Source of the DNA: a virus
DNA: 41,975 nt
Reading direction: 5' to 3' (one strand)
Virus record (IMG/VR): IMGVR_UViG_3300047469_000380
Coordinates: 1-41,975 of that record
Within the stretch, counting starts at the first letter, position 1. Each line of letters opens with the position of its first letter. The notes under the pieces are model-generated. The model did no database searches. It was given only the letters and a program-made list of their open reading frames with translations, and was not told the origin of the DNA. The position numbers and the translations under genes are program-made. Shown here piece after piece: positions 1 through 41,975 of the stretch.

Positions 1-21
1 TAGCGTGGCTCGTATATATGG

Positions 22-33
22 ATATTCGAATAT
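22..33. promoter_or_regulatory. 12-bp perfect palindrome ATATTCGAATAT
   Basis: A perfect AT-rich palindrome lies in the host flank. Palindromes of this kind (ATTCG half-sites) are typical operators of ArsR-family repressors, but no regulator gene is visible next to it, so the function is inference only. Confidence 0.2.
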
Positions 34-95
34 ACGTATGCGGATGGGAAATGCCAATGTCCTTGTGAATGCGATCGATAGAGGCACAGCAAACC

Positions 96-188
96 AATGT
101 GGGAGTGAGCCTGCTCGCGATAGCGGTCGGTCAGTCACATTATCGTCGACTATAAAACCGCCATCGCGAGCAGGCTCACTCCCACATT
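96..188. repeat. REPIN: inverted pair of REP sequences
   Basis: Two near-perfect 31-base arms face each other. The left arm begins AATGTGGGAGTGAGCCTGCT and the right arm is its reverse complement, separated by about 31 bases. The GTGGGAG...CCTGCTCGCGA...GCGG core is the REP family abundant in P. fluorescens-group genomes, where such doublets are mobilised by RAYT transposases. It lies just 3' of the LysE fragment, in host DNA, and supports the host assignment. Confidence 0.85.
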
Positions 189-201
189 AGAGATGCGGTG
201 T

Positions 202-468
202 TCAAGCCCGACGCGCCATCAGCAACACCGAAGCCGCCGCCGACAGCAATCCCGCGCAGCATCGGTTGAATATCCGCTTGCCCCGTGGCTCGGCGAACCA
301 GCGGCGCATGTGCAGGCCCATGTAGGCGTAGGCGCCGATAGCGATCCATTCCAGTACCAGGAAAAGCGCGCCCAACACCGCAAATTGCGGGGTTATCGCT
401 CGGGTCGAGTCGACGAATTGTGGGAGGAACGCGGTGAAGATCAGGATCGCTTTCGGATTGCCGGGTGA
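202..468 (-). pseudogene. C-terminal fragment of LysE/RhtB-family exporter, cut by prophage integration
   Basis: On the minus strand a frame ending at a TGA codon (202-204) reads ...GNPKAILIFTAFLPQFVD, then hydrophobic segments, and ends in SVLLMARRA. The NPKAILxFxAFLPQF signature starts the C-terminal half of LysE/RhtB amino-acid exporters (about 200-210 residues, six membrane helices). Only about 88 residues are left. Homology stops just before the NPK motif, about 16 bases from the integrase start, and the N-terminal half is not on either strand of the window. The simple reading is that the phage integrated inside this host gene, with the other half lying right of the window. The remnant cannot be a full transporter. 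Confidence 0.85.
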
Positions 469-484
469 TGGTTAATATATACTT
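463..484. other. probable left prophage junction (attL)
   Basis: The LysE reading frame breaks off here and the phage serine recombinase starts at 485. Serine integrases usually sit beside their attachment site and share only a very short core with the host, so no long direct repeat is expected. The exact crossover dinucleotide cannot be fixed without attR or an empty site. Confidence 0.5.
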
Positions 485-2137
485 ATGTCTTTACATCCAA
501 CCCGGGATCAAGGCATGCCAGGAAATGGGGCAAAAGTTTACAGCTATCTGCGTTTCTCCGACCCTAAACAGGCGTTGGGTCACAGCGCTGACCGCCAGCT
601 GCAGTATGCGAAAAGCTGGGCGTCAGAGCGCGGGTTAAGCCTGGATGAAACGCTATCTCTCAAAGACGAAGGATTGTCGGCTTTCCACCAGCGCCACGTA
701 AAGCAGGGGGCGCTCGGTGTATTTCTGCTTGCGGTGGATGAGGGCCGTATTCCATCTGGCTCGGTGTTGATCGTTGAAGGTCTTGACCGTCTCAGCCGGG
801 CGGAGCCGATTCAGGCGCAAGCTCAACTCGCACAAATCATTAACGCCGGCATCACCGTGGTGACGGCCAGTGATGGGCGTGAGTACAACAGGGAGAAACT
901 GAAAGCCCAGCCGATGGACCTGGTGTACAGCTTGCTGGTGATGATTCGCGCCCATGAAGAGAGCGATACAAAAAGCAAGCGAGTGAAGGCAGCGATTCGC
1001 CGCCAGTGCGAGGGGTGGATCGCCGGGACCTATCGTGGCTTGGTGCGCAACGGTGGTGACGCGAAATGGCTTCGATTGGTGGACGGCACCTGGGAATTGA
1101 TACCTGAGCGCGTCGAGGTGGTGAGGTTTGCCATTGCCAAATACAAGGAAGGTCTGGGGGCAGATCGTACCTGGCAGTTGATGAATGATCGCGGCTACAG
1201 CCTTAGTACCTCGGGATTGAATATCCAACAGCTTTATCGTTTGGTGAAGTTGTCGGCGTTGAAGGGGGCGAAAAGGCTCTCTATCGATGGTGACGAGTTC
1301 GAGCTGCTCGACTACTACCCGCGTCTGATGTCGGATGCAGAGTTCGACGAACTTCAGTTGTTGTCTCAGCAGCGGAGCCGAAGGCGCGGAAAGGGCGTGC
1401 TGCCAGGTGTCGTAACCGGCATAGGTATCACCTTCTGTGGCTATTGCGGCACGTCCATGGCTGGTCAGAATCAAATGAGAAGGATGCACCCGGGTGGCAA
1501 GCTACTTGATGGTTATCGACGGTTAGTTTGTGTCGATAACATGAACGCAGGTGATTGCGTCTCAGGTAGCTGCAGTGTTGCGCCTGTGGAGCGGGCATTG
1601 ATGGCGTACTGTTCGGATCAAATCAATCTCCAGCGATTGCAGGAGCCTGCTCAAGATGGACAGGATCTTCGTGCACGGCTGGTCGATGCGAGGAAAGCTG
1701 TCGATGAATTAGAGCGACAGCTGTCTCGAGTGATGGATGCGTTGTTAATCGGGGAGGGGGATGGCGCCACACCGTTGGTGTTCGTGCGTAAGGCCCGGGA
1801 GTTGGAGGATCAGTTGCAAGTGGCCAAGGCAATCGTGCAGCAGTCTGAGCGTGAGCTAGCAAGCAAGGCCTCTCGCCAAACGCCAGCCGACGCCAAGCTT
1901 TGGGCTGATCTCGCGGTAGGGGTCGACGCTCAAGAGGTTGAGCCGAGGGAGGTGATGCGTCAGCTGATGATGGATACTTTCGAAAGAATCGTTATTTATA
2001 CTCGCGGTGTGGTGCCTATTATCAAACAGCCAAAGTTCATCGATATGCTGCTGATATCGAAGGCTGGCCAGCGCCGTTGGATGCGCATAGTGCGTAAAAC
2101 GGGGGCATGGGCGGCCGGTGTCGACCGCCCAACTTGA
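485..2137 (+). CDS. large serine recombinase (phage integrase)
   Basis: The product (550 aa) catalyses site-specific integration of the phage. The N-terminal resolvase domain (about residues 15-155) has the YLRFS motif carrying the likely nucleophile Ser25, and the EGLDRLSR motif around residues 98-105. A recombinase domain follows (about 180-300). A zinc ribbon starts with FCGYCG near residue 317 and is completed by cysteines around 350-365. A helical, charged coiled-coil segment follows at about 395-460. Length and order match large serine integrases. It lies directly at the left prophage end beside the broken LysE gene, as expected for an integrase near attL. The first ATG is used; an in-frame ATG ten codons later is possible. 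Its stop and the stop of the opposing gene share the palindrome TGATCA, so no spacer separates them. No separate excision (directionality) factor was recognised. Confidence 0.93.
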   Translation: MSLHPTRDQGMPGNGAKVYSYLRFSDPKQALGHSADRQLQYAKSWASERGLSLDETLSLKDEGLSAFHQRHVKQGALGVFLLAVDEGRIPSGSVLIVEGLDRLSRAEPIQAQAQLAQIINAGITVVTASDGREYNREKLKAQPMDLVYSLLVMIRAHEESDTKSKRVKAAIRRQCEGWIAGTYRGLVRNGGDAKWLRLVDGTWELIPERVEVVRFAIAKYKEGLGADRTWQLMNDRGYSLSTSGLNIQQLYRLVKLSALKGAKRLSIDGDEFELLDYYPRLMSDAEFDELQLLSQQRSRRRGKGVLPGVVTGIGITFCGYCGTSMAGQNQMRRMHPGGKLLDGYRRLVCVDNMNAGDCVSGSCSVAPVERALMAYCSDQINLQRLQEPAQDGQDLRARLVDARKAVDELERQLSRVMDALLIGEGDGATPLVFVRKARELEDQLQVAKAIVQQSERELASKASRQTPADAKLWADLAVGVDAQEVEPREVMRQLMMDTFERIVIYTRGVVPIIKQPKFIDMLLISKAGQRRWMRIVRKTGAWAAGVDRPT

Positions 2138-2410
2138 TCAGGCTGCCTGCTTCTTGATGGTGCCTTGGGATGGTGGAGCGGAGTGAACGACCAGGTGACC
2201 TTGGCCTTCCCAGAAGTTTTCTTGCACCTCGACGCAGACCCTCCAGGCTGCCCAGGCTACGTCGTCCCCGGCCGCTAGGATGTTTCCTTTTTCGTCTACG
2301 ACAGCCAGACGCGCGTATTGGCCTTCGGGACCAGTTACGGTGAATCCAGTACTGACCGTAGCGTTGAGACTGGCACCATTCAACGTCGGGTTCGGAAGCG
2401 CTGCTTTCAT
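2138..2410 (-). CDS. hypothetical protein, last gene of leftward early operon
   Basis: This is a 90-residue protein beginning MKAALPNPTLNG. It has no signal peptide or membrane segment and is rich in beta-prone stretches (FTVTGPEGQYARLAVVDEKG). The ATG start overlaps the stop of the upstream methyltransferase in an ATGA, which favours this start over the upstream in-frame one and implies translational coupling. It is not recognised as a known family. Its position directly after the C5 methyltransferase suggests a linked role, but that is only context. Confidence 0.65.
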   Translation of the reverse strand: MKAALPNPTLNGASLNATVSTGFTVTGPEGQYARLAVVDEKGNILAAGDDVAWAAWRVCVEVQENFWEGQGHLVVHSAPPSQGTIKKQAA

Positions 2411-4398
2411 CTCTGCTGCTCCAGCTGGGCCACGGAAAGTGCTATAGCGACCGGTTGAACCCAAATCGACACATTGCTGAGCATGAAGGTCTCGCCCGCT
2501 TCAGCGAGCAGCAGTGTCATGCCAAACACATCGGCCATTGCTTTCGCCGCCTGGCGTGGTACCGCGTTGCCGATGCGCTCCCGGTGATTGCCGTCGTTGA
2601 TGCCGTCCAGCTGGAAGAACCGCGCCTGCTCTATCTTGCGAACGCGCTGCATCGTCTGGATTTCATTGAAAGTCTGCGGATCCGCTGACCAATGTTCATC
2701 CGGATCAAAAAGCGATTGCAGGGCGGCCAGCTCCAGGGTGGTGAAGGGTCGGTGCCAGGTCCCATCGGGACTTGTGATCATGCAGGTCAGCCGGTCGTTG
2801 GGTGCCGGCATACGCTGGTCCGCCACTGACCAACGTCCGTTGTCGTGCCGGGCGCTGGCGGATACGGCTCCGGCCGTTTCCTTCCAGTCCACAACCCCGT
2901 AATGCCCTCCGGTGATGTAGGCATCTCCTTTTTTACGTGACATGCCAGTGCGCGGATCTGCAATGGACAGGGCGCCGCTGGCGACCTGCTGCGAGCCGGT
3001 GACGGTCTTGGCGCTTTCGCACCAGGGCGTGATGCGCAGCTTTTGCGTGCTAGCGCCTGGATGCCAGTTCTTGTACGCAGGATCTGCAACGGCAAACGCG
3101 CCTTGCTCAGTCGTGCTGCCGGCGATCACCGTGCCGGCCGGCTGGGGATAGTCGGTGACCAGGTACTTGCCGAAACCCTTCGACGGTTGCCGTGGGTCGG
3201 CCACGGCTTGCCCGCCGGAGCTTGGCCCATGGCCAGCCGTCACAGTACCGGCGGCCAGATCGATGGCCACCACGCGGAACACGTTGTTGTGGCGTTCACC
3301 GCTCATTCGAGGGTCTGCAACGCTGAATTTGCCTTGACCTGGGCTGCGTTGCCCGGTGACCACGCCGCAATGACGGTCATAGGGCAGTACGCCGAATTGC
3401 GTGTACTCAAACTTGTTGGTGGGCCTTGGGTCGGCTACCGAGAATTTGCCATTGGTTGGGCTGGATCGGCCGGCTACCGTGCCGGCGGTACCCTGCCAAT
3501 CATGAACGCCGAGATAACCGGCTCGATATTCCGGCACGATTACGAAGTCGCGTAGGTGGCCGTCCTCGATCGCAAACCGGCTCAGGCTGCGCCAATCTTT
3601 ACCGGCCTCGACCAAGGCTAGTCGAACCCATGTCTTCCACTGCAGTGCGGGAACACGGTGCATGGGGCCTGCCTGTTCAATGTCGCCGGCCAGTGGCATG
3701 CGGCTCAGCACGTCGCCCACGGCGCGCAAGCTTCGCTTTTCCGGCTCGTACAGGAACGCTGGGACTTTCTCTACGTGCCTGGCGACAAGCAGAAAGCGTT
3801 TGCGGCTCTGGGCTAACCCGCCGATTTCACCGCAGTCGTGAGTGGTCTCGGCCACGGCGTAGCCGTAGAAGCTGAGCAGCTTGTTGATCTGGTCCAGTAG
3901 GTGCCGGCCACGAGTTGCTAGACGTGGCACGTTTTCGAACACGATCAGCGACACGGGGTTGTGCTTCCAGGCTTCGCACATTAGCCACACGCATCGCAGT
4001 GTCAGCTCGTTGAGCGCCTGATATTTCGGCGTCTGGCTCATTGTTTCAGATAGAAGGCCCGAGGCGCCTTTGCATGGGCTGCTGATGAACACTGCGTCGG
4101 GATCTTCGTTGCCGGCAGCGCGGCGCAGATCATCAGCGGTTGCCTCTTTCCAGCCTGCAGGAGGCTGCTGACCATGGAATGCGTTGAATTGCTCACGGGT
4201 GAACAGATCCATCAATGTGCCAGGCACTCCAGTCATCATCTGGAAGTCACGCAACCCTGCCGGGTCAACGTCGACACCGCCAAGGCAACGCCATTCGGCT
4301 TGGACAGGGCCAAGGGCGGGTTTGGAGTCGCTGAATCCTGCCGCACCGCTACCAAGGCCGCAGCACAGATGAAAGTGTTTGAAGGTGCGCTTAAGCAT
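2407..4398 (-). CDS. C5-cytosine DNA methyltransferase with six-fold repeated target-recognition region
   Basis: The 663-residue enzyme should transfer a methyl group from S-adenosylmethionine to C5 of cytosine in DNA. Motif I is FHLCCGLGSGAAGF (9-22). The catalytic Cys109 lies in SSPCKGASG (motif IV, with K instead of the usual Q). ENVP is motif VI (155-158), QSRKR motif VIII (197-201), RPFTTLELAALQ motif IX (about 550-561) and RIGNAVP motif X (608-614). Between VIII and IX, where the target-recognition domain belongs, six degenerate repeats occupy about 294-530. Each ends in VADPR or a variant (at 321, 360, 399, 437, 479 and 525) and carries an AGTVxG-like core. The start has a good AGGAGG site and overlaps the upstream stop by 8 bp. 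It probably protects phage DNA from host restriction. No partner endonuclease is visible. Confidence 0.92.
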   Translation of the reverse strand: MLKRTFKHFHLCCGLGSGAAGFSDSKPALGPVQAEWRCLGGVDVDPAGLRDFQMMTGVPGTLMDLFTREQFNAFHGQQPPAGWKEATADDLRRAAGNEDPDAVFISSPCKGASGLLSETMSQTPKYQALNELTLRCVWLMCEAWKHNPVSLIVFENVPRLATRGRHLLDQINKLLSFYGYAVAETTHDCGEIGGLAQSRKRFLLVARHVEKVPAFLYEPEKRSLRAVGDVLSRMPLAGDIEQAGPMHRVPALQWKTWVRLALVEAGKDWRSLSRFAIEDGHLRDFVIVPEYRAGYLGVHDWQGTAGTVAGRSSPTNGKFSVADPRPTNKFEYTQFGVLPYDRHCGVVTGQRSPGQGKFSVADPRMSGERHNNVFRVVAIDLAAGTVTAGHGPSSGGQAVADPRQPSKGFGKYLVTDYPQPAGTVIAGSTTEQGAFAVADPAYKNWHPGASTQKLRITPWCESAKTVTGSQQVASGALSIADPRTGMSRKKGDAYITGGHYGVVDWKETAGAVSASARHDNGRWSVADQRMPAPNDRLTCMITSPDGTWHRPFTTLELAALQSLFDPDEHWSADPQTFNEIQTMQRVRKIEQARFFQLDGINDGNHRERIGNAVPRQAAKAMADVFGMTLLLAEAGETFMLSNVSIWVQPVAIALSVAQLEQQR

Positions 4399-4939
4399 CG
4401 GGAGCCTCCTGCACGCAGTCGTTGTCGCACAGAAGTAATGCTTGGCATGTGTGCTGATGCTCGACCAGAGCGGTGTGCTTCCAGGCTCGACGCGTCCACC
4501 CTGAATAACCTGCTCTATATGCGTAGTGCTCCCGGGCGAACTTGTCGGAATAACTCGCACCTGGTGACGTAATGTATGTCCCGCGTTGTTGGCAATACTG
4601 CAGGCCTTCAGGAATTGGAAACTCCTTCTCGAACTCGGCGCGCTCGTCAATCTGAACCACTGAAACGGCTGGCTGCTGCGGAGTCTCCTGTTCAAGCAGA
4701 AGGTGCTTATACCCCACAACAGGCTGCGCAGGCGGGCGTTCCTGAGCGTTTAGCGTTGCATCAGCGAGCGCTGCCCCGCGCAGCTTTTCGTGGGGTATAA
4801 GTGCCTCGGCAGTGGCGCTGAGGGGGGCAATAATGCCTGCTGCTGCGCAGCAGAGACTGTTTGTTTCTAGCGTGTCGACACCATTCGCAGTGCAGAGCAA
4901 AGCGGTCGATGCTTGGGTGGTGTGCAGGTCCTTCTTCAT
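4391..4939 (-). CDS. hypothetical protein
   Basis: This 182-residue protein begins MKKDLHTTQAST. It is cysteine-containing (CCAA near residue 30, and LLLCDNDC near the C-terminus) and has an acidic-aromatic middle (ERAEFEKEFPIPEGLQYCQQ) that may be a short folded domain (about 95-150). The start forms an ATGA overlap with the HD hydrolase stop, and the 3' end overlaps the methyltransferase start by 8 bp, so it is firmly inside the operon. No known family was recognised. Confidence 0.7.
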   Translation of the reverse strand: MKKDLHTTQASTALLCTANGVDTLETNSLCCAAAGIIAPLSATAEALIPHEKLRGAALADATLNAQERPPAQPVVGYKHLLLEQETPQQPAVSVVQIDERAEFEKEFPIPEGLQYCQQRGTYITSPGASYSDKFAREHYAYRAGYSGWTRRAWKHTALVEHQHTCQALLLCDNDCVQEAPDA

Positions 4940-5478
4940 GCCGCTTTCCTCCGGTGTTCTATAGCGAGTTGGTCCATCAGGCGTTGGTGAAACGTGAGCC
5001 GTGCTTCGGTGGCGGTCCATGGGCGGATCGTTTCGACCATGGGTTCGATGCCGACTAAGCAATCCCAGATGGCCGGATCGGTTGGCATGAGGTCACGGCG
5101 CTCGGTGGCCAGCGCAATCATGTCGGCCTGGTGAATGCAGTCGGGGAGCTCGGGAGCAATGTCAAAGCGTTCGCAAACGCGCCACCAGATCAGGTACTCG
5201 AAGTCTTGGTAGGCGCTCATCCACTGCTTTAGTGGCCGGATCATGTCGCCCAGGTAAGCCTCGGTGGCGTCGTGGAGCAAGGCGGCGAGTTTATGTTCTT
5301 CCGGTATCAGCTCGGCGACGATGAAGCTGTGTTGGGCCACACTGTAGAACTCTCGGGTATGGCCGTTGAAGCGGCACAGGTTCGCCAACGAGTGCGAGAT
5401 GTCCCGTGGATCGATCATGTCCGCGTCGGACTCAAACAAGTCAAAGCGCTTGCCGGTCACGGTCAGAATCTGGCTCAT
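4936..5478 (-). CDS. HD-domain phosphohydrolase (YfbR-like)
   Basis: The protein (180 aa) carries a compact HD domain: His50 in VAQHS, then His69-Asp70 in ALLHDATEAYLGD with Glu73, and a later aspartate in the HQADMIAL region (about 117). This set of metal ligands matches the YfbR/5'-deoxynucleotidase-like phosphohydrolases often carried by phages. The probable role is hydrolysis of deoxynucleoside monophosphates, tuning nucleotide pools during replication; the substrate cannot be read from sequence. Both ends overlap their neighbours by four bases (ATGA), so it is translated as part of the leftward operon. Confidence 0.87.
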   Translation of the reverse strand: MSQILTVTGKRFDLFESDADMIDPRDISHSLANLCRFNGHTREFYSVAQHSFIVAELIPEEHKLAALLHDATEAYLGDMIRPLKQWMSAYQDFEYLIWWRVCERFDIAPELPDCIHQADMIALATERRDLMPTDPAIWDCLVGIEPMVETIRPWTATEARLTFHQRLMDQLAIEHRRKAA

Positions 5479-5696
5479 GCAGCCTCCTTAACCAGGTCCG
5501 CCAGTAGCAACGCGTTCTTGGTGTCCTTGTGAAGTTTGCGCAGGGCGTCGTTGCCGATCAGTGGGACCAGTTGCCGGTCGAACTCTTTGCGAAAGCGCGT
5601 CAGCTCCTGCAGCTCGGTGGTAGCTTTGGTGCATTGACGTTGCAGAGCGCCGGCCGCTTCGGGTGTCAGGCGCAGCATCGGGGTAGGGCGATTCAT
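5475..5696 (-). CDS. small hypothetical protein
   Basis: This 73-residue, largely helical and charged protein (MNRPTPMLRLTPEAAG at the start) has no cysteine pairs beyond a single Cys and no membrane segment. ATGA overlaps at both ends place it in the operon. It is unrecognised; a small DNA- or protein-binding accessory factor is possible but not shown. Confidence 0.7.
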   Translation of the reverse strand: MNRPTPMLRLTPEAAGALQRQCTKATTELQELTRFRKEFDRQLVPLIGNDALRKLHKDTKNALLLADLVKEAA

Positions 5697-6112
5697 GCTG
5701 CATCCTCCTGCGCGGCTTGCTCTAGGAGGGCGGCCATGTCGAGCGCTTGATCGCGGAGGGCGAGTGAATCGCGTTCGAGTTTTTTGCCGGTTCGGAATGC
5801 GCTGAACGTCTCAGCCGCGATTCGCAGTTTTTCTGCGATTTCCAGGAGGGTTTGGCGCGCTGGTTCCCCCAGCTTCGAGGCGGCCAACGTGCGCTCGTAG
5901 TGGGAGTAAAGTTGCTTGTGATTATTACGTGCCTGGTCAAGCGAGAGCCGCAGGCTGTGGATCGCCTCCGAGTTGTCAGACTGCTGAATGTCTTTGCCTT
6001 CGTCGATCCCGTCGAGGCGGCCGTCGATAAGGCCGCCGCGATAGCCTGCCCAATAGGTAAGGCCGACGAGTAAAATCAGAACGATCAGTGCGCAGATTTG
6101 TATTGCGGTCAT
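5693..6112 (-). CDS. hypothetical membrane-anchored protein with coiled coil
   Basis: Residues 5-22 (QICALIVLILLVGLTYWA) form one N-terminal transmembrane helix. A glycine-rich turn (GYRGGLIDGRLDG) follows, then a long helical, heptad-like region to the end (139 aa in all). This suggests an inner-membrane anchor with a cytoplasmic or periplasmic coiled coil. The start has an AGGAG site about 9 bases upstream, and the 3' end overlaps the next gene as ATGA. About 80 bases separate it from the PrtN-like gene upstream. The function is unknown; envelope-related roles such as exclusion are speculation. Confidence 0.72.
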   Translation of the reverse strand: MTAIQICALIVLILLVGLTYWAGYRGGLIDGRLDGIDEGKDIQQSDNSEAIHSLRLSLDQARNNHKQLYSHYERTLAASKLGEPARQTLLEIAEKLRIAAETFSAFRTGKKLERDSLALRDQALDMAALLEQAAQEDAA

Positions 6113-6193
6113 GTGGTGTGCTCCTGGTGGTTTCGCTTGGCTGGTGGTGGCAGCCGTTTGGTGGTTGTTATTCGTTGTAGGATCGGGAGGCTT

Positions 6194-6514
6194 TCACACC
6201 TCCGGCTTGTCGTTTGACGGTCGCGGCATGTCTTCATCTGCCTTGTAGGCGCGGATGTCGATCAACGCGGCAACGTGCCTGATATGGGCATACCTCAATG
6301 CCTTCACGCTTTCGTCGATGGTGGTCACCGGGAGTTGAATCCGCCCGCTGTTGATCGCCTCCGTGAACGTCTTTTCATTGAGGTTCTTGAAGTAGTGCAC
6401 GCGCAGCTTTTCGAGGGGGATAAGCACGTCACCGAAGAGGTGGTGCAACATCTCGACGGTGGAGCTTTCCGGCGCGGGAAGTAGTCGTAGCGGTGTTTGG
6501 TTGGCGTTATTCAT
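6194..6514 (-). CDS. PrtN-like pyocin/phage gene activator
   Basis: The core (LFGDVLIPLEKLRVHYFKNL, then a helical stretch with INSGRIQLPVTTI and HVAALIDIRA) follows the pattern of PrtN, the transcription activator of pyocin genes in Pseudomonas. PrtN normally has about 90-110 residues; here there are 106. The start MNNANQTPLR is chosen because an AAGGAGG site lies 11 bases upstream and it overlaps the preceding stop by 8 bp; an upstream in-frame ATG would run deep into that gene. If functional it could activate phage genes or host pyocin genes carrying P-boxes. No target site was identified here. Confidence 0.75.
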   Translation of the reverse strand: MNNANQTPLRLLPAPESSTVEMLHHLFGDVLIPLEKLRVHYFKNLNEKTFTEAINSGRIQLPVTTIDESVKALRYAHIRHVAALIDIRAYKADEDMPRPSNDKPEV

Positions 6515-6686
6515 GCGGCTGCTCGGCCTCCTTGCGTTTAAGTCGTGATGGGTGATTCCAGGCATTCAGACAGTGGCGCTTGGTCAGTTCCCGCAGGTGC
6601 TCTGGCACTTCAAGGAGCGCGGCGTTGCGCTCCTCGCGTGTGCGCATGGCGACGATCTGGCGGGCGTATTCCCTAGGCCACGTCAC
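6507..6686 (-). CDS. small conserved phage protein (59 aa, GTG start)
   Basis: A compact frame reads MTWPREYARQIVAMRTREER, then a helical middle, and ends in EAEQPHE. It starts with GTG inside the end of the KilAC-like gene and ends 8 bp inside the PrtN-like gene, filling a gap that would otherwise be empty in a tightly packed operon. It is basic and helical, with a WPREYARQI motif seen in small phage proteins near primase or modification genes. The function is unknown. Confidence 0.7.
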   Translation of the reverse strand: MTWPREYARQIVAMRTREERNAALLEVPEHLRELTKRHCLNAWNHPSRLKRKEAEQPHE

Positions 6687-6957
6687 GGTTGTCGGCCGGT
6701 ATGGCGGGCAGTGCGAGGCCCAAATGCTCGGCCAGCCAGTGCATGCCGGCTTGCCGGACCTTGGTCGATTGGCTGTATTGCATACCGGCGGTTTCGTGAA
6801 ACCAGGTGCCGTCCTTGATTCGCAGGTACTCGCGGTCGCGGACTGGGAATGCCGGCAGGTTGCGGTCGTTGAGCAGGCCTTTCTCGCGCATAAGCGCGAT
6901 CAGCTTGGGTCGGGTGAGGCCGAAGTACTTGGCGGCCTTTTCTAGGCTACGTTCCAT
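6673..6957 (-). CDS. KilAC-type phage antirepressor-like protein (stand-alone C-terminal domain)
   Basis: The 94-residue sequence starts MERSLEKAAKYFGLTRPKLI, followed by MREKGLLNDRNLPAF, and later carries KDGTWFHETAG and STKVRQAGMHWLAEHLG. This is the pattern of the KilAC domain, a helical DNA-binding domain normally fused to a BRO or Rha antirepressor N-terminus. Here the domain stands alone. It probably binds DNA and modulates phage or host transcription. It is part of the leftward operon, 9 bases after the preceding stop. Confidence 0.78.
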   Translation of the reverse strand: MERSLEKAAKYFGLTRPKLIALMREKGLLNDRNLPAFPVRDREYLRIKDGTWFHETAGMQYSQSTKVRQAGMHWLAEHLGLALPAIPADNRDVA

Positions 6958-6966
6958 CTCGGCCTC

Positions 6967-7557
6967 CTAGGCTGCATGCGCGGCGGGAGTCGCCACGGCA
7001 GCCAGGTGGTTGATGGATTCGGCGATTTTTTCGTAGATCTGCGCGTCGGTACCGCACACCGAGAAACACTTGGTGCGTGGGCGTCTTACGCCGATGCTCA
7101 TGATGGTGGTGACGCCGGGGCGCGTTTGGGTGCGGTGGATGGCCACGTTAATCGGTTGCTCAAAGCCCATGTCGAGACACAGCGAACCGCCCGTACGGAC
7201 GAGCTCAAAAACTCGCTGCTTATGCTCAGCATCGAAGCGGGCGTATTGGCGGTAGGAGTGTGGGAGGTCCGACTGGTCGACTGTGTTGGTGGGGTCGAAT
7301 GGACCGTTGGCGATTTCTTCAATGAAGTCGGCCAGCTTAAGGTGCATCTTCTTCTCGTTTTTCAAGGTCAGCGTGTGGCGTTCGCTGCCCAGTTCGACGA
7401 CAAAGAGGGTGTCGGTGGCGCCCCGTTCGACCTTCAAACGAAATGCCAAGGCTTCACGCTTGGGTGTGGACCTTAGGGCATGCTTAAAGGTCTCTGTCAG
7501 GTTTACCTGGGCGTTGAGCAACTGCAGTGTGCGGTTGTCGATTTTGAACTTGATCAT
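6967..7557 (-). CDS. hypothetical phage protein
   Basis: This 196-residue protein (MIKFKIDNRTLQLLNAQVN at the start) has alternating beta and helical patterns, no membrane segment, and an alanine-rich tail. The start shares an ATGA with the upstream 59-residue gene. It resembles proteins seen near the early promoter of Pseudomonas temperate phages, but no function is known to me. The position as second gene of the early leftward operon suggests early host takeover or replication support. Confidence 0.75.
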   Translation of the reverse strand: MIKFKIDNRTLQLLNAQVNLTETFKHALRSTPKREALAFRLKVERGATDTLFVVELGSERHTLTLKNEKKMHLKLADFIEEIANGPFDPTNTVDQSDLPHSYRQYARFDAEHKQRVFELVRTGGSLCLDMGFEQPINVAIHRTQTRPGVTTIMSIGVRRPRTKCFSVCGTDAQIYEKIAESINHLAAVATPAAHAA

Positions 7558-7733
7558 GCTGCGTGCCCTCCGCCATTCGGATCGAAGGGGGTGGGCTGGT
7601 AGCTTTTAGCGACAAGTTTAGGTTTGTTGTTGTGGATGACGATCAGGCAGCCGGTGGTGGATTGCAGCTGCTCGATCAGTTTCCGATTGCTGGTGCACGC
7701 CGGATGGACGTGCAGGGTGGCTGTAGTGTGCAT
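7554..7733 (-). CDS. small hypothetical protein, first gene of leftward operon
   Basis: The likely start is MHTTATLHVHPACTSNRKLI (59 aa), preceded by a GAGG site. The longer frame upstream would run over the promoter and operator, so the short start is preferred. The protein ends in PFDPNGGGHAA and overlaps the next gene as ATGA. Histidines and one early Cys are noted but no metal motif is clear. Unknown function. Confidence 0.65.
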   Translation of the reverse strand: MHTTATLHVHPACTSNRKLIEQLQSTTGCLIVIHNNKPKLVAKSYQPTPFDPNGGGHAA

Positions 7734-7768
7734 GGTGTTGCCTCGCTCTGTGGTGGGAGAGTGAGGCA

Positions 7769-7797
7769 AAAATAACTTAGGTTTTAGTTTTTCGCAA
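7769..7797 (-). promoter_or_regulatory. leftward early promoter (P_L-like)
   Basis: On the minus strand TTGCGA (7797-7792) and TATTTT (7774-7769) are separated by exactly 17 bases. The promoter is followed about 35 bases on by the first gene of the leftward operon. The -35 overlaps a repressor-type operator. Confidence 0.6.
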
Positions 7798-7812
7798 CAA
7801 CTAAGGTTGTAG
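7795..7812. promoter_or_regulatory. operator O3 (same half-sites as switch operators)
   Basis: The 18-bp element CAACAACTAAGGTTGTAG is a near-palindrome whose right half, GGTTGTAG, is identical to that of the two operators upstream of the repressor. It covers the -35 of the leftward promoter and lies directly after the repressor gene, so the repressor probably shuts the early operon here. Confidence 0.6.
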
Positions 7813-7813
7813 G

Positions 7814-8611
7814 TTAGCCACTGTACGGACAATGCGGCAGTGGGTACGCGTTTACTGGGCGAATAGTGGACCACCAAAAAATGCGTCCGAGGACCTTCAT
7901 TTGTTGTTCCATAAATTGATCAAACGAATATGTTTCGTCTGGGAAATCTCCTCGATTGTAGCTGATGAGCCGAAGCCCGCCGCCATCCAATCGTTCCAAA
8001 AATTTCACTCGGAGCGAGCCTTCCTGTTCAATAGCATACAAATGATCCGGGATGATTTTGGTCATCCCGCGGTCGATACCGACTATTGCCCCGTGCAGTA
8101 TCAAAGGCTCTTGGCTCTTACCTGTAACGGAGGCACACATAGCGTTTGCTGCCTCAACACCACATTCTCGTAGGGTGGCTTCAGGGAATCGAATTATTCG
8201 ACCCCATTCACCTTGAACTGCTGTTCGCCCGCTACCTGCCGAGATCTCTACCTGTTTGAATAGAGGGATTTCTACCGCTCCATCGTCAAGCGGGGTGGAG
8301 CTATCCCAGGCAGTGATAGGTGCAAGGTCTAACGCGGACCGTTGTTTGAAGATCGGTTGGTCGGGCGTTATAGGGGTGACCGTCGCGGGCATGTCTCCGT
8401 TCTCAAGCCACGCGACCGAAATATTCAATCCTCTGGCAATCGAGCCAGTCTTGCGACTTTCTCTCGTGAGCCCAGCAAGAATCTTAAATATTGTTGTCTG
8501 CGAACAGCCGGCGAGTTTAGCTACGTCTGGTTGGCTCATGTCGAGCTGTTCCATGGCGTACTTTAGCCGGTCGGCGAGAGTGGGCAAAAATTCTGAAGGT
8601 AGATATTTCAT
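7814..8611 (-). CDS. CI-type lysogeny repressor (HTH plus S24/LexA-like domain)
   Basis: The 265-residue protein keeps the prophage silent. The N-terminal HTH (about 12-70) contains MSQPDVAKLAGCSQTTIFKI. The C-terminal S24 peptidase-like domain has Ser166 in GKSQEP (matching the GxSMxP nucleophile motif) and Lys203 in RVKFLERLDGG, the general base. A plausible self-cleavage site is Ala125-Gly126 in ISAGSG, so RecA-stimulated autocleavage and SOS induction are likely. The C-terminal tail after FWWSTIRPV is longer than usual. The ATG lies six bases after a -10-like TAGAAT, so the mRNA may be leaderless, as for lambda cI from P_RM. Confidence 0.92.
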   Translation of the reverse strand: MKYLPSEFLPTLADRLKYAMEQLDMSQPDVAKLAGCSQTTIFKILAGLTRESRKTGSIARGLNISVAWLENGDMPATVTPITPDQPIFKQRSALDLAPITAWDSSTPLDDGAVEIPLFKQVEISAGSGRTAVQGEWGRIIRFPEATLRECGVEAANAMCASVTGKSQEPLILHGAIVGIDRGMTKIIPDHLYAIEQEGSLRVKFLERLDGGGLRLISYNRGDFPDETYSFDQFMEQQMKVLGRIFWWSTIRPVNAYPLPHCPYSG

Positions 8612-8617
8612 GAGTTA

Positions 8618-8623
8618 ATTCTA
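8618..8623 (-). promoter_or_regulatory. -10 element of repressor promoter (P_RM-like), probably leaderless
   Basis: TAGAAT reads leftward and is separated from the repressor ATG by six bases, so transcription would start at or next to the ATG. The -35 region is poor, as in promoters that need repressor activation. It overlaps operator O1. Confidence 0.5.
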
Positions 8624-8638
8624 CGACCTTGGTTGTAG
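8621..8638. promoter_or_regulatory. operator O1
   Basis: CTACGACCTTGGTTGTAG is an 18-bp palindrome with one mismatch between its arms. It overlaps the -10 of the repressor promoter, so binding here would switch repressor synthesis off, the role of a Cro-type site. Confidence 0.65.
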
Positions 8639-8659
8639 CTCGTCTTAAAACATTGGGTG

Positions 8660-8689
8660 TTGACCTGCTTATTACAAAGGTTGTAGATT
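8660..8689 (+). promoter_or_regulatory. rightward early promoter (P_R-like) with operator O2 (8669-8686)
   Basis: TTGACC (8660-8665) and TAGATT (8684-8689) form a sigma-70 promoter with an 18-base spacer. The spacer and -10 are covered by an operator whose right half GGTTGTAG is identical to O1 and O3; the left half is weak (TTATTACAA). Repressor bound here would block the Cro-like gene and everything downstream. Confidence 0.6.
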
Positions 8690-8720
8690 GTCAGTCGAAA
8701 TCACTGTCCCAGAGAGTCCG

Positions 8721-8993
8721 ATGACAACCACACCAACAGAGGTCGTTCAATGCCGAGAAGCGCTAGAACAAGCCCTTTCAGCATGTGGCAATAATCAGTC
8801 TGAACTAGCTCGCCGTTGTAGCGTTAAGCAACCCCATGTTTGGAAGTGGCTTAAAGCAGGTCGAGTCCCTACTGAGCGTGTTCATGCTGTTTCTCGTGCG
8901 TCCGGGGGTAAGGTTCAGCCCTATGAGCTTCGTCCAGACCTTCCTGATATTTTTCCTAACCCGTACCTCCGTGTCGCGACGCATGCCGCATAG
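8721..8993 (+). CDS. Cro/YdaS-like HTH regulator
   Basis: This small (90 aa) DNA-binding protein contains EALEQALSACGNNQSELARR followed by KQPHVWKWLKAGRVPTERV and SRASGGKVQPYELRPD. This is the YdaS/Cro-type helix-turn-helix pattern (bacterial toxin-antitoxin YdaS family and phage Cro). The ATG start MTTTPTEVV is chosen because an in-frame upstream TTG falls inside the promoter -10. It is transcribed divergently from the repressor and should act as the lytic-side regulator at O1-O3. Confidence 0.85.
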   Translation: MTTTPTEVVQCREALEQALSACGNNQSELARRCSVKQPHVWKWLKAGRVPTERVHAVSRASGGKVQPYELRPDLPDIFPNPYLRVATHAA

Positions 8994-9020
8994 CGGCGGG
9001 GCCAACTCAATCCAGACTTA

Positions 9021-9045
9021 GAAAAAAGGCGGCCAAAGGCCGCCT
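9021..9045 (-). terminator. leftward rho-independent terminator
   Basis: AGGCGGCC and GGCCGCCT form an 8-bp GC stem around an AAA loop. On the minus strand the stem is followed by six T. It would stop transcription running leftward toward the switch. No leftward gene to its right is convincing; see findings. Confidence 0.7.
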
Positions 9046-9346
9046 AGTCTCTCCCGGCACGCACCACCACAGCGCTGTCGGGTCGCGATAAAGATAGGCG
9101 GGCACACCACATGCTAACCGTCGATCTTTACTCGCTTTCCGAGGCACGGATGCCTCGGCGTTGCTGCCTTCTCCACCACAGATAGAGCAGCTGTTGTGCC
9201 AGGGGTGAACAACGGATAGTTCGCCCCTGCACGGTGCCGGTGTCGATCCTAGGATCTGGACCGGTGTTTGGGCCACTTCAAGCCACGCGGCAATCGTAGC
9301 ACCACTGCACGTCGCGTGGCACTGGCAACCTTCAAGGATTAATGCC
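9046..9346. other. non-coding segment with two strong inverted repeats
   Basis: No convincing gene is present. Two stems stand out: CCGAGGCA/TGCCTCGG at 9139-9158 (loop of 4), and CAGGGGTGAAC/GTTCGCCCCTG at 9200-9229 (11 bp, one GT pair, loop of 8). A leftward open frame of about 113 codons spans the region, but it runs through the terminator and has an odd composition. The segment may hold a structured leader RNA or a short antisense RNA. Confidence 0.45.
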
Positions 9347-9865
9347 ATGAGCCGAATCGCTCTGAGTTGTGTAGAACGGGCGCAGCGGGAAATCCTGCCG
9401 CTCGATTTAGCGCTTTACCATGCCGCGCGGGATTATCCCGGTGGCGCCGCCGCAATTGCCGCCACCACCGGCCGCAATCCCACCACGCTGCAACACAAAC
9501 TGTCTCCCACCCATCCCAGTCACATAGTCAACATTCAGGAATTTAGCGAGATTCTGGAGCTGACCAAGGATCGTCGCATTCTCGACGCGGTACACGCGTT
9601 GGTAGGGGATACGACTTGGCAGGAGCTGGCCGAGGCTTACTCCAGCGACATGCCTGAAACCTTGACCGTCGGCATTGCTGCTTATTTTCGGCAGGTCGCT
9701 GATCTGGCCGACACCTGGGCCAAGAGCATCGGCGACGGCGTGGTGACCGACCACGAACTGGCCGAGATTCGCCTTCGGGTGTTCCGTGGTATTCAAGGAT
9801 TGCTCGGAATGTTCAACCGTGCCACTTACGTCAATAAGACAGCGCGGGGTGCCGACCGTGGCTGA
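9347..9865 (+). CDS. phage regulatory protein CII family (CP76-like)
   Basis: The 172-residue protein matches the family of P2-type and Pseudomonas phage CII-like regulators: ALYHAARDYPGGAAAIAATT, then RNPTTLQHKLSPTHPSH, NIQEFSEILELTKDRRILDA and ALVGDTTWQ. The N-terminal part is a lambda-repressor-like HTH; the C-terminal half is helical (about 100-165). It probably controls the lysis-lysogeny choice or replication genes. An AAGGA site lies 8 bases upstream of the ATG. The 3' end overlaps the next gene by 8 bp. Confidence 0.88.
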   Translation: MSRIALSCVERAQREILPLDLALYHAARDYPGGAAAIAATTGRNPTTLQHKLSPTHPSHIVNIQEFSEILELTKDRRILDAVHALVGDTTWQELAEAYSSDMPETLTVGIAAYFRQVADLADTWAKSIGDGVVTDHELAEIRLRVFRGIQGLLGMFNRATYVNKTARGADRG

Positions 9866-10085
9866 TACCGCTGACTTTGCTAATGACCTGGTGCAGGAAC
9901 GTCTTGACGAGGCACTCGCCGCTCGTAACGCCGCCAAGCCTGCTTCGGCGGCGCATTCATTTTTGTTCTGTGAAGGTTGCGACGATCCCATCCCTGCAGC
10001 CCGTCGGCTTGCTATGTCGGGTTGCACACAATGTGTAAATTGCCGGTCTGTCGATGAATCGCGGGAGTCCCATCATGCTCGATGA
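9858..10085 (+). CDS. DksA/TraR-family zinc-finger protein
   Basis: This 75-residue protein has the four-cysteine zinc finger FCEGCDDPIPAARRLAMSGC with CVNC beyond it, the C-x2-C-x17-C-x2-C pattern of TraR/DksA short proteins (P2 Orf82-like). These bind the secondary channel of RNA polymerase and shift promoter choice without needing ppGpp. A GTG start at VADTADFANDLVQ is preferred because it overlaps the CII-like stop by 8 bp, as the operon style predicts. The 3' end overlaps the primase start by 11 bp. Confidence 0.85.
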   Translation: MADTADFANDLVQERLDEALAARNAAKPASAAHSFLFCEGCDDPIPAARRLAMSGCTQCVNCRSVDESRESHHAR

Positions 10086-12294
10086 GGTGTTGGGTCAATT
10101 CGCCGATTATGGTCTTGAGCCCGCGCAGCCGCTGATTTTCGGCAAGCTAACTCGCTGCAAGACGACACAGGACAAGGGCAAGGAAAAAAACGGCTGGTAT
10201 GTCGTCCACGAGCATCGGACGGAGAAAAACGAAACACTGATCTTCGGCAGTTTCGGTGATTGGCGTTCGGGAGACTCGCAGAAGATCAAGGTCAAGGCTG
10301 GGCGGATGTCGCCAGAAGAGCGCGAGGTCATGCGTGCTCGGCAGGAAGACGCTAAACGCCGCGCCGCTGAGATCGCGGCCAACGCCGCCCGTCGAGCGGC
10401 GAACCGGGCGGCGGGTCTGTTCGAACGCATGCCCGACAAGGGTAAAAGCGCTTACTTGGATCGAAAGCAGATCGTTGGTTTTCGCATTCGTTACGCACCG
10501 CGCTCGGGCGCGTTTTTAGTGCCGATGAAAAACGTGCGCGACCAGATCGTCGGCCTGCAGGTGGTGTTTCCGGCCAAGCAGGAAGACACCGGTCGGGATA
10601 AGTCTTACTGGCCTTACGGCATGTCGAAAGAGGGCGCCTTTCACCTTATCGGTCCGCACCCTGAACCCGGCGAGCCTGTGCTGGTATGTGAGGGGTACGC
10701 CACCGGCGCCAGTCTGCACATGGCGACTTCGCTCGCCGTGGCCATTGCCTTTGATGCCGGAAATTTGTTAGCGGTGGCTAAGGCCATGCGTGAGCAATTC
10801 GCAGGGTGTCCGATTATCGTCTGTCGGGATGACGACTGGAAAACGAAGCGTCCGAATGGCGATCCCTGGAATCCTGGTGAAGAGAAAGCCAACAGCGCAG
10901 CGTTGATCGTCGGTGGTCAGGTGGTCGCGCCGGTCTTCTCCGGTGAACGGGAAGACAAATGGACGGACTTCAATGACCTGCACGTTGCCGAAGGCTTGGA
11001 GGCAGTGCGCCGCCAGGTGCTGGCGGTGGTCAGGCCACCGGCAGCGGGTGGTTGGAAAGACCAATTGGCCCGGACTGAAAATGGCGCGCTGATTGCGCAC
11101 ATGCAGAACGTCGAGTTGATTCTTGGTAATGATGAGCGATGGGCCGGGGTGATCAGTTACAGCGCCTTCAGCTCGAAACTCGTCAAGCTACGGTCTGCCC
11201 CTTACGGCGGGGGCACGGGCGACTGGGCCGACATTGATGATATGCGGGTCATGAAATGGCTCGCGCAGCAGTACAACCTGCGGGTGAAGTCGACTCAAGT
11301 GATCGAGGCGGTGAGCGTCGTCGCTCATGACCACGCGTTTCATCCGGTACGCCAGTATCTGCAAAAACTTGAGTGGGATCGAGTCCCGCGACTCGAGCGC
11401 TGGCTCACCGATGTCATGGGGGTGCAGGCCAGCGACTACTCGGCCAAGGTTGGCAAGCGCTGGATGCTCTCGGCCGTGGCACGGGTGATGATGCCTGGTT
11501 GCAAGGCGGACTCGGTGATGATTCTGGAAGGCGCGCAAGGCGCGGGTAAGTCGACGGCGATGGGTATTCTCGGCGGCGAGTGGTTCATGGACACGCCTTT
11601 CGCCTTGGGCGACAAGGATGGGTTTCAGGCGATCCGGGGCAAATGGATCGTCGAGCTGGGGGAATTGGACAGCTTCAACAAGGCGGAAAGTACCAAGGCC
11701 AAACAGTTCTTCTCGGCGTCCACTGACACCTACCGAGAGAGCTACGGTCGCAGAACAAACGACGTACCACGCCAGTGTGTGTTCGTGGGGACCACCAACC
11801 AGGACGAATACCTGAAGGACGCCACCGGTAACCGACGTTACTGGCCAGTGGCTTGTACCCAGGTCGACCTGCCGCAGCTGCGTGAAATCCGCGACCAGCT
11901 TTGGGCTGAGGCTATGTTTTGCTATGAGGCCGGCGACATTTGGTGGGTCACACCTGATGAAGCCCCGATGTTCGCCGAAGCGCAGGACGATCGCTTTGTG
12001 GTGGACGAATGGGAAGGCCCGATCCTGACTTGGTTGGAAGAGTCACAGATCGGTGAAACCACCACCGGTGCCGACATCTTTAGCCAGGCGCTGAAGCTGG
12101 ATGTTGGGCACTGGAGCAAGCCCGAGCAGATGCGGGTCGGTGCCATCATGCATCGACTAGGGTGGCGTCGATTCCGCCTGGGGGCATTGACCAAGAGCCG
12201 TCAACGGCCTTGGGCATACAAAAAGCCAGAGGGATGGGGCAGTGCTGGTGCACTGCAGCAAGTCGCATTTGAGGATCCTTGCTTCGATGATTAA
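10075..12294 (+). CDS. primase-helicase fusion (Toprim plus VapE/D5-type ATPase)
   Basis: The 739-residue protein should initiate phage DNA replication. The N-terminal part (to about 190) is a CHC2-less primase-like domain with a long charged helix. The Toprim domain follows, with VLVCEGYATGASL near 201 and acidic CRDDDW near 249. The C-terminal VapE-type helicase domain has Walker A EGAQGAGKST near 484-493, KWIVELGELDS (Walker B-like) near 522-532, and VGTTNQDEYLKD (sensor/arginine-finger region) with GNRRYWPV. This matches phage 'virulence-associated E' primase-helicases. The ATG at MLDEVLGQFADYG has a GGGAG site; an earlier ATG seven codons upstream lacks one. Confidence 0.92.
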   Translation: MLDEVLGQFADYGLEPAQPLIFGKLTRCKTTQDKGKEKNGWYVVHEHRTEKNETLIFGSFGDWRSGDSQKIKVKAGRMSPEEREVMRARQEDAKRRAAEIAANAARRAANRAAGLFERMPDKGKSAYLDRKQIVGFRIRYAPRSGAFLVPMKNVRDQIVGLQVVFPAKQEDTGRDKSYWPYGMSKEGAFHLIGPHPEPGEPVLVCEGYATGASLHMATSLAVAIAFDAGNLLAVAKAMREQFAGCPIIVCRDDDWKTKRPNGDPWNPGEEKANSAALIVGGQVVAPVFSGEREDKWTDFNDLHVAEGLEAVRRQVLAVVRPPAAGGWKDQLARTENGALIAHMQNVELILGNDERWAGVISYSAFSSKLVKLRSAPYGGGTGDWADIDDMRVMKWLAQQYNLRVKSTQVIEAVSVVAHDHAFHPVRQYLQKLEWDRVPRLERWLTDVMGVQASDYSAKVGKRWMLSAVARVMMPGCKADSVMILEGAQGAGKSTAMGILGGEWFMDTPFALGDKDGFQAIRGKWIVELGELDSFNKAESTKAKQFFSASTDTYRESYGRRTNDVPRQCVFVGTTNQDEYLKDATGNRRYWPVACTQVDLPQLREIRDQLWAEAMFCYEAGDIWWVTPDEAPMFAEAQDDRFVVDEWEGPILTWLEESQIGETTTGADIFSQALKLDVGHWSKPEQMRVGAIMHRLGWRRFRLGALTKSRQRPWAYKKPEGWGSAGALQQVAFEDPCFDD

Positions 12295-12649
12295 ACGAAT
12301 CGATGAAATGCTCAAGCTGTGGGCCGAGGAGCTGCATTCGCCGATGACCACGTCCTTTGGTGGATCGGGCGGCAACATGATCGCCATGCTTATGGAATGC
12401 AAAGGGGAGCTGATTCGCGGGACTCGTGGCAGCCGGGTACTGCTGGATGAGTCGGCGGACATCGAGCTGATCGTGAACAAACACCTGCCGCCGCAATTGT
12501 CAGTGATCGTCCATGAGCACTACTGCAATCACGAAAGCTTCCTGTCGCAGAAGATCCTGCATTGCGGCTGTTGCCGTAAAACCTATTACGAGCGCTTACA
12601 TGAAGCTCACGAATACATCTCCGGCATGTTGATGGGGAAAGCTGCGTGA
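12287..12649 (+). CDS. Q-like late antiterminator
   Basis: The 120-residue protein reads MIKRIDEMLKLWAEELHSP, then a glycine-rich stretch (FGGSGGN), ELIRGTRGSRVLLDESADIE, IVNKHLPPQL, and ends with CGCCRKTYYERLHEAHEYI. The W/G...RGTRG...D..IE..V..LP...HY...KTYYERL pattern is that of the phage antitermination Q family (phi80-type). Location supports it: last early gene, followed by a non-coding stretch, a terminator and the late genes. It should load on RNA polymerase at the late promoter so the late operon is transcribed through terminators. The start overlaps the primase stop (ATGATTAA). Confidence 0.68.
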   Translation: MIKRIDEMLKLWAEELHSPMTTSFGGSGGNMIAMLMECKGELIRGTRGSRVLLDESADIELIVNKHLPPQLSVIVHEHYCNHESFLSQKILHCGCCRKTYYERLHEAHEYISGMLMGKAA

Positions 12650-12674
12650 CCCCAAGTATGACTCCGGCTCTAGC

Positions 12675-12938
12675 TGTCCTACCGGCCCGCTTTGTCCCAC
12701 CGCATTTTGACGTAGTGGGACAAGCGCGGGCCGCGTCTATGTTGGGCTGTCCCGCCGTCCCACCTTATGAGCGTCTCGCCCATGTGAGCGGAGCGGGCAC
12801 CAGTACGCGCCTGTTGCGCGCACGCGTGTTATTCAATTTCTCCTCTACACAAGAAATAAGATAAATAGTAAGACGGTGGGCGAAGCCCCGAATTTAGGCG
12901 CTCTCAGACGTCCCACTTCCATTTTGAAAGGTAGGACA
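12675..12938. repeat. cluster of TGTCCYACC nonamers: candidate replication origin or regulatory array
   Basis: Copies of TGTCCTACC or close variants lie at 12675-12683, 12693-12701, 12715-12722 (reverse, GTGGGACA), 12748-12756 (TGTCCCGCC), 12757-12764 (GTCCCACC), 12910-12916 (GTCCCAC) and 12930-12938 (reverse, exactly GGTAGGACA). Two copies form the arms of a 49-base hairpin (12684-12732, GGCCCGC arms). An AT-rich stretch (12831-12870) lies inside the cluster. Iterons plus an AT-rich segment after the primase fit an origin. A weak open frame covers the first part. Confidence 0.45.
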
Positions 12939-12979
12939 TATGGGCCGCCTCAAGAGCAACAGATGGCCGTATTGATGTA

Positions 12980-13013
12980 TGGCACCCACGTTGCACCTGT
13001 GTGGCACCCACGT
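12980..13013. repeat. direct repeat TGGCACCCACGT, two copies 22 bp apart
   Basis: Identical 12-base copies lie at 12980-12991 and 13002-13013, two helical turns apart, just before the late operon. They could be a binding site of a late regulator; no further copies were seen. Confidence 0.5.
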
Positions 13014-13127
13014 CATACCCATATTGTTCGGTGGCATTAAAAGGTGCTTGCTGCCAGGAAACTCCACCTGTAAAAAGTACCCATCTTCGATAGGTGCGAC
13101 CGCAGAGAGCGGCAGGCGCCACACACT

Positions 13128-13153
13128 AAACCCGGCTAATGCGTCGGGTTTTT
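13128..13153 (+). terminator. terminator before late genes (tR'-like)
   Basis: AAACCCG and CGGGTTT form a 7-bp stem with a 10-base loop followed by a T run. It sits 20 bases before the holin start and after the Q-like gene, the position of the lambda terminator read through with Q. Confidence 0.7.
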
Positions 13154-13172
13154 GCGTTTATGGGGTAGGGCG

Positions 13173-13520
13173 ATGACGAACGAACAGCAAGCGCTGGCAG
13201 AGATGCCGATTTGGTTAGTGATCGTCCTCGCCTTGGTCGGCGGCGTGTCGGGTGAAATGTGGCGAGCCGATAAGGATGGCGCGCGGGGCTGGGCATTGGT
13301 GCGGCGTCTGGCGTTGCGGTCCGGTGCCTGCATCGTCTGCGGGGTGTCGGCGATGATGTTGATGATCGGCGCGGGCATGACGATCTGGACAGCGGGCAGC
13401 TTGGGCTGCTTGACAGCGATGGCCGGCGCCGATGTAGCCATCGGATTGTACGAACGCTGGGCCGCTAAACGGCTGGATGTCTGTGAAGTGCCGTCAACTA
13501 AAGATCGATCGGACAACTAA
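13173..13520 (+). CDS. holin
   Basis: The 115-residue protein has three hydrophobic segments (about 13-31, 50-70 and 72-92), a charged loop (MWRADKDGARGW) and a short charged C-terminus, typical of a class I type holin. It should form lesions in the inner membrane to release the endolysin. The start MTNEQQALAEMPIWL follows a TAGGG-like site; a TTG upstream would begin inside the terminator. It is the first late gene, whereas the endolysin and spanins come more than 23 kb later, an arrangement common in Pseudomonas phages. Confidence 0.82.
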   Translation: MTNEQQALAEMPIWLVIVLALVGGVSGEMWRADKDGARGWALVRRLALRSGACIVCGVSAMMLMIGAGMTIWTAGSLGCLTAMAGADVAIGLYERWAAKRLDVCEVPSTKDRSDN

Positions 13521-13547
13521 AGCAAACTTTGAAGAGAGGAATAGGAA

Positions 13548-13784
13548 ATGCAAGTACGTGTCTTGAATGAAAAGCTGGAATCGATCTGGACAAGCACCAA
13601 TGGCGGCGGCATGACATTTCTGGCACACCGTCGGGATGGAACCCTGGATACAATCATCACCGCTCTTGAACAAGCACTGCTGCGTGCTCAAGCTGAGCAA
13701 CACCTAAGCGACACGGACGATGACGTTGCTGAGCAAAACACCAAGGCGGCCGATGAATTTTTACAGCGTAATGGTGTTATTTAG
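13548..13784 (+). CDS. small hypothetical protein
   Basis: This 78-residue acidic, helical protein (MQVRVLNEKLESIWTS at the start, acidic DTDDDVAEQN near 55) has an AGAGAGGAA site upstream. Its 3' end overlaps the opposing gene by 24 bp. It is unrecognised and lies between holin and terminase. Confidence 0.6.
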   Translation: MQVRVLNEKLESIWTSTNGGGMTFLAHRRDGTLDTIITALEQALLRAQAEQHLSDTDDDVAEQNTKAADEFLQRNGVI

Positions 13785-14045
13785 GTTGGCGACAACGAGC
13801 CGATAGATGTCTTTCGATTTGAAGAATGGATGCCAGGGGGTCGGAGCAACAAAGCCTACTCGACGTCCTAAGTTCCAAATAACCGCAGCCTTACCCGCCA
13901 GCCCAGCTTCGTTCACGGCTATCTGCACCGCCGTGACGAACTCCCTTTGCGCCGTCCGAGACTTACTTCCGAATGTTGGTTCCACCGGAACAATGATCAT
14001 GTCCTGATCTTGGTACCTGATATGGACAAACCTGTATGTGTTCAT
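13761..14045 (-). CDS. hypothetical moron-like protein on opposite strand
   Basis: The likely start is MNTYRFVHIRYQDQDMIIVP (94 aa); an upstream in-frame ATG has no better site. A mixed alpha/beta pattern contains FVTAVQIAVNEAGLAGKAAVIW and WHPFFKS. Similar short proteins with RFVHI.YQD..MIIVP and a WHPFF motif recur at this place in Pseudomonas prophages, but no function is known to me. It is transcribed against the late operon, so it may be expressed from its own promoter in the lysogen. Confidence 0.65.
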   Translation of the reverse strand: MNTYRFVHIRYQDQDMIIVPVEPTFGSKSRTAQREFVTAVQIAVNEAGLAGKAAVIWNLGRRVGFVAPTPWHPFFKSKDIYRLVVANLNNTITL

Positions 14046-14324
14046 GTTTTTTACCTTGAGAAGTTTGGGTCTGCCCTCCACTCAGAAGCTTCGTCTTCCA
14101 AAAGAACGCCGCTCGGATGGTAGCAGTTGACCTTCGCGCAATTATGTCCTCGGTGGATAACATTGATCGCACCAAACCGGTGCGGAAAAACATGCAGGGG
14201 ACCCTGGCGTGATTTGGTGGGTACGGGGTCGGAAACCCGCGGGAAAGTGATAGCGGCTGGATTTTCCACGTTGGTTGACAGAGGTTGACGGTGGTTGACA
14301 GTCCTAGGTTGACAGGAGGTTTAC
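14046..14324. other. candidate packaging (cos/pac) region upstream of terminase
   Basis: No convincing gene is present. The stretch ends with the GGTTGACA repeats and precedes the terminase small subunit. A GCGGG-type stretch (CCCGCGGGAAAGTGATAGCG at 14236-14255) is reminiscent of cos cleavage-site sequence. In lambda-type phages the cos site and small-terminase binding sites lie at this place. The exact cut site cannot be fixed by eye. Confidence 0.35.
14273..14314 (+). repeat. four GGTTGACA direct repeats
   Basis: Copies lie at 14273-14280, 14283-14290 (last base G), 14293-14300 and 14307-14314. The first three are spaced exactly 10 bp apart (one helical turn) and the last by 14. They end 10 bases before the small terminase gene. 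Binding by its N-terminal HTH-like domain is plausible. Confidence 0.75.
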
Positions 14325-14888
14325 ATGACAATTTTGAGCCGTGTGGAGTATGCGGCTAGTAAAGGCTGGTCCCGCCAGTACGTTGGTAAGTTGGTCAAGC
14401 AAGGGCGCCTAGTCATGACGCTGGACAACAAAGTAGACGTTGAGGCAAGCGAGCAATACCTCGCGATGACCAGCGACCCTTCACGCAATAACTCCCTCGG
14501 CAAAGTTCCACTGGTCCTCGGTCATCAAGAGCGAGAGCCAGCGTTTCCGAATGCATCGTTGGGCGCGATTCCCACGGCTGCGCCGGACTATCAAAAAGCA
14601 CGAACCCGGCTTGCGCTCGCCCAGGCTGAAAAGGCGGAGGGCGAAGTGCTCAAAGCGAACGGTGAGTTGGTGGAGCGATCAGTAGTTGATGAGGCTTCTT
14701 TCGCGTCGGGCCGGATGGTTCGCGATCTTCTGCTGGCGCTGCCGCCCAAGCTCGCCCCAGAACTTTCGGCAATGACTGATCCCTGGGATATAGAAAAGCA
14801 CCTGACGAAAGAGATCCGTAGAGCGCTTGAGGATGCTGAGCGCATTTCCACAGAAGACTTTATTCACGCCGTAACGGCTACGAGCTAA
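14325..14888 (+). CDS. terminase small subunit (Nu1-like)
   Basis: The 187-residue protein has an N-terminal DNA-binding domain with SRVEYAASKGWSRQYVGKLV then KQGRLV (residues about 5-30), a winged-helix pattern as in Nu1. A charged central helix (QKARTRLALAQAEKAEGEVL) follows, with a C-terminal helical segment. It recognises phage DNA for packaging and binds the large subunit encoded four bases downstream. An AGGAGG site precedes the ATG. Confidence 0.82.
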   Translation: MTILSRVEYAASKGWSRQYVGKLVKQGRLVMTLDNKVDVEASEQYLAMTSDPSRNNSLGKVPLVLGHQEREPAFPNASLGAIPTAAPDYQKARTRLALAQAEKAEGEVLKANGELVERSVVDEASFASGRMVRDLLLALPPKLAPELSAMTDPWDIEKHLTKEIRRALEDAERISTEDFIHAVTATS

Positions 14889-14892
14889 ACCT

Positions 14893-16908
14893 ATGCCTGC
14901 TGAATATTCCAACGGCGCAAAGGTGTACCGCGAAGGGTATTACCGTGGGCTGCGTCCAGAGCCTGCTCTCTGGGTCGATGAGTGGGCCGACGAGTACATG
15001 CGGATCCCGCGCGACACCGGCGCGGCGGAACCCGGTAAATACCGTACGTCGCGCACCCCCTATGCTCGCGAGCCAATGCAATGCTTGTCTCCTTCGCATC
15101 GGTGTAAGCGCGTGATCACCATGGTCGCCTCGCAGCTCATGAAGACGCAGATTGCCTTGAACTGGATCGGCGGCCTGATCCATATGGCACCGTCCAACAT
15201 CCTGACTCTGCTGCCGAGCCTTGGCCTGGCCAAGCGGGTGTCGTCGCGGATCAGCAAGACCATCAAGGCCACGCCCGTGCTTCGTGAGCGCGTGGCGACC
15301 GGGAGCGGGGCGATCAACACCATGGACACTAAAGAGTTCGAGGGTGGTTCTCTGTACGTCACCACCGCTGGCTCTGCGGCTAACCTATCGGAGCTGTCGG
15401 CGCGTTACGTTTACGGCGACGAGATCGACCGCTGGGAAGTGGACATAGGTGAAGAGGGCGACCCCATCGAGCTGGCGGAAACCCGAGCCAGTACCTTTGG
15501 CCGCAACGCGAAGTTTTATTTCTCCAGTTCGCCGACGATCAAGGGCGCCTCGCGGATTGCCGACCTGTTCGAGGGCAGCGATCAGCGTTATTACTACGTA
15601 CCGTGCCCGACATGCGGGCACATGCAAGCCCTGGAGTGGGAACGACTGCACTACTCGAAGGACTACAGCGTCGCGCATTACCAGTGCGCCGGCCCTGAGT
15701 GTGACGTGCTGATCGAGGAACACCACAAGGGCGAGATGCTCGCCAAAGGCGAATGGCGCGCGCATGCCGAGGGCGATGGCGAGACGGTGGGCTTCCACCT
15801 CAATGCGCTGTATTCGCCGCCGGGCTGGACGGACTGGAAGTTACTGGCCAAGCAATTCGAAAAGGCCAAGAAGGCCCAGGCCAAAGGCGATCTTGAGCCC
15901 ATGCAGGTGTTCTACAACACCCGTCTGGCGAAGGTCTGGGACAGCGCGCAGGAGCAAACCAAGGCTGATACGCTGAGGATGCGGGCGCGGCTGGAGGACT
16001 TTACCCTCGGCTCGCTATCGGCCGCGGTGATGATGATCACCGGCTCCGTCGACGTTCAAGCTAATCGCCTGGAGTTCATGGCCATGGGCTGGGGCGTCGG
16101 CATGGAGCGCTGGGTTGTTGACTACCAAGTGGTCTCGGGCGATCCCGCAGACGAACGCACCTGGGCGGCGCTGGACGAATTGCTCAAGGCTAAGTACCAC
16201 CATCCGTGCGGGGTCAGCTTGGGCATTCTTGCCGTAGCCGTCGATTCCGGCGGCCGCCACACCGATGAGGTCTACCAGTTCTGCCGCGTTCGCCGCTGGC
16301 GAAATGTGTTCGCCATCAAGGGGGCGAGTAAGCCTGGTAAACCGGTGATTGCCCAGCGCCCGTCGATGGTCGACGTAACCTGGAAAGGCCAGACCGAACG
16401 CAACGGTGCCGAGCTGTGGTTTGTCGGTACCGACACGGCCAAGGACTGGATCTACAACCGCTACCCGTTCGAATCTGGACCGGGCGCACTGCACTTTGCC
16501 AACGACTTGCCGGATGACTTTTTCACTCAGTGTGTGGCCGAGCGCAAGGTCGCCCGCTACGTGCGGGGACACAAACGCATTGAGTGGGTCAAAGGCAAGG
16601 CCGAGCGCAACGAAGCGCTCGACCTGATGGTGTACTGCCTGGCCATGGCGCATTACCTAGGCCTCAACCGCTACAAGGAACACGACTGGGAGCGAGTGCG
16701 TCAGTCCCTGGCGCAGTCTCGTTTGTTCGACGAAGCGTCAGGCATCAAGCCGGTTCAAGGCGAGCGGGTCAGTAACACCGGACAAGCAACATCAGTTGCC
16801 GCACCACAACTGGCCTCGCAACCCACTGCCCCAGCCGCGCAATCGCGACCTGCCGCTCCGCCACCTCAGCGCCGCAGCTCTAGCAGCGGCTATTTGAAGA
16901 GGCGTTAA
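14893..16908 (+). CDS. terminase large subunit, GpA family
   Basis: The 671-residue motor cuts and pumps DNA into proheads. The lambda GpA signature is clear: adapted Walker A SQLMKTQIALNW near 77-88, Walker B VYGDEIDRW near 172-180, a coupling motif FSSSPTI around 213-219, and a CPTCGHMQ zinc-like finger near 239. The nuclease half (about 370-600) has DVQANRLEF and VDSGGRHTDEVY. The C-terminal tail is rich in Ala, Pro and Gln. Length and order match lambda gpA (641 aa). Confidence 0.95.
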   Translation: MPAEYSNGAKVYREGYYRGLRPEPALWVDEWADEYMRIPRDTGAAEPGKYRTSRTPYAREPMQCLSPSHRCKRVITMVASQLMKTQIALNWIGGLIHMAPSNILTLLPSLGLAKRVSSRISKTIKATPVLRERVATGSGAINTMDTKEFEGGSLYVTTAGSAANLSELSARYVYGDEIDRWEVDIGEEGDPIELAETRASTFGRNAKFYFSSSPTIKGASRIADLFEGSDQRYYYVPCPTCGHMQALEWERLHYSKDYSVAHYQCAGPECDVLIEEHHKGEMLAKGEWRAHAEGDGETVGFHLNALYSPPGWTDWKLLAKQFEKAKKAQAKGDLEPMQVFYNTRLAKVWDSAQEQTKADTLRMRARLEDFTLGSLSAAVMMITGSVDVQANRLEFMAMGWGVGMERWVVDYQVVSGDPADERTWAALDELLKAKYHHPCGVSLGILAVAVDSGGRHTDEVYQFCRVRRWRNVFAIKGASKPGKPVIAQRPSMVDVTWKGQTERNGAELWFVGTDTAKDWIYNRYPFESGPGALHFANDLPDDFFTQCVAERKVARYVRGHKRIEWVKGKAERNEALDLMVYCLAMAHYLGLNRYKEHDWERVRQSLAQSRLFDEASGIKPVQGERVSNTGQATSVAAPQLASQPTAPAAQSRPAAPPPQRRSSSSGYLKRR

Positions 16909-16909
16909 C

Positions 16910-17350
16910 TCAAGTAGTCAGGCCAATCATTGGACTTATGATCCGCGCGCCAAGCCCAAGTGCTTGGGACACAAGGCCGCGGGCAACTTCTTTGCCTCCT
17001 TCCTTGGCAGTGTTTGTTAGCTCTTCACCGATGGAAGTTTTTGAATTCACGCTGTCGGGTACGGCTTTTAATACCTCAAGCCCTTTCGCGGTTAGAACGG
17101 CATTGTCGATACGCATGTACGGGTAGAGCTCGCAAGTTAAATAACCTGCTTGCATCAGCCAGTTGGCTGTGGCGATGAAAAATTCAGCGTCTTCTGTCGG
17201 CACATCCATTTGATGCTCTTCGTCGAAATACAGAGCGGTTTCGACGATGGCTTCGGCCATCAGTGTTTGGGGTAGAGGAAAACTCTGGTAAAGCTCGGCA
17301 AATATCTTGCCGGTAATGTCGTCGAATTTTTCAATGTTGGAGACAGCCAT
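16910..17350 (-). CDS. hypothetical moron on the opposite strand inside the head operon
   Basis: The product (146 aa) starts MAVSNIEKFDDITGKIFAEL. Its middle (ATANWLMQAGYLTCELY then MRIDNAVLTAKGLEVLKAVP) resembles a winged-helix pattern with a final LTxKGxxxL helix. The C-terminus (VARGLVSQALGLGARIISPM) is glycine/alanine-rich and amphipathic. It is encoded against all surrounding head genes and begins two bases after 17348, so its ATG and the ATG of the next rightward gene share the four bases CATG. Its 3' end is two bases from the terminase stop. Function unknown; a gene expressed in the lysogen (regulation, exclusion, defence) is inference. Confidence 0.7.
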   Translation of the reverse strand: MAVSNIEKFDDITGKIFAELYQSFPLPQTLMAEAIVETALYFDEEHQMDVPTEDAEFFIATANWLMQAGYLTCELYPYMRIDNAVLTAKGLEVLKAVPDSVNSKTSIGEELTNTAKEGGKEVARGLVSQALGLGARIISPMIGLTT

Positions 17351-17600
17351 GTCACAGAACTCCGAAGAAAAAGCACAACAAGTGCAAAAAGTAAAAGCCG
17401 CCGCCGAACTCCAGCACGAACTTCGACGGGTAGCGGCTGATCAGTTAACAGGACGAATGGACTGGGTCCGCGCACGCACCTACTGGCGCACTCGCTTGGT
17501 GGATATTCCACCGGAGGAGCTGGCTGACGCACTGACCCATGTCCTGGCGGGTGGCAGCTTTCGGCAAGAGATCCTGTCGCGAAACCAAAACTTCGTCTGA
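17349..17600 (+). CDS. hypothetical protein upstream of gpW-like gene
   Basis: This 83-residue helical protein starts MSQNSEEKAQQVQKVKAAAE and carries DIPPEELADALTHVLAGGSF. Basic and acidic residues alternate through the first half. An upstream in-frame start would lie inside the opposing gene. No known family was recognised; small proteins in this slot occur before gpW in lambda-type operons. Confidence 0.6.
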   Translation: MSQNSEEKAQQVQKVKAAAELQHELRRVAADQLTGRMDWVRARTYWRTRLVDIPPEELADALTHVLAGGSFRQEILSRNQNFV

Positions 17601-17645
17601 AGGTTTTTACATCACACCGTCATTCCTCCGCTAGAGCAAACACTC

Positions 17646-17852
17646 ATGTCATTTACCCAAAAGCACCTCGACGCGGTTGAGGCGGCCATTGCGCGCGGTG
17701 AAAAAATCGTGCGCTACACCGACCGCACCGTCGAGTACCGCACAGTCGATGAGCTGCTCAAGGCGCGCGAAGAGATTCGTTCATCGTTGATCAACGCTGC
17801 TGGACCGCGCTCACGCGTGGTCAGGTTATCCCACGGAGGCAAGGGACTCTAA
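17646..17852 (+). CDS. head-tail joining protein, gpW-like
   Basis: The protein is 68 residues, the size of lambda gpW (68). It begins MSFTQKHLDAVEAAIARGEK, has a beta-hairpin IVRYTDRTVEYRTVDELLKA, and a basic, helical C-terminus. It should bind the portal after packaging so that tails can attach. The stop TAA overlaps the portal start by one base (TAATG). Confidence 0.82.
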   Translation: MSFTQKHLDAVEAAIARGEKIVRYTDRTVEYRTVDELLKAREEIRSSLINAAGPRSRVVRLSHGGKGL

Positions 17853-19330
17853 TGGCTCGCTATCCGACGCTGACCCGTAACGGATTCGTGTTGCCATCCA
17901 ACATCAAGGCCAGTTACGAAGGCGCCGGAGAGGGCCGCCGCTCCACTGGCTGGGATGCTCCCGACAACGGAATTAACAGCATCAACACCCCAGCGCTGCG
18001 TAATCTGCGGTCGCGTTCACGGGCTGCAGTGCGCAATGATCCGTATGCCTTCAACGTGATCGACAAGCGCGTCAGCAACCTGATTGGCACTGGTATCAGC
18101 CCGCGGCCGACGACCGTCGATGATGCCTTACGCCAACTGCTACAGGAGCTGTGGGGGGATTGGGTTGATGAATCGGACGCCGATGAGCGTACCGACTTTT
18201 ATGGCCAGCAAGCCCTGGTGGCGCGCACGGTGGAAACGTCGGGCGAATGCTTTGTCCGGTTGCGCCCGCGCAGCCTGGACGAAGGCCTCGCGGTGCCGTT
18301 GCAGCTGCAGATTCTGGCCCCGGAATTCGTGCCGCATGACAAGTTCGAAACCAGCAAAAACGGCAACCTCATCCGCGCCGGCATTGAGTTCACGCCCGGC
18401 GGCAAGCGGGTGGCGTACTGGATGTACCTGGCGCACCCGCGGGATGCCTCGTCGCTGAACGCCGGCTACAACCAATTGGTGCGGGTGCCGGCGGCGCAGG
18501 TGCTGCACATTTTTGAGCCGATCGAGCCGGGCCAGCTGCGCGGTGTGCCGCGTTTGTCGCCGGTGCTCAAGCGCCTGCGCAGCCTCGACAACTATGATGA
18601 TGCGGTGTTGTTCCGCCAAGAGGTGGCCAACCTGTTCGCCGGGTTTATCAGTCGACCAGCCCCGGAGTCCGGCCCCGTGGTGCGGGATCCGTCCACCGGC
18701 TTGCCGCTGAACCTGGATCGTGATGGGTTCACGCCGATGGTTGCGCTGGAACCCGGCACCATGCAGGAGCTGGGACCGGGTGAAGAGGTGGAGTTCTCCA
18801 AGCCGCCGGACGCCGGTAATAACTATCCGGACTTCATGCGTCAGCAATTGATGGCTGCCGCAGCGGGCACTGCTACGCCTTACGAGATCCTCACCGGCGA
18901 CATGCGTGGGGTCAACGACCGGGCGCTGCGAGTGGTGCTCAATGAGTTTCGGCGCCGCCTGGAGCAACTGCAATTCGGGGTTTACGTCCACCAACTTTGC
19001 CGCCCGGTGCGGGCCGCCTGGATGGATATGGCCGTGCTGTCCGGCGCCCTGGTGCTGGAGGATTACACGCAGAAGCGCCGCCACTACTTGCGCACCCGTT
19101 GGATACCGCAAGGCTGGGCTTACATCCAGCCGGTGCAGGACGTACAGGCGCGGCGCATGGAAGTGCAGGCCGGGTTCGGCTCGCGCAGTGAAATGTGTTT
19201 ACGCAACGGCTATGACGCCGAAACAGTCGACACGGAGAACGCCGCCGATCTGGCGCGGGCCACTGCCCTTGGCCTTAATTACAACACTCTCGACGCTGTC
19301 GAACCGCACGACGACAAGGAACAACCATGA
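17852..19330 (+). CDS. portal protein, lambda gpB family
   Basis: The 492-residue protein forms the dodecameric ring at the head vertex. The N-terminus carries LRSRSRAAVRNDPYAFNVID, followed by GTGISPRP, and the middle has GELLxxFP-like LQILAPEFVPHDKF. A later part has RGVPRLSPVLKRLRSLDNYDD and DFMRQQLMAAAAGTATPYEI, all typical of lambda-type portals (lambda gpB, 533 aa). Its last four bases overlap the protease start (ATGA). Confidence 0.95.
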   Translation: MARYPTLTRNGFVLPSNIKASYEGAGEGRRSTGWDAPDNGINSINTPALRNLRSRSRAAVRNDPYAFNVIDKRVSNLIGTGISPRPTTVDDALRQLLQELWGDWVDESDADERTDFYGQQALVARTVETSGECFVRLRPRSLDEGLAVPLQLQILAPEFVPHDKFETSKNGNLIRAGIEFTPGGKRVAYWMYLAHPRDASSLNAGYNQLVRVPAAQVLHIFEPIEPGQLRGVPRLSPVLKRLRSLDNYDDAVLFRQEVANLFAGFISRPAPESGPVVRDPSTGLPLNLDRDGFTPMVALEPGTMQELGPGEEVEFSKPPDAGNNYPDFMRQQLMAAAAGTATPYEILTGDMRGVNDRALRVVLNEFRRRLEQLQFGVYVHQLCRPVRAAWMDMAVLSGALVLEDYTQKRRHYLRTRWIPQGWAYIQPVQDVQARRMEVQAGFGSRSEMCLRNGYDAETVDTENAADLARATALGLNYNTLDAVEPHDDKEQP

Positions 19331-20481
19331 GTAAAAAAGCGCTCCCGCGTATTTACGACAAAGCCGGCAAGCGCGTGTCGGTGCAGGATAAAACCTGGTA
19401 CGCCGTGCAAGCCAGCGGCGAAGCCGAGCAACGCACCATTGAAGTCTTCGTCTATGGCGAGATCGGCACCTGGGGCATCACGGCCAATCAGTTCGTGCAG
19501 GATTTGCGCGCCATGGATGACGGTGTGTCGCCGGTGCTTGCCGCCTTCAACAGTATCGGCGGCGACCTGTTCGACGGCCTGGCGATGCATAACGCACTGT
19601 CGCGCTTGGGCGCGCGTTGCACCGGGCGCATTGATGCGTTGGCCGCCAGCGCGGCAAGCGTGGCGGTGTGCGGCGCGCACAAGGTGGTTATTGCGGCCAG
19701 CGCTATGTTGATGATTCATAACCCCTGGACCTACGCGGCCGGGGACGCCGAAGATTTTCGCAAGGTCGCCGACGTGCTCGACCAGACCACGGAGGCGATC
19801 ATCGCGGCCTACAAGGCCAAGGCGCCGAACATCGACGAAGCCGAGCTGCGGCGCTTGGTCGCCGCTGAAACGTGGTTGACCGCCAGTGAGGCCGTGGCGC
19901 TGGGTCTGGCTGATGAAATCGGTGACGGCGTCAAGGTTAAGGCTTGCCTCGGCCAGGGGGCCGTATTGCAGCGTTACCAGCACGCACCCGCCGAGTTGCT
20001 GGCCCAGCTCGACGAACCGCCCGAACCGGATCCGCAGGTGGAGCCTGATGACCCGCCGCTGACGCCGCCCGTGGTCGACTCAACCCAATTGGCCTTGATG
20101 ATCACCCAGAAATGCGCCGAGGCCGGTATCAGCAACTTGATCGCGCCGTTGCTCAGCTCGACCAGGCTCGAAAGCGAAGCGATCGTCCAGGCCGGCCTGA
20201 CACGGGCCAAAGCGGTGAATGATTTGTGTGTGGCCGCCCGCTTGCCTGAGTTCAGTGCCGAGTACGTCGCTGCGGGCCTGGACGCACCAGCTGTTCGGGC
20301 GCGTCTGTTCGACAAGATCGTCACCAGCGGCAAGGGGTTTGAGATTGACAACAGCCTGCCGCTGGCTGCTGACCCGGCGCCGAAGGTACTGGCCAAACAA
20401 CCTGATCCCACCTCGATCTGGGCCGCTCGACAAGCCATCCAATCCGGAACCGCGCCGAGCGCGAAAGGAGCAAGACCATGA
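19327..20481 (+). CDS. head maturation protease, ClpP/SppA-like (lambda C analogue)
   Basis: The 384-residue protein cleaves scaffold and capsid components during head assembly. The N-terminal serine-protease domain has FNSIGGDLFDGLAMHNAL (75-91, oxyanion region), Ser108 in ALAASAASVA and His131 in MLMIHNPW, as in ClpP-like phage proteases. The C-terminal part (about 225-384), acidic then Ala-rich, is probably a scaffold-like extension, perhaps also made alone from an internal start as lambda Nu3 is. It overlaps portal and decoration genes as ATGA. Confidence 0.9.
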   Translation: MSKKALPRIYDKAGKRVSVQDKTWYAVQASGEAEQRTIEVFVYGEIGTWGITANQFVQDLRAMDDGVSPVLAAFNSIGGDLFDGLAMHNALSRLGARCTGRIDALAASAASVAVCGAHKVVIAASAMLMIHNPWTYAAGDAEDFRKVADVLDQTTEAIIAAYKAKAPNIDEAELRRLVAAETWLTASEAVALGLADEIGDGVKVKACLGQGAVLQRYQHAPAELLAQLDEPPEPDPQVEPDDPPLTPPVVDSTQLALMITQKCAEAGISNLIAPLLSSTRLESEAIVQAGLTRAKAVNDLCVAARLPEFSAEYVAAGLDAPAVRARLFDKIVTSGKGFEIDNSLPLAADPAPKVLAKQPDPTSIWAARQAIQSGTAPSAKGARP

Positions 20482-20819
20482 TCAAAAAAGAATCGGTTCA
20501 CGCCGGTGAGTTTCTGCTGTCGGAGGGCGCGGGAAACATTTCGCGAGAAACCATCAACGTGGCGGCCGGTCCTGCGCTTGGCGCAGGGCAGGTCCTTGGT
20601 CAGGTGACCCTTAGCGGTGAATTCGCGGCCTATGACCCGACGGCGGAAGACGGCAGCGAAGCGGCGGTGGCCATCCTCTTTGGGCCTTTGGGTGAGTCGG
20701 ACATTGTGCGGCGCGGCCGTGCTGTGGTGCGCTTGGCGGAAGTCAGTGAAGCACACCTGGTGGGGCTGGACCCTGACGCCGAGAGCGCACTGGCCAGCCA
20801 CTTCCTGATCGTCCGCTAA
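20478..20819 (+). CDS. head decoration protein, lambda gpD family
   Basis: The 113-residue protein contains HAGEFLLSEGAGNISRETI, then GQVLGQVTLSGEFAAYDPTA and EDGSEAAVAIL, the pattern of lambda gpD (110 aa), which binds the three-fold axes of the expanded head and stabilises it. The start overlaps the protease stop. Confidence 0.92.
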   Translation: MIKKESVHAGEFLLSEGAGNISRETINVAAGPALGAGQVLGQVTLSGEFAAYDPTAEDGSEAAVAILFGPLGESDIVRRGRAVVRLAEVSEAHLVGLDPDAESALASHFLIVR

Positions 20820-20840
20820 GACCATCAGCCCACTTTCAAC

Positions 20841-20863
20841 ACCCCGCCCTGAGCGGGGTTTTT
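20841..20863 (+). terminator. terminator-like hairpin between gpD and capsid genes
   Basis: ACCCCGC and GCGGGGT form a 7-bp stem with a 5-base loop and a T run. It sits 19 bases before the capsid start codon. Confidence 0.7.
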
Positions 20864-20881
20864 CATTTCTGGAGAGTACCT

Positions 20882-21877
20882 ATGGCCGATATCGCCATTT
20901 TTGACGATGAAGCATTTGCCGTCACCACGCTCACTGCGGCAATCAATGAACAACCCTATCTGCCGGGGCGCATCAGCGCGCTGGGCTTATTCCGTGAAGA
21001 AGGCATCACCACCCTGACCGTACAGATTGAAAAAGACGGCGACACCCTGGCGTTGGTGCCGGCGGGGGAGCGGGGCAGTTCTGGCCTGGTAGTCGCGGCC
21101 AGCAAACGCAACCTGATTCCGTTCAACACTGTGCACCTGCCGGAACGCTTCACCATCAAGGCCGACGAGATTCAGGGCATTCGCGCTTTTGGTACCCGGA
21201 CCGAATTGCAGGCGGTGCAGGACGTGGTCAATGCCCGCTTGGCGAAAGCGCGTCGCCAGCTGGATGCCACGCACGAATTCCAGCGCATGGGCGCGCTCAA
21301 CGGCTTGATCCTCGATGCCGATGGCCATACGCCGCTGTTGAACATCTACGATCGCTTCGGTGTCGAGCGTCAGACGCTGCCCATGGGCTTGGCCGATCCC
21401 AGCACGAAGCTGCGGGTGAAATGCATCGAAGCGCTGGACATGCAGGAAGACGCCTTGGGCAGCGTGACCAGTACCAGCTCGCGGGCTTTCTGCGGCAAGC
21501 ACTTCTGGAGCAAGCTGATTGTTCATAAGTCCGTCGAGGAAACGTACCTCAATAGTCAGCAAGCGTCGGCGTTGCGCGGTGATGCCCGGGAGAGTTTTGA
21601 ATTCGGCGGCATCATTTGGGAGCGCTACCGCGGCAAGGTGGCAGGTGTCTCGTTCATCCACGACGACAAGGCGTTGCTAATTCCCGAGGGCGTACCGGAT
21701 TTGTACATCTCGGTGTTTGCCCCGGCCGACTACATGGAAACGGTCAACACCCAGGGCATTCCCTACTACAGCATGATCGAGCCGCTGCCATTCAACAAAG
21801 GCATGGCCGGTGAAGCCCAGTCCAACCCGCTGCACCTGTGCACGCGTCCTCGCGCACAGATACTGCTGGAGCTCTGA
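20882..21877 (+). CDS. major capsid protein, lambda gpE family
   Basis: The 331-residue protein matches lambda-type E (HK97-fold) capsid proteins: FAVTTLTAAINEQPYLPGRI at the start, FREEGITTLTVQIE, VHLPERFTIKADEIQGIRAF, and a C-terminal LYISVFAPADYMETVNTQG with PYYSMIEPLPFNKG. Hundreds of copies form the shell. A GGAGAG site precedes the ATG, right after a hairpin that may cap or stabilise this heavily translated message. Confidence 0.95.
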   Translation: MADIAIFDDEAFAVTTLTAAINEQPYLPGRISALGLFREEGITTLTVQIEKDGDTLALVPAGERGSSGLVVAASKRNLIPFNTVHLPERFTIKADEIQGIRAFGTRTELQAVQDVVNARLAKARRQLDATHEFQRMGALNGLILDADGHTPLLNIYDRFGVERQTLPMGLADPSTKLRVKCIEALDMQEDALGSVTSTSSRAFCGKHFWSKLIVHKSVEETYLNSQQASALRGDARESFEFGGIIWERYRGKVAGVSFIHDDKALLIPEGVPDLYISVFAPADYMETVNTQGIPYYSMIEPLPFNKGMAGEAQSNPLHLCTRPRAQILLEL

Positions 21878-21879
21878 CC

Positions 21880-22200
21880 GTGGGCTTTCGCGAGCTGATC
21901 GCCGAGATCGACGCGGTGGTGTTCGAAAGCCTGGGTGACAGCGCCCGCATCGAGGGCCGGAACGAACCGGTCCTCGGCATGTTCGCCGCGCCCTGGCTGC
22001 AACCGAAGTTGGGCAAGCTCAATACCGGCCTGCGCGAGCCTCGGTTCGAGATCCGCGTCAGCGATTCGCAAGGTCTGACGCAAGGCCTGTTGGTCAGCAT
22101 CGATTTGCCCGCCTTGGACGGCGGGGGCGATTACGACCTGCTGCAGCTGGAGCCGAGCGGCGACGGTCTCGTCGCCTTGATTCTGAGGATGCGTGCATGA
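21880..22200 (+). CDS. head-tail attachment protein, FII-like
   Basis: The 106-residue product starts at GTG (VGFRELIAEIDAVVFESLGD), two bases after the capsid stop; the earlier in-frame ATG lies inside the capsid gene and is unlikely. A beta-rich segment (EIRVSDSQGLTQGLLVSIDL) follows. Size, place and composition fit lambda FII-like attachment proteins that seal the head neck. It overlaps the next gene as ATGA. Confidence 0.75.
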   Translation: MGFRELIAEIDAVVFESLGDSARIEGRNEPVLGMFAAPWLQPKLGKLNTGLREPRFEIRVSDSQGLTQGLLVSIDLPALDGGGDYDLLQLEPSGDGLVALILRMRA

Positions 22201-22856
22201 GTGTGGGTAGCTATTTCAAATCCTCAGCAGGCGGCGGGATGATCTCTATCCAGTCCTCGACCACAGACCTACAGGCGTTTCAGGATTTTGCCAAGTTGGT
22301 GCCCAAAGCTGCGGCCGTGGCTCACCGACGCGCGATCAACAAGACGCTGGGTTGGTTGCGTACGCACATTGCGCGAGCGGTGGGCAAACAAGAGCGGATA
22401 GCCATCGCTGCGGTTCGGCAACGCCTGCGGGTCTATCCGGTCGCAGGCCCGACGCTGTGCGGCAAGCTCTGGTTTGGCCTCAACGCGATCGAAGCCAGTC
22501 GCACCGGGCGGGCGCGGCCAACGAGCAGCGGTGTGTCAGTGGCCGGGCGGCGTTACCAGGGGGCCTTCCTTAAGAAAGTCTACGGCAACAAACCCGACAT
22601 CTGGATCCGTACCGCGAGCAAGCACTTTAACGCGAACGACTACCCCGCCAGCACCGTGTCGGCGGCTGGGGGTGTCAGCTCGGGGTGGATCGCTGAAAAC
22701 GGCGATCGCTTTCCGTTGGCCAAGGCCATGGTGTCACTAGAGCAAGCCCGTCCGCATTTCGACACGTGGATCAAGCGTGCCGATGCGCAGCTTCTGAAAG
22801 TCCTGCAACAAGAATTCAACTTTGAGCTACAGAAGTATCTCAAGAGGAACGTTTAA
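22197..22856 (+). CDS. minor tail/connector protein Z-like (GPZ)
   Basis: The 219-residue protein has a helical N-terminal half (FQDFAKLVPKAAAVAHRRAI, RTHIARAVGKQERIAIAAVR) and a basic, beta-prone C-terminal half. It matches prophage minor tail protein Z, which acts where the tail terminator meets the neck. The start is at the ATGA overlap. Confidence 0.75.
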   Translation: MSVGSYFKSSAGGGMISIQSSTTDLQAFQDFAKLVPKAAAVAHRRAINKTLGWLRTHIARAVGKQERIAIAAVRQRLRVYPVAGPTLCGKLWFGLNAIEASRTGRARPTSSGVSVAGRRYQGAFLKKVYGNKPDIWIRTASKHFNANDYPASTVSAAGGVSSGWIAENGDRFPLAKAMVSLEQARPHFDTWIKRADAQLLKVLQQEFNFELQKYLKRNV

Positions 22857-23371
22857 TGTCTGATGAATCTTTTAGCCTGAACCAGCTTTACCAGGCAGTC
22901 GAGCAACACCTGTCGACCCATCTGCCGGGGGTTAAGACAGTCAGTACATGGCCGAACATCCGGGACCGCATCGCGATACCAGCAGTATTTCTGGAGTTGG
23001 CTGAGATAGAGCCGGGGACCGACATCGGTACGGGCGAAACAACACTGGTGTGCAAGTTCGAGGCGCGCGTCATTGTTGACCCGATCCTGCCCTTTCATCA
23101 GCAGCAGGCGGTGCATCTGGCCACCCAGCTCGCTGTGATACTGCGGGCACAGACCTGGGGGCTGGAGGTTGAGCCGGCGGTATTTGTTCAAGCGATGCAA
23201 GATTGGACCCGGCCAGAATTGGACGGGTACACCATCTGGCTGGTGGAATGGACTCAACAGATTTACGTCGGTATCGAAGAATGGCCTTGGCCAGATGAGT
23301 CGCCAGGTTCGCTGTTGTTCGGCTTTAACGACGACGTCAAAGAGGATTTTGTCCCTGCGCAGGACCTATGA
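22856..23371 (+). CDS. tail terminator/completion-like protein
   Basis: The 171-residue protein starts one base into the previous stop (TAATG). The pattern SLNQLYQAVEQHLSTHLPGV, then IRDRIAIPAVFLELAEIEPG and VLxAQ-like LAVILRAQTWGLEV resembles tail completion proteins of the gpU/gp37 type that cap the tail end. The family is not certain; the place, between Z-like and the baseplate genes, supports a tail-neck role. Confidence 0.6.
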   Translation: MSDESFSLNQLYQAVEQHLSTHLPGVKTVSTWPNIRDRIAIPAVFLELAEIEPGTDIGTGETTLVCKFEARVIVDPILPFHQQQAVHLATQLAVILRAQTWGLEVEPAVFVQAMQDWTRPELDGYTIWLVEWTQQIYVGIEEWPWPDESPGSLLFGFNDDVKEDFVPAQDL

Positions 23372-23934
23372 GCGGCTACGCAACCGCCCAGCATGACCGC
23401 ATGTTGGCGGGGGTGGTCAAGGCTTGTTTTGTGGTATCGCTCGATCTGGCCGCCTCCCCACCGGTGTGTCGCGTGTCGGATGGCGAATGGACCAGCGCCT
23501 GGGTGCGCTGGCACAGCATCGCCGCCGGCAAGGCCAGGCACTGGCGGGCGCCGTCTATGGGCGAGCAGGGGACGTTGGTCAGTGCCAGCGGTGACGTGTC
23601 ACAAGGCACGTTTATCCCGGGCTTGTATGGCAACGCTGGCCCGCCGCCGGATAACCGCGATCATGTCGAGGTTTGGCGTTTCGACGATGGCGGCTCGCTG
23701 GTCTATGACTGGCAGGCCAAGAAGTACGCGATCACCGTGCCGACGGGGCAGGTGCTGGTCACCGTCGGCGGCTCAACGCTCTCCGTGACGGATAACGCCA
23801 TCACGGGGGAGGCCGTCGCGATCAACTTGAAAGGCAAAGTGAACATCGTCGGGCCGCTACACGTCACGCAAGACATCACCGGTGACGGGAAGATTCTCGA
23901 CACCGCGGGCAATAGCAAAAACCACACGCACTGA
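23368..23934 (+). CDS. baseplate assembly/spike protein V (P2 gpV-like)
   Basis: The 188-residue protein has the OB-fold segment MGEQGTLVSASGDVSQGTFI (about 68-87), a repeating beta-helix stretch (TVGGSTLSVTDNAITGEA), and ends in NSKNHTH. The C-terminal HxH is the iron-binding apex motif of P2-type membrane-piercing spikes. It is the first gene of the P2-order tail module, starting at an ATGA overlap. Confidence 0.88.
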   Translation: MSGYATAQHDRMLAGVVKACFVVSLDLAASPPVCRVSDGEWTSAWVRWHSIAAGKARHWRAPSMGEQGTLVSASGDVSQGTFIPGLYGNAGPPPDNRDHVEVWRFDDGGSLVYDWQAKKYAITVPTGQVLVTVGGSTLSVTDNAITGEAVAINLKGKVNIVGPLHVTQDITGDGKILDTAGNSKNHTH

Positions 23935-23941
23935 GGTGTAC

Positions 23942-24250
23942 ATGGCTGATGAACAGGAAGCGTCGGAAGGTGGTCTGTCGGCAGATGATATTTTTAAGCT
24001 GATCGAAAGTCAGATTGCGCAGACCTATGACGCCGCGCGTATGCAAAAGGCATGGGAAAACATCTTGGGCGGTCCAACGCCGCCCAAGGTCTTTGCGAGA
24101 GCCCTGGTGCAAGCGTTGAGTCACGGTCGCTATGAGCGGCGTCGGCCTCAGTCGGTGACGCATGTGAATGTGTACGTGTCCGGAGCCGTGGACCCCGAGC
24201 GAATCGGCCACGAGATTGCCAAGGGCGTCGGGGCCGGCTCGACAAACTGA
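23942..24250 (+). CDS. hypothetical tail-region protein
   Basis: The start MADEQEASEGGLSADDIFKL (102 aa) follows a GAGG site; the in-frame upstream ATG lies inside gpV. It has a helical N-terminal half and a C-terminus with THVNVYVSGAVDPERIG. No family was recognised. It is followed by a terminator-like hairpin. Confidence 0.6.
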   Translation: MADEQEASEGGLSADDIFKLIESQIAQTYDAARMQKAWENILGGPTPPKVFARALVQALSHGRYERRRPQSVTHVNVYVSGAVDPERIGHEIAKGVGAGSTN

Positions 24251-24269
24251 TCCCCACCAATACCCCACC

Positions 24270-24292
24270 AGCCCGCCCAGTGCGGGCTTTTT
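24270..24292 (+). terminator. terminator-like hairpin in tail operon
   Basis: AGCCCGC and GCGGGC stem, 5-base loop, then five T, 18 bases before the next start codon. Confidence 0.65.
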
Positions 24293-24309
24293 CATGCCCT
24301 GGAGAAAAC

Positions 24310-24525
24310 ATGGCCAAGCTCAATGAGACACCCGCCGAGGATCAGTCGCCAATGGCGAGTCTGTTGCTGACCTTTCGCGACAAGCTCTATACCTCGCGGA
24401 CCCTGATCACGCCCCAGACTGGCCGCACGTTGCCGGTGGCCAAAGGCCTGGTGGACGTCCTGCCGTCCGATACCGAGGCCCTGACGTTCCTGAAGGCCAA
24501 CGCCGAATTCGAACCCCTGGAGTGA
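24310..24525 (+). CDS. small hypothetical tail-region protein
   Basis: A 71-residue protein starting MAKLNETPAEDQSPMASLLL after GGAGA. It holds TFRDKLYTSRTLITPQTG and TFLKANAEFEPLE. Small proteins like this occur between V and W of Pseudomonas P2-type tails and tailocins, without a known role. Confidence 0.65.
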   Translation: MAKLNETPAEDQSPMASLLLTFRDKLYTSRTLITPQTGRTLPVAKGLVDVLPSDTEALTFLKANAEFEPLE

Positions 24526-24530
24526 GTTAG

Positions 24531-24857
24531 ATGATCGGAGTGGACCGCCACACCGGCCAGGCCATTTCCGGCATCGAGCACCTGCGTCAGTCCATTGCGG
24601 ACATTTTGGGTACGCCGCTGGGCAGTCGCCGGCACCGAATGGAGTACGGCAGCAAGCTGCGGCGATTTGTTGACATGCCCGTAAACGAGGGCTGGAAAAG
24701 CGCCGTACAGGCTGAAGTCGCTCGCGCTCTGGGACGTTGGGAGCCGCGCTTGAAACTGGATCAGGTGCGCGTCATTTCGGTTATCAACGGGCAAATCAAC
24801 CTGAAGATCGTCGGGGCGTACCTGGGTGACGGCGTCACGTTGGAGGTGGCCGTATGA
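24531..24857 (+). CDS. baseplate protein W (gp25-like)
   Basis: The 108-residue protein shows the gpW/gp25 signature HLRQSIADILGTPLGSRRHR then MEYGSKLRRFVDMP (about 20-52), as in P2 gpW and T4 gp25. It forms the inner baseplate and starts sheath polymerisation. It overlaps J as ATGA. Confidence 0.93.
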   Translation: MIGVDRHTGQAISGIEHLRQSIADILGTPLGSRRHRMEYGSKLRRFVDMPVNEGWKSAVQAEVARALGRWEPRLKLDQVRVISVINGQINLKIVGAYLGDGVTLEVAV

Positions 24858-25735
24858 GTATCGTGGATCTGTCGTCGTTGCCAGCACCGACTGTGTTGGA
24901 GCCTCTGGACTTCGAAGAGGTGTATCAGGAGGGGTTGGGTGTTTTTCGTGGGTACATGGGTGGCAACTGGACCGCCGCGCTGGAAAGCGACCCGGTGGTT
25001 AAGGTGCTGGAGGTCGGCGCTTACATCAAGGTCGGCAACCGCGCCAGGGTCAATGACGCCGGCAAGGCGGTATTGCTGGCGCACGCCATACGCAGCGACC
25101 TCGATCACCTGGGAGCCAACGTCAATCTAAAGCGCCTGGTCATTCAAGCCGAGGATCTGCTGGCTGTGCCACCGGTGCCGGAGGTCAAGGAGGACGACGA
25201 CCCGTTCCGTGAGCGCATCCAGTTGGCCTATGAGGGGCTGACCACGGCCGGCCCGCGTAACAGCTACATCCTGCACGCGCGAAACGCCTCGGGACTGGTG
25301 GCGGATGCCACGGCCGAAAGCCCGGCGCCGTGTTACGTGACGGTCACGGTATTAGGTTTGGGCGGGCAGGGCGTGGCACCGCCGCAGCTGCTGGCCACGG
25401 TGGCCACCGCGCTGAATGATGACGACGTGCGGCCGGTAGGCGATCGGGTGACGGTACAGAGCGCCCAGGTAATCCCCTATCAAATCGACGCGATTTTGCA
25501 CATGGCCAGCGCCGGCCCCGAAGCGGATGCCAGCTTGGCCGAGGCGAAAAGTCGATTGGCGGCCTGGATCAATCCGCGCAAGCGGCTGGGCGTTGAGGTG
25601 GCTCGCTCGGCGATCGACGCGCAGTTGCACGTGGCCGGTGTGTCCCGCGTTGAACTGGTCGGCTGGGCGGACCTGGCCCCGACCAAGGCGCAGGCGGCGT
25701 TCTGTACAGGCTGTACCGTGAAGCTGGCGGGCTGA
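24854..25735 (+). CDS. baseplate assembly protein J
   Basis: The 293-residue protein matches the P2 gpJ/Mu gp47 family: VLEVGAYIKVGNRARVNDAG, then FRERIQLAYEGLTTAGPRNS near 115-134 and ATAESPAPCYVTVTVLG. It forms the baseplate wedge. It sits between W and I as in P2. Confidence 0.93.
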   Translation: MSIVDLSSLPAPTVLEPLDFEEVYQEGLGVFRGYMGGNWTAALESDPVVKVLEVGAYIKVGNRARVNDAGKAVLLAHAIRSDLDHLGANVNLKRLVIQAEDLLAVPPVPEVKEDDDPFRERIQLAYEGLTTAGPRNSYILHARNASGLVADATAESPAPCYVTVTVLGLGGQGVAPPQLLATVATALNDDDVRPVGDRVTVQSAQVIPYQIDAILHMASAGPEADASLAEAKSRLAAWINPRKRLGVEVARSAIDAQLHVAGVSRVELVGWADLAPTKAQAAFCTGCTVKLAG

Positions 25736-25736
25736 G

Positions 25737-26345
25737 ATGAAAAGCCTCCTGCCGATCAACAGCACGCAACTGGAACGGGCCATGGAGGCCGCGTTCTACG
25801 AGAAAACGATTGTCCCGCTGCGCGACCTCTATAACGCCGATACCTGCCCGGTGCATTTACTGCCGCATCTGGCATGGGCGTGGTCGGTGGATCGCTGGGA
25901 CTACCGGTGGACCGAGGCCGTCAAGCGCGCGGCGATCAAGGCTTCTTATTACATCCATGCCCACAAGGGCACCGTCGGCGCTTTGCGTCGCGTCGTAGAG
26001 CCCTTGGGCTATCTGATCGAGATTGTCGAGTGGTTCAAAACGGTGCCCGAAGGGGTGCCGGGCACCTTCGCACTCAAGGTCGGCGTGCTCGACACCGGTA
26101 TCACCGAGGAAATGTATCAGGAGCTGGAGCGGCTGATCGATGATGCCAAGCCCGTGACCCGGCACCTGACCGGCTTAGCCATCAGCCTCGAAACGCAAGG
26201 CGCTTTGAACATCAGTGTTGCCCTGTACGAGGGCGACGAAATCGACGTTTACCCGCCGGTCATGCGTGACGTCGAGGTCACTGGCACCATCGGCGTGGTC
26301 GGCCGCGAACACTCCGTAGACACCTTGGACGTTTATTATGATTGA
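25737..26345 (+). CDS. tail protein I
   Basis: The 202-residue protein has the gpI signature [19 protein letters not shown] (about 40-58) and the [17 protein letters not shown] segment (about 75-92), as in P2 gpI. It links baseplate and fibre. It ends eight bases inside the fibre gene. Confidence 0.93.
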
Positions 26346-28686
26346 TGCGAATTCTCAGTTTTTCGCGATCCTCACGAACGTGGGGATGGCCAAGCAGGCG
26401 AACGCCAGCGCGCTCGGCATTCCCTGGAGGCTCACCCAGATGGGGGTGGGCGATGCCAACAACACCGACCCTATCCCCAGCGCTGCGCAAACTCACCTGA
26501 TCAACGAATGGCGCCGCCAGCCGCTGAATCAGCTCAAGGTCGACGCGGTCAACCCGGCGGTAATCATTGCCGAGCAGGTCATTCCGGCCGACGAGGGCGG
26601 CTTCTGGATTCGTGAAATCGGCCTGTATGACGCGGACGGCGATCTGGTGGCGGTAGCCAACTGTGCGCCAAGCTTCAAGCCGGTGCTGTCGCAGGGCTCC
26701 GGCCGCACGCAAGTCGTGCGGATGAATTTCATTGTGTCCAGTACCGGCAACATCACGCTTAAGATTGACCCGGCGCTGGTGCTGGCAACCCGCGAGTACG
26801 TTGATACGGAAATTATCGCCGGGCTGAACAGGCAGGACTTCAAGCATTCGGTGTTTGTGGCCACAACCTCGTCCGTTGTCCTGAGTGGTGCCCAAACGAT
26901 CGATGGCCTGGTCGTGCCTGCCGGCTCACGGGTACTTGTGAAAAATCAGGCGTCGGCCAAGGATAATGGCATTTACGTCACTGCTGTGGGCGCCTGGTCC
27001 CGCGCTTCGGATGCCGACGCGGGTGTCGAAGTGACACCGGGGCTGTTCGTGCATGTCGAGCAAGGCACGGTCAGCGGGGACAGCGTCTACCAGTTGATCA
27101 CTGATGCGCCGATAGTTTTGGGAACTACCGCGTTGACCTTTGACATGATCGCCGGAAAAACTGGTGTGATAGCCGGCACGTATAGAAGTATTACGGTTGA
27201 TGCCAAGGGGCAGGTGATTGGTGGCACGAGCCCTACTACTTTGGCCGGTTATGGCATCACCGATGCGCAACCGCTGGACCCCGAACTGACCGCGCTGGCG
27301 GGCATCAGCACCAACGGCCTGTTGGCCAGGACCGGCGCCGGTACCGCAGCCGCGCGCAGCATTGCCGTGGGCGCAGGGCTGAGCGTCAGCAATGGCGACG
27401 CTGTCGCAGGTAACCCGACCCTGACCAACACCGGCGTGCTATCGGCGGCCGGCACTGCCAACCAGGTCGTCGTGTCGGGTGCCAATGGCAACGTGGTGTT
27501 TTCGCTGCCGCAGTCAATCCACAGTGGTGCGACACCGTCGTGGGCGCAGATCAACCTGGCAGCCGACCCGACCACTGCCCTGCAGGGTGCAACCAAACAA
27601 TACGTCGACAACCTGATCAGTGGACTCGACGTCAAAACTTCAGTACTGGTGGCGACCACCGCCAACATTGCCTTGGCCGGCGCGCAAACCATTGATGGGG
27701 TCGCACTCCCATTCGGCGCCCGCATTCTGGTCAAGAATCAAACCACGGGCAGCCAGAACGGCCTGTACCTTAGCGCCGCGGGTGCCTGGACTCGCACCAC
27801 CGACGCCGACACCTGGAGCGAACTGGTGTCCGCGTTCGTCTTTGTCGAAAAGGGCGCGCAGAACGCAGACACCGGCTGGGTTTGCACCATCGATCCGGGT
27901 GGCACGCTGGGCACTACCGCTGTCACTGTGTCGCAGTTCGCCGGCGCGGGCACCGTCACCGCCGGAGCCGGCATTGATGTGGTCGGCAATCAGGTTGCTC
28001 TGACGATTAGCGGCGTGGTCGGGGGTACTTACCCCAAGGTCACGGTCGACCAATACGGTCGCGTGACGGCAGGGGCGCCCTTGGTGGCGGCGGATATCCC
28101 GGCGCTGGATTGGGCCAAGATTACCGCGGGCAAACCGACCACACTGGGTGGTTATGGGATCGCTCTGCCAACCCAACTACAGGCTGAAGCGGGTGCCGAT
28201 AACACGTTGCCCATGACGCCGCAGCGGGTGTTTCAGGCCATTGCAGCCAAGGTCGTGCAGGCCACTGAAGCGCTCGTCGGATTGCTGCGGATCGGCACCC
28301 AAGCCGAGGTCAATGCGGGCACCGACGACAGTGTCGCCGTCACTCCGAAGAAACTGCGGCTTGGTTTTTCAGCTTCACTCGGGGCGAACGGGTATGTGGT
28401 TTTCCCTTCGTGGATGCTGGGGCTGATTTTCCAGTGGGGGGTTGTAAGCGCCGTTCCTCAAGCAAGTACAACGCCGGGTGCTGTAGGGCCAACCCTGGAC
28501 GTCGCACTGCCGATAACCTATCCCACGACCGGCCTATGGGTATCCGCAGCAATGAACTTCTCCACCATGGCCGTTACGGCAGCCTTCGCTCCTGGCGCCA
28601 CGCTAATTTCCAGGTCTGTTATTCGGGTGCAAAACAACTACACCGCTTCTGCTGGGAGTATTTCCTGGTGGTCGGTCGGGTGTTGA
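26338..28686 (+). CDS. tail fibre protein (P2 gpH-like) with duplicated internal modules
   Basis: The 782-residue fibre carries a conserved N-terminal baseplate-binding domain (about 1-160; [37 protein letters not shown]). An approximately 110-residue module follows twice, beginning [20 protein letters not shown] and [20 protein letters not shown], with KNQ...NGIY/NGLY inside. Linkers of type TVDxxGxVxxG and GYGI occur after each. The C-terminus (about 700-782) is probably the receptor-binding tip. Duplicated modules suggest growth by recombination. The tip should need the assembly protein encoded next. Confidence 0.9.
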
Positions 28687-28697
28687 GGGAATAAAAG

Positions 28698-29222
28698 ATG
28701 ACCGACTTTTTCTACTGCCCGACCAATAATGGCTTCTACAACACCGACGTCTATGCGCCTGAGCATATGCCTACGGACGTTATCGCCATTTCCAAAGAAC
28801 GTTATATAGAGCTGCGCGATGGGCAGTCCGGCTTAAAACTGATCGTTGTCGATAGCAGCGGAATGCCGGTCCTGGCCGATGTAGCGCCGGCTGTTGTTGA
28901 CTATGTCGCTCTGGTGGCGAGTACGCGATATGAGCGCGAAACAGCAGGAATTAACCTCGACGGCATGGCCATCGATACCGGGCGCGACAGCCAGGGCCTG
29001 ATAACCGGTGCGGTGGTTCAGGCCATGCTTGAGCCGGGTTATGTGTTGCGCTGGAAAACATCGGCCGGCTTTGTGCAGTTGACTGCTCGGCAGATCATCG
29101 GCGTGGCTTCTGCGGTGCGCGCGCATGTTCAAGCGTGTTTTGATCGGGAGGCGGTGTTGCTGACTTCTTTGGAAGCTGGCTCGTTCAGGCCGGCAATGCT
29201 TAATCAGGGGTGGCCCGTATGA
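28698..29222 (+). CDS. tail fibre assembly protein
   Basis: The 174-residue protein begins MTDFFYCPTNNGFYNTDVY and has the family's ISKERYIELRDGQSG (about 32-46), with a helical C-terminal domain (QIIGVASAVRAHVQACFDRE) of DUF4376 type. It is a chaperone for fibre trimerisation, placed directly after the fibre as in P2 (G after H). Confidence 0.85.
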   Translation: MTDFFYCPTNNGFYNTDVYAPEHMPTDVIAISKERYIELRDGQSGLKLIVVDSSGMPVLADVAPAVVDYVALVASTRYERETAGINLDGMAIDTGRDSQGLITGAVVQAMLEPGYVLRWKTSAGFVQLTARQIIGVASAVRAHVQACFDREAVLLTSLEAGSFRPAMLNQGWPV

Positions 29223-29280
29223 GACTTTTTGGGACTGGCGTGCGCTGTAGCATCGGGTATTAGCGCAACGCTGCTCTCTG

Positions 29281-29305
29281 ACGCCCCGCACTGACGGGGC
29301 GTTTT
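29281..29305 (+). terminator. terminator-like hairpin after fibre assembly gene
   Basis: ACGCCCCG and CGGGGCGT form a perfect 8-bp stem, 6-base loop, then TTTT. Confidence 0.75.
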
Positions 29306-29337
29306 CTTTCCATTACATGTAACCCGCTATCCCTCAT

Positions 29338-29361
29338 AGCCTCGCTCCTGCGGGGCTTTTT
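29338..29361 (+). terminator. second terminator-like hairpin before sheath gene
   Basis: AGCCTCGC and GCGGGGCT pair over 8 bp (one GT), with a 4-base loop and a T run. It lies 22 bases before the sheath ATG, close behind the previous hairpin. Confidence 0.7.
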
Positions 29362-29382
29362 CGTTTCTGGAGATTGAGCCTT

Positions 29383-30549
29383 ATGAATTTCTTTCATGGC
29401 GTTACGACCACCGATATCAAGACAGGCGCGCGCACCATTTCCTTGCCGTCGTCTTCCATTATTGGGCTGTGCGACACCTTCACCCCGGGCGTCCTCGGTG
29501 GCGGCACGGCCAAGGCCGGCGAGCTGAAGTTGATCACCTCCGAGCGCGAAGCCATTGTCGCCTTCGGCGCTGATTCAGCGATCACCAAGGCCTGTAAGGC
29601 GATCTATACCAAGGCTAAGGCGGTGATCGTCGCCATCGGTGTGCCCAAGCTGGAAGACGCCGCACTGCAAACCTCGGCGATCATCGGCGGGGTTCTGGCT
29701 TCGGGTCAGCGCACCGGCCTCCAGGCCTTGCTCGATGGCAAAAGCCTGTTCAACGCCCAGCCGCGGCTGTTGATCGCGCCGGGCCATACCGCCAAGCAGG
29801 CGGTGGCCACCGCGCTGGATGCCCTGGCGCAGAAGCTACGGGCTATCGGCATTCTCGATGGTCCTGGCACCACGGACGAGGCCGCTATGCTCTATGCCGA
29901 TAACTTCGGCAGTCGCAACCTGTTCATGGTTGACCCGGGCGTGCAGTACTGGGACACCGAGCTCGGCCAGACGGTCGATGCGCCGGGTTCTGCGTGGGTG
30001 GCGGGCCTGTTCGCCTGGACCGATGCCGAGTACGGCTACTGGGCCTCGCCTTCGAACAAGGAGTTCACCGGTATCACCGGCACGACCCGAGCCGTCGAGT
30101 ATCTGGACGGCGACGAAACCTGTCGGGCCAACCTGCTGAACAACGCCAATATCACGACGATCATCCGCGACGACGGCTATCGCCTGTGGGGCAACCGCAC
30201 GTTGTCGAGCGATCCGAAATGGGCGTTCGTCACCCGCGTGCGTACGCTGTTCATCCTCATGGACGCGGTGCAGGCCGGTCACAAATGGGCCGTCGACCGA
30301 TCGATCACCAAGACCTACGTCAAGGATGTGACAGATGGCCTTCAGGCATTTATGAGCGACGAAAGGAATCGGGGCGCGCTGATCAACTTTGAGGTGTTCC
30401 CCGACATCGAGCGGAACACGGCCAGCCAGATCGCCCAAGGCAAAGTGTTTTGGCGCATTCGTTTCACCGACGTGCCGCCGGCCGAAAACCCGAATTTCCT
30501 TTTCGAAGTCACCGATCAGTGGATGACCGAAGTTCTTGAAGCAGCCTAA
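29383..30549 (+). CDS. tail sheath protein FI
   Basis: The 388-residue contractile sheath subunit matches P2 FI (396 aa): FHGVTTTDIKTGARTISLPS at the start, VIVAIGVPKLEDA, AWVAGLFAWTDAEYGYWASP and NKEFTGITGT. The C-terminus has NFEVFPDIERNTASQIAQGK. The ATG is used; a TTG three codons earlier is possible. This gene shows the virion has a contractile tail. Confidence 0.95.
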   Translation: MNFFHGVTTTDIKTGARTISLPSSSIIGLCDTFTPGVLGGGTAKAGELKLITSEREAIVAFGADSAITKACKAIYTKAKAVIVAIGVPKLEDAALQTSAIIGGVLASGQRTGLQALLDGKSLFNAQPRLLIAPGHTAKQAVATALDALAQKLRAIGILDGPGTTDEAAMLYADNFGSRNLFMVDPGVQYWDTELGQTVDAPGSAWVAGLFAWTDAEYGYWASPSNKEFTGITGTTRAVEYLDGDETCRANLLNNANITTIIRDDGYRLWGNRTLSSDPKWAFVTRVRTLFILMDAVQAGHKWAVDRSITKTYVKDVTDGLQAFMSDERNRGALINFEVFPDIERNTASQIAQGKVFWRIRFTDVPPAENPNFLFEVTDQWMTEVLEAA

Positions 30550-30561
30550 GGGGCCTAGTCA

Positions 30562-31065
30562 ATGATTCCTCAAACTTTGTTTAACACGAACCTGTTTGTT
30601 GACGGCGTGAGCTTTTCCGGCGACGTGCCGAGCCTGATGCTGCCCAAGCTGACCAGCAAGACCGACGACTATCGCGGTGGTGGCATGGCCGGTTCGATCG
30701 AAATGGATCAGGGCTTGGAAAAAATGGAGGCATCTTTTGTCACCAAAGGCGTGCGCCGTGAGTCGCTGAAGTACTTCGGTCTGGCCGATGGCACGGCCTT
30801 CAACGCGTCTTTCCGTGGCGCCTTCAAAGGGCAAAAGGGGGCGATTACCGCCGTCGTCGCCACCCTGCGCGGCCGGCTCAAAGAGGTCGATCTGGGCGAC
30901 TGGAAAGCCGGTGATCCGGCCGAGATCAAGCACGCGATCGCCGTCGCTTACTACAAGCTCGAAATCGACGGCCGCCTGATGTACGAAATCGACATGGTCG
31001 CGGGTATCCAGGTGATCGATGGCAAAGACCAGCTTCTCGAAGTGCGCAACGCGCTCGGCCTTTAA
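30562..31065 (+). CDS. tail tube protein FII
   Basis: The 167-residue protein matches P2 FII (172 aa): MIPQTLFNTNLFVDGVSFSG at the start, KTDDYRGGGMAGSIEMDQGL and EIDGRLMYEIDMVAGIQVID. It stacks to form the inner tube through which DNA passes. Confidence 0.95.
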   Translation: MIPQTLFNTNLFVDGVSFSGDVPSLMLPKLTSKTDDYRGGGMAGSIEMDQGLEKMEASFVTKGVRRESLKYFGLADGTAFNASFRGAFKGQKGAITAVVATLRGRLKEVDLGDWKAGDPAEIKHAIAVAYYKLEIDGRLMYEIDMVAGIQVIDGKDQLLEVRNALGL

Positions 31066-31076
31066 GGAAATAGAAG

Positions 31077-31676
31077 ATGACTCACGTAAACGATAAAAAA
31101 CTGCCGGAATGGCTGAAGGTCACCCCCGAGAGCGCTGTCGTGACGCTCTCGCGTCCCTGCGACGCCAATGGCGTGAGGGTCGAGACGTTAACCTTGCGTG
31201 CCCCGGTCGTGCGCGAAGTCCGAGCGGCCGACCGCGCCTCGAATGGTGATGACGAACAGCGCGAGCTGATGTTGTTCGCGGGCTTGGCTGAGGTCGGCCT
31301 CAAGGATCTGGAAGGCCTGAAGCTGGTGGACTATCGCCGTGTACAAGCGGCCTATTCGCGCCTGGTGCCGGATACCGATTACTCGACGTCGATGCCGGCG
31401 TGGCTGTCGATCACCACCGATCGCGTGTTGGTCACGCTGGCGTGCCCGAGCACGATCAACGGCGTCTTGGTCGATCAGTTGGCCCTGCGTTCCCCGACCG
31501 TGCGCGACGTTCGTTCGGCGAATCGTCAGACGGGCGGGGATGACGAACAGCGCGAACTGGTGCTGTTTGGCGAGCTGGCCGGTGCGCCTGTCGCGGATCT
31601 GGAGGGCCTGAAGCTGGTGGATTTCAACCGCCTGCAGGCCGGCTATTTTCGTCTGGACCAAGACAACGGGGTTTGA
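31077..31676 (+). CDS. tail assembly chaperone E, internally duplicated
   Basis: The 199-residue protein consists of two copies of an approximately 100-residue domain. Copy 1 (about 1-98) and copy 2 (about 99-199) share LPEWLKVT/MPAWLSIT, TLRAPVVREVRAADR/ALRSPTVRDVRSANR, GDDEQRELMLFAGLA/GDDEQRELVLFGELA, and LEGLKLVDYRRVQAAY/LEGLKLVDFNRLQAGY. A single copy is the usual size of P2 E/Mu gp41-type chaperones. It should coat the tape measure during tail assembly. The last codons GGG GTT TGA overlap the E' frame; see the next feature. Confidence 0.9.
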   Translation: MTHVNDKKLPEWLKVTPESAVVTLSRPCDANGVRVETLTLRAPVVREVRAADRASNGDDEQRELMLFAGLAEVGLKDLEGLKLVDYRRVQAAYSRLVPDTDYSTSMPAWLSITTDRVLVTLACPSTINGVLVDQLALRSPTVRDVRSANRQTGGDDEQRELVLFGELAGAPVADLEGLKLVDFNRLQAGYFRLDQDNGV

Positions 31677-31788
31677 CCCCGGCGTCATAAAAATGGCCGC
31701 GAAACGTCTGGCGGCGGACACTGGATTTTCCGCTGCGGAGATTCAGTCGATGCCGTTTGCTGAGATGGTGTGGTGGCTCACGGATTGA
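31675..31788 (+). CDS. E' extension, reached by frameshift from E
   Basis: In a second frame an open stretch crosses the E stop without interruption (FDPGVIKMAAKRLAADTG) and ends in FSAAEIQSMPFAEMVWWLTD. The SxxEIxxMPFxEMxxW pattern is that of the P2 E'/GpE-type C-terminal piece. P2 makes E+E' by a -1 slip; here E' lies in the +1 (equal to -2) frame, and the CGGGGTTTGA sequence at the E stop is the obvious slip site. A stand-alone start at ATG 31693 (31 aa) is the alternative. The tape measure follows. Confidence 0.65.
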   Translation, partial: DPGVIKMAAKRLAADTGFSAAEIQSMPFAEMVWWLTD

Positions 31789-31826
31789 GCCGCCTTCGGA
31801 AAGGCTGTGCAAATGGGAGCCATGAC

Positions 31827-34800
31827 ATGGCGAACAAACTCGCCCTCGGGCTGGTGATCGGCGCCGCCGTCAGTTCGACGGTCGGCACTGCGTTCAAAGA
31901 TGTAACGGGGCGCATCAAGCGCCTCGAGGCGGAAGGCGGTAAGGCGCGCGTTATGCAGCGTGCTATCGGCGACACCATTCGCTTGCGCGATGAATGGAAA
32001 AAAGCCCACGACAGCGGCTCTGCTGGAGCGTCCAAGCTGCTGGGCCGGTTGAACTCCAACCTCGACAGCTTGAAGAAGCAGGGCGTCGAAGTCGGCCGGC
32101 TGGAGAAGGCCTATCGGTCTATGGGCCAGATGGCCAACAAAGCCGAGCTTAAGGCCAAGGGGCATCAGCAGATGGATGCCGGCAAGTCCGGAATGGCAAA
32201 AGCGGTGGGTGCCGCTGTTGTGGGTGTGGGGGCTCTGGCGGTGCCGACGAAGGTCAGCGCGGACTTTGGGGCGATTGTTCGTGATATCGCGATCAAGGCC
32301 GGGATTGCCAATAAGCCACAAGAAAAAGAGATGTCGCAGAAGATTATCGCCACTTCGCGTGATACCGGCATGGCGCGCAATGACGTCGCTGATGTGGTGA
32401 ACCAGTTGGTCGGCGCTGGTATGGAGTTGAGCAAGGCCCTGGAGTACGCGCCGGTCGCGGCCAAGTTTGTCGTGGGGCAGGGGTCGAGCGGTGTCGATAC
32501 GGCGAAGATGATCAACGCCTTGGGGCAAAACGCCAAGATCACCGACCCCAAGCAGATGCAGCAGGCGCTGGAGGCGATTGCCTATCAGGGCCAGGCGGGC
32601 AGCTTTGAAGCGGCTGACATGGCCAAGTGGTTCCCTGAGCTGTTGGCCAACATGGGCAGCCTGGGCATCACCGGCATGGATGCGGTGACTCAGTTGGGCG
32701 CCATGCTGCAAGTGCAGATGAAGTCGGCCGGCAGCTCAGATGAGGCGGCGAACAACCTCAAAAACTGGATAAGCAAAGTCGGTTCTAACGACACGGTCCA
32801 GGCCTACAAAAAGGCCGGCATCGACTACAAGGGCTCGATGCAGACCGGTTTGCAAAACGGGATGTCCACGCTGGAAACCAGCATGGAGCTGGCGCAGAAG
32901 TACATTCGGGCCACCGACCCGAAGCGCGCGGCGGCGATGGCCGAAGCGACGGCGAAGATCAGTAAGGAGTCGGATCCGGAGAAAGCCAAGGCCATGATGG
33001 CCTCGCTGGAGGAGTCGTTGCGCACCGGCGACTTGTTCGCTGATATGCAGGTCAAGGCCGCGCTTTCGGCTTTCATGCAGAACAAGGCGCTGTACAGCCA
33101 GCTCAAAAACGATTCGCGCGACGCAACGGGCATCCTCGACAAAAACCTCCGTGAGCGGCGTGAGTCTTCGTCGCAGAAGTGGGCCGAAATGGCGCAGTCG
33201 ATGGATGACGCCATGCGCAGTGTGGGTGATGCACTGCGCCCGGTCACGGACACCGTGGCCGAGGCGCTGACCAAGGTCACCAAGAGCATTACCTCGATGT
33301 CTGACAGCACGCCCGGGGTGGTCACGGGGATCGCGCTGGTCGGTGGTGGATTGGTCACGCTCACGGGCTTGTTCAGTTCGTTCAAGATGGCGAAAGGGTT
33401 ATTCAACCTGGCGCGCGGTACGTTGGGCGGCAAGTCCGGCGAAGTGCAAAAGGTCTTTGTGACCAACTCACCGGACGGTGACGATGGTAAAGGCGCGTCC
33501 CCCCAAGGCAAGACCGGCAAAGCGCTGTCGCTGGTGGAAACCGGGCTCAAGGCGCTGGCGACCCTCAAAGGGAAGCCTGCCGATGGCGCCGACGATGGAG
33601 CTGAAGGCAAGGATGACAAGAAGCCCGGCAAGTTCGATCTGGTCGCCACCGGCCTCAAAGTGGTGTCGCTGGCGAAGGAAGCGGCCTCGGGGGGCGGCGA
33701 GGGCGGCGAGGCGGGGGCGGGTGACGACGGTGTCAAGAAGGTCTTCGTGGTCAACGCGGGAGCCATGGGTGGCGGCGCTGAAGGCGCTGGGGAAGCGCGC
33801 CGGCGTGGACGCGGTGGAAGGCGCAATCTTTCGCCCCGTCGGCCTTTGCCTCGGCCGGGTGCTTCGTTGCGCTCACCTATACCTGGAGCACGGCCGCCGG
33901 TGCCAGTTCCGCGTCCACCGGTTCCCCGACCACACCCGCCGATTCCACCGGCGCCGGTTCCAGGTGGTGCGATGGCCAAGCTGGGCGGGGTCGTGCAAGC
34001 GGTCGGCAAGGTCGGCAAAGCCGCCAAGATGTTTCCCGGCGGCTCGCTGATGGAAGCCGGCGCCATGGCGTTCGAAACCTACGAAACGGCCAAGACCAAG
34101 GACGAAAAGGCCGAAGGTTATGGCGCGGCCGCCGGCAATCTGGCCGGTACCATGGCCGGCGCGGCGGCAGGGGCGGCCATTGGTTCGGTGGTGCCGATTA
34201 TTGGCACTGCGATTGGCGGCTTGATTGGCGCTTATCTGGGCAGTCAGGGCGGCGCGGCGTTGGGCGGTTCCCTGGGTAAGTCGCTGTATGGCGGCGAAGA
34301 TGACAAGCCGGAGGAAAAACCGGAAGACAAGCCTGCGTCGCTGGTGACGCCGTTGCTGATGGCACCGCGCCCTGGTCCGGCGGTTCCCAGCTTGGCTGCC
34401 CTGACTCAGCCGCTCAATGGGGCGGCCGGTCCGGGCAATAAGGCGAACGGTTCCGGCGCGCTGCTGATGGCGCCGCGCCCTGGTCCGGCGGTTCCCAGCT
34501 TGGCCGCCCTGACTCAGCCGCTCAATGGGCCGACCGCTCCGCGCAATAAGGCGAACGATTCCGGCGCGCTACTGATGGCTCCATCGCCGGCCCCGCAAGG
34601 GCCAATGCTGGGCGACGTAGCCCGCGCCATGGCCGTTCAGGCGTCGGCCAAGCCGGCGGCTGTGGCGATCCAGCCCAAAGAACCAGAGAAGCCTGTGCCG
34701 GCCAAAGTGGATCAGCAGTTTCAGTACTCGCTGAGCATGCCGGTCACGGTGCAAGGGGATGTCAAAGATCCACAACGCTTGGCGCAGGACCTGATGCCGC

Positions 34801-34871
34801 ACATGCGGCTAATAATGGCAGATGTTGCGAAACAGAACGCCGCCAAGCTGTACGACGAACCCCATTTGTAA
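31827..34871 (+). CDS. tail tape measure protein
   Basis: The 1014-residue protein sets tail length, roughly 150 nm by the usual 1.5 angstrom per residue. The start MANKLALGLVIGAAVSSTVG is used because GGGAG precedes it. The N-terminal half is helical with a TP901-type core (GAGMELSKALEYAPVAAKFV, LPELLANMG-like FPELLANMGSLGITGMDAVT). Hydrophobic stretches lie near 125-142, 497-520 and a Gly/Ala-rich one at 770-815. Between about 654 and 716 a basic proline/arginine-rich stretch (PRPPVPRPHPPIPPAP) breaks the helical pattern. Two tandem 36-residue repeats occur near 843-915. Confidence 0.93.
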   Translation: MANKLALGLVIGAAVSSTVGTAFKDVTGRIKRLEAEGGKARVMQRAIGDTIRLRDEWKKAHDSGSAGASKLLGRLNSNLDSLKKQGVEVGRLEKAYRSMGQMANKAELKAKGHQQMDAGKSGMAKAVGAAVVGVGALAVPTKVSADFGAIVRDIAIKAGIANKPQEKEMSQKIIATSRDTGMARNDVADVVNQLVGAGMELSKALEYAPVAAKFVVGQGSSGVDTAKMINALGQNAKITDPKQMQQALEAIAYQGQAGSFEAADMAKWFPELLANMGSLGITGMDAVTQLGAMLQVQMKSAGSSDEAANNLKNWISKVGSNDTVQAYKKAGIDYKGSMQTGLQNGMSTLETSMELAQKYIRATDPKRAAAMAEATAKISKESDPEKAKAMMASLEESLRTGDLFADMQVKAALSAFMQNKALYSQLKNDSRDATGILDKNLRERRESSSQKWAEMAQSMDDAMRSVGDALRPVTDTVAEALTKVTKSITSMSDSTPGVVTGIALVGGGLVTLTGLFSSFKMAKGLFNLARGTLGGKSGEVQKVFVTNSPDGDDGKGASPQGKTGKALSLVETGLKALATLKGKPADGADDGAEGKDDKKPGKFDLVATGLKVVSLAKEAASGGGEGGEAGAGDDGVKKVFVVNAGAMGGGAEGAGEARRRGRGGRRNLSPRRPLPRPGASLRSPIPGARPPVPVPRPPVPRPHPPIPPAPVPGGAMAKLGGVVQAVGKVGKAAKMFPGGSLMEAGAMAFETYETAKTKDEKAEGYGAAAGNLAGTMAGAAAGAAIGSVVPIIGTAIGGLIGAYLGSQGGAALGGSLGKSLYGGEDDKPEEKPEDKPASLVTPLLMAPRPGPAVPSLAALTQPLNGAAGPGNKANGSGALLMAPRPGPAVPSLAALTQPLNGPTAPRNKANDSGALLMAPSPAPQGPMLGDVARAMAVQASAKPAAVAIQPKEPEKPVPAKVDQQFQYSLSMPVTVQGDVKDPQRLAQDLMPHMRLIMADVAKQNAAKLYDEPHL
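34356..34571 (+). repeat. tandem 108-bp repeat in tape measure gene
   Basis: Two copies with period 108 begin at 34356 and 34464 and a partial third at 34572. Each encodes LLMAPRPGPAVPSLAALTQP, then LNG and a variable NKAN...SGA segment. The first 60 or so bases are almost identical, so the duplication is recent. Confidence 0.9.
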
Positions 34872-34880
34872 GGAGGTCCC

Positions 34881-35726
34881 ATGGCGTATATGGAACAGTT
34901 GCAATCGGGACTCAAATACCTGGTCGAAGCGGGGGAGGCCGGCCGGCGCAGTGCAGACGGCATGCTGAGTCCGCTCAACGGTGCGATCAGCGAAATCACC
35001 GGTGCCGCGTCCGAGCTGGAGAACATCCCGTTCGTGGGGCCGGCTATCGGCGCCAAGTTGCAGCGGGTGATGCGCAGTGTGGACGCGGCACAGTCAAAGG
35101 CGGGCCAGGTGGTGGCGGTGTACGGCCGTGCAACTCGGGCTGCCGGCGAAGTACAGGAGCGGCTGGGCACGCTGAAGGAACAGGCAGGCAAGGCGTCGAC
35201 GGCGATCAATAATATTGCCGGCAAAGTCAGCCCGTCGTTGGCCAGCATCGTGCCCACCAGTTCCTTTGCCGTGGATGCCACGCCAGCGCCTGAGGCGGTG
35301 AAGCCGTTCCCGCACTTGCTGATCATCCAGCCCCGCGACCCCAAGGTTCAGCCCTATTACTTCAACCTGGACACGGCGGCCTTTGACGAGCTGAGCCGCT
35401 CGACCGAATTCCGCTGGGCTTCCCAGGAACGCCTGTCGCGCCGCCCGGCGCAGCAGGCCGTGGGCATAGGAGAGGAAAAACTCACCCTCAAAGGGACAAT
35501 TTATCCGGGCTTCAAGGGGGGCCTAAAGCAGCTCGACACGTTGCGCACCATCGGCGCCAGGCTTCAGCCGCTGACCCTGACCACGGGTTATGGCGAGGTG
35601 ATGGGGACTTGGTGCCTGAAGACCATCAACGAGGAACAGGGCGCGCTACTGCACGGCGGGATTCCGCGTAAACAAGGGTTCACTCTGGAGTTTGCGCGCT
35701 ATGGCGATGACATGCAGAACGTCTGA
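34881..35726 (+). CDS. tail protein U with N-terminal extension
   Basis: The C-terminal half (from about 143: FPHLLIIQPRDPKVQPYYFN, later IYPGFKGGLKQLDTLR and GEVMGTWCLKTINEEQG) is P2 gpU, which normally has about 160 residues. The protein has 281. The additional N-terminal part is helical and Ala/Gly-rich (AISEITGAASELENIPFVGP), rather like tape-measure sequence. gpU caps the tube. The AAGGAGG site before the ATG supports the long form. Confidence 0.85.
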   Translation: MAYMEQLQSGLKYLVEAGEAGRRSADGMLSPLNGAISEITGAASELENIPFVGPAIGAKLQRVMRSVDAAQSKAGQVVAVYGRATRAAGEVQERLGTLKEQAGKASTAINNIAGKVSPSLASIVPTSSFAVDATPAPEAVKPFPHLLIIQPRDPKVQPYYFNLDTAAFDELSRSTEFRWASQERLSRRPAQQAVGIGEEKLTLKGTIYPGFKGGLKQLDTLRTIGARLQPLTLTTGYGEVMGTWCLKTINEEQGALLHGGIPRKQGFTLEFARYGDDMQNV

Positions 35727-35907
35727 CGGGGATTTGCTCGATGTCATTTGCCATAACGTGTATGGCCATCTGAACGGTAGTCTCGAGGCGGTGCTGGATG
35801 CCAATCAGGGGCTGGCAGATGAGCCCCAGCCCTATCGCACTGGTGTACTGATTGTGCTGCCGGATCTGGCTGCGCCTGCACAGGAACAAATAACGCTATG
35901 GGATTGA
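35701..35907 (+). CDS. tail protein X (LysM-like)
   Basis: The 68-residue protein begins MAMTCRTSDGDLLDVICHNV and contains EAVLDANQGLADEPQPYRTG then VLIVLPDL, the LysM-like pattern of P2 gpX (67 aa). Start 35701 has GGAG ten bases upstream; ATG 35707 is possible. It overlaps U by 26 bp. P2 gpX forms part of the baseplate hub. Confidence 0.87.
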   Translation: MAMTCRTSDGDLLDVICHNVYGHLNGSLEAVLDANQGLADEPQPYRTGVLIVLPDLAAPAQEQITLWD

Positions 35908-35953
35908 TGGTCTACACTCGTGCCGGTTGATCCCTCAAGCTCCTTACTTTCTT

Positions 35954-35978
35954 ACCCGCCTTGTGCGGGTTTTTTTTT
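35954..35978 (+). terminator. terminator-like hairpin between X and D
   Basis: ACCCGC and GCGGGT stem, 5-base loop, followed by nine T (35970-35978), 12 bases before the D start codon. Confidence 0.75.
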
Positions 35979-35990
35979 GAGCAGGAATCC

Positions 35991-37037
35991 ATGACCCCAA
36001 CTTTTCGCATTGTGGCCGACGGCGCCGATATTACGGCCCTGATCAATGATCGGCTGTTGTTGCTGCGCACCTCTGACAAGCCGGGCATGGATTCCGACGA
36101 GTTTGAGTTGCGCATTGATGATCGTGACGGCCAGGTGAAGCTGCCTCGGCGTGGCAGCTCTATCGAGATCTACCTGGGCTATGTCGAAACGTCCCTGGCC
36201 CGCCTGGGGCGCTATGCGGTGGACACGGTCGAGGTGTCGGGTCCGCCGGACACGATTGTGATCAAGGGCAAGGCCAGCGACATGCGTGGCAGTGGCAAGA
36301 CCATCCGTAGCGGAAGCTGGGAAGACGTGCCGCTGTCGACGATCGTGGCCGACATCGCCGCGCGCAATGGCTGGCAGCCGGTGTGTCCGGTGACGACGAA
36401 AGTCGCCCGGGTGGACCAGCTCAGCGAGTCCGACTTCAATTTCATCACGCGCCTGGCCAAGCAATACGACTGCACGGCCAAGGTCGCCGACGGCAAGCTG
36501 TTGGTGATGCCCCGTCAAGGTGGCCAGACCGCCAGCGGCAAGGCGTTCGGCGCGATCACCCTGACGCGTAGCGACCTCAGTCGCTGGCAGTTCAGTCTAG
36601 GGGATCGCAACTCGCATAAGGCTGTGGCCACCAAGCATCAGAACAAGAAGGACGGCAAGCTGGCGGTGGTCACCATCGACAACGACGACGCCCCGGATGG
36701 TTTGCCGGCGGTACATACCGACCGGCATATCTACCCGAACAAGACCGCCGCCGAGTCCGCCGCCAAGGCGCGGTTGGCGGCGTTCAATCGCTCGACCGCC
36801 GACGTGCGTCTTGAGATGCCCGGCCGGACCGACATCTTTGCCGAGCGGCCAATCAACGCCCAGGGTTTTAAGGTCGGGCTCGATGGCGAGTACCTGGCGG
36901 AATCGGTCGAGCAGGTTTTTACCCAATCCGGCTGGTCCACTACGGTCGAGTGCAATGCCGGCAAGAAAGGCAAATCCAAAGGTAAGAAGAAAGAAGCGAA
37001 ACCGCCGCTCAAGGTTGTCAGCGTCGAGAAGCTGTAG
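35991..37037 (+). CDS. tail protein D (late control protein family, baseplate hub)
   Basis: The 348-residue protein matches P2 gpD (387 aa): FRIVADGADITALINDRLLL at the start, DKPGMDSDEFELRIDDRDGQ and SVSWEDVPLS-like GSWEDVPLSTIVADIAARNG, then FNFITRLAKQYDCTAKVADG. It forms the hub that holds spike and tube. The C-terminus is lysine-rich (GKKGKSKGKKKEAK). An AGGAA site precedes the ATG. Confidence 0.92.
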   Translation: MTPTFRIVADGADITALINDRLLLLRTSDKPGMDSDEFELRIDDRDGQVKLPRRGSSIEIYLGYVETSLARLGRYAVDTVEVSGPPDTIVIKGKASDMRGSGKTIRSGSWEDVPLSTIVADIAARNGWQPVCPVTTKVARVDQLSESDFNFITRLAKQYDCTAKVADGKLLVMPRQGGQTASGKAFGAITLTRSDLSRWQFSLGDRNSHKAVATKHQNKKDGKLAVVTIDNDDAPDGLPAVHTDRHIYPNKTAAESAAKARLAAFNRSTADVRLEMPGRTDIFAERPINAQGFKVGLDGEYLAESVEQVFTQSGWSTTVECNAGKKGKSKGKKKEAKPPLKVVSVEKL

Positions 37038-37048
37038 CGAACCTATCG

Positions 37049-37071
37049 CCGCACGAGTGCGGTTTTTTTTT
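37049..37071 (+). terminator. terminator-like hairpin before endolysin
   Basis: CCGCA and TGCGG stem with a 4-base loop, then nine T. It ends 14 bases before the endolysin ATG. Confidence 0.75.
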
Positions 37072-37084
37072 GTCTAGGGTGTTT

Positions 37085-37648
37085 ATGTCCGTCACTGAAC
37101 TACAGCTTCAACGCATCATGCCCAACGCCCGCCGCCAAGCGGGCGTTTTTGTATCTGCACTGAACGCCGCCATGACACACCGACAAATCAACACACCGAA
37201 ACGCCAGGCCGCGTTCTTGGCGCAGCTCGGCCACGAATCGGGTCAGCTGCAATACGTCCGTGAGCTGGGTGGCGATCAGTACCTGAGCAAATACGACACC
37301 GGCAACCTGGCCACGAATTTGGGCAACACCCCTCAAGCGGACAGCGATGGCCAGCGCTATCGAGGTCGCGGCCTGATCCAGGTGACCGGCCGCAACAACT
37401 ATTTGCGCTGCAGCTTGGCCTTGTTCGGCGACGAGCGATTGCTGCGTACCCCTGAGCTGCTCGAGCTTCCGCAATGGGCCACCGAGTCGGCCGCATGGTT
37501 CTGGTGGGTTCGTGAGCTGAACGCGCTGGCGGATCGGGATGAGTTCGAAGCAATCACCCGAAAGATCAATGGCGGCCTTAACGGTTTAGCGGATCGGCTG
37601 GAGCTTTGGAAGCGGGCGAGGGCAGTGCTATGCGCCTCGTCGACTTAA
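37085..37648 (+). CDS. endolysin, glycoside hydrolase family 19 (chitinase-like)
   Basis: The 187-residue enzyme should cleave the glycan chains of peptidoglycan. The GH19 signature is FLAQLGHESGQLQYVRELGG (44-63) with catalytic Glu51 and Glu60. YRGRGLIQVTGRNNY (about 99-113) follows, then WATESAAWFWW and ITRKINGGLNGLADR. No signal peptide is seen, so it depends on the holin. The 3' end overlaps the Rz gene by 19 bp. The first 60 bases of the coding region contain a terminator-like hairpin. Confidence 0.93.
   Translation: MSVTELQLQRIMPNARRQAGVFVSALNAAMTHRQINTPKRQAAFLAQLGHESGQLQYVRELGGDQYLSKYDTGNLATNLGNTPQADSDGQRYRGRGLIQVTGRNNYLRCSLALFGDERLLRTPELLELPQWATESAAWFWWVRELNALADRDEFEAITRKINGGLNGLADRLELWKRARAVLCASST
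37125..37150 (+). terminator. terminator-like hairpin inside the endolysin coding region
   Basis: ACGCCCGC and GCGGGCGT form a perfect 8-bp stem around CGCCAA, followed by five T. It covers codons 14-22 of the endolysin. Confidence 0.65.
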
Positions 37649-38136
37649 TCCCAGAGCCGTATCGGTTGCTGGCAGGCGGTGTGCTGATGACCGTATTGGC
37701 CGGCGGATCTGCAGCGCTGGCGTGGCAGATTCAGGATTGGCGTTACAGCCAGCAGCTGGAGCAGCAAGCCCGTCTGCAGACGGAAGCCCTCAACCAACAA
37801 TTGCAGGCGGCTGCAACGCAGCAAAAAACTGAGCAGGACAAGCGTCTCGCTCTTGAGCAGCGGCTTTCCGCCAGTGAACAGATCCATTATCGAGCCCTAA
37901 GCGATGCCCAACGTGATCAAGGTCGCCTGCGCGACCGTCTTGCCACTGCTGATGTGCGCCTGTCACGCCTTCTCGACGCCACCACTTCCGCCGGCAACTC
38001 AGTGCCATACACCTCCACCACCAGCGGCGTGGTTCATGGCCCCGCAAGAGCCCAACTTGACCCAGCGCATGCTCAACGAATTATCGGCATTACCGATGCC
38101 GGCGACCGAGGATTGATGGCGCTGCAGGCATGTTAG
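37630..38136 (+). CDS. i-spanin Rz
   Basis: The 168-residue inner-membrane spanin has a short cytoplasmic start (MRLVDLIPEPYR), one transmembrane segment (about 15-33, LAGGVLMTVLAGGSAALAW), and a long periplasmic coiled coil (about 38-110, Gln/Leu-rich). It joins inner and outer membranes in the last lysis step with the lipoprotein encoded inside its own gene. Confidence 0.87.
   Translation: MRLVDLIPEPYRLLAGGVLMTVLAGGSAALAWQIQDWRYSQQLEQQARLQTEALNQQLQAAATQQKTEQDKRLALEQRLSASEQIHYRALSDAQRDQGRLRDRLATADVRLSRLLDATTSAGNSVPYTSTTSGVVHGPARAQLDPAHAQRIIGITDAGDRGLMALQAC
37904..38116 (+). CDS. o-spanin Rz1, outer-membrane lipoprotein nested in Rz
   Basis: A 70-residue frame in the +1 register inside Rz begins MPNVIKVACATVLPLLMCAC. 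The signal peptide ends in a lipobox with Cys20 as the likely lipidated residue, and the mature part is proline-rich (STPPLPPATQ, TPPPPAA). This is the classical embedded Rz1. Confidence 0.85.
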   Translation: MPNVIKVACATVLPLLMCACHAFSTPPLPPATQCHTPPPPAAWFMAPQEPNLTQRMLNELSALPMPATED

Positions 38137-38172
38137 GCATACATCCGCGAGATTCATCGCTAAAAATGTTCC

Positions 38173-38454
38173 TTAAAAGTCCTGCGTGCGGTGTGTTAGT
38201 GCAAGTTTCACCATCAATTTATGACCTAATTTGCCGCCGATATCCCAAAAGATATGGTCGACGTCTATGACTCTGTATTCCTGGTCGTCTGCAGCCTCCC
38301 TGTCCCATGCTACGTCAAGGAGGCCTCGATGATTAAAGCGATTGCCTATGGACACAGTTGGGAATGGCGTTTTTGCCTCAACACTCCAAACCGGGTCATT
38401 GATAAAAGAATTTTCGTAGACTTCGAAGTAGTACTCGATCGGTTGCGCACTCAT
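38173..38454 (-). CDS. hypothetical moron protein
   Basis: The 93-residue protein starts MSAQPIEYYFEVYENSFIND, after a clear AAGGAG site. Mostly beta pattern with VWSVEAKTPFPTVSIGNRFN and VDHIFWDIGGKLGHKLMV. Similar short proteins (YYFEVY...VWSVE..PFPTVS...GHKLMV) occur near the lysis genes of Pseudomonas prophages; no function is known to me. It opposes the late operon. Confidence 0.7.
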   Translation of the reverse strand: MSAQPIEYYFEVYENSFINDPVWSVEAKTPFPTVSIGNRFNHRGLLDVAWDREAADDQEYRVIDVDHIFWDIGGKLGHKLMVKLALTHRTQDF

Positions 38455-38751
38455 AAAACTCCTTGCTTTGTATGATTGGTGGCGAAGCGTACCGCGTTTA
38501 TCAATATCACATTGCTGGCAGGATTGGTTCTCGATCCCACCAATGGTTCCGTGCGCTTCCATGTGAGTCACTCCAGCGTCAGTAACCTCACTGCGAAAGT
38601 GAAAAGAGCGACCGGTATGGATGCGTCAACATCCATACCGGCCGCCGTCCCCGCAGATTGTCCCTGCAAGTCCAGCCAAGGCTCTCACTCCGTGCACGAA
38701 GCGCGGCGAGCCTAGCACCTGTTTATCCATACAGTAAAGGTCTTGCTATCT
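38455..38751. other. intergenic region with 12-bp perfect inverted repeat (38612-38641)
   Basis: CCGGTATGGATG and CATCCATACCGG face each other around CGTCAA. No T run follows on the plus strand; on the minus strand a weak CTCTTTTC follows. It may be a leftward terminator or an operator for the adenine methyltransferase gene. No supported gene lies in the interval. Confidence 0.55.
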
Positions 38752-39546
38752 ATGTCCACACCCATCATCCCTTGGATGGGCGGCAAACGCCGCCTGGCCG
38801 ATCGCCTCATCCCGCTTTTTCCACCACACGAATGTTACGTTGAAGTCTTTGCCGGCGGTGCCGCGTTGTACTTCATGAAGCCCCAGCCATCGCCTGTGGA
38901 AGTTCTCAACGACATCAACGGCGACCTGGTTACGCTCTACCGCGTTGTGCAGAATCACCTGGAAGAATTTGTGCGCCAATTTAAATGGGCGCTCAGCTCG
39001 CGCCAGGTGTTCGAGTGGCAGAAAATGACCCGCCCTGAAACCCTCACTGACATCCAGCGCGCCGCCCGATTCTTCTACCTGCAGCACCATGCCTTCGCCG
39101 GTAAGGTCACCGGGCAGACGTTTGGCACGGCGACTACTGGCCCGGCTATCAACCTGCTGCGGATCGAGGAAAACCTCTCGGCCGCTTGGCAGCGTCTGTC
39201 CGGCACCTACGTAGAAAATCTCCCCTGGTTTGAATGCGCTGAACGTTACGACCGTGCCCATACGTTTCACTACATGGATCCCCCTTATTGGCAAACCGCT
39301 GGTTATGGAGTGAACTTTCCGTTCGAGAACTATGAGCGGATGGCCGACTTCATGCGCAACTGTAAAGGCAAGGTGATGGTCAGCATCAACGATCATCCAG
39401 ATATCCGGCGTGTCTTTGATGGCTTTCACTTTGAGACCCTGGATATTCGCTACAGCAGTGCCAACCAGCGGCAAGGGAAAGCGGAGATGAGCGGCGAACT
39501 CGTGATCATGAACTGGCAACCTTCCGCATTGGGAGGGTTATTCTGA
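38752..39546 (+). CDS. D12-class N6-adenine DNA methyltransferase (Dam-like)
   Basis: The 264-residue enzyme should methylate N6 of adenine. The N-terminal IIPWMGGKRRLADRLIPLF, motif I VFAGGAALYF (32-41) and catalytic DPPYW (176-180) are in the D12 class order of Dam. The protein is about the length of E. coli Dam (278 aa). The ATG at MSTPIIPWMGGK is preferred over one three codons upstream. It probably protects phage DNA from restriction; the target sequence cannot be read. A second, C5-type methyltransferase lies near the left end. Confidence 0.92.
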   Translation: MSTPIIPWMGGKRRLADRLIPLFPPHECYVEVFAGGAALYFMKPQPSPVEVLNDINGDLVTLYRVVQNHLEEFVRQFKWALSSRQVFEWQKMTRPETLTDIQRAARFFYLQHHAFAGKVTGQTFGTATTGPAINLLRIEENLSAAWQRLSGTYVENLPWFECAERYDRAHTFHYMDPPYWQTAGYGVNFPFENYERMADFMRNCKGKVMVSINDHPDIRRVFDGFHFETLDIRYSSANQRQGKAEMSGELVIMNWQPSALGGLF

Positions 39547-39683
39547 ATTCATATTGCCTTAGGAGGAGGTGAGTTTAATTAGGATTTGGCGCATTGTTAA
39601 ATGGGACTGCCGCTTTATCGGAGAGCGGGGCTAGTAGCGTGATTTTTTGCGGGGCGCCCCTGGAAAAAGGTCGCCCCCAGCTA
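39547..39683. other. short non-coding interval with strong SD-like sequence
   Basis: AGGAGGAGGTGAG (39561-39573) looks like an excellent ribosome site, but the only frame it could serve (GTG at 39569, 21 codons) has too short a spacing. Nothing else is seen. Confidence 0.3.
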
Positions 39684-40146
39684 CTAAAATTGTGTTGTCA
39701 GTTTTTTTACAAAAGATAGTGCGGAGTTTTTAACCCATTCAGAGTCTACTTTAGAGATATGTTTGTTTTCTTTAAATGTGCTGTTTGAAATGCTCTTACC
39801 TTTTGGGCCCCAGATTTCATACGTAACTCCTACGAATTCGGTCTCTACGTATTTAAACGTCAAAGTCGACTCAGGGTAGCTCCTGCTTCGGTCGGTTGAT
39901 GGGATCAAAAGCGAAAATGTAGCCTGGGGTAGAACGAAACCCTCATTAAACCCGCTTTTGCTTGAGTAACCTCGGGAAACTAGTTCGTTAGAAAGCTCGT
40001 TTAGCGTCGGAATTATCGCTGTCCGGAATACGGATTTTGCAGTATTAGCACTTTGAGTTTTTAGCAGTTTCTTGCTCCTTCCCTAATATTTGTTCGCTGA
40101 TAGCTTTTTCTCGGTCTGCAAACATCTTGTCGAGGTCTGCTTTCAT
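39684..40146 (-). pseudogene. frameshifted hypothetical gene
   Basis: A first frame starts MKADLDKMFADREKAISEQI and stops after 33 codons (40045-40047). A second frame takes over near 40090, reading KKLLKTQSANTAKSVF, and continues to FVKKLTTQF without an own ATG near its beginning. Joined, they would give a protein of about 155 residues. The switch lies close to A-rich runs and needs +1 (or -2), so a natural one-base indel is likelier than programmed shifting. The region is AT-richer than the phage core. The family is unknown. Confidence 0.55.
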
Positions 40147-40400
40147 GGTCTCTACTCACATTTAAACGATTAGTATATGATAGCAATTGGCCGCCCGTCA
40201 CCTGATGACAGGCCGTTTGCGGGGTAGGCCCGTATCAGGTTGCGGTAAATCGCGCGGGAGATAACGGATAATCTGGCTCTGGTGGTAAGTGCTTTACGCA
40301 AGAAACGAGAGCGGAAGGGAATCAGGGAATGAAGGGTGGGTATCGGCTTTGCGCCGGTAAACAGTTCTATAGTGCAGTACTATTAGAAGAGAACGTGGTA
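40147..40400. other. intergenic region between divergent accessory genes
   Basis: It probably holds the divergent promoters of the leftward broken gene and the rightward lipoprotein gene. A TATACT-like -10 is visible on the minus strand near 40170-40175. No gene is supported. Confidence 0.35.
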
Positions 40401-40949
40401 ATGAGAAAGTTATTTGTGTTGTGTGGTGTTGTATTTCTAAGTGCGTGCTCTGTGCTTAAGAGTGAAGACATTCGGGTCTCATCTCATGACATCGAATATA
40501 GTGGTCCGAGAAACGATGTGAGCGCTTGGGCTTCAGGAATGCCTAGAACAAAAATGGATTCTGATGCGCAGCCCGGTTCGGCATCGCTTGGGGGACTTTT
40601 TCCTCTGGCGCACGCTGTTGTATGCAACGAATCTAGGACGGTATGTAAGCATGGAGTAATCAAGACTGAATTGAAATATGAGATTCATAACGTTCAGGAT
40701 GGTGTAGTGGTCTCAGGAGTTCTTGAGTCACGAATGGGTAGGTCGATGACCGAAGAATATTCGGTTTCGAGTTATTCTAAGACAACGTCTACATTGTCTG
40801 TGCCAGATGATGTGGAGTTGATAGCAAACAACTCGGTTAGTACGCCGTTTTCTTTTGTCTATGCACCGGGTAAAAAAGTGGTGTTAAACGGCTTGGAAGG
40901 AGTGAAAGTAACTATTTCTTTTAATCCAGTTGAGAACTATCAGAAGTGA
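40401..40949 (+). CDS. predicted lipoprotein, possible lysogenic-conversion gene
   Basis: The 182-residue protein begins MRKLFVLCGVVFLSACSVLK, a signal peptide with lipobox LSAC and lipidated Cys16. The mature part is beta-rich (KTELKYEIHNVQDGVVVSGV, KTTSTLSVPDDVELIANNSV) with two further Cys. An upstream in-frame ATG would spoil the signal peptide. Base composition is AT-richer than the structural genes. It is followed by its own terminator. Phage-borne lipoproteins often change the surface of the lysogen or exclude other phages; here that is inference. Confidence 0.7.
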   Translation: MRKLFVLCGVVFLSACSVLKSEDIRVSSHDIEYSGPRNDVSAWASGMPRTKMDSDAQPGSASLGGLFPLAHAVVCNESRTVCKHGVIKTELKYEIHNVQDGVVVSGVLESRMGRSMTEEYSVSSYSKTTSTLSVPDDVELIANNSVSTPFSFVYAPGKKVVLNGLEGVKVTISFNPVENYQK

Positions 40950-41040
40950 TTTTTTGTTAATAGTACGATGCGGCAGCACAAATTTAGTGGTGTTGGAAAC
41001 GCTCCGCTTCCGACCGGTTGTGTGTACTGGTAAGCGCCTC

Positions 41041-41074
41041 GCTCCGGCCGGCCGGTCGGTCGGTCGGAGCTTTT
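41041..41074 (+). terminator. terminator after lipoprotein gene
   Basis: GCTCCGGCCG and CGGTCGGAGC form a 10-bp stem (one GT) around a GGTC-repeat loop, then TTTT. Confidence 0.75.
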
Positions 41075-41219
41075 AAAACACATGGATCGATTTGATTTGC
41101 GTGACGGCCTCTATGGCCGGGGCCCGATGCGGTTTTATTTGGATCATTTTATCGGGAAAAATCGTCACGATCTCTTGAGTCTGTTATGGCGCCGCATTCT
41201 GAGCCTGGAGTGGGCGAAA

Positions 41220-41531
41220 TTACAGTGCTTCGGATGTGGTAAAGCTCGCTCGCCATTCTCTCCAGCCGAGCATGACATATGACTTGAGTGCAATTTGGTT
41301 TTCGAAAGGCATAAGACGCGCGTCGTCCAGCGCGCTCAGATACGCTTCCAGATCACCCAGGGCATCAGTGAACGGACCCGGCGCTCGAGCCTTAAGCACG
41401 GCATTAAGTTTTTTGCGTAGACCATTCCCAACTTCTACCGGCAACACTGCCAAAATGGTGAGGACCTGGTCTGCCGTGGGGACCGGTTCGCCGAATTCGC
41501 TGAAAGCCATCGGGAGTAACGATTGAGTCAT
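41220..41531 (-). CDS. hypothetical protein downstream of XRE regulator
   Basis: A 103-residue protein beginning MTQSLLPMAFSEFGEPVPTA, with helical LRKKLNAVLKARAPGPFTDA and ALGDLEAYLSALDDARLMPF. AAGGAA precedes the ATG. It follows the XRE gene by 75 bases on the same strand. No family recognised; whether phage or host is not known. Confidence 0.6.
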   Translation of the reverse strand: MTQSLLPMAFSEFGEPVPTADQVLTILAVLPVEVGNGLRKKLNAVLKARAPGPFTDALGDLEAYLSALDDARLMPFENQIALKSYVMLGWREWRASFTTSEAL

Positions 41532-41606
41532 GCGGTGTTCCTTTTCGAGTCAGATGCTAAGGCCGTGTGAAGGCAGTTGTTCAGGATAGATCATCCACTC
41601 TAGTGA

Positions 41607-41975
41607 TTACTCGATCAGATGGAAATCGTCACGTTTGCTGGGATCCGTGGTTCCACCTCGGCAGTTTTGTCCGCGCATGGGCTCTAGTCCTGGAAGAAAG
41701 ATCAGGTCCTCAGCTTCGAAGGCAAACGACAACGCTTGCATCGTGACTTGTCGTAATGTCCGTCGGCCTTCTTCAAGGTCTCTAATCGCCTTAACAGAAA
41801 CTCCGGACCGCAATGAGAGTGCCTCTACTGACCAATTCAGCATGGCGCGGGCGGCGGCGCAGTGGACTTTCGAGAAGGACAACGGTAGACCATCCAGGAA
41901 TGGGGCGGGTCCCCATTCGACTCCTGCCTCCTTTAGCGCTCTGATCTGCTCAAGGTTGATAATTTTCCCCGTCAT
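41607..41975 (-). CDS. XRE-family HTH regulator
   Basis: The 122-residue frame begins with an ATG at the very edge of the window (MTGKIINLEQIRALKEAGVE), so the true start could lie further out. The HTH (about 38-95) contains ARAMLNWSVEALSLRSGVSV and KAIRDLEEGRRTLRQVTM, clearly lambda-repressor-like. The tail (GLEPMRGQNCRGG) is short and polar. It probably controls its own promoter and the gene behind it. It could be phage or host. Confidence 0.75.
   Translation of the reverse strand: MTGKIINLEQIRALKEAGVEWGPAPFLDGLPLSFSKVHCAAARAMLNWSVEALSLRSGVSVKAIRDLEEGRRTLRQVTMQALSFAFEAEDLIFLPGLEPMRGQNCRGGTTDPSKRDDFHLIE

What the first reader, a model, noticed from the sequence alone, without database searches (positions are those of the whole stretch)
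2790..3540. C5 methyltransferase whose target-recognition region is built from six degenerate VADPR repeats
Six units of about 38-46 residues, each with an AGTVxG core and a VADPR-like end (protein positions 321, 360, 399, 437, 479, 525), lie exactly between motifs VIII and IX where a C5 methyltransferase carries its target-recognition domain. Multi-specific phage methyltransferases carry several recognition modules in this place, so the repeats may give several or exchangeable specificities. Catalytic Cys109, ENV, QSRKR and RIGNAVP are all present, so the enzyme looks intact, though motif IV has PCK instead of PCQ.
Basis: partly seen in the sequence, partly recalled or inferred. Interest (0 to 1): 0.68.

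Follow-up and report, generated by a model that had tools for sequence, protein, structure and literature searches.

The report
Methyltransferase with swappable DNA-recognition repeats
A bacterial virus carries a DNA-methylating enzyme whose DNA-reading part is a row of six interchangeable small modules, and hundreds of related viruses and plasmids carry 3 to 10 such modules in different combinations, probably to disguise their DNA from many different bacterial restriction enzymes with one protein.

Summary
A 663-aa C5-cytosine methyltransferase (window 2407-4398, minus strand) carries six degenerate ~38-residue repeats (window 2806-3534) between motifs VIII and IX; held-out repeats score far above shuffles. 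Relatives in >250 distinct proteins (Pseudomonas phages, IMG/VR contigs) and in 167 plasmid records keep the catalytic core but carry 3 to 10 repeats, drawn from 18 module types in 66 arrangements. Near-identical cores differ by exactly one whole module, cut within the VADPR codons. [quoted passage not shown] Module types differ mainly at residue T-12 and the loop after TL, at or near the positions that touch DNA in M.HhaI and M.HaeIII. Best reading: a tandem target-recognition array that lets one enzyme methylate several sequences, as in Bacillus phage enzymes M.SPRI and M.Phi3TI, used against host restriction. Limits: AlphaFold2 gave no usable model of the repeats (pLDDT ~30-40), and no target sequence could be inferred. 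The always-last module B lacks the conserved Thr, so six independent specificities are not shown. New, larger, more combinatorial variant of a known kind.

The parts
2407..4398 (-). CDS of the C5-cytosine methyltransferase (663 aa, ATG at 4398, stop included)
   Evidence: Pfam PF00145 34 bits vs cut-off 22; fold of the core of relative L012 matches M.HaeIII, M.HhaI, DNMT1
4069..4077 (-). motif IV PCK, catalytic Cys109 (K110 invariant in family)
   Evidence: invariant in 71-sequence alignment
3928..3936 (-). motif VI ENV (155-157)
3796..3810 (-). motif VIII QSRKR (197-201)
3418..3534 (-). repeat 1, module type A (aa 289-327), GTVAG
3304..3417 (-). repeat 2, module type C (aa 328-365), GVVTG
3184..3300 (-). 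repeat 3, module type E (aa 367-405), GTVTA
3073..3186 (-). repeat 4, module type D (aa 405-442), GTVIA
2947..3060 (-). repeat 5, module type F (aa 447-484), KTVTG
2806..2922 (-). repeat 6, module type B (aa 493-531), GAVSA; almost always the last module in the family
2701..2754 (-). motif IX-like HRPFTTLELAALQSLFDP (aa 549-566)
   Evidence: sequence; aligns by eye with LTPLECFRLQAF of Bacillus enzymes; invariant columns W548-L555
2557..2577 (-). motif X RIGNAVP (aa 608-614)
2138..2410 (-). small downstream ORF (MKAALPN...) that overlaps the MTase stop by ATGA; no family match
   Evidence: coordinates

Best explanation
An orphan, mobile-element-borne C5-cytosine methyltransferase with one catalytic core and a tandem array of six ~38-residue target-recognition modules. 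Each module is a version of the TL-motif core of a C5-MTase recognition domain: strand, [T/A/V]-[V/I], recognition loop, strand ending VADPR. In turn, different modules occupy the DNA-contacting position next to the core, so one enzyme methylates cytosines in several short sequences. This protects the phage (or plasmid) DNA from several host restriction enzymes. Arrays evolve by whole-module loss, gain and replacement, with exchange points in the conserved VADPR-coding hinge. Shown by sequence: repeats, position, TL register, type-specific contact positions, module turnover, intact catalytic motifs. Inferred: methylation activity, several target sequences, anti-restriction role.
For: Repeats are real and lie between motifs VIII and IX. 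Family of 255 distinct proteins: 3 to 10 modules, 18 types, 66 arrangements among 246 complete proteins. Close cores with different arrays: L185 ACB vs L181 ACHB (core DNA 99.2%) and L199 KGDB vs L214 KCGDB (97.1%) differ by exactly one 120- or 126-nt module bounded in VADPR codons; L277 vs L278 keeps core and C-terminus at 94-100% with a 56-87% array. Module consensus KYGVVPWDEPAGTVTG matches the TL-motif consensus (YFW)X(RK)X5P(STCA)PT(ILV)(TASV) of PMC2413257 in spacing. A TL matrix built only from other phage C5-MTases picks a repeat at the TL register as its best position in 198 of 243 family proteins, against 6% of positions by chance. Leave-one-column-out information on type peaks at T-12 and T+4 to T+12, overlapping the N-TL (T-13 to T-11) and C-TL (T+5 to T+7) trimers that contact DNA. 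Catalytic motifs invariant. Carried by phages and by 167 plasmid records, 66 conjugative, on pIHMA87 near a Lar restriction-alleviation gene and an N6 methylase.
Against: No methylome or activity. AlphaFold2 gave pLDDT ~30-40 over the repeats in both runs. No module type showed a site-frequency association in flanking DNA that survives multiple testing. The module profile has no significant match to Bacillus multispecific enzymes (best E 0.3), so the link rests on the TL motif and position. End modules are fixed (A or K first, B last), and B has Ala in place of the TL Thr in 99% of cases, which suggests a structural role for some repeats.
Confidence: 0.78

Rival explanations
1. Only some repeats are recognition modules. 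The fixed end modules (A/K and B, perhaps also C) are scaffold or pseudo-modules, and only the exchangeable middle ones add specificities, so the enzyme reads fewer than six sequences. (This is a narrower version of the best explanation and can be true together with it.)
For: A or K first and B last in nearly all 246 complete proteins; B has Ala instead of the TL Thr in 99% and C in 60%. Pseudo-domains are known in Bacillus phage enzymes (own knowledge: Lange et al. 1991).
Against: A, B and C have loops about as type-specific and conserved as the others, which a pure scaffold would not need.
Confidence: 0.45
2. The repeats together form one DNA-binding domain that reads a single target, or binds DNA non-specifically.
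For: Order is not random (AC...B prevails); units are similar in length and end motif.
Against: Copy number from 3 to 10, single-module loss or gain between near-identical enzymes, and type-specific residues concentrated at TL contact positions.
Confidence: 0.12
3. The enzyme makes a modification other than plain 5-methylcytosine, linked to the family-wide PCK motif IV.
For: K110 is invariant and kept in the Bacillus and Paenibacillus plasmid relatives. The core fold also matches a C5-carboxymethyltransferase (8yf3).
Against: 8yf3 is only one of 141 matches with E <= 0.001, nearly all ordinary C5-MTases in the part listed; no cofactor-modifying gene seen next to it; the phi3T/SPbeta enzyme has PCP at this place, so the position is tolerant.
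Confidence: 0.06
4. Decayed or non-catalytic remnant kept for another reason.
For: Broken copies exist (PA8: core disrupted; L020: interrupted frame).
Against: The window copy is intact with all motifs, and cores are well conserved across many elements.
Confidence: 0.04

Closest known systems
Multispecific C5-MTases of Bacillus phages (M.SPRI, M.Phi3TI/M.SPbetaI, M.Rho11sI, M.H2I, M.phiBssHII)
   Same: Mobile-element C5-MTase, tandem TL-motif recognition modules of similar size between motifs VIII and IX, modules shared and shuffled between enzymes; literature states that arraying several recognition domains in one polypeptide protects against many RM systems (PMC12707154; PMC8936443).
   Different: Low core similarity (profile comparison found only motif-level similarity); module profile does not match; PCK not PCQ/PCP; 3-10 modules of 18 types with fixed ends and VADPR hinges; mainly proteobacterial phages and plasmids, plus some Bacillota plasmids. 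Target sequences unknown.
M.HaeIII and M.HhaI (monospecific C5-MTases)
   Same: Same catalytic fold (1dct, 1hmy), motifs, and TL motif with flanking contact trimers.
   Different: One recognition domain instead of an array.
phrog_116 / phrog_32684 DNA methyltransferase families
   Same: The window protein matches both (E 3e-48 and 2e-131), so it belongs to a catalogued phage family.
   Different: No description of the repeats or of several specificities is attached to them in the library used.

Membership tests
C5-cytosine DNA methyltransferase (PF00145) | Profile match above curated cut-off | tested here: met
   34 bits vs 22; NCBIfam dcm superfamily below its cut-off (20.3 vs 100.65)
C5-cytosine DNA methyltransferase (PF00145) | Motifs IV (PC), VI (ENV), VIII (QxRxR), IX, X (GN) in canonical order | tested here: met
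   motif IV has PCK instead of PCQ
C5-cytosine DNA methyltransferase (PF00145) | C5-MTase fold | tested here: met
   confident core of the AF2 model of relative L012 matches M.HaeIII, M.HhaI, DNMT1
C5-cytosine DNA methyltransferase (PF00145) | Transfers methyl to cytosine C5 | not testable with these tools
   needs expression and bisulfite or LC-MS
Multispecific C5-MTase (works like) | Several tandem TL-motif modules between motifs VIII and IX | tested here: met
Multispecific C5-MTase (works like) | Modules exchanged as units between enzymes | tested here: met
Multispecific C5-MTase (works like) | Two or more methylated target sequences, each assigned to a module | not testable with these tools
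   indirect site-frequency test gave nothing
Bacillus phage multispecific C5-MTase family (member of) | Sequence homology of core and modules | tested here: not met
   profile comparison probability 1% with motif-level similarity only; module profile E 0.3 at best
Type II restriction-modification system | Cognate restriction endonuclease gene next to the methyltransferase | tested here: inconclusive
   none recognised beside it in the window or annotated next to it in the phage records viewed; several neighbours have no family match

The most novel reading that the evidence does not exclude
A separate, widespread family of multispecific DNA methyltransferases, shared by phages and conjugative plasmids of Pseudomonadota with distant relatives on Bacillota plasmids. 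It would be built from an open library of at least 18 recognition modules in arrays of up to 10, remodelled by recombination at a conserved VADPR hinge, so that one gene can track the restriction enzymes of successive hosts.
Probability: 0.6. Interest if true: 0.72.

Novelty: new variant of a known kind. Interest (0 to 1): 0.58.

Why it matters
If true, it is a naturally modular DNA-specificity reader: module identity would map to target sequence, so hundreds of natural arrays become a ready experiment on how C5-methyltransferases read DNA. It would explain how temperate Pseudomonas phages and plasmids pass many different restriction barriers with one gene, and it would give interchangeable parts for programmable methylation tools.

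Tried and rejected
AlphaFold2 of the window protein with 71 relatives and of a three-module relative with 148 rows arranged to avoid module misalignment: core good, repeats pLDDT ~30-40, so no structural claim is made. The first such alignment (A6) was discarded because C-terminal pieces aligned to the wrong module. Sequence search of the PDB: nothing for the single protein, only weak DNMT1 matches for the profile. Direct homology of modules to Bacillus enzymes: not significant. Inferring target sequences from palindrome frequencies near the genes: no association robust to multiple testing (D with GGGCCC p 0.026, J with GTAC p 0.010 over seven modules). A strict TL regular expression found nothing in the Bacillus-type set and was relaxed. 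Literature searches found no description of this family or a methylome.

Full report
What is there. The gene lies on the minus strand, ATG at 4398, stop at 2407, 663 residues. Six units of 38-39 residues occupy aa 289-531, window 2806-3534. A profile made from any five units of this one protein recovers the sixth with 18.8-40.5 bits, while the best of 1000 shuffles scores 5.1-10.8 bits. The protein passes the Pfam C5-methylase cut-off. A model of its relative L012 has a confident core that matches M.HaeIII, M.HhaI and DNMT1 in the PDB. Catalytic motifs are invariant in a 71-sequence alignment. The K of PCK is invariant as well. The enzyme of phage phi3T/SPbeta has PCP in this place and is an active enzyme (own knowledge), so the substitution does not argue against activity.

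Setting. The window is an IMG/VR virus record with a serine integrase at 485-2137 and a CI-like repressor at 7814-8611. The methyltransferase is near the end of a run of minus-strand genes that runs from the repressor side towards the integrase; its start overlaps the ORF upstream by a few bases and its stop overlaps the small ORF downstream by ATGA (from coordinates). No restriction enzyme was recognised beside it.

The family. Relatives were found in 36 phage records, 17 loci of bacterial genomes, several hundred viral contigs and 167 plasmid records, of which 66 are typed as conjugative. Hosts span Pseudomonas, Burkholderia, Roseomonas, Sinorhizobium, Marinobacter, Achromobacter, Azospirillum and Nitratidesulfovibrio. 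Bacillus and Paenibacillus plasmids carry 36-38% identical relatives with four units of the same kind. On plasmid pIHMA87 the gene stands near a Lar restriction-alleviation gene and an N6 methylase.

Module turnover. The 255 distinct proteins have a conserved core (64-91% identity to the window core among the representatives) but 3 to 10 repeats. Two broken or truncated copies have fewer. Clustering of 896 distinct module sequences gives 18 types and 66 arrangements in 246 complete proteins. The window arrangement is A-C-E-D-F-B, shared by 58. A (or K) is first and B last almost without exception; the middle changes. Near-identical enzymes differ by whole modules. L185 (ACB) and L181 (ACHB) have 99.2% identical core DNA and differ by a 120-nt unit running from PR to VAD. 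L199 (KGDB) and L214 (KCGDB) differ by a 126-nt unit starting at VADPR. L277 and L278 have 94-100% identical ends around an array that falls to 56-87%. This fits recombination at the conserved VADPR codons and replacement of whole arrays.

What the repeats are. [quoted passage not shown] The module consensus, KYGVVPWDEPAGTVTGGSGPGNGAFSVADPR, matches it with the same spacing, with V for R/K and G for P. A scoring matrix built only from other phage enzymes chooses a repeat at this register as its best position in 198 of 243 family proteins, while such positions make up 6%; the proteins are related, so this is not 243 independent tests. The same paper defines contact trimers at T-13 to T-11 and T+5 to T+7 from the M.HhaI and M.HaeIII complexes. 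In the present family the columns that best separate module types, with each column left out of its own clustering, are T-12 and T+4 to T+9 and T+11 to T+12. Columns between them (T-7, T-5 to T-3) vary freely within types. So types differ mainly where recognition domains touch DNA.

Mechanism. I conclude that each middle repeat is a target-recognition module served by one catalytic core, as in Bacillus phages, where several recognition domains in one polypeptide protect against many RM systems (PMC12707154; PMC8936443). Shown: anatomy, register, type-specific contact positions, turnover. Inferred: activity, several targets, protection from restriction. Probability that the enzyme has two or more specificities: about 0.8. 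Probability that all six repeats give one each: about 0.35, because B has Ala in place of the TL Thr in 99% and C in 60%, and the end modules almost never move.

What is missing. AlphaFold2 did not resolve the repeats, which counts neither for nor against. An attempt to infer targets from palindrome frequencies near the genes gave nothing that survives multiple testing. No paper found in the library describes this family; the library is incomplete, and REBASE could not be consulted.

Verdict. It works like the multispecific Bacillus phage enzymes but is not a member of that sequence family. It is a new variant of a known kind, notable for array size, module library and spread.

Noticed in passing
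L108 (Pseudomonas phage PA8), 3001-4043: The methyltransferase core is disrupted while part of the repeat region and the C-terminus remain as a separate ORF; a natural broken copy.
   Followed up: partly
L405 (plasmid pIHMA87), 1-4725: Methyltransferase near a Lar-family restriction-alleviation gene and an N6 DNA methylase, an apparent anti-restriction island on a P. aeruginosa plasmid.
   Followed up: partly
L104 and L102 (Citexvirus), directly downstream of the methyltransferase: A phosphoadenosine phosphosulfate reductase-like gene overlaps the end of the methyltransferase gene by 4 bases in these phages; relation unknown.
   Followed up: no
window 2138-2410, minus strand: Small ORF (MKAALPNPTLNG...) overlapping the methyltransferase stop by ATGA, with no match in NCBIfam, PHROGs or PADLOC; may be co-translated.
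   Followed up: partly
L411, L410, L408, L417, L432, L454: Other viral C5-methyltransferases of the Bacillus type carry two to three TL motifs, so tandem recognition modules may be commoner in viral contigs than the few characterised enzymes suggest.
   Followed up: no
L404 (Nitratidesulfovibrio plasmid), aa 413-422 of the methyltransferase: Fourth repeat is only a fragment (YRVVSWEQKS), a possible decayed module in place of the usual end module B.
   Followed up: no
L099 (phage H66), 8108-8248: A 46-aa ORF annotated as similar to a C5 methylase domain lies downstream of the full gene; possible remnant of a second copy.
   Followed up: no
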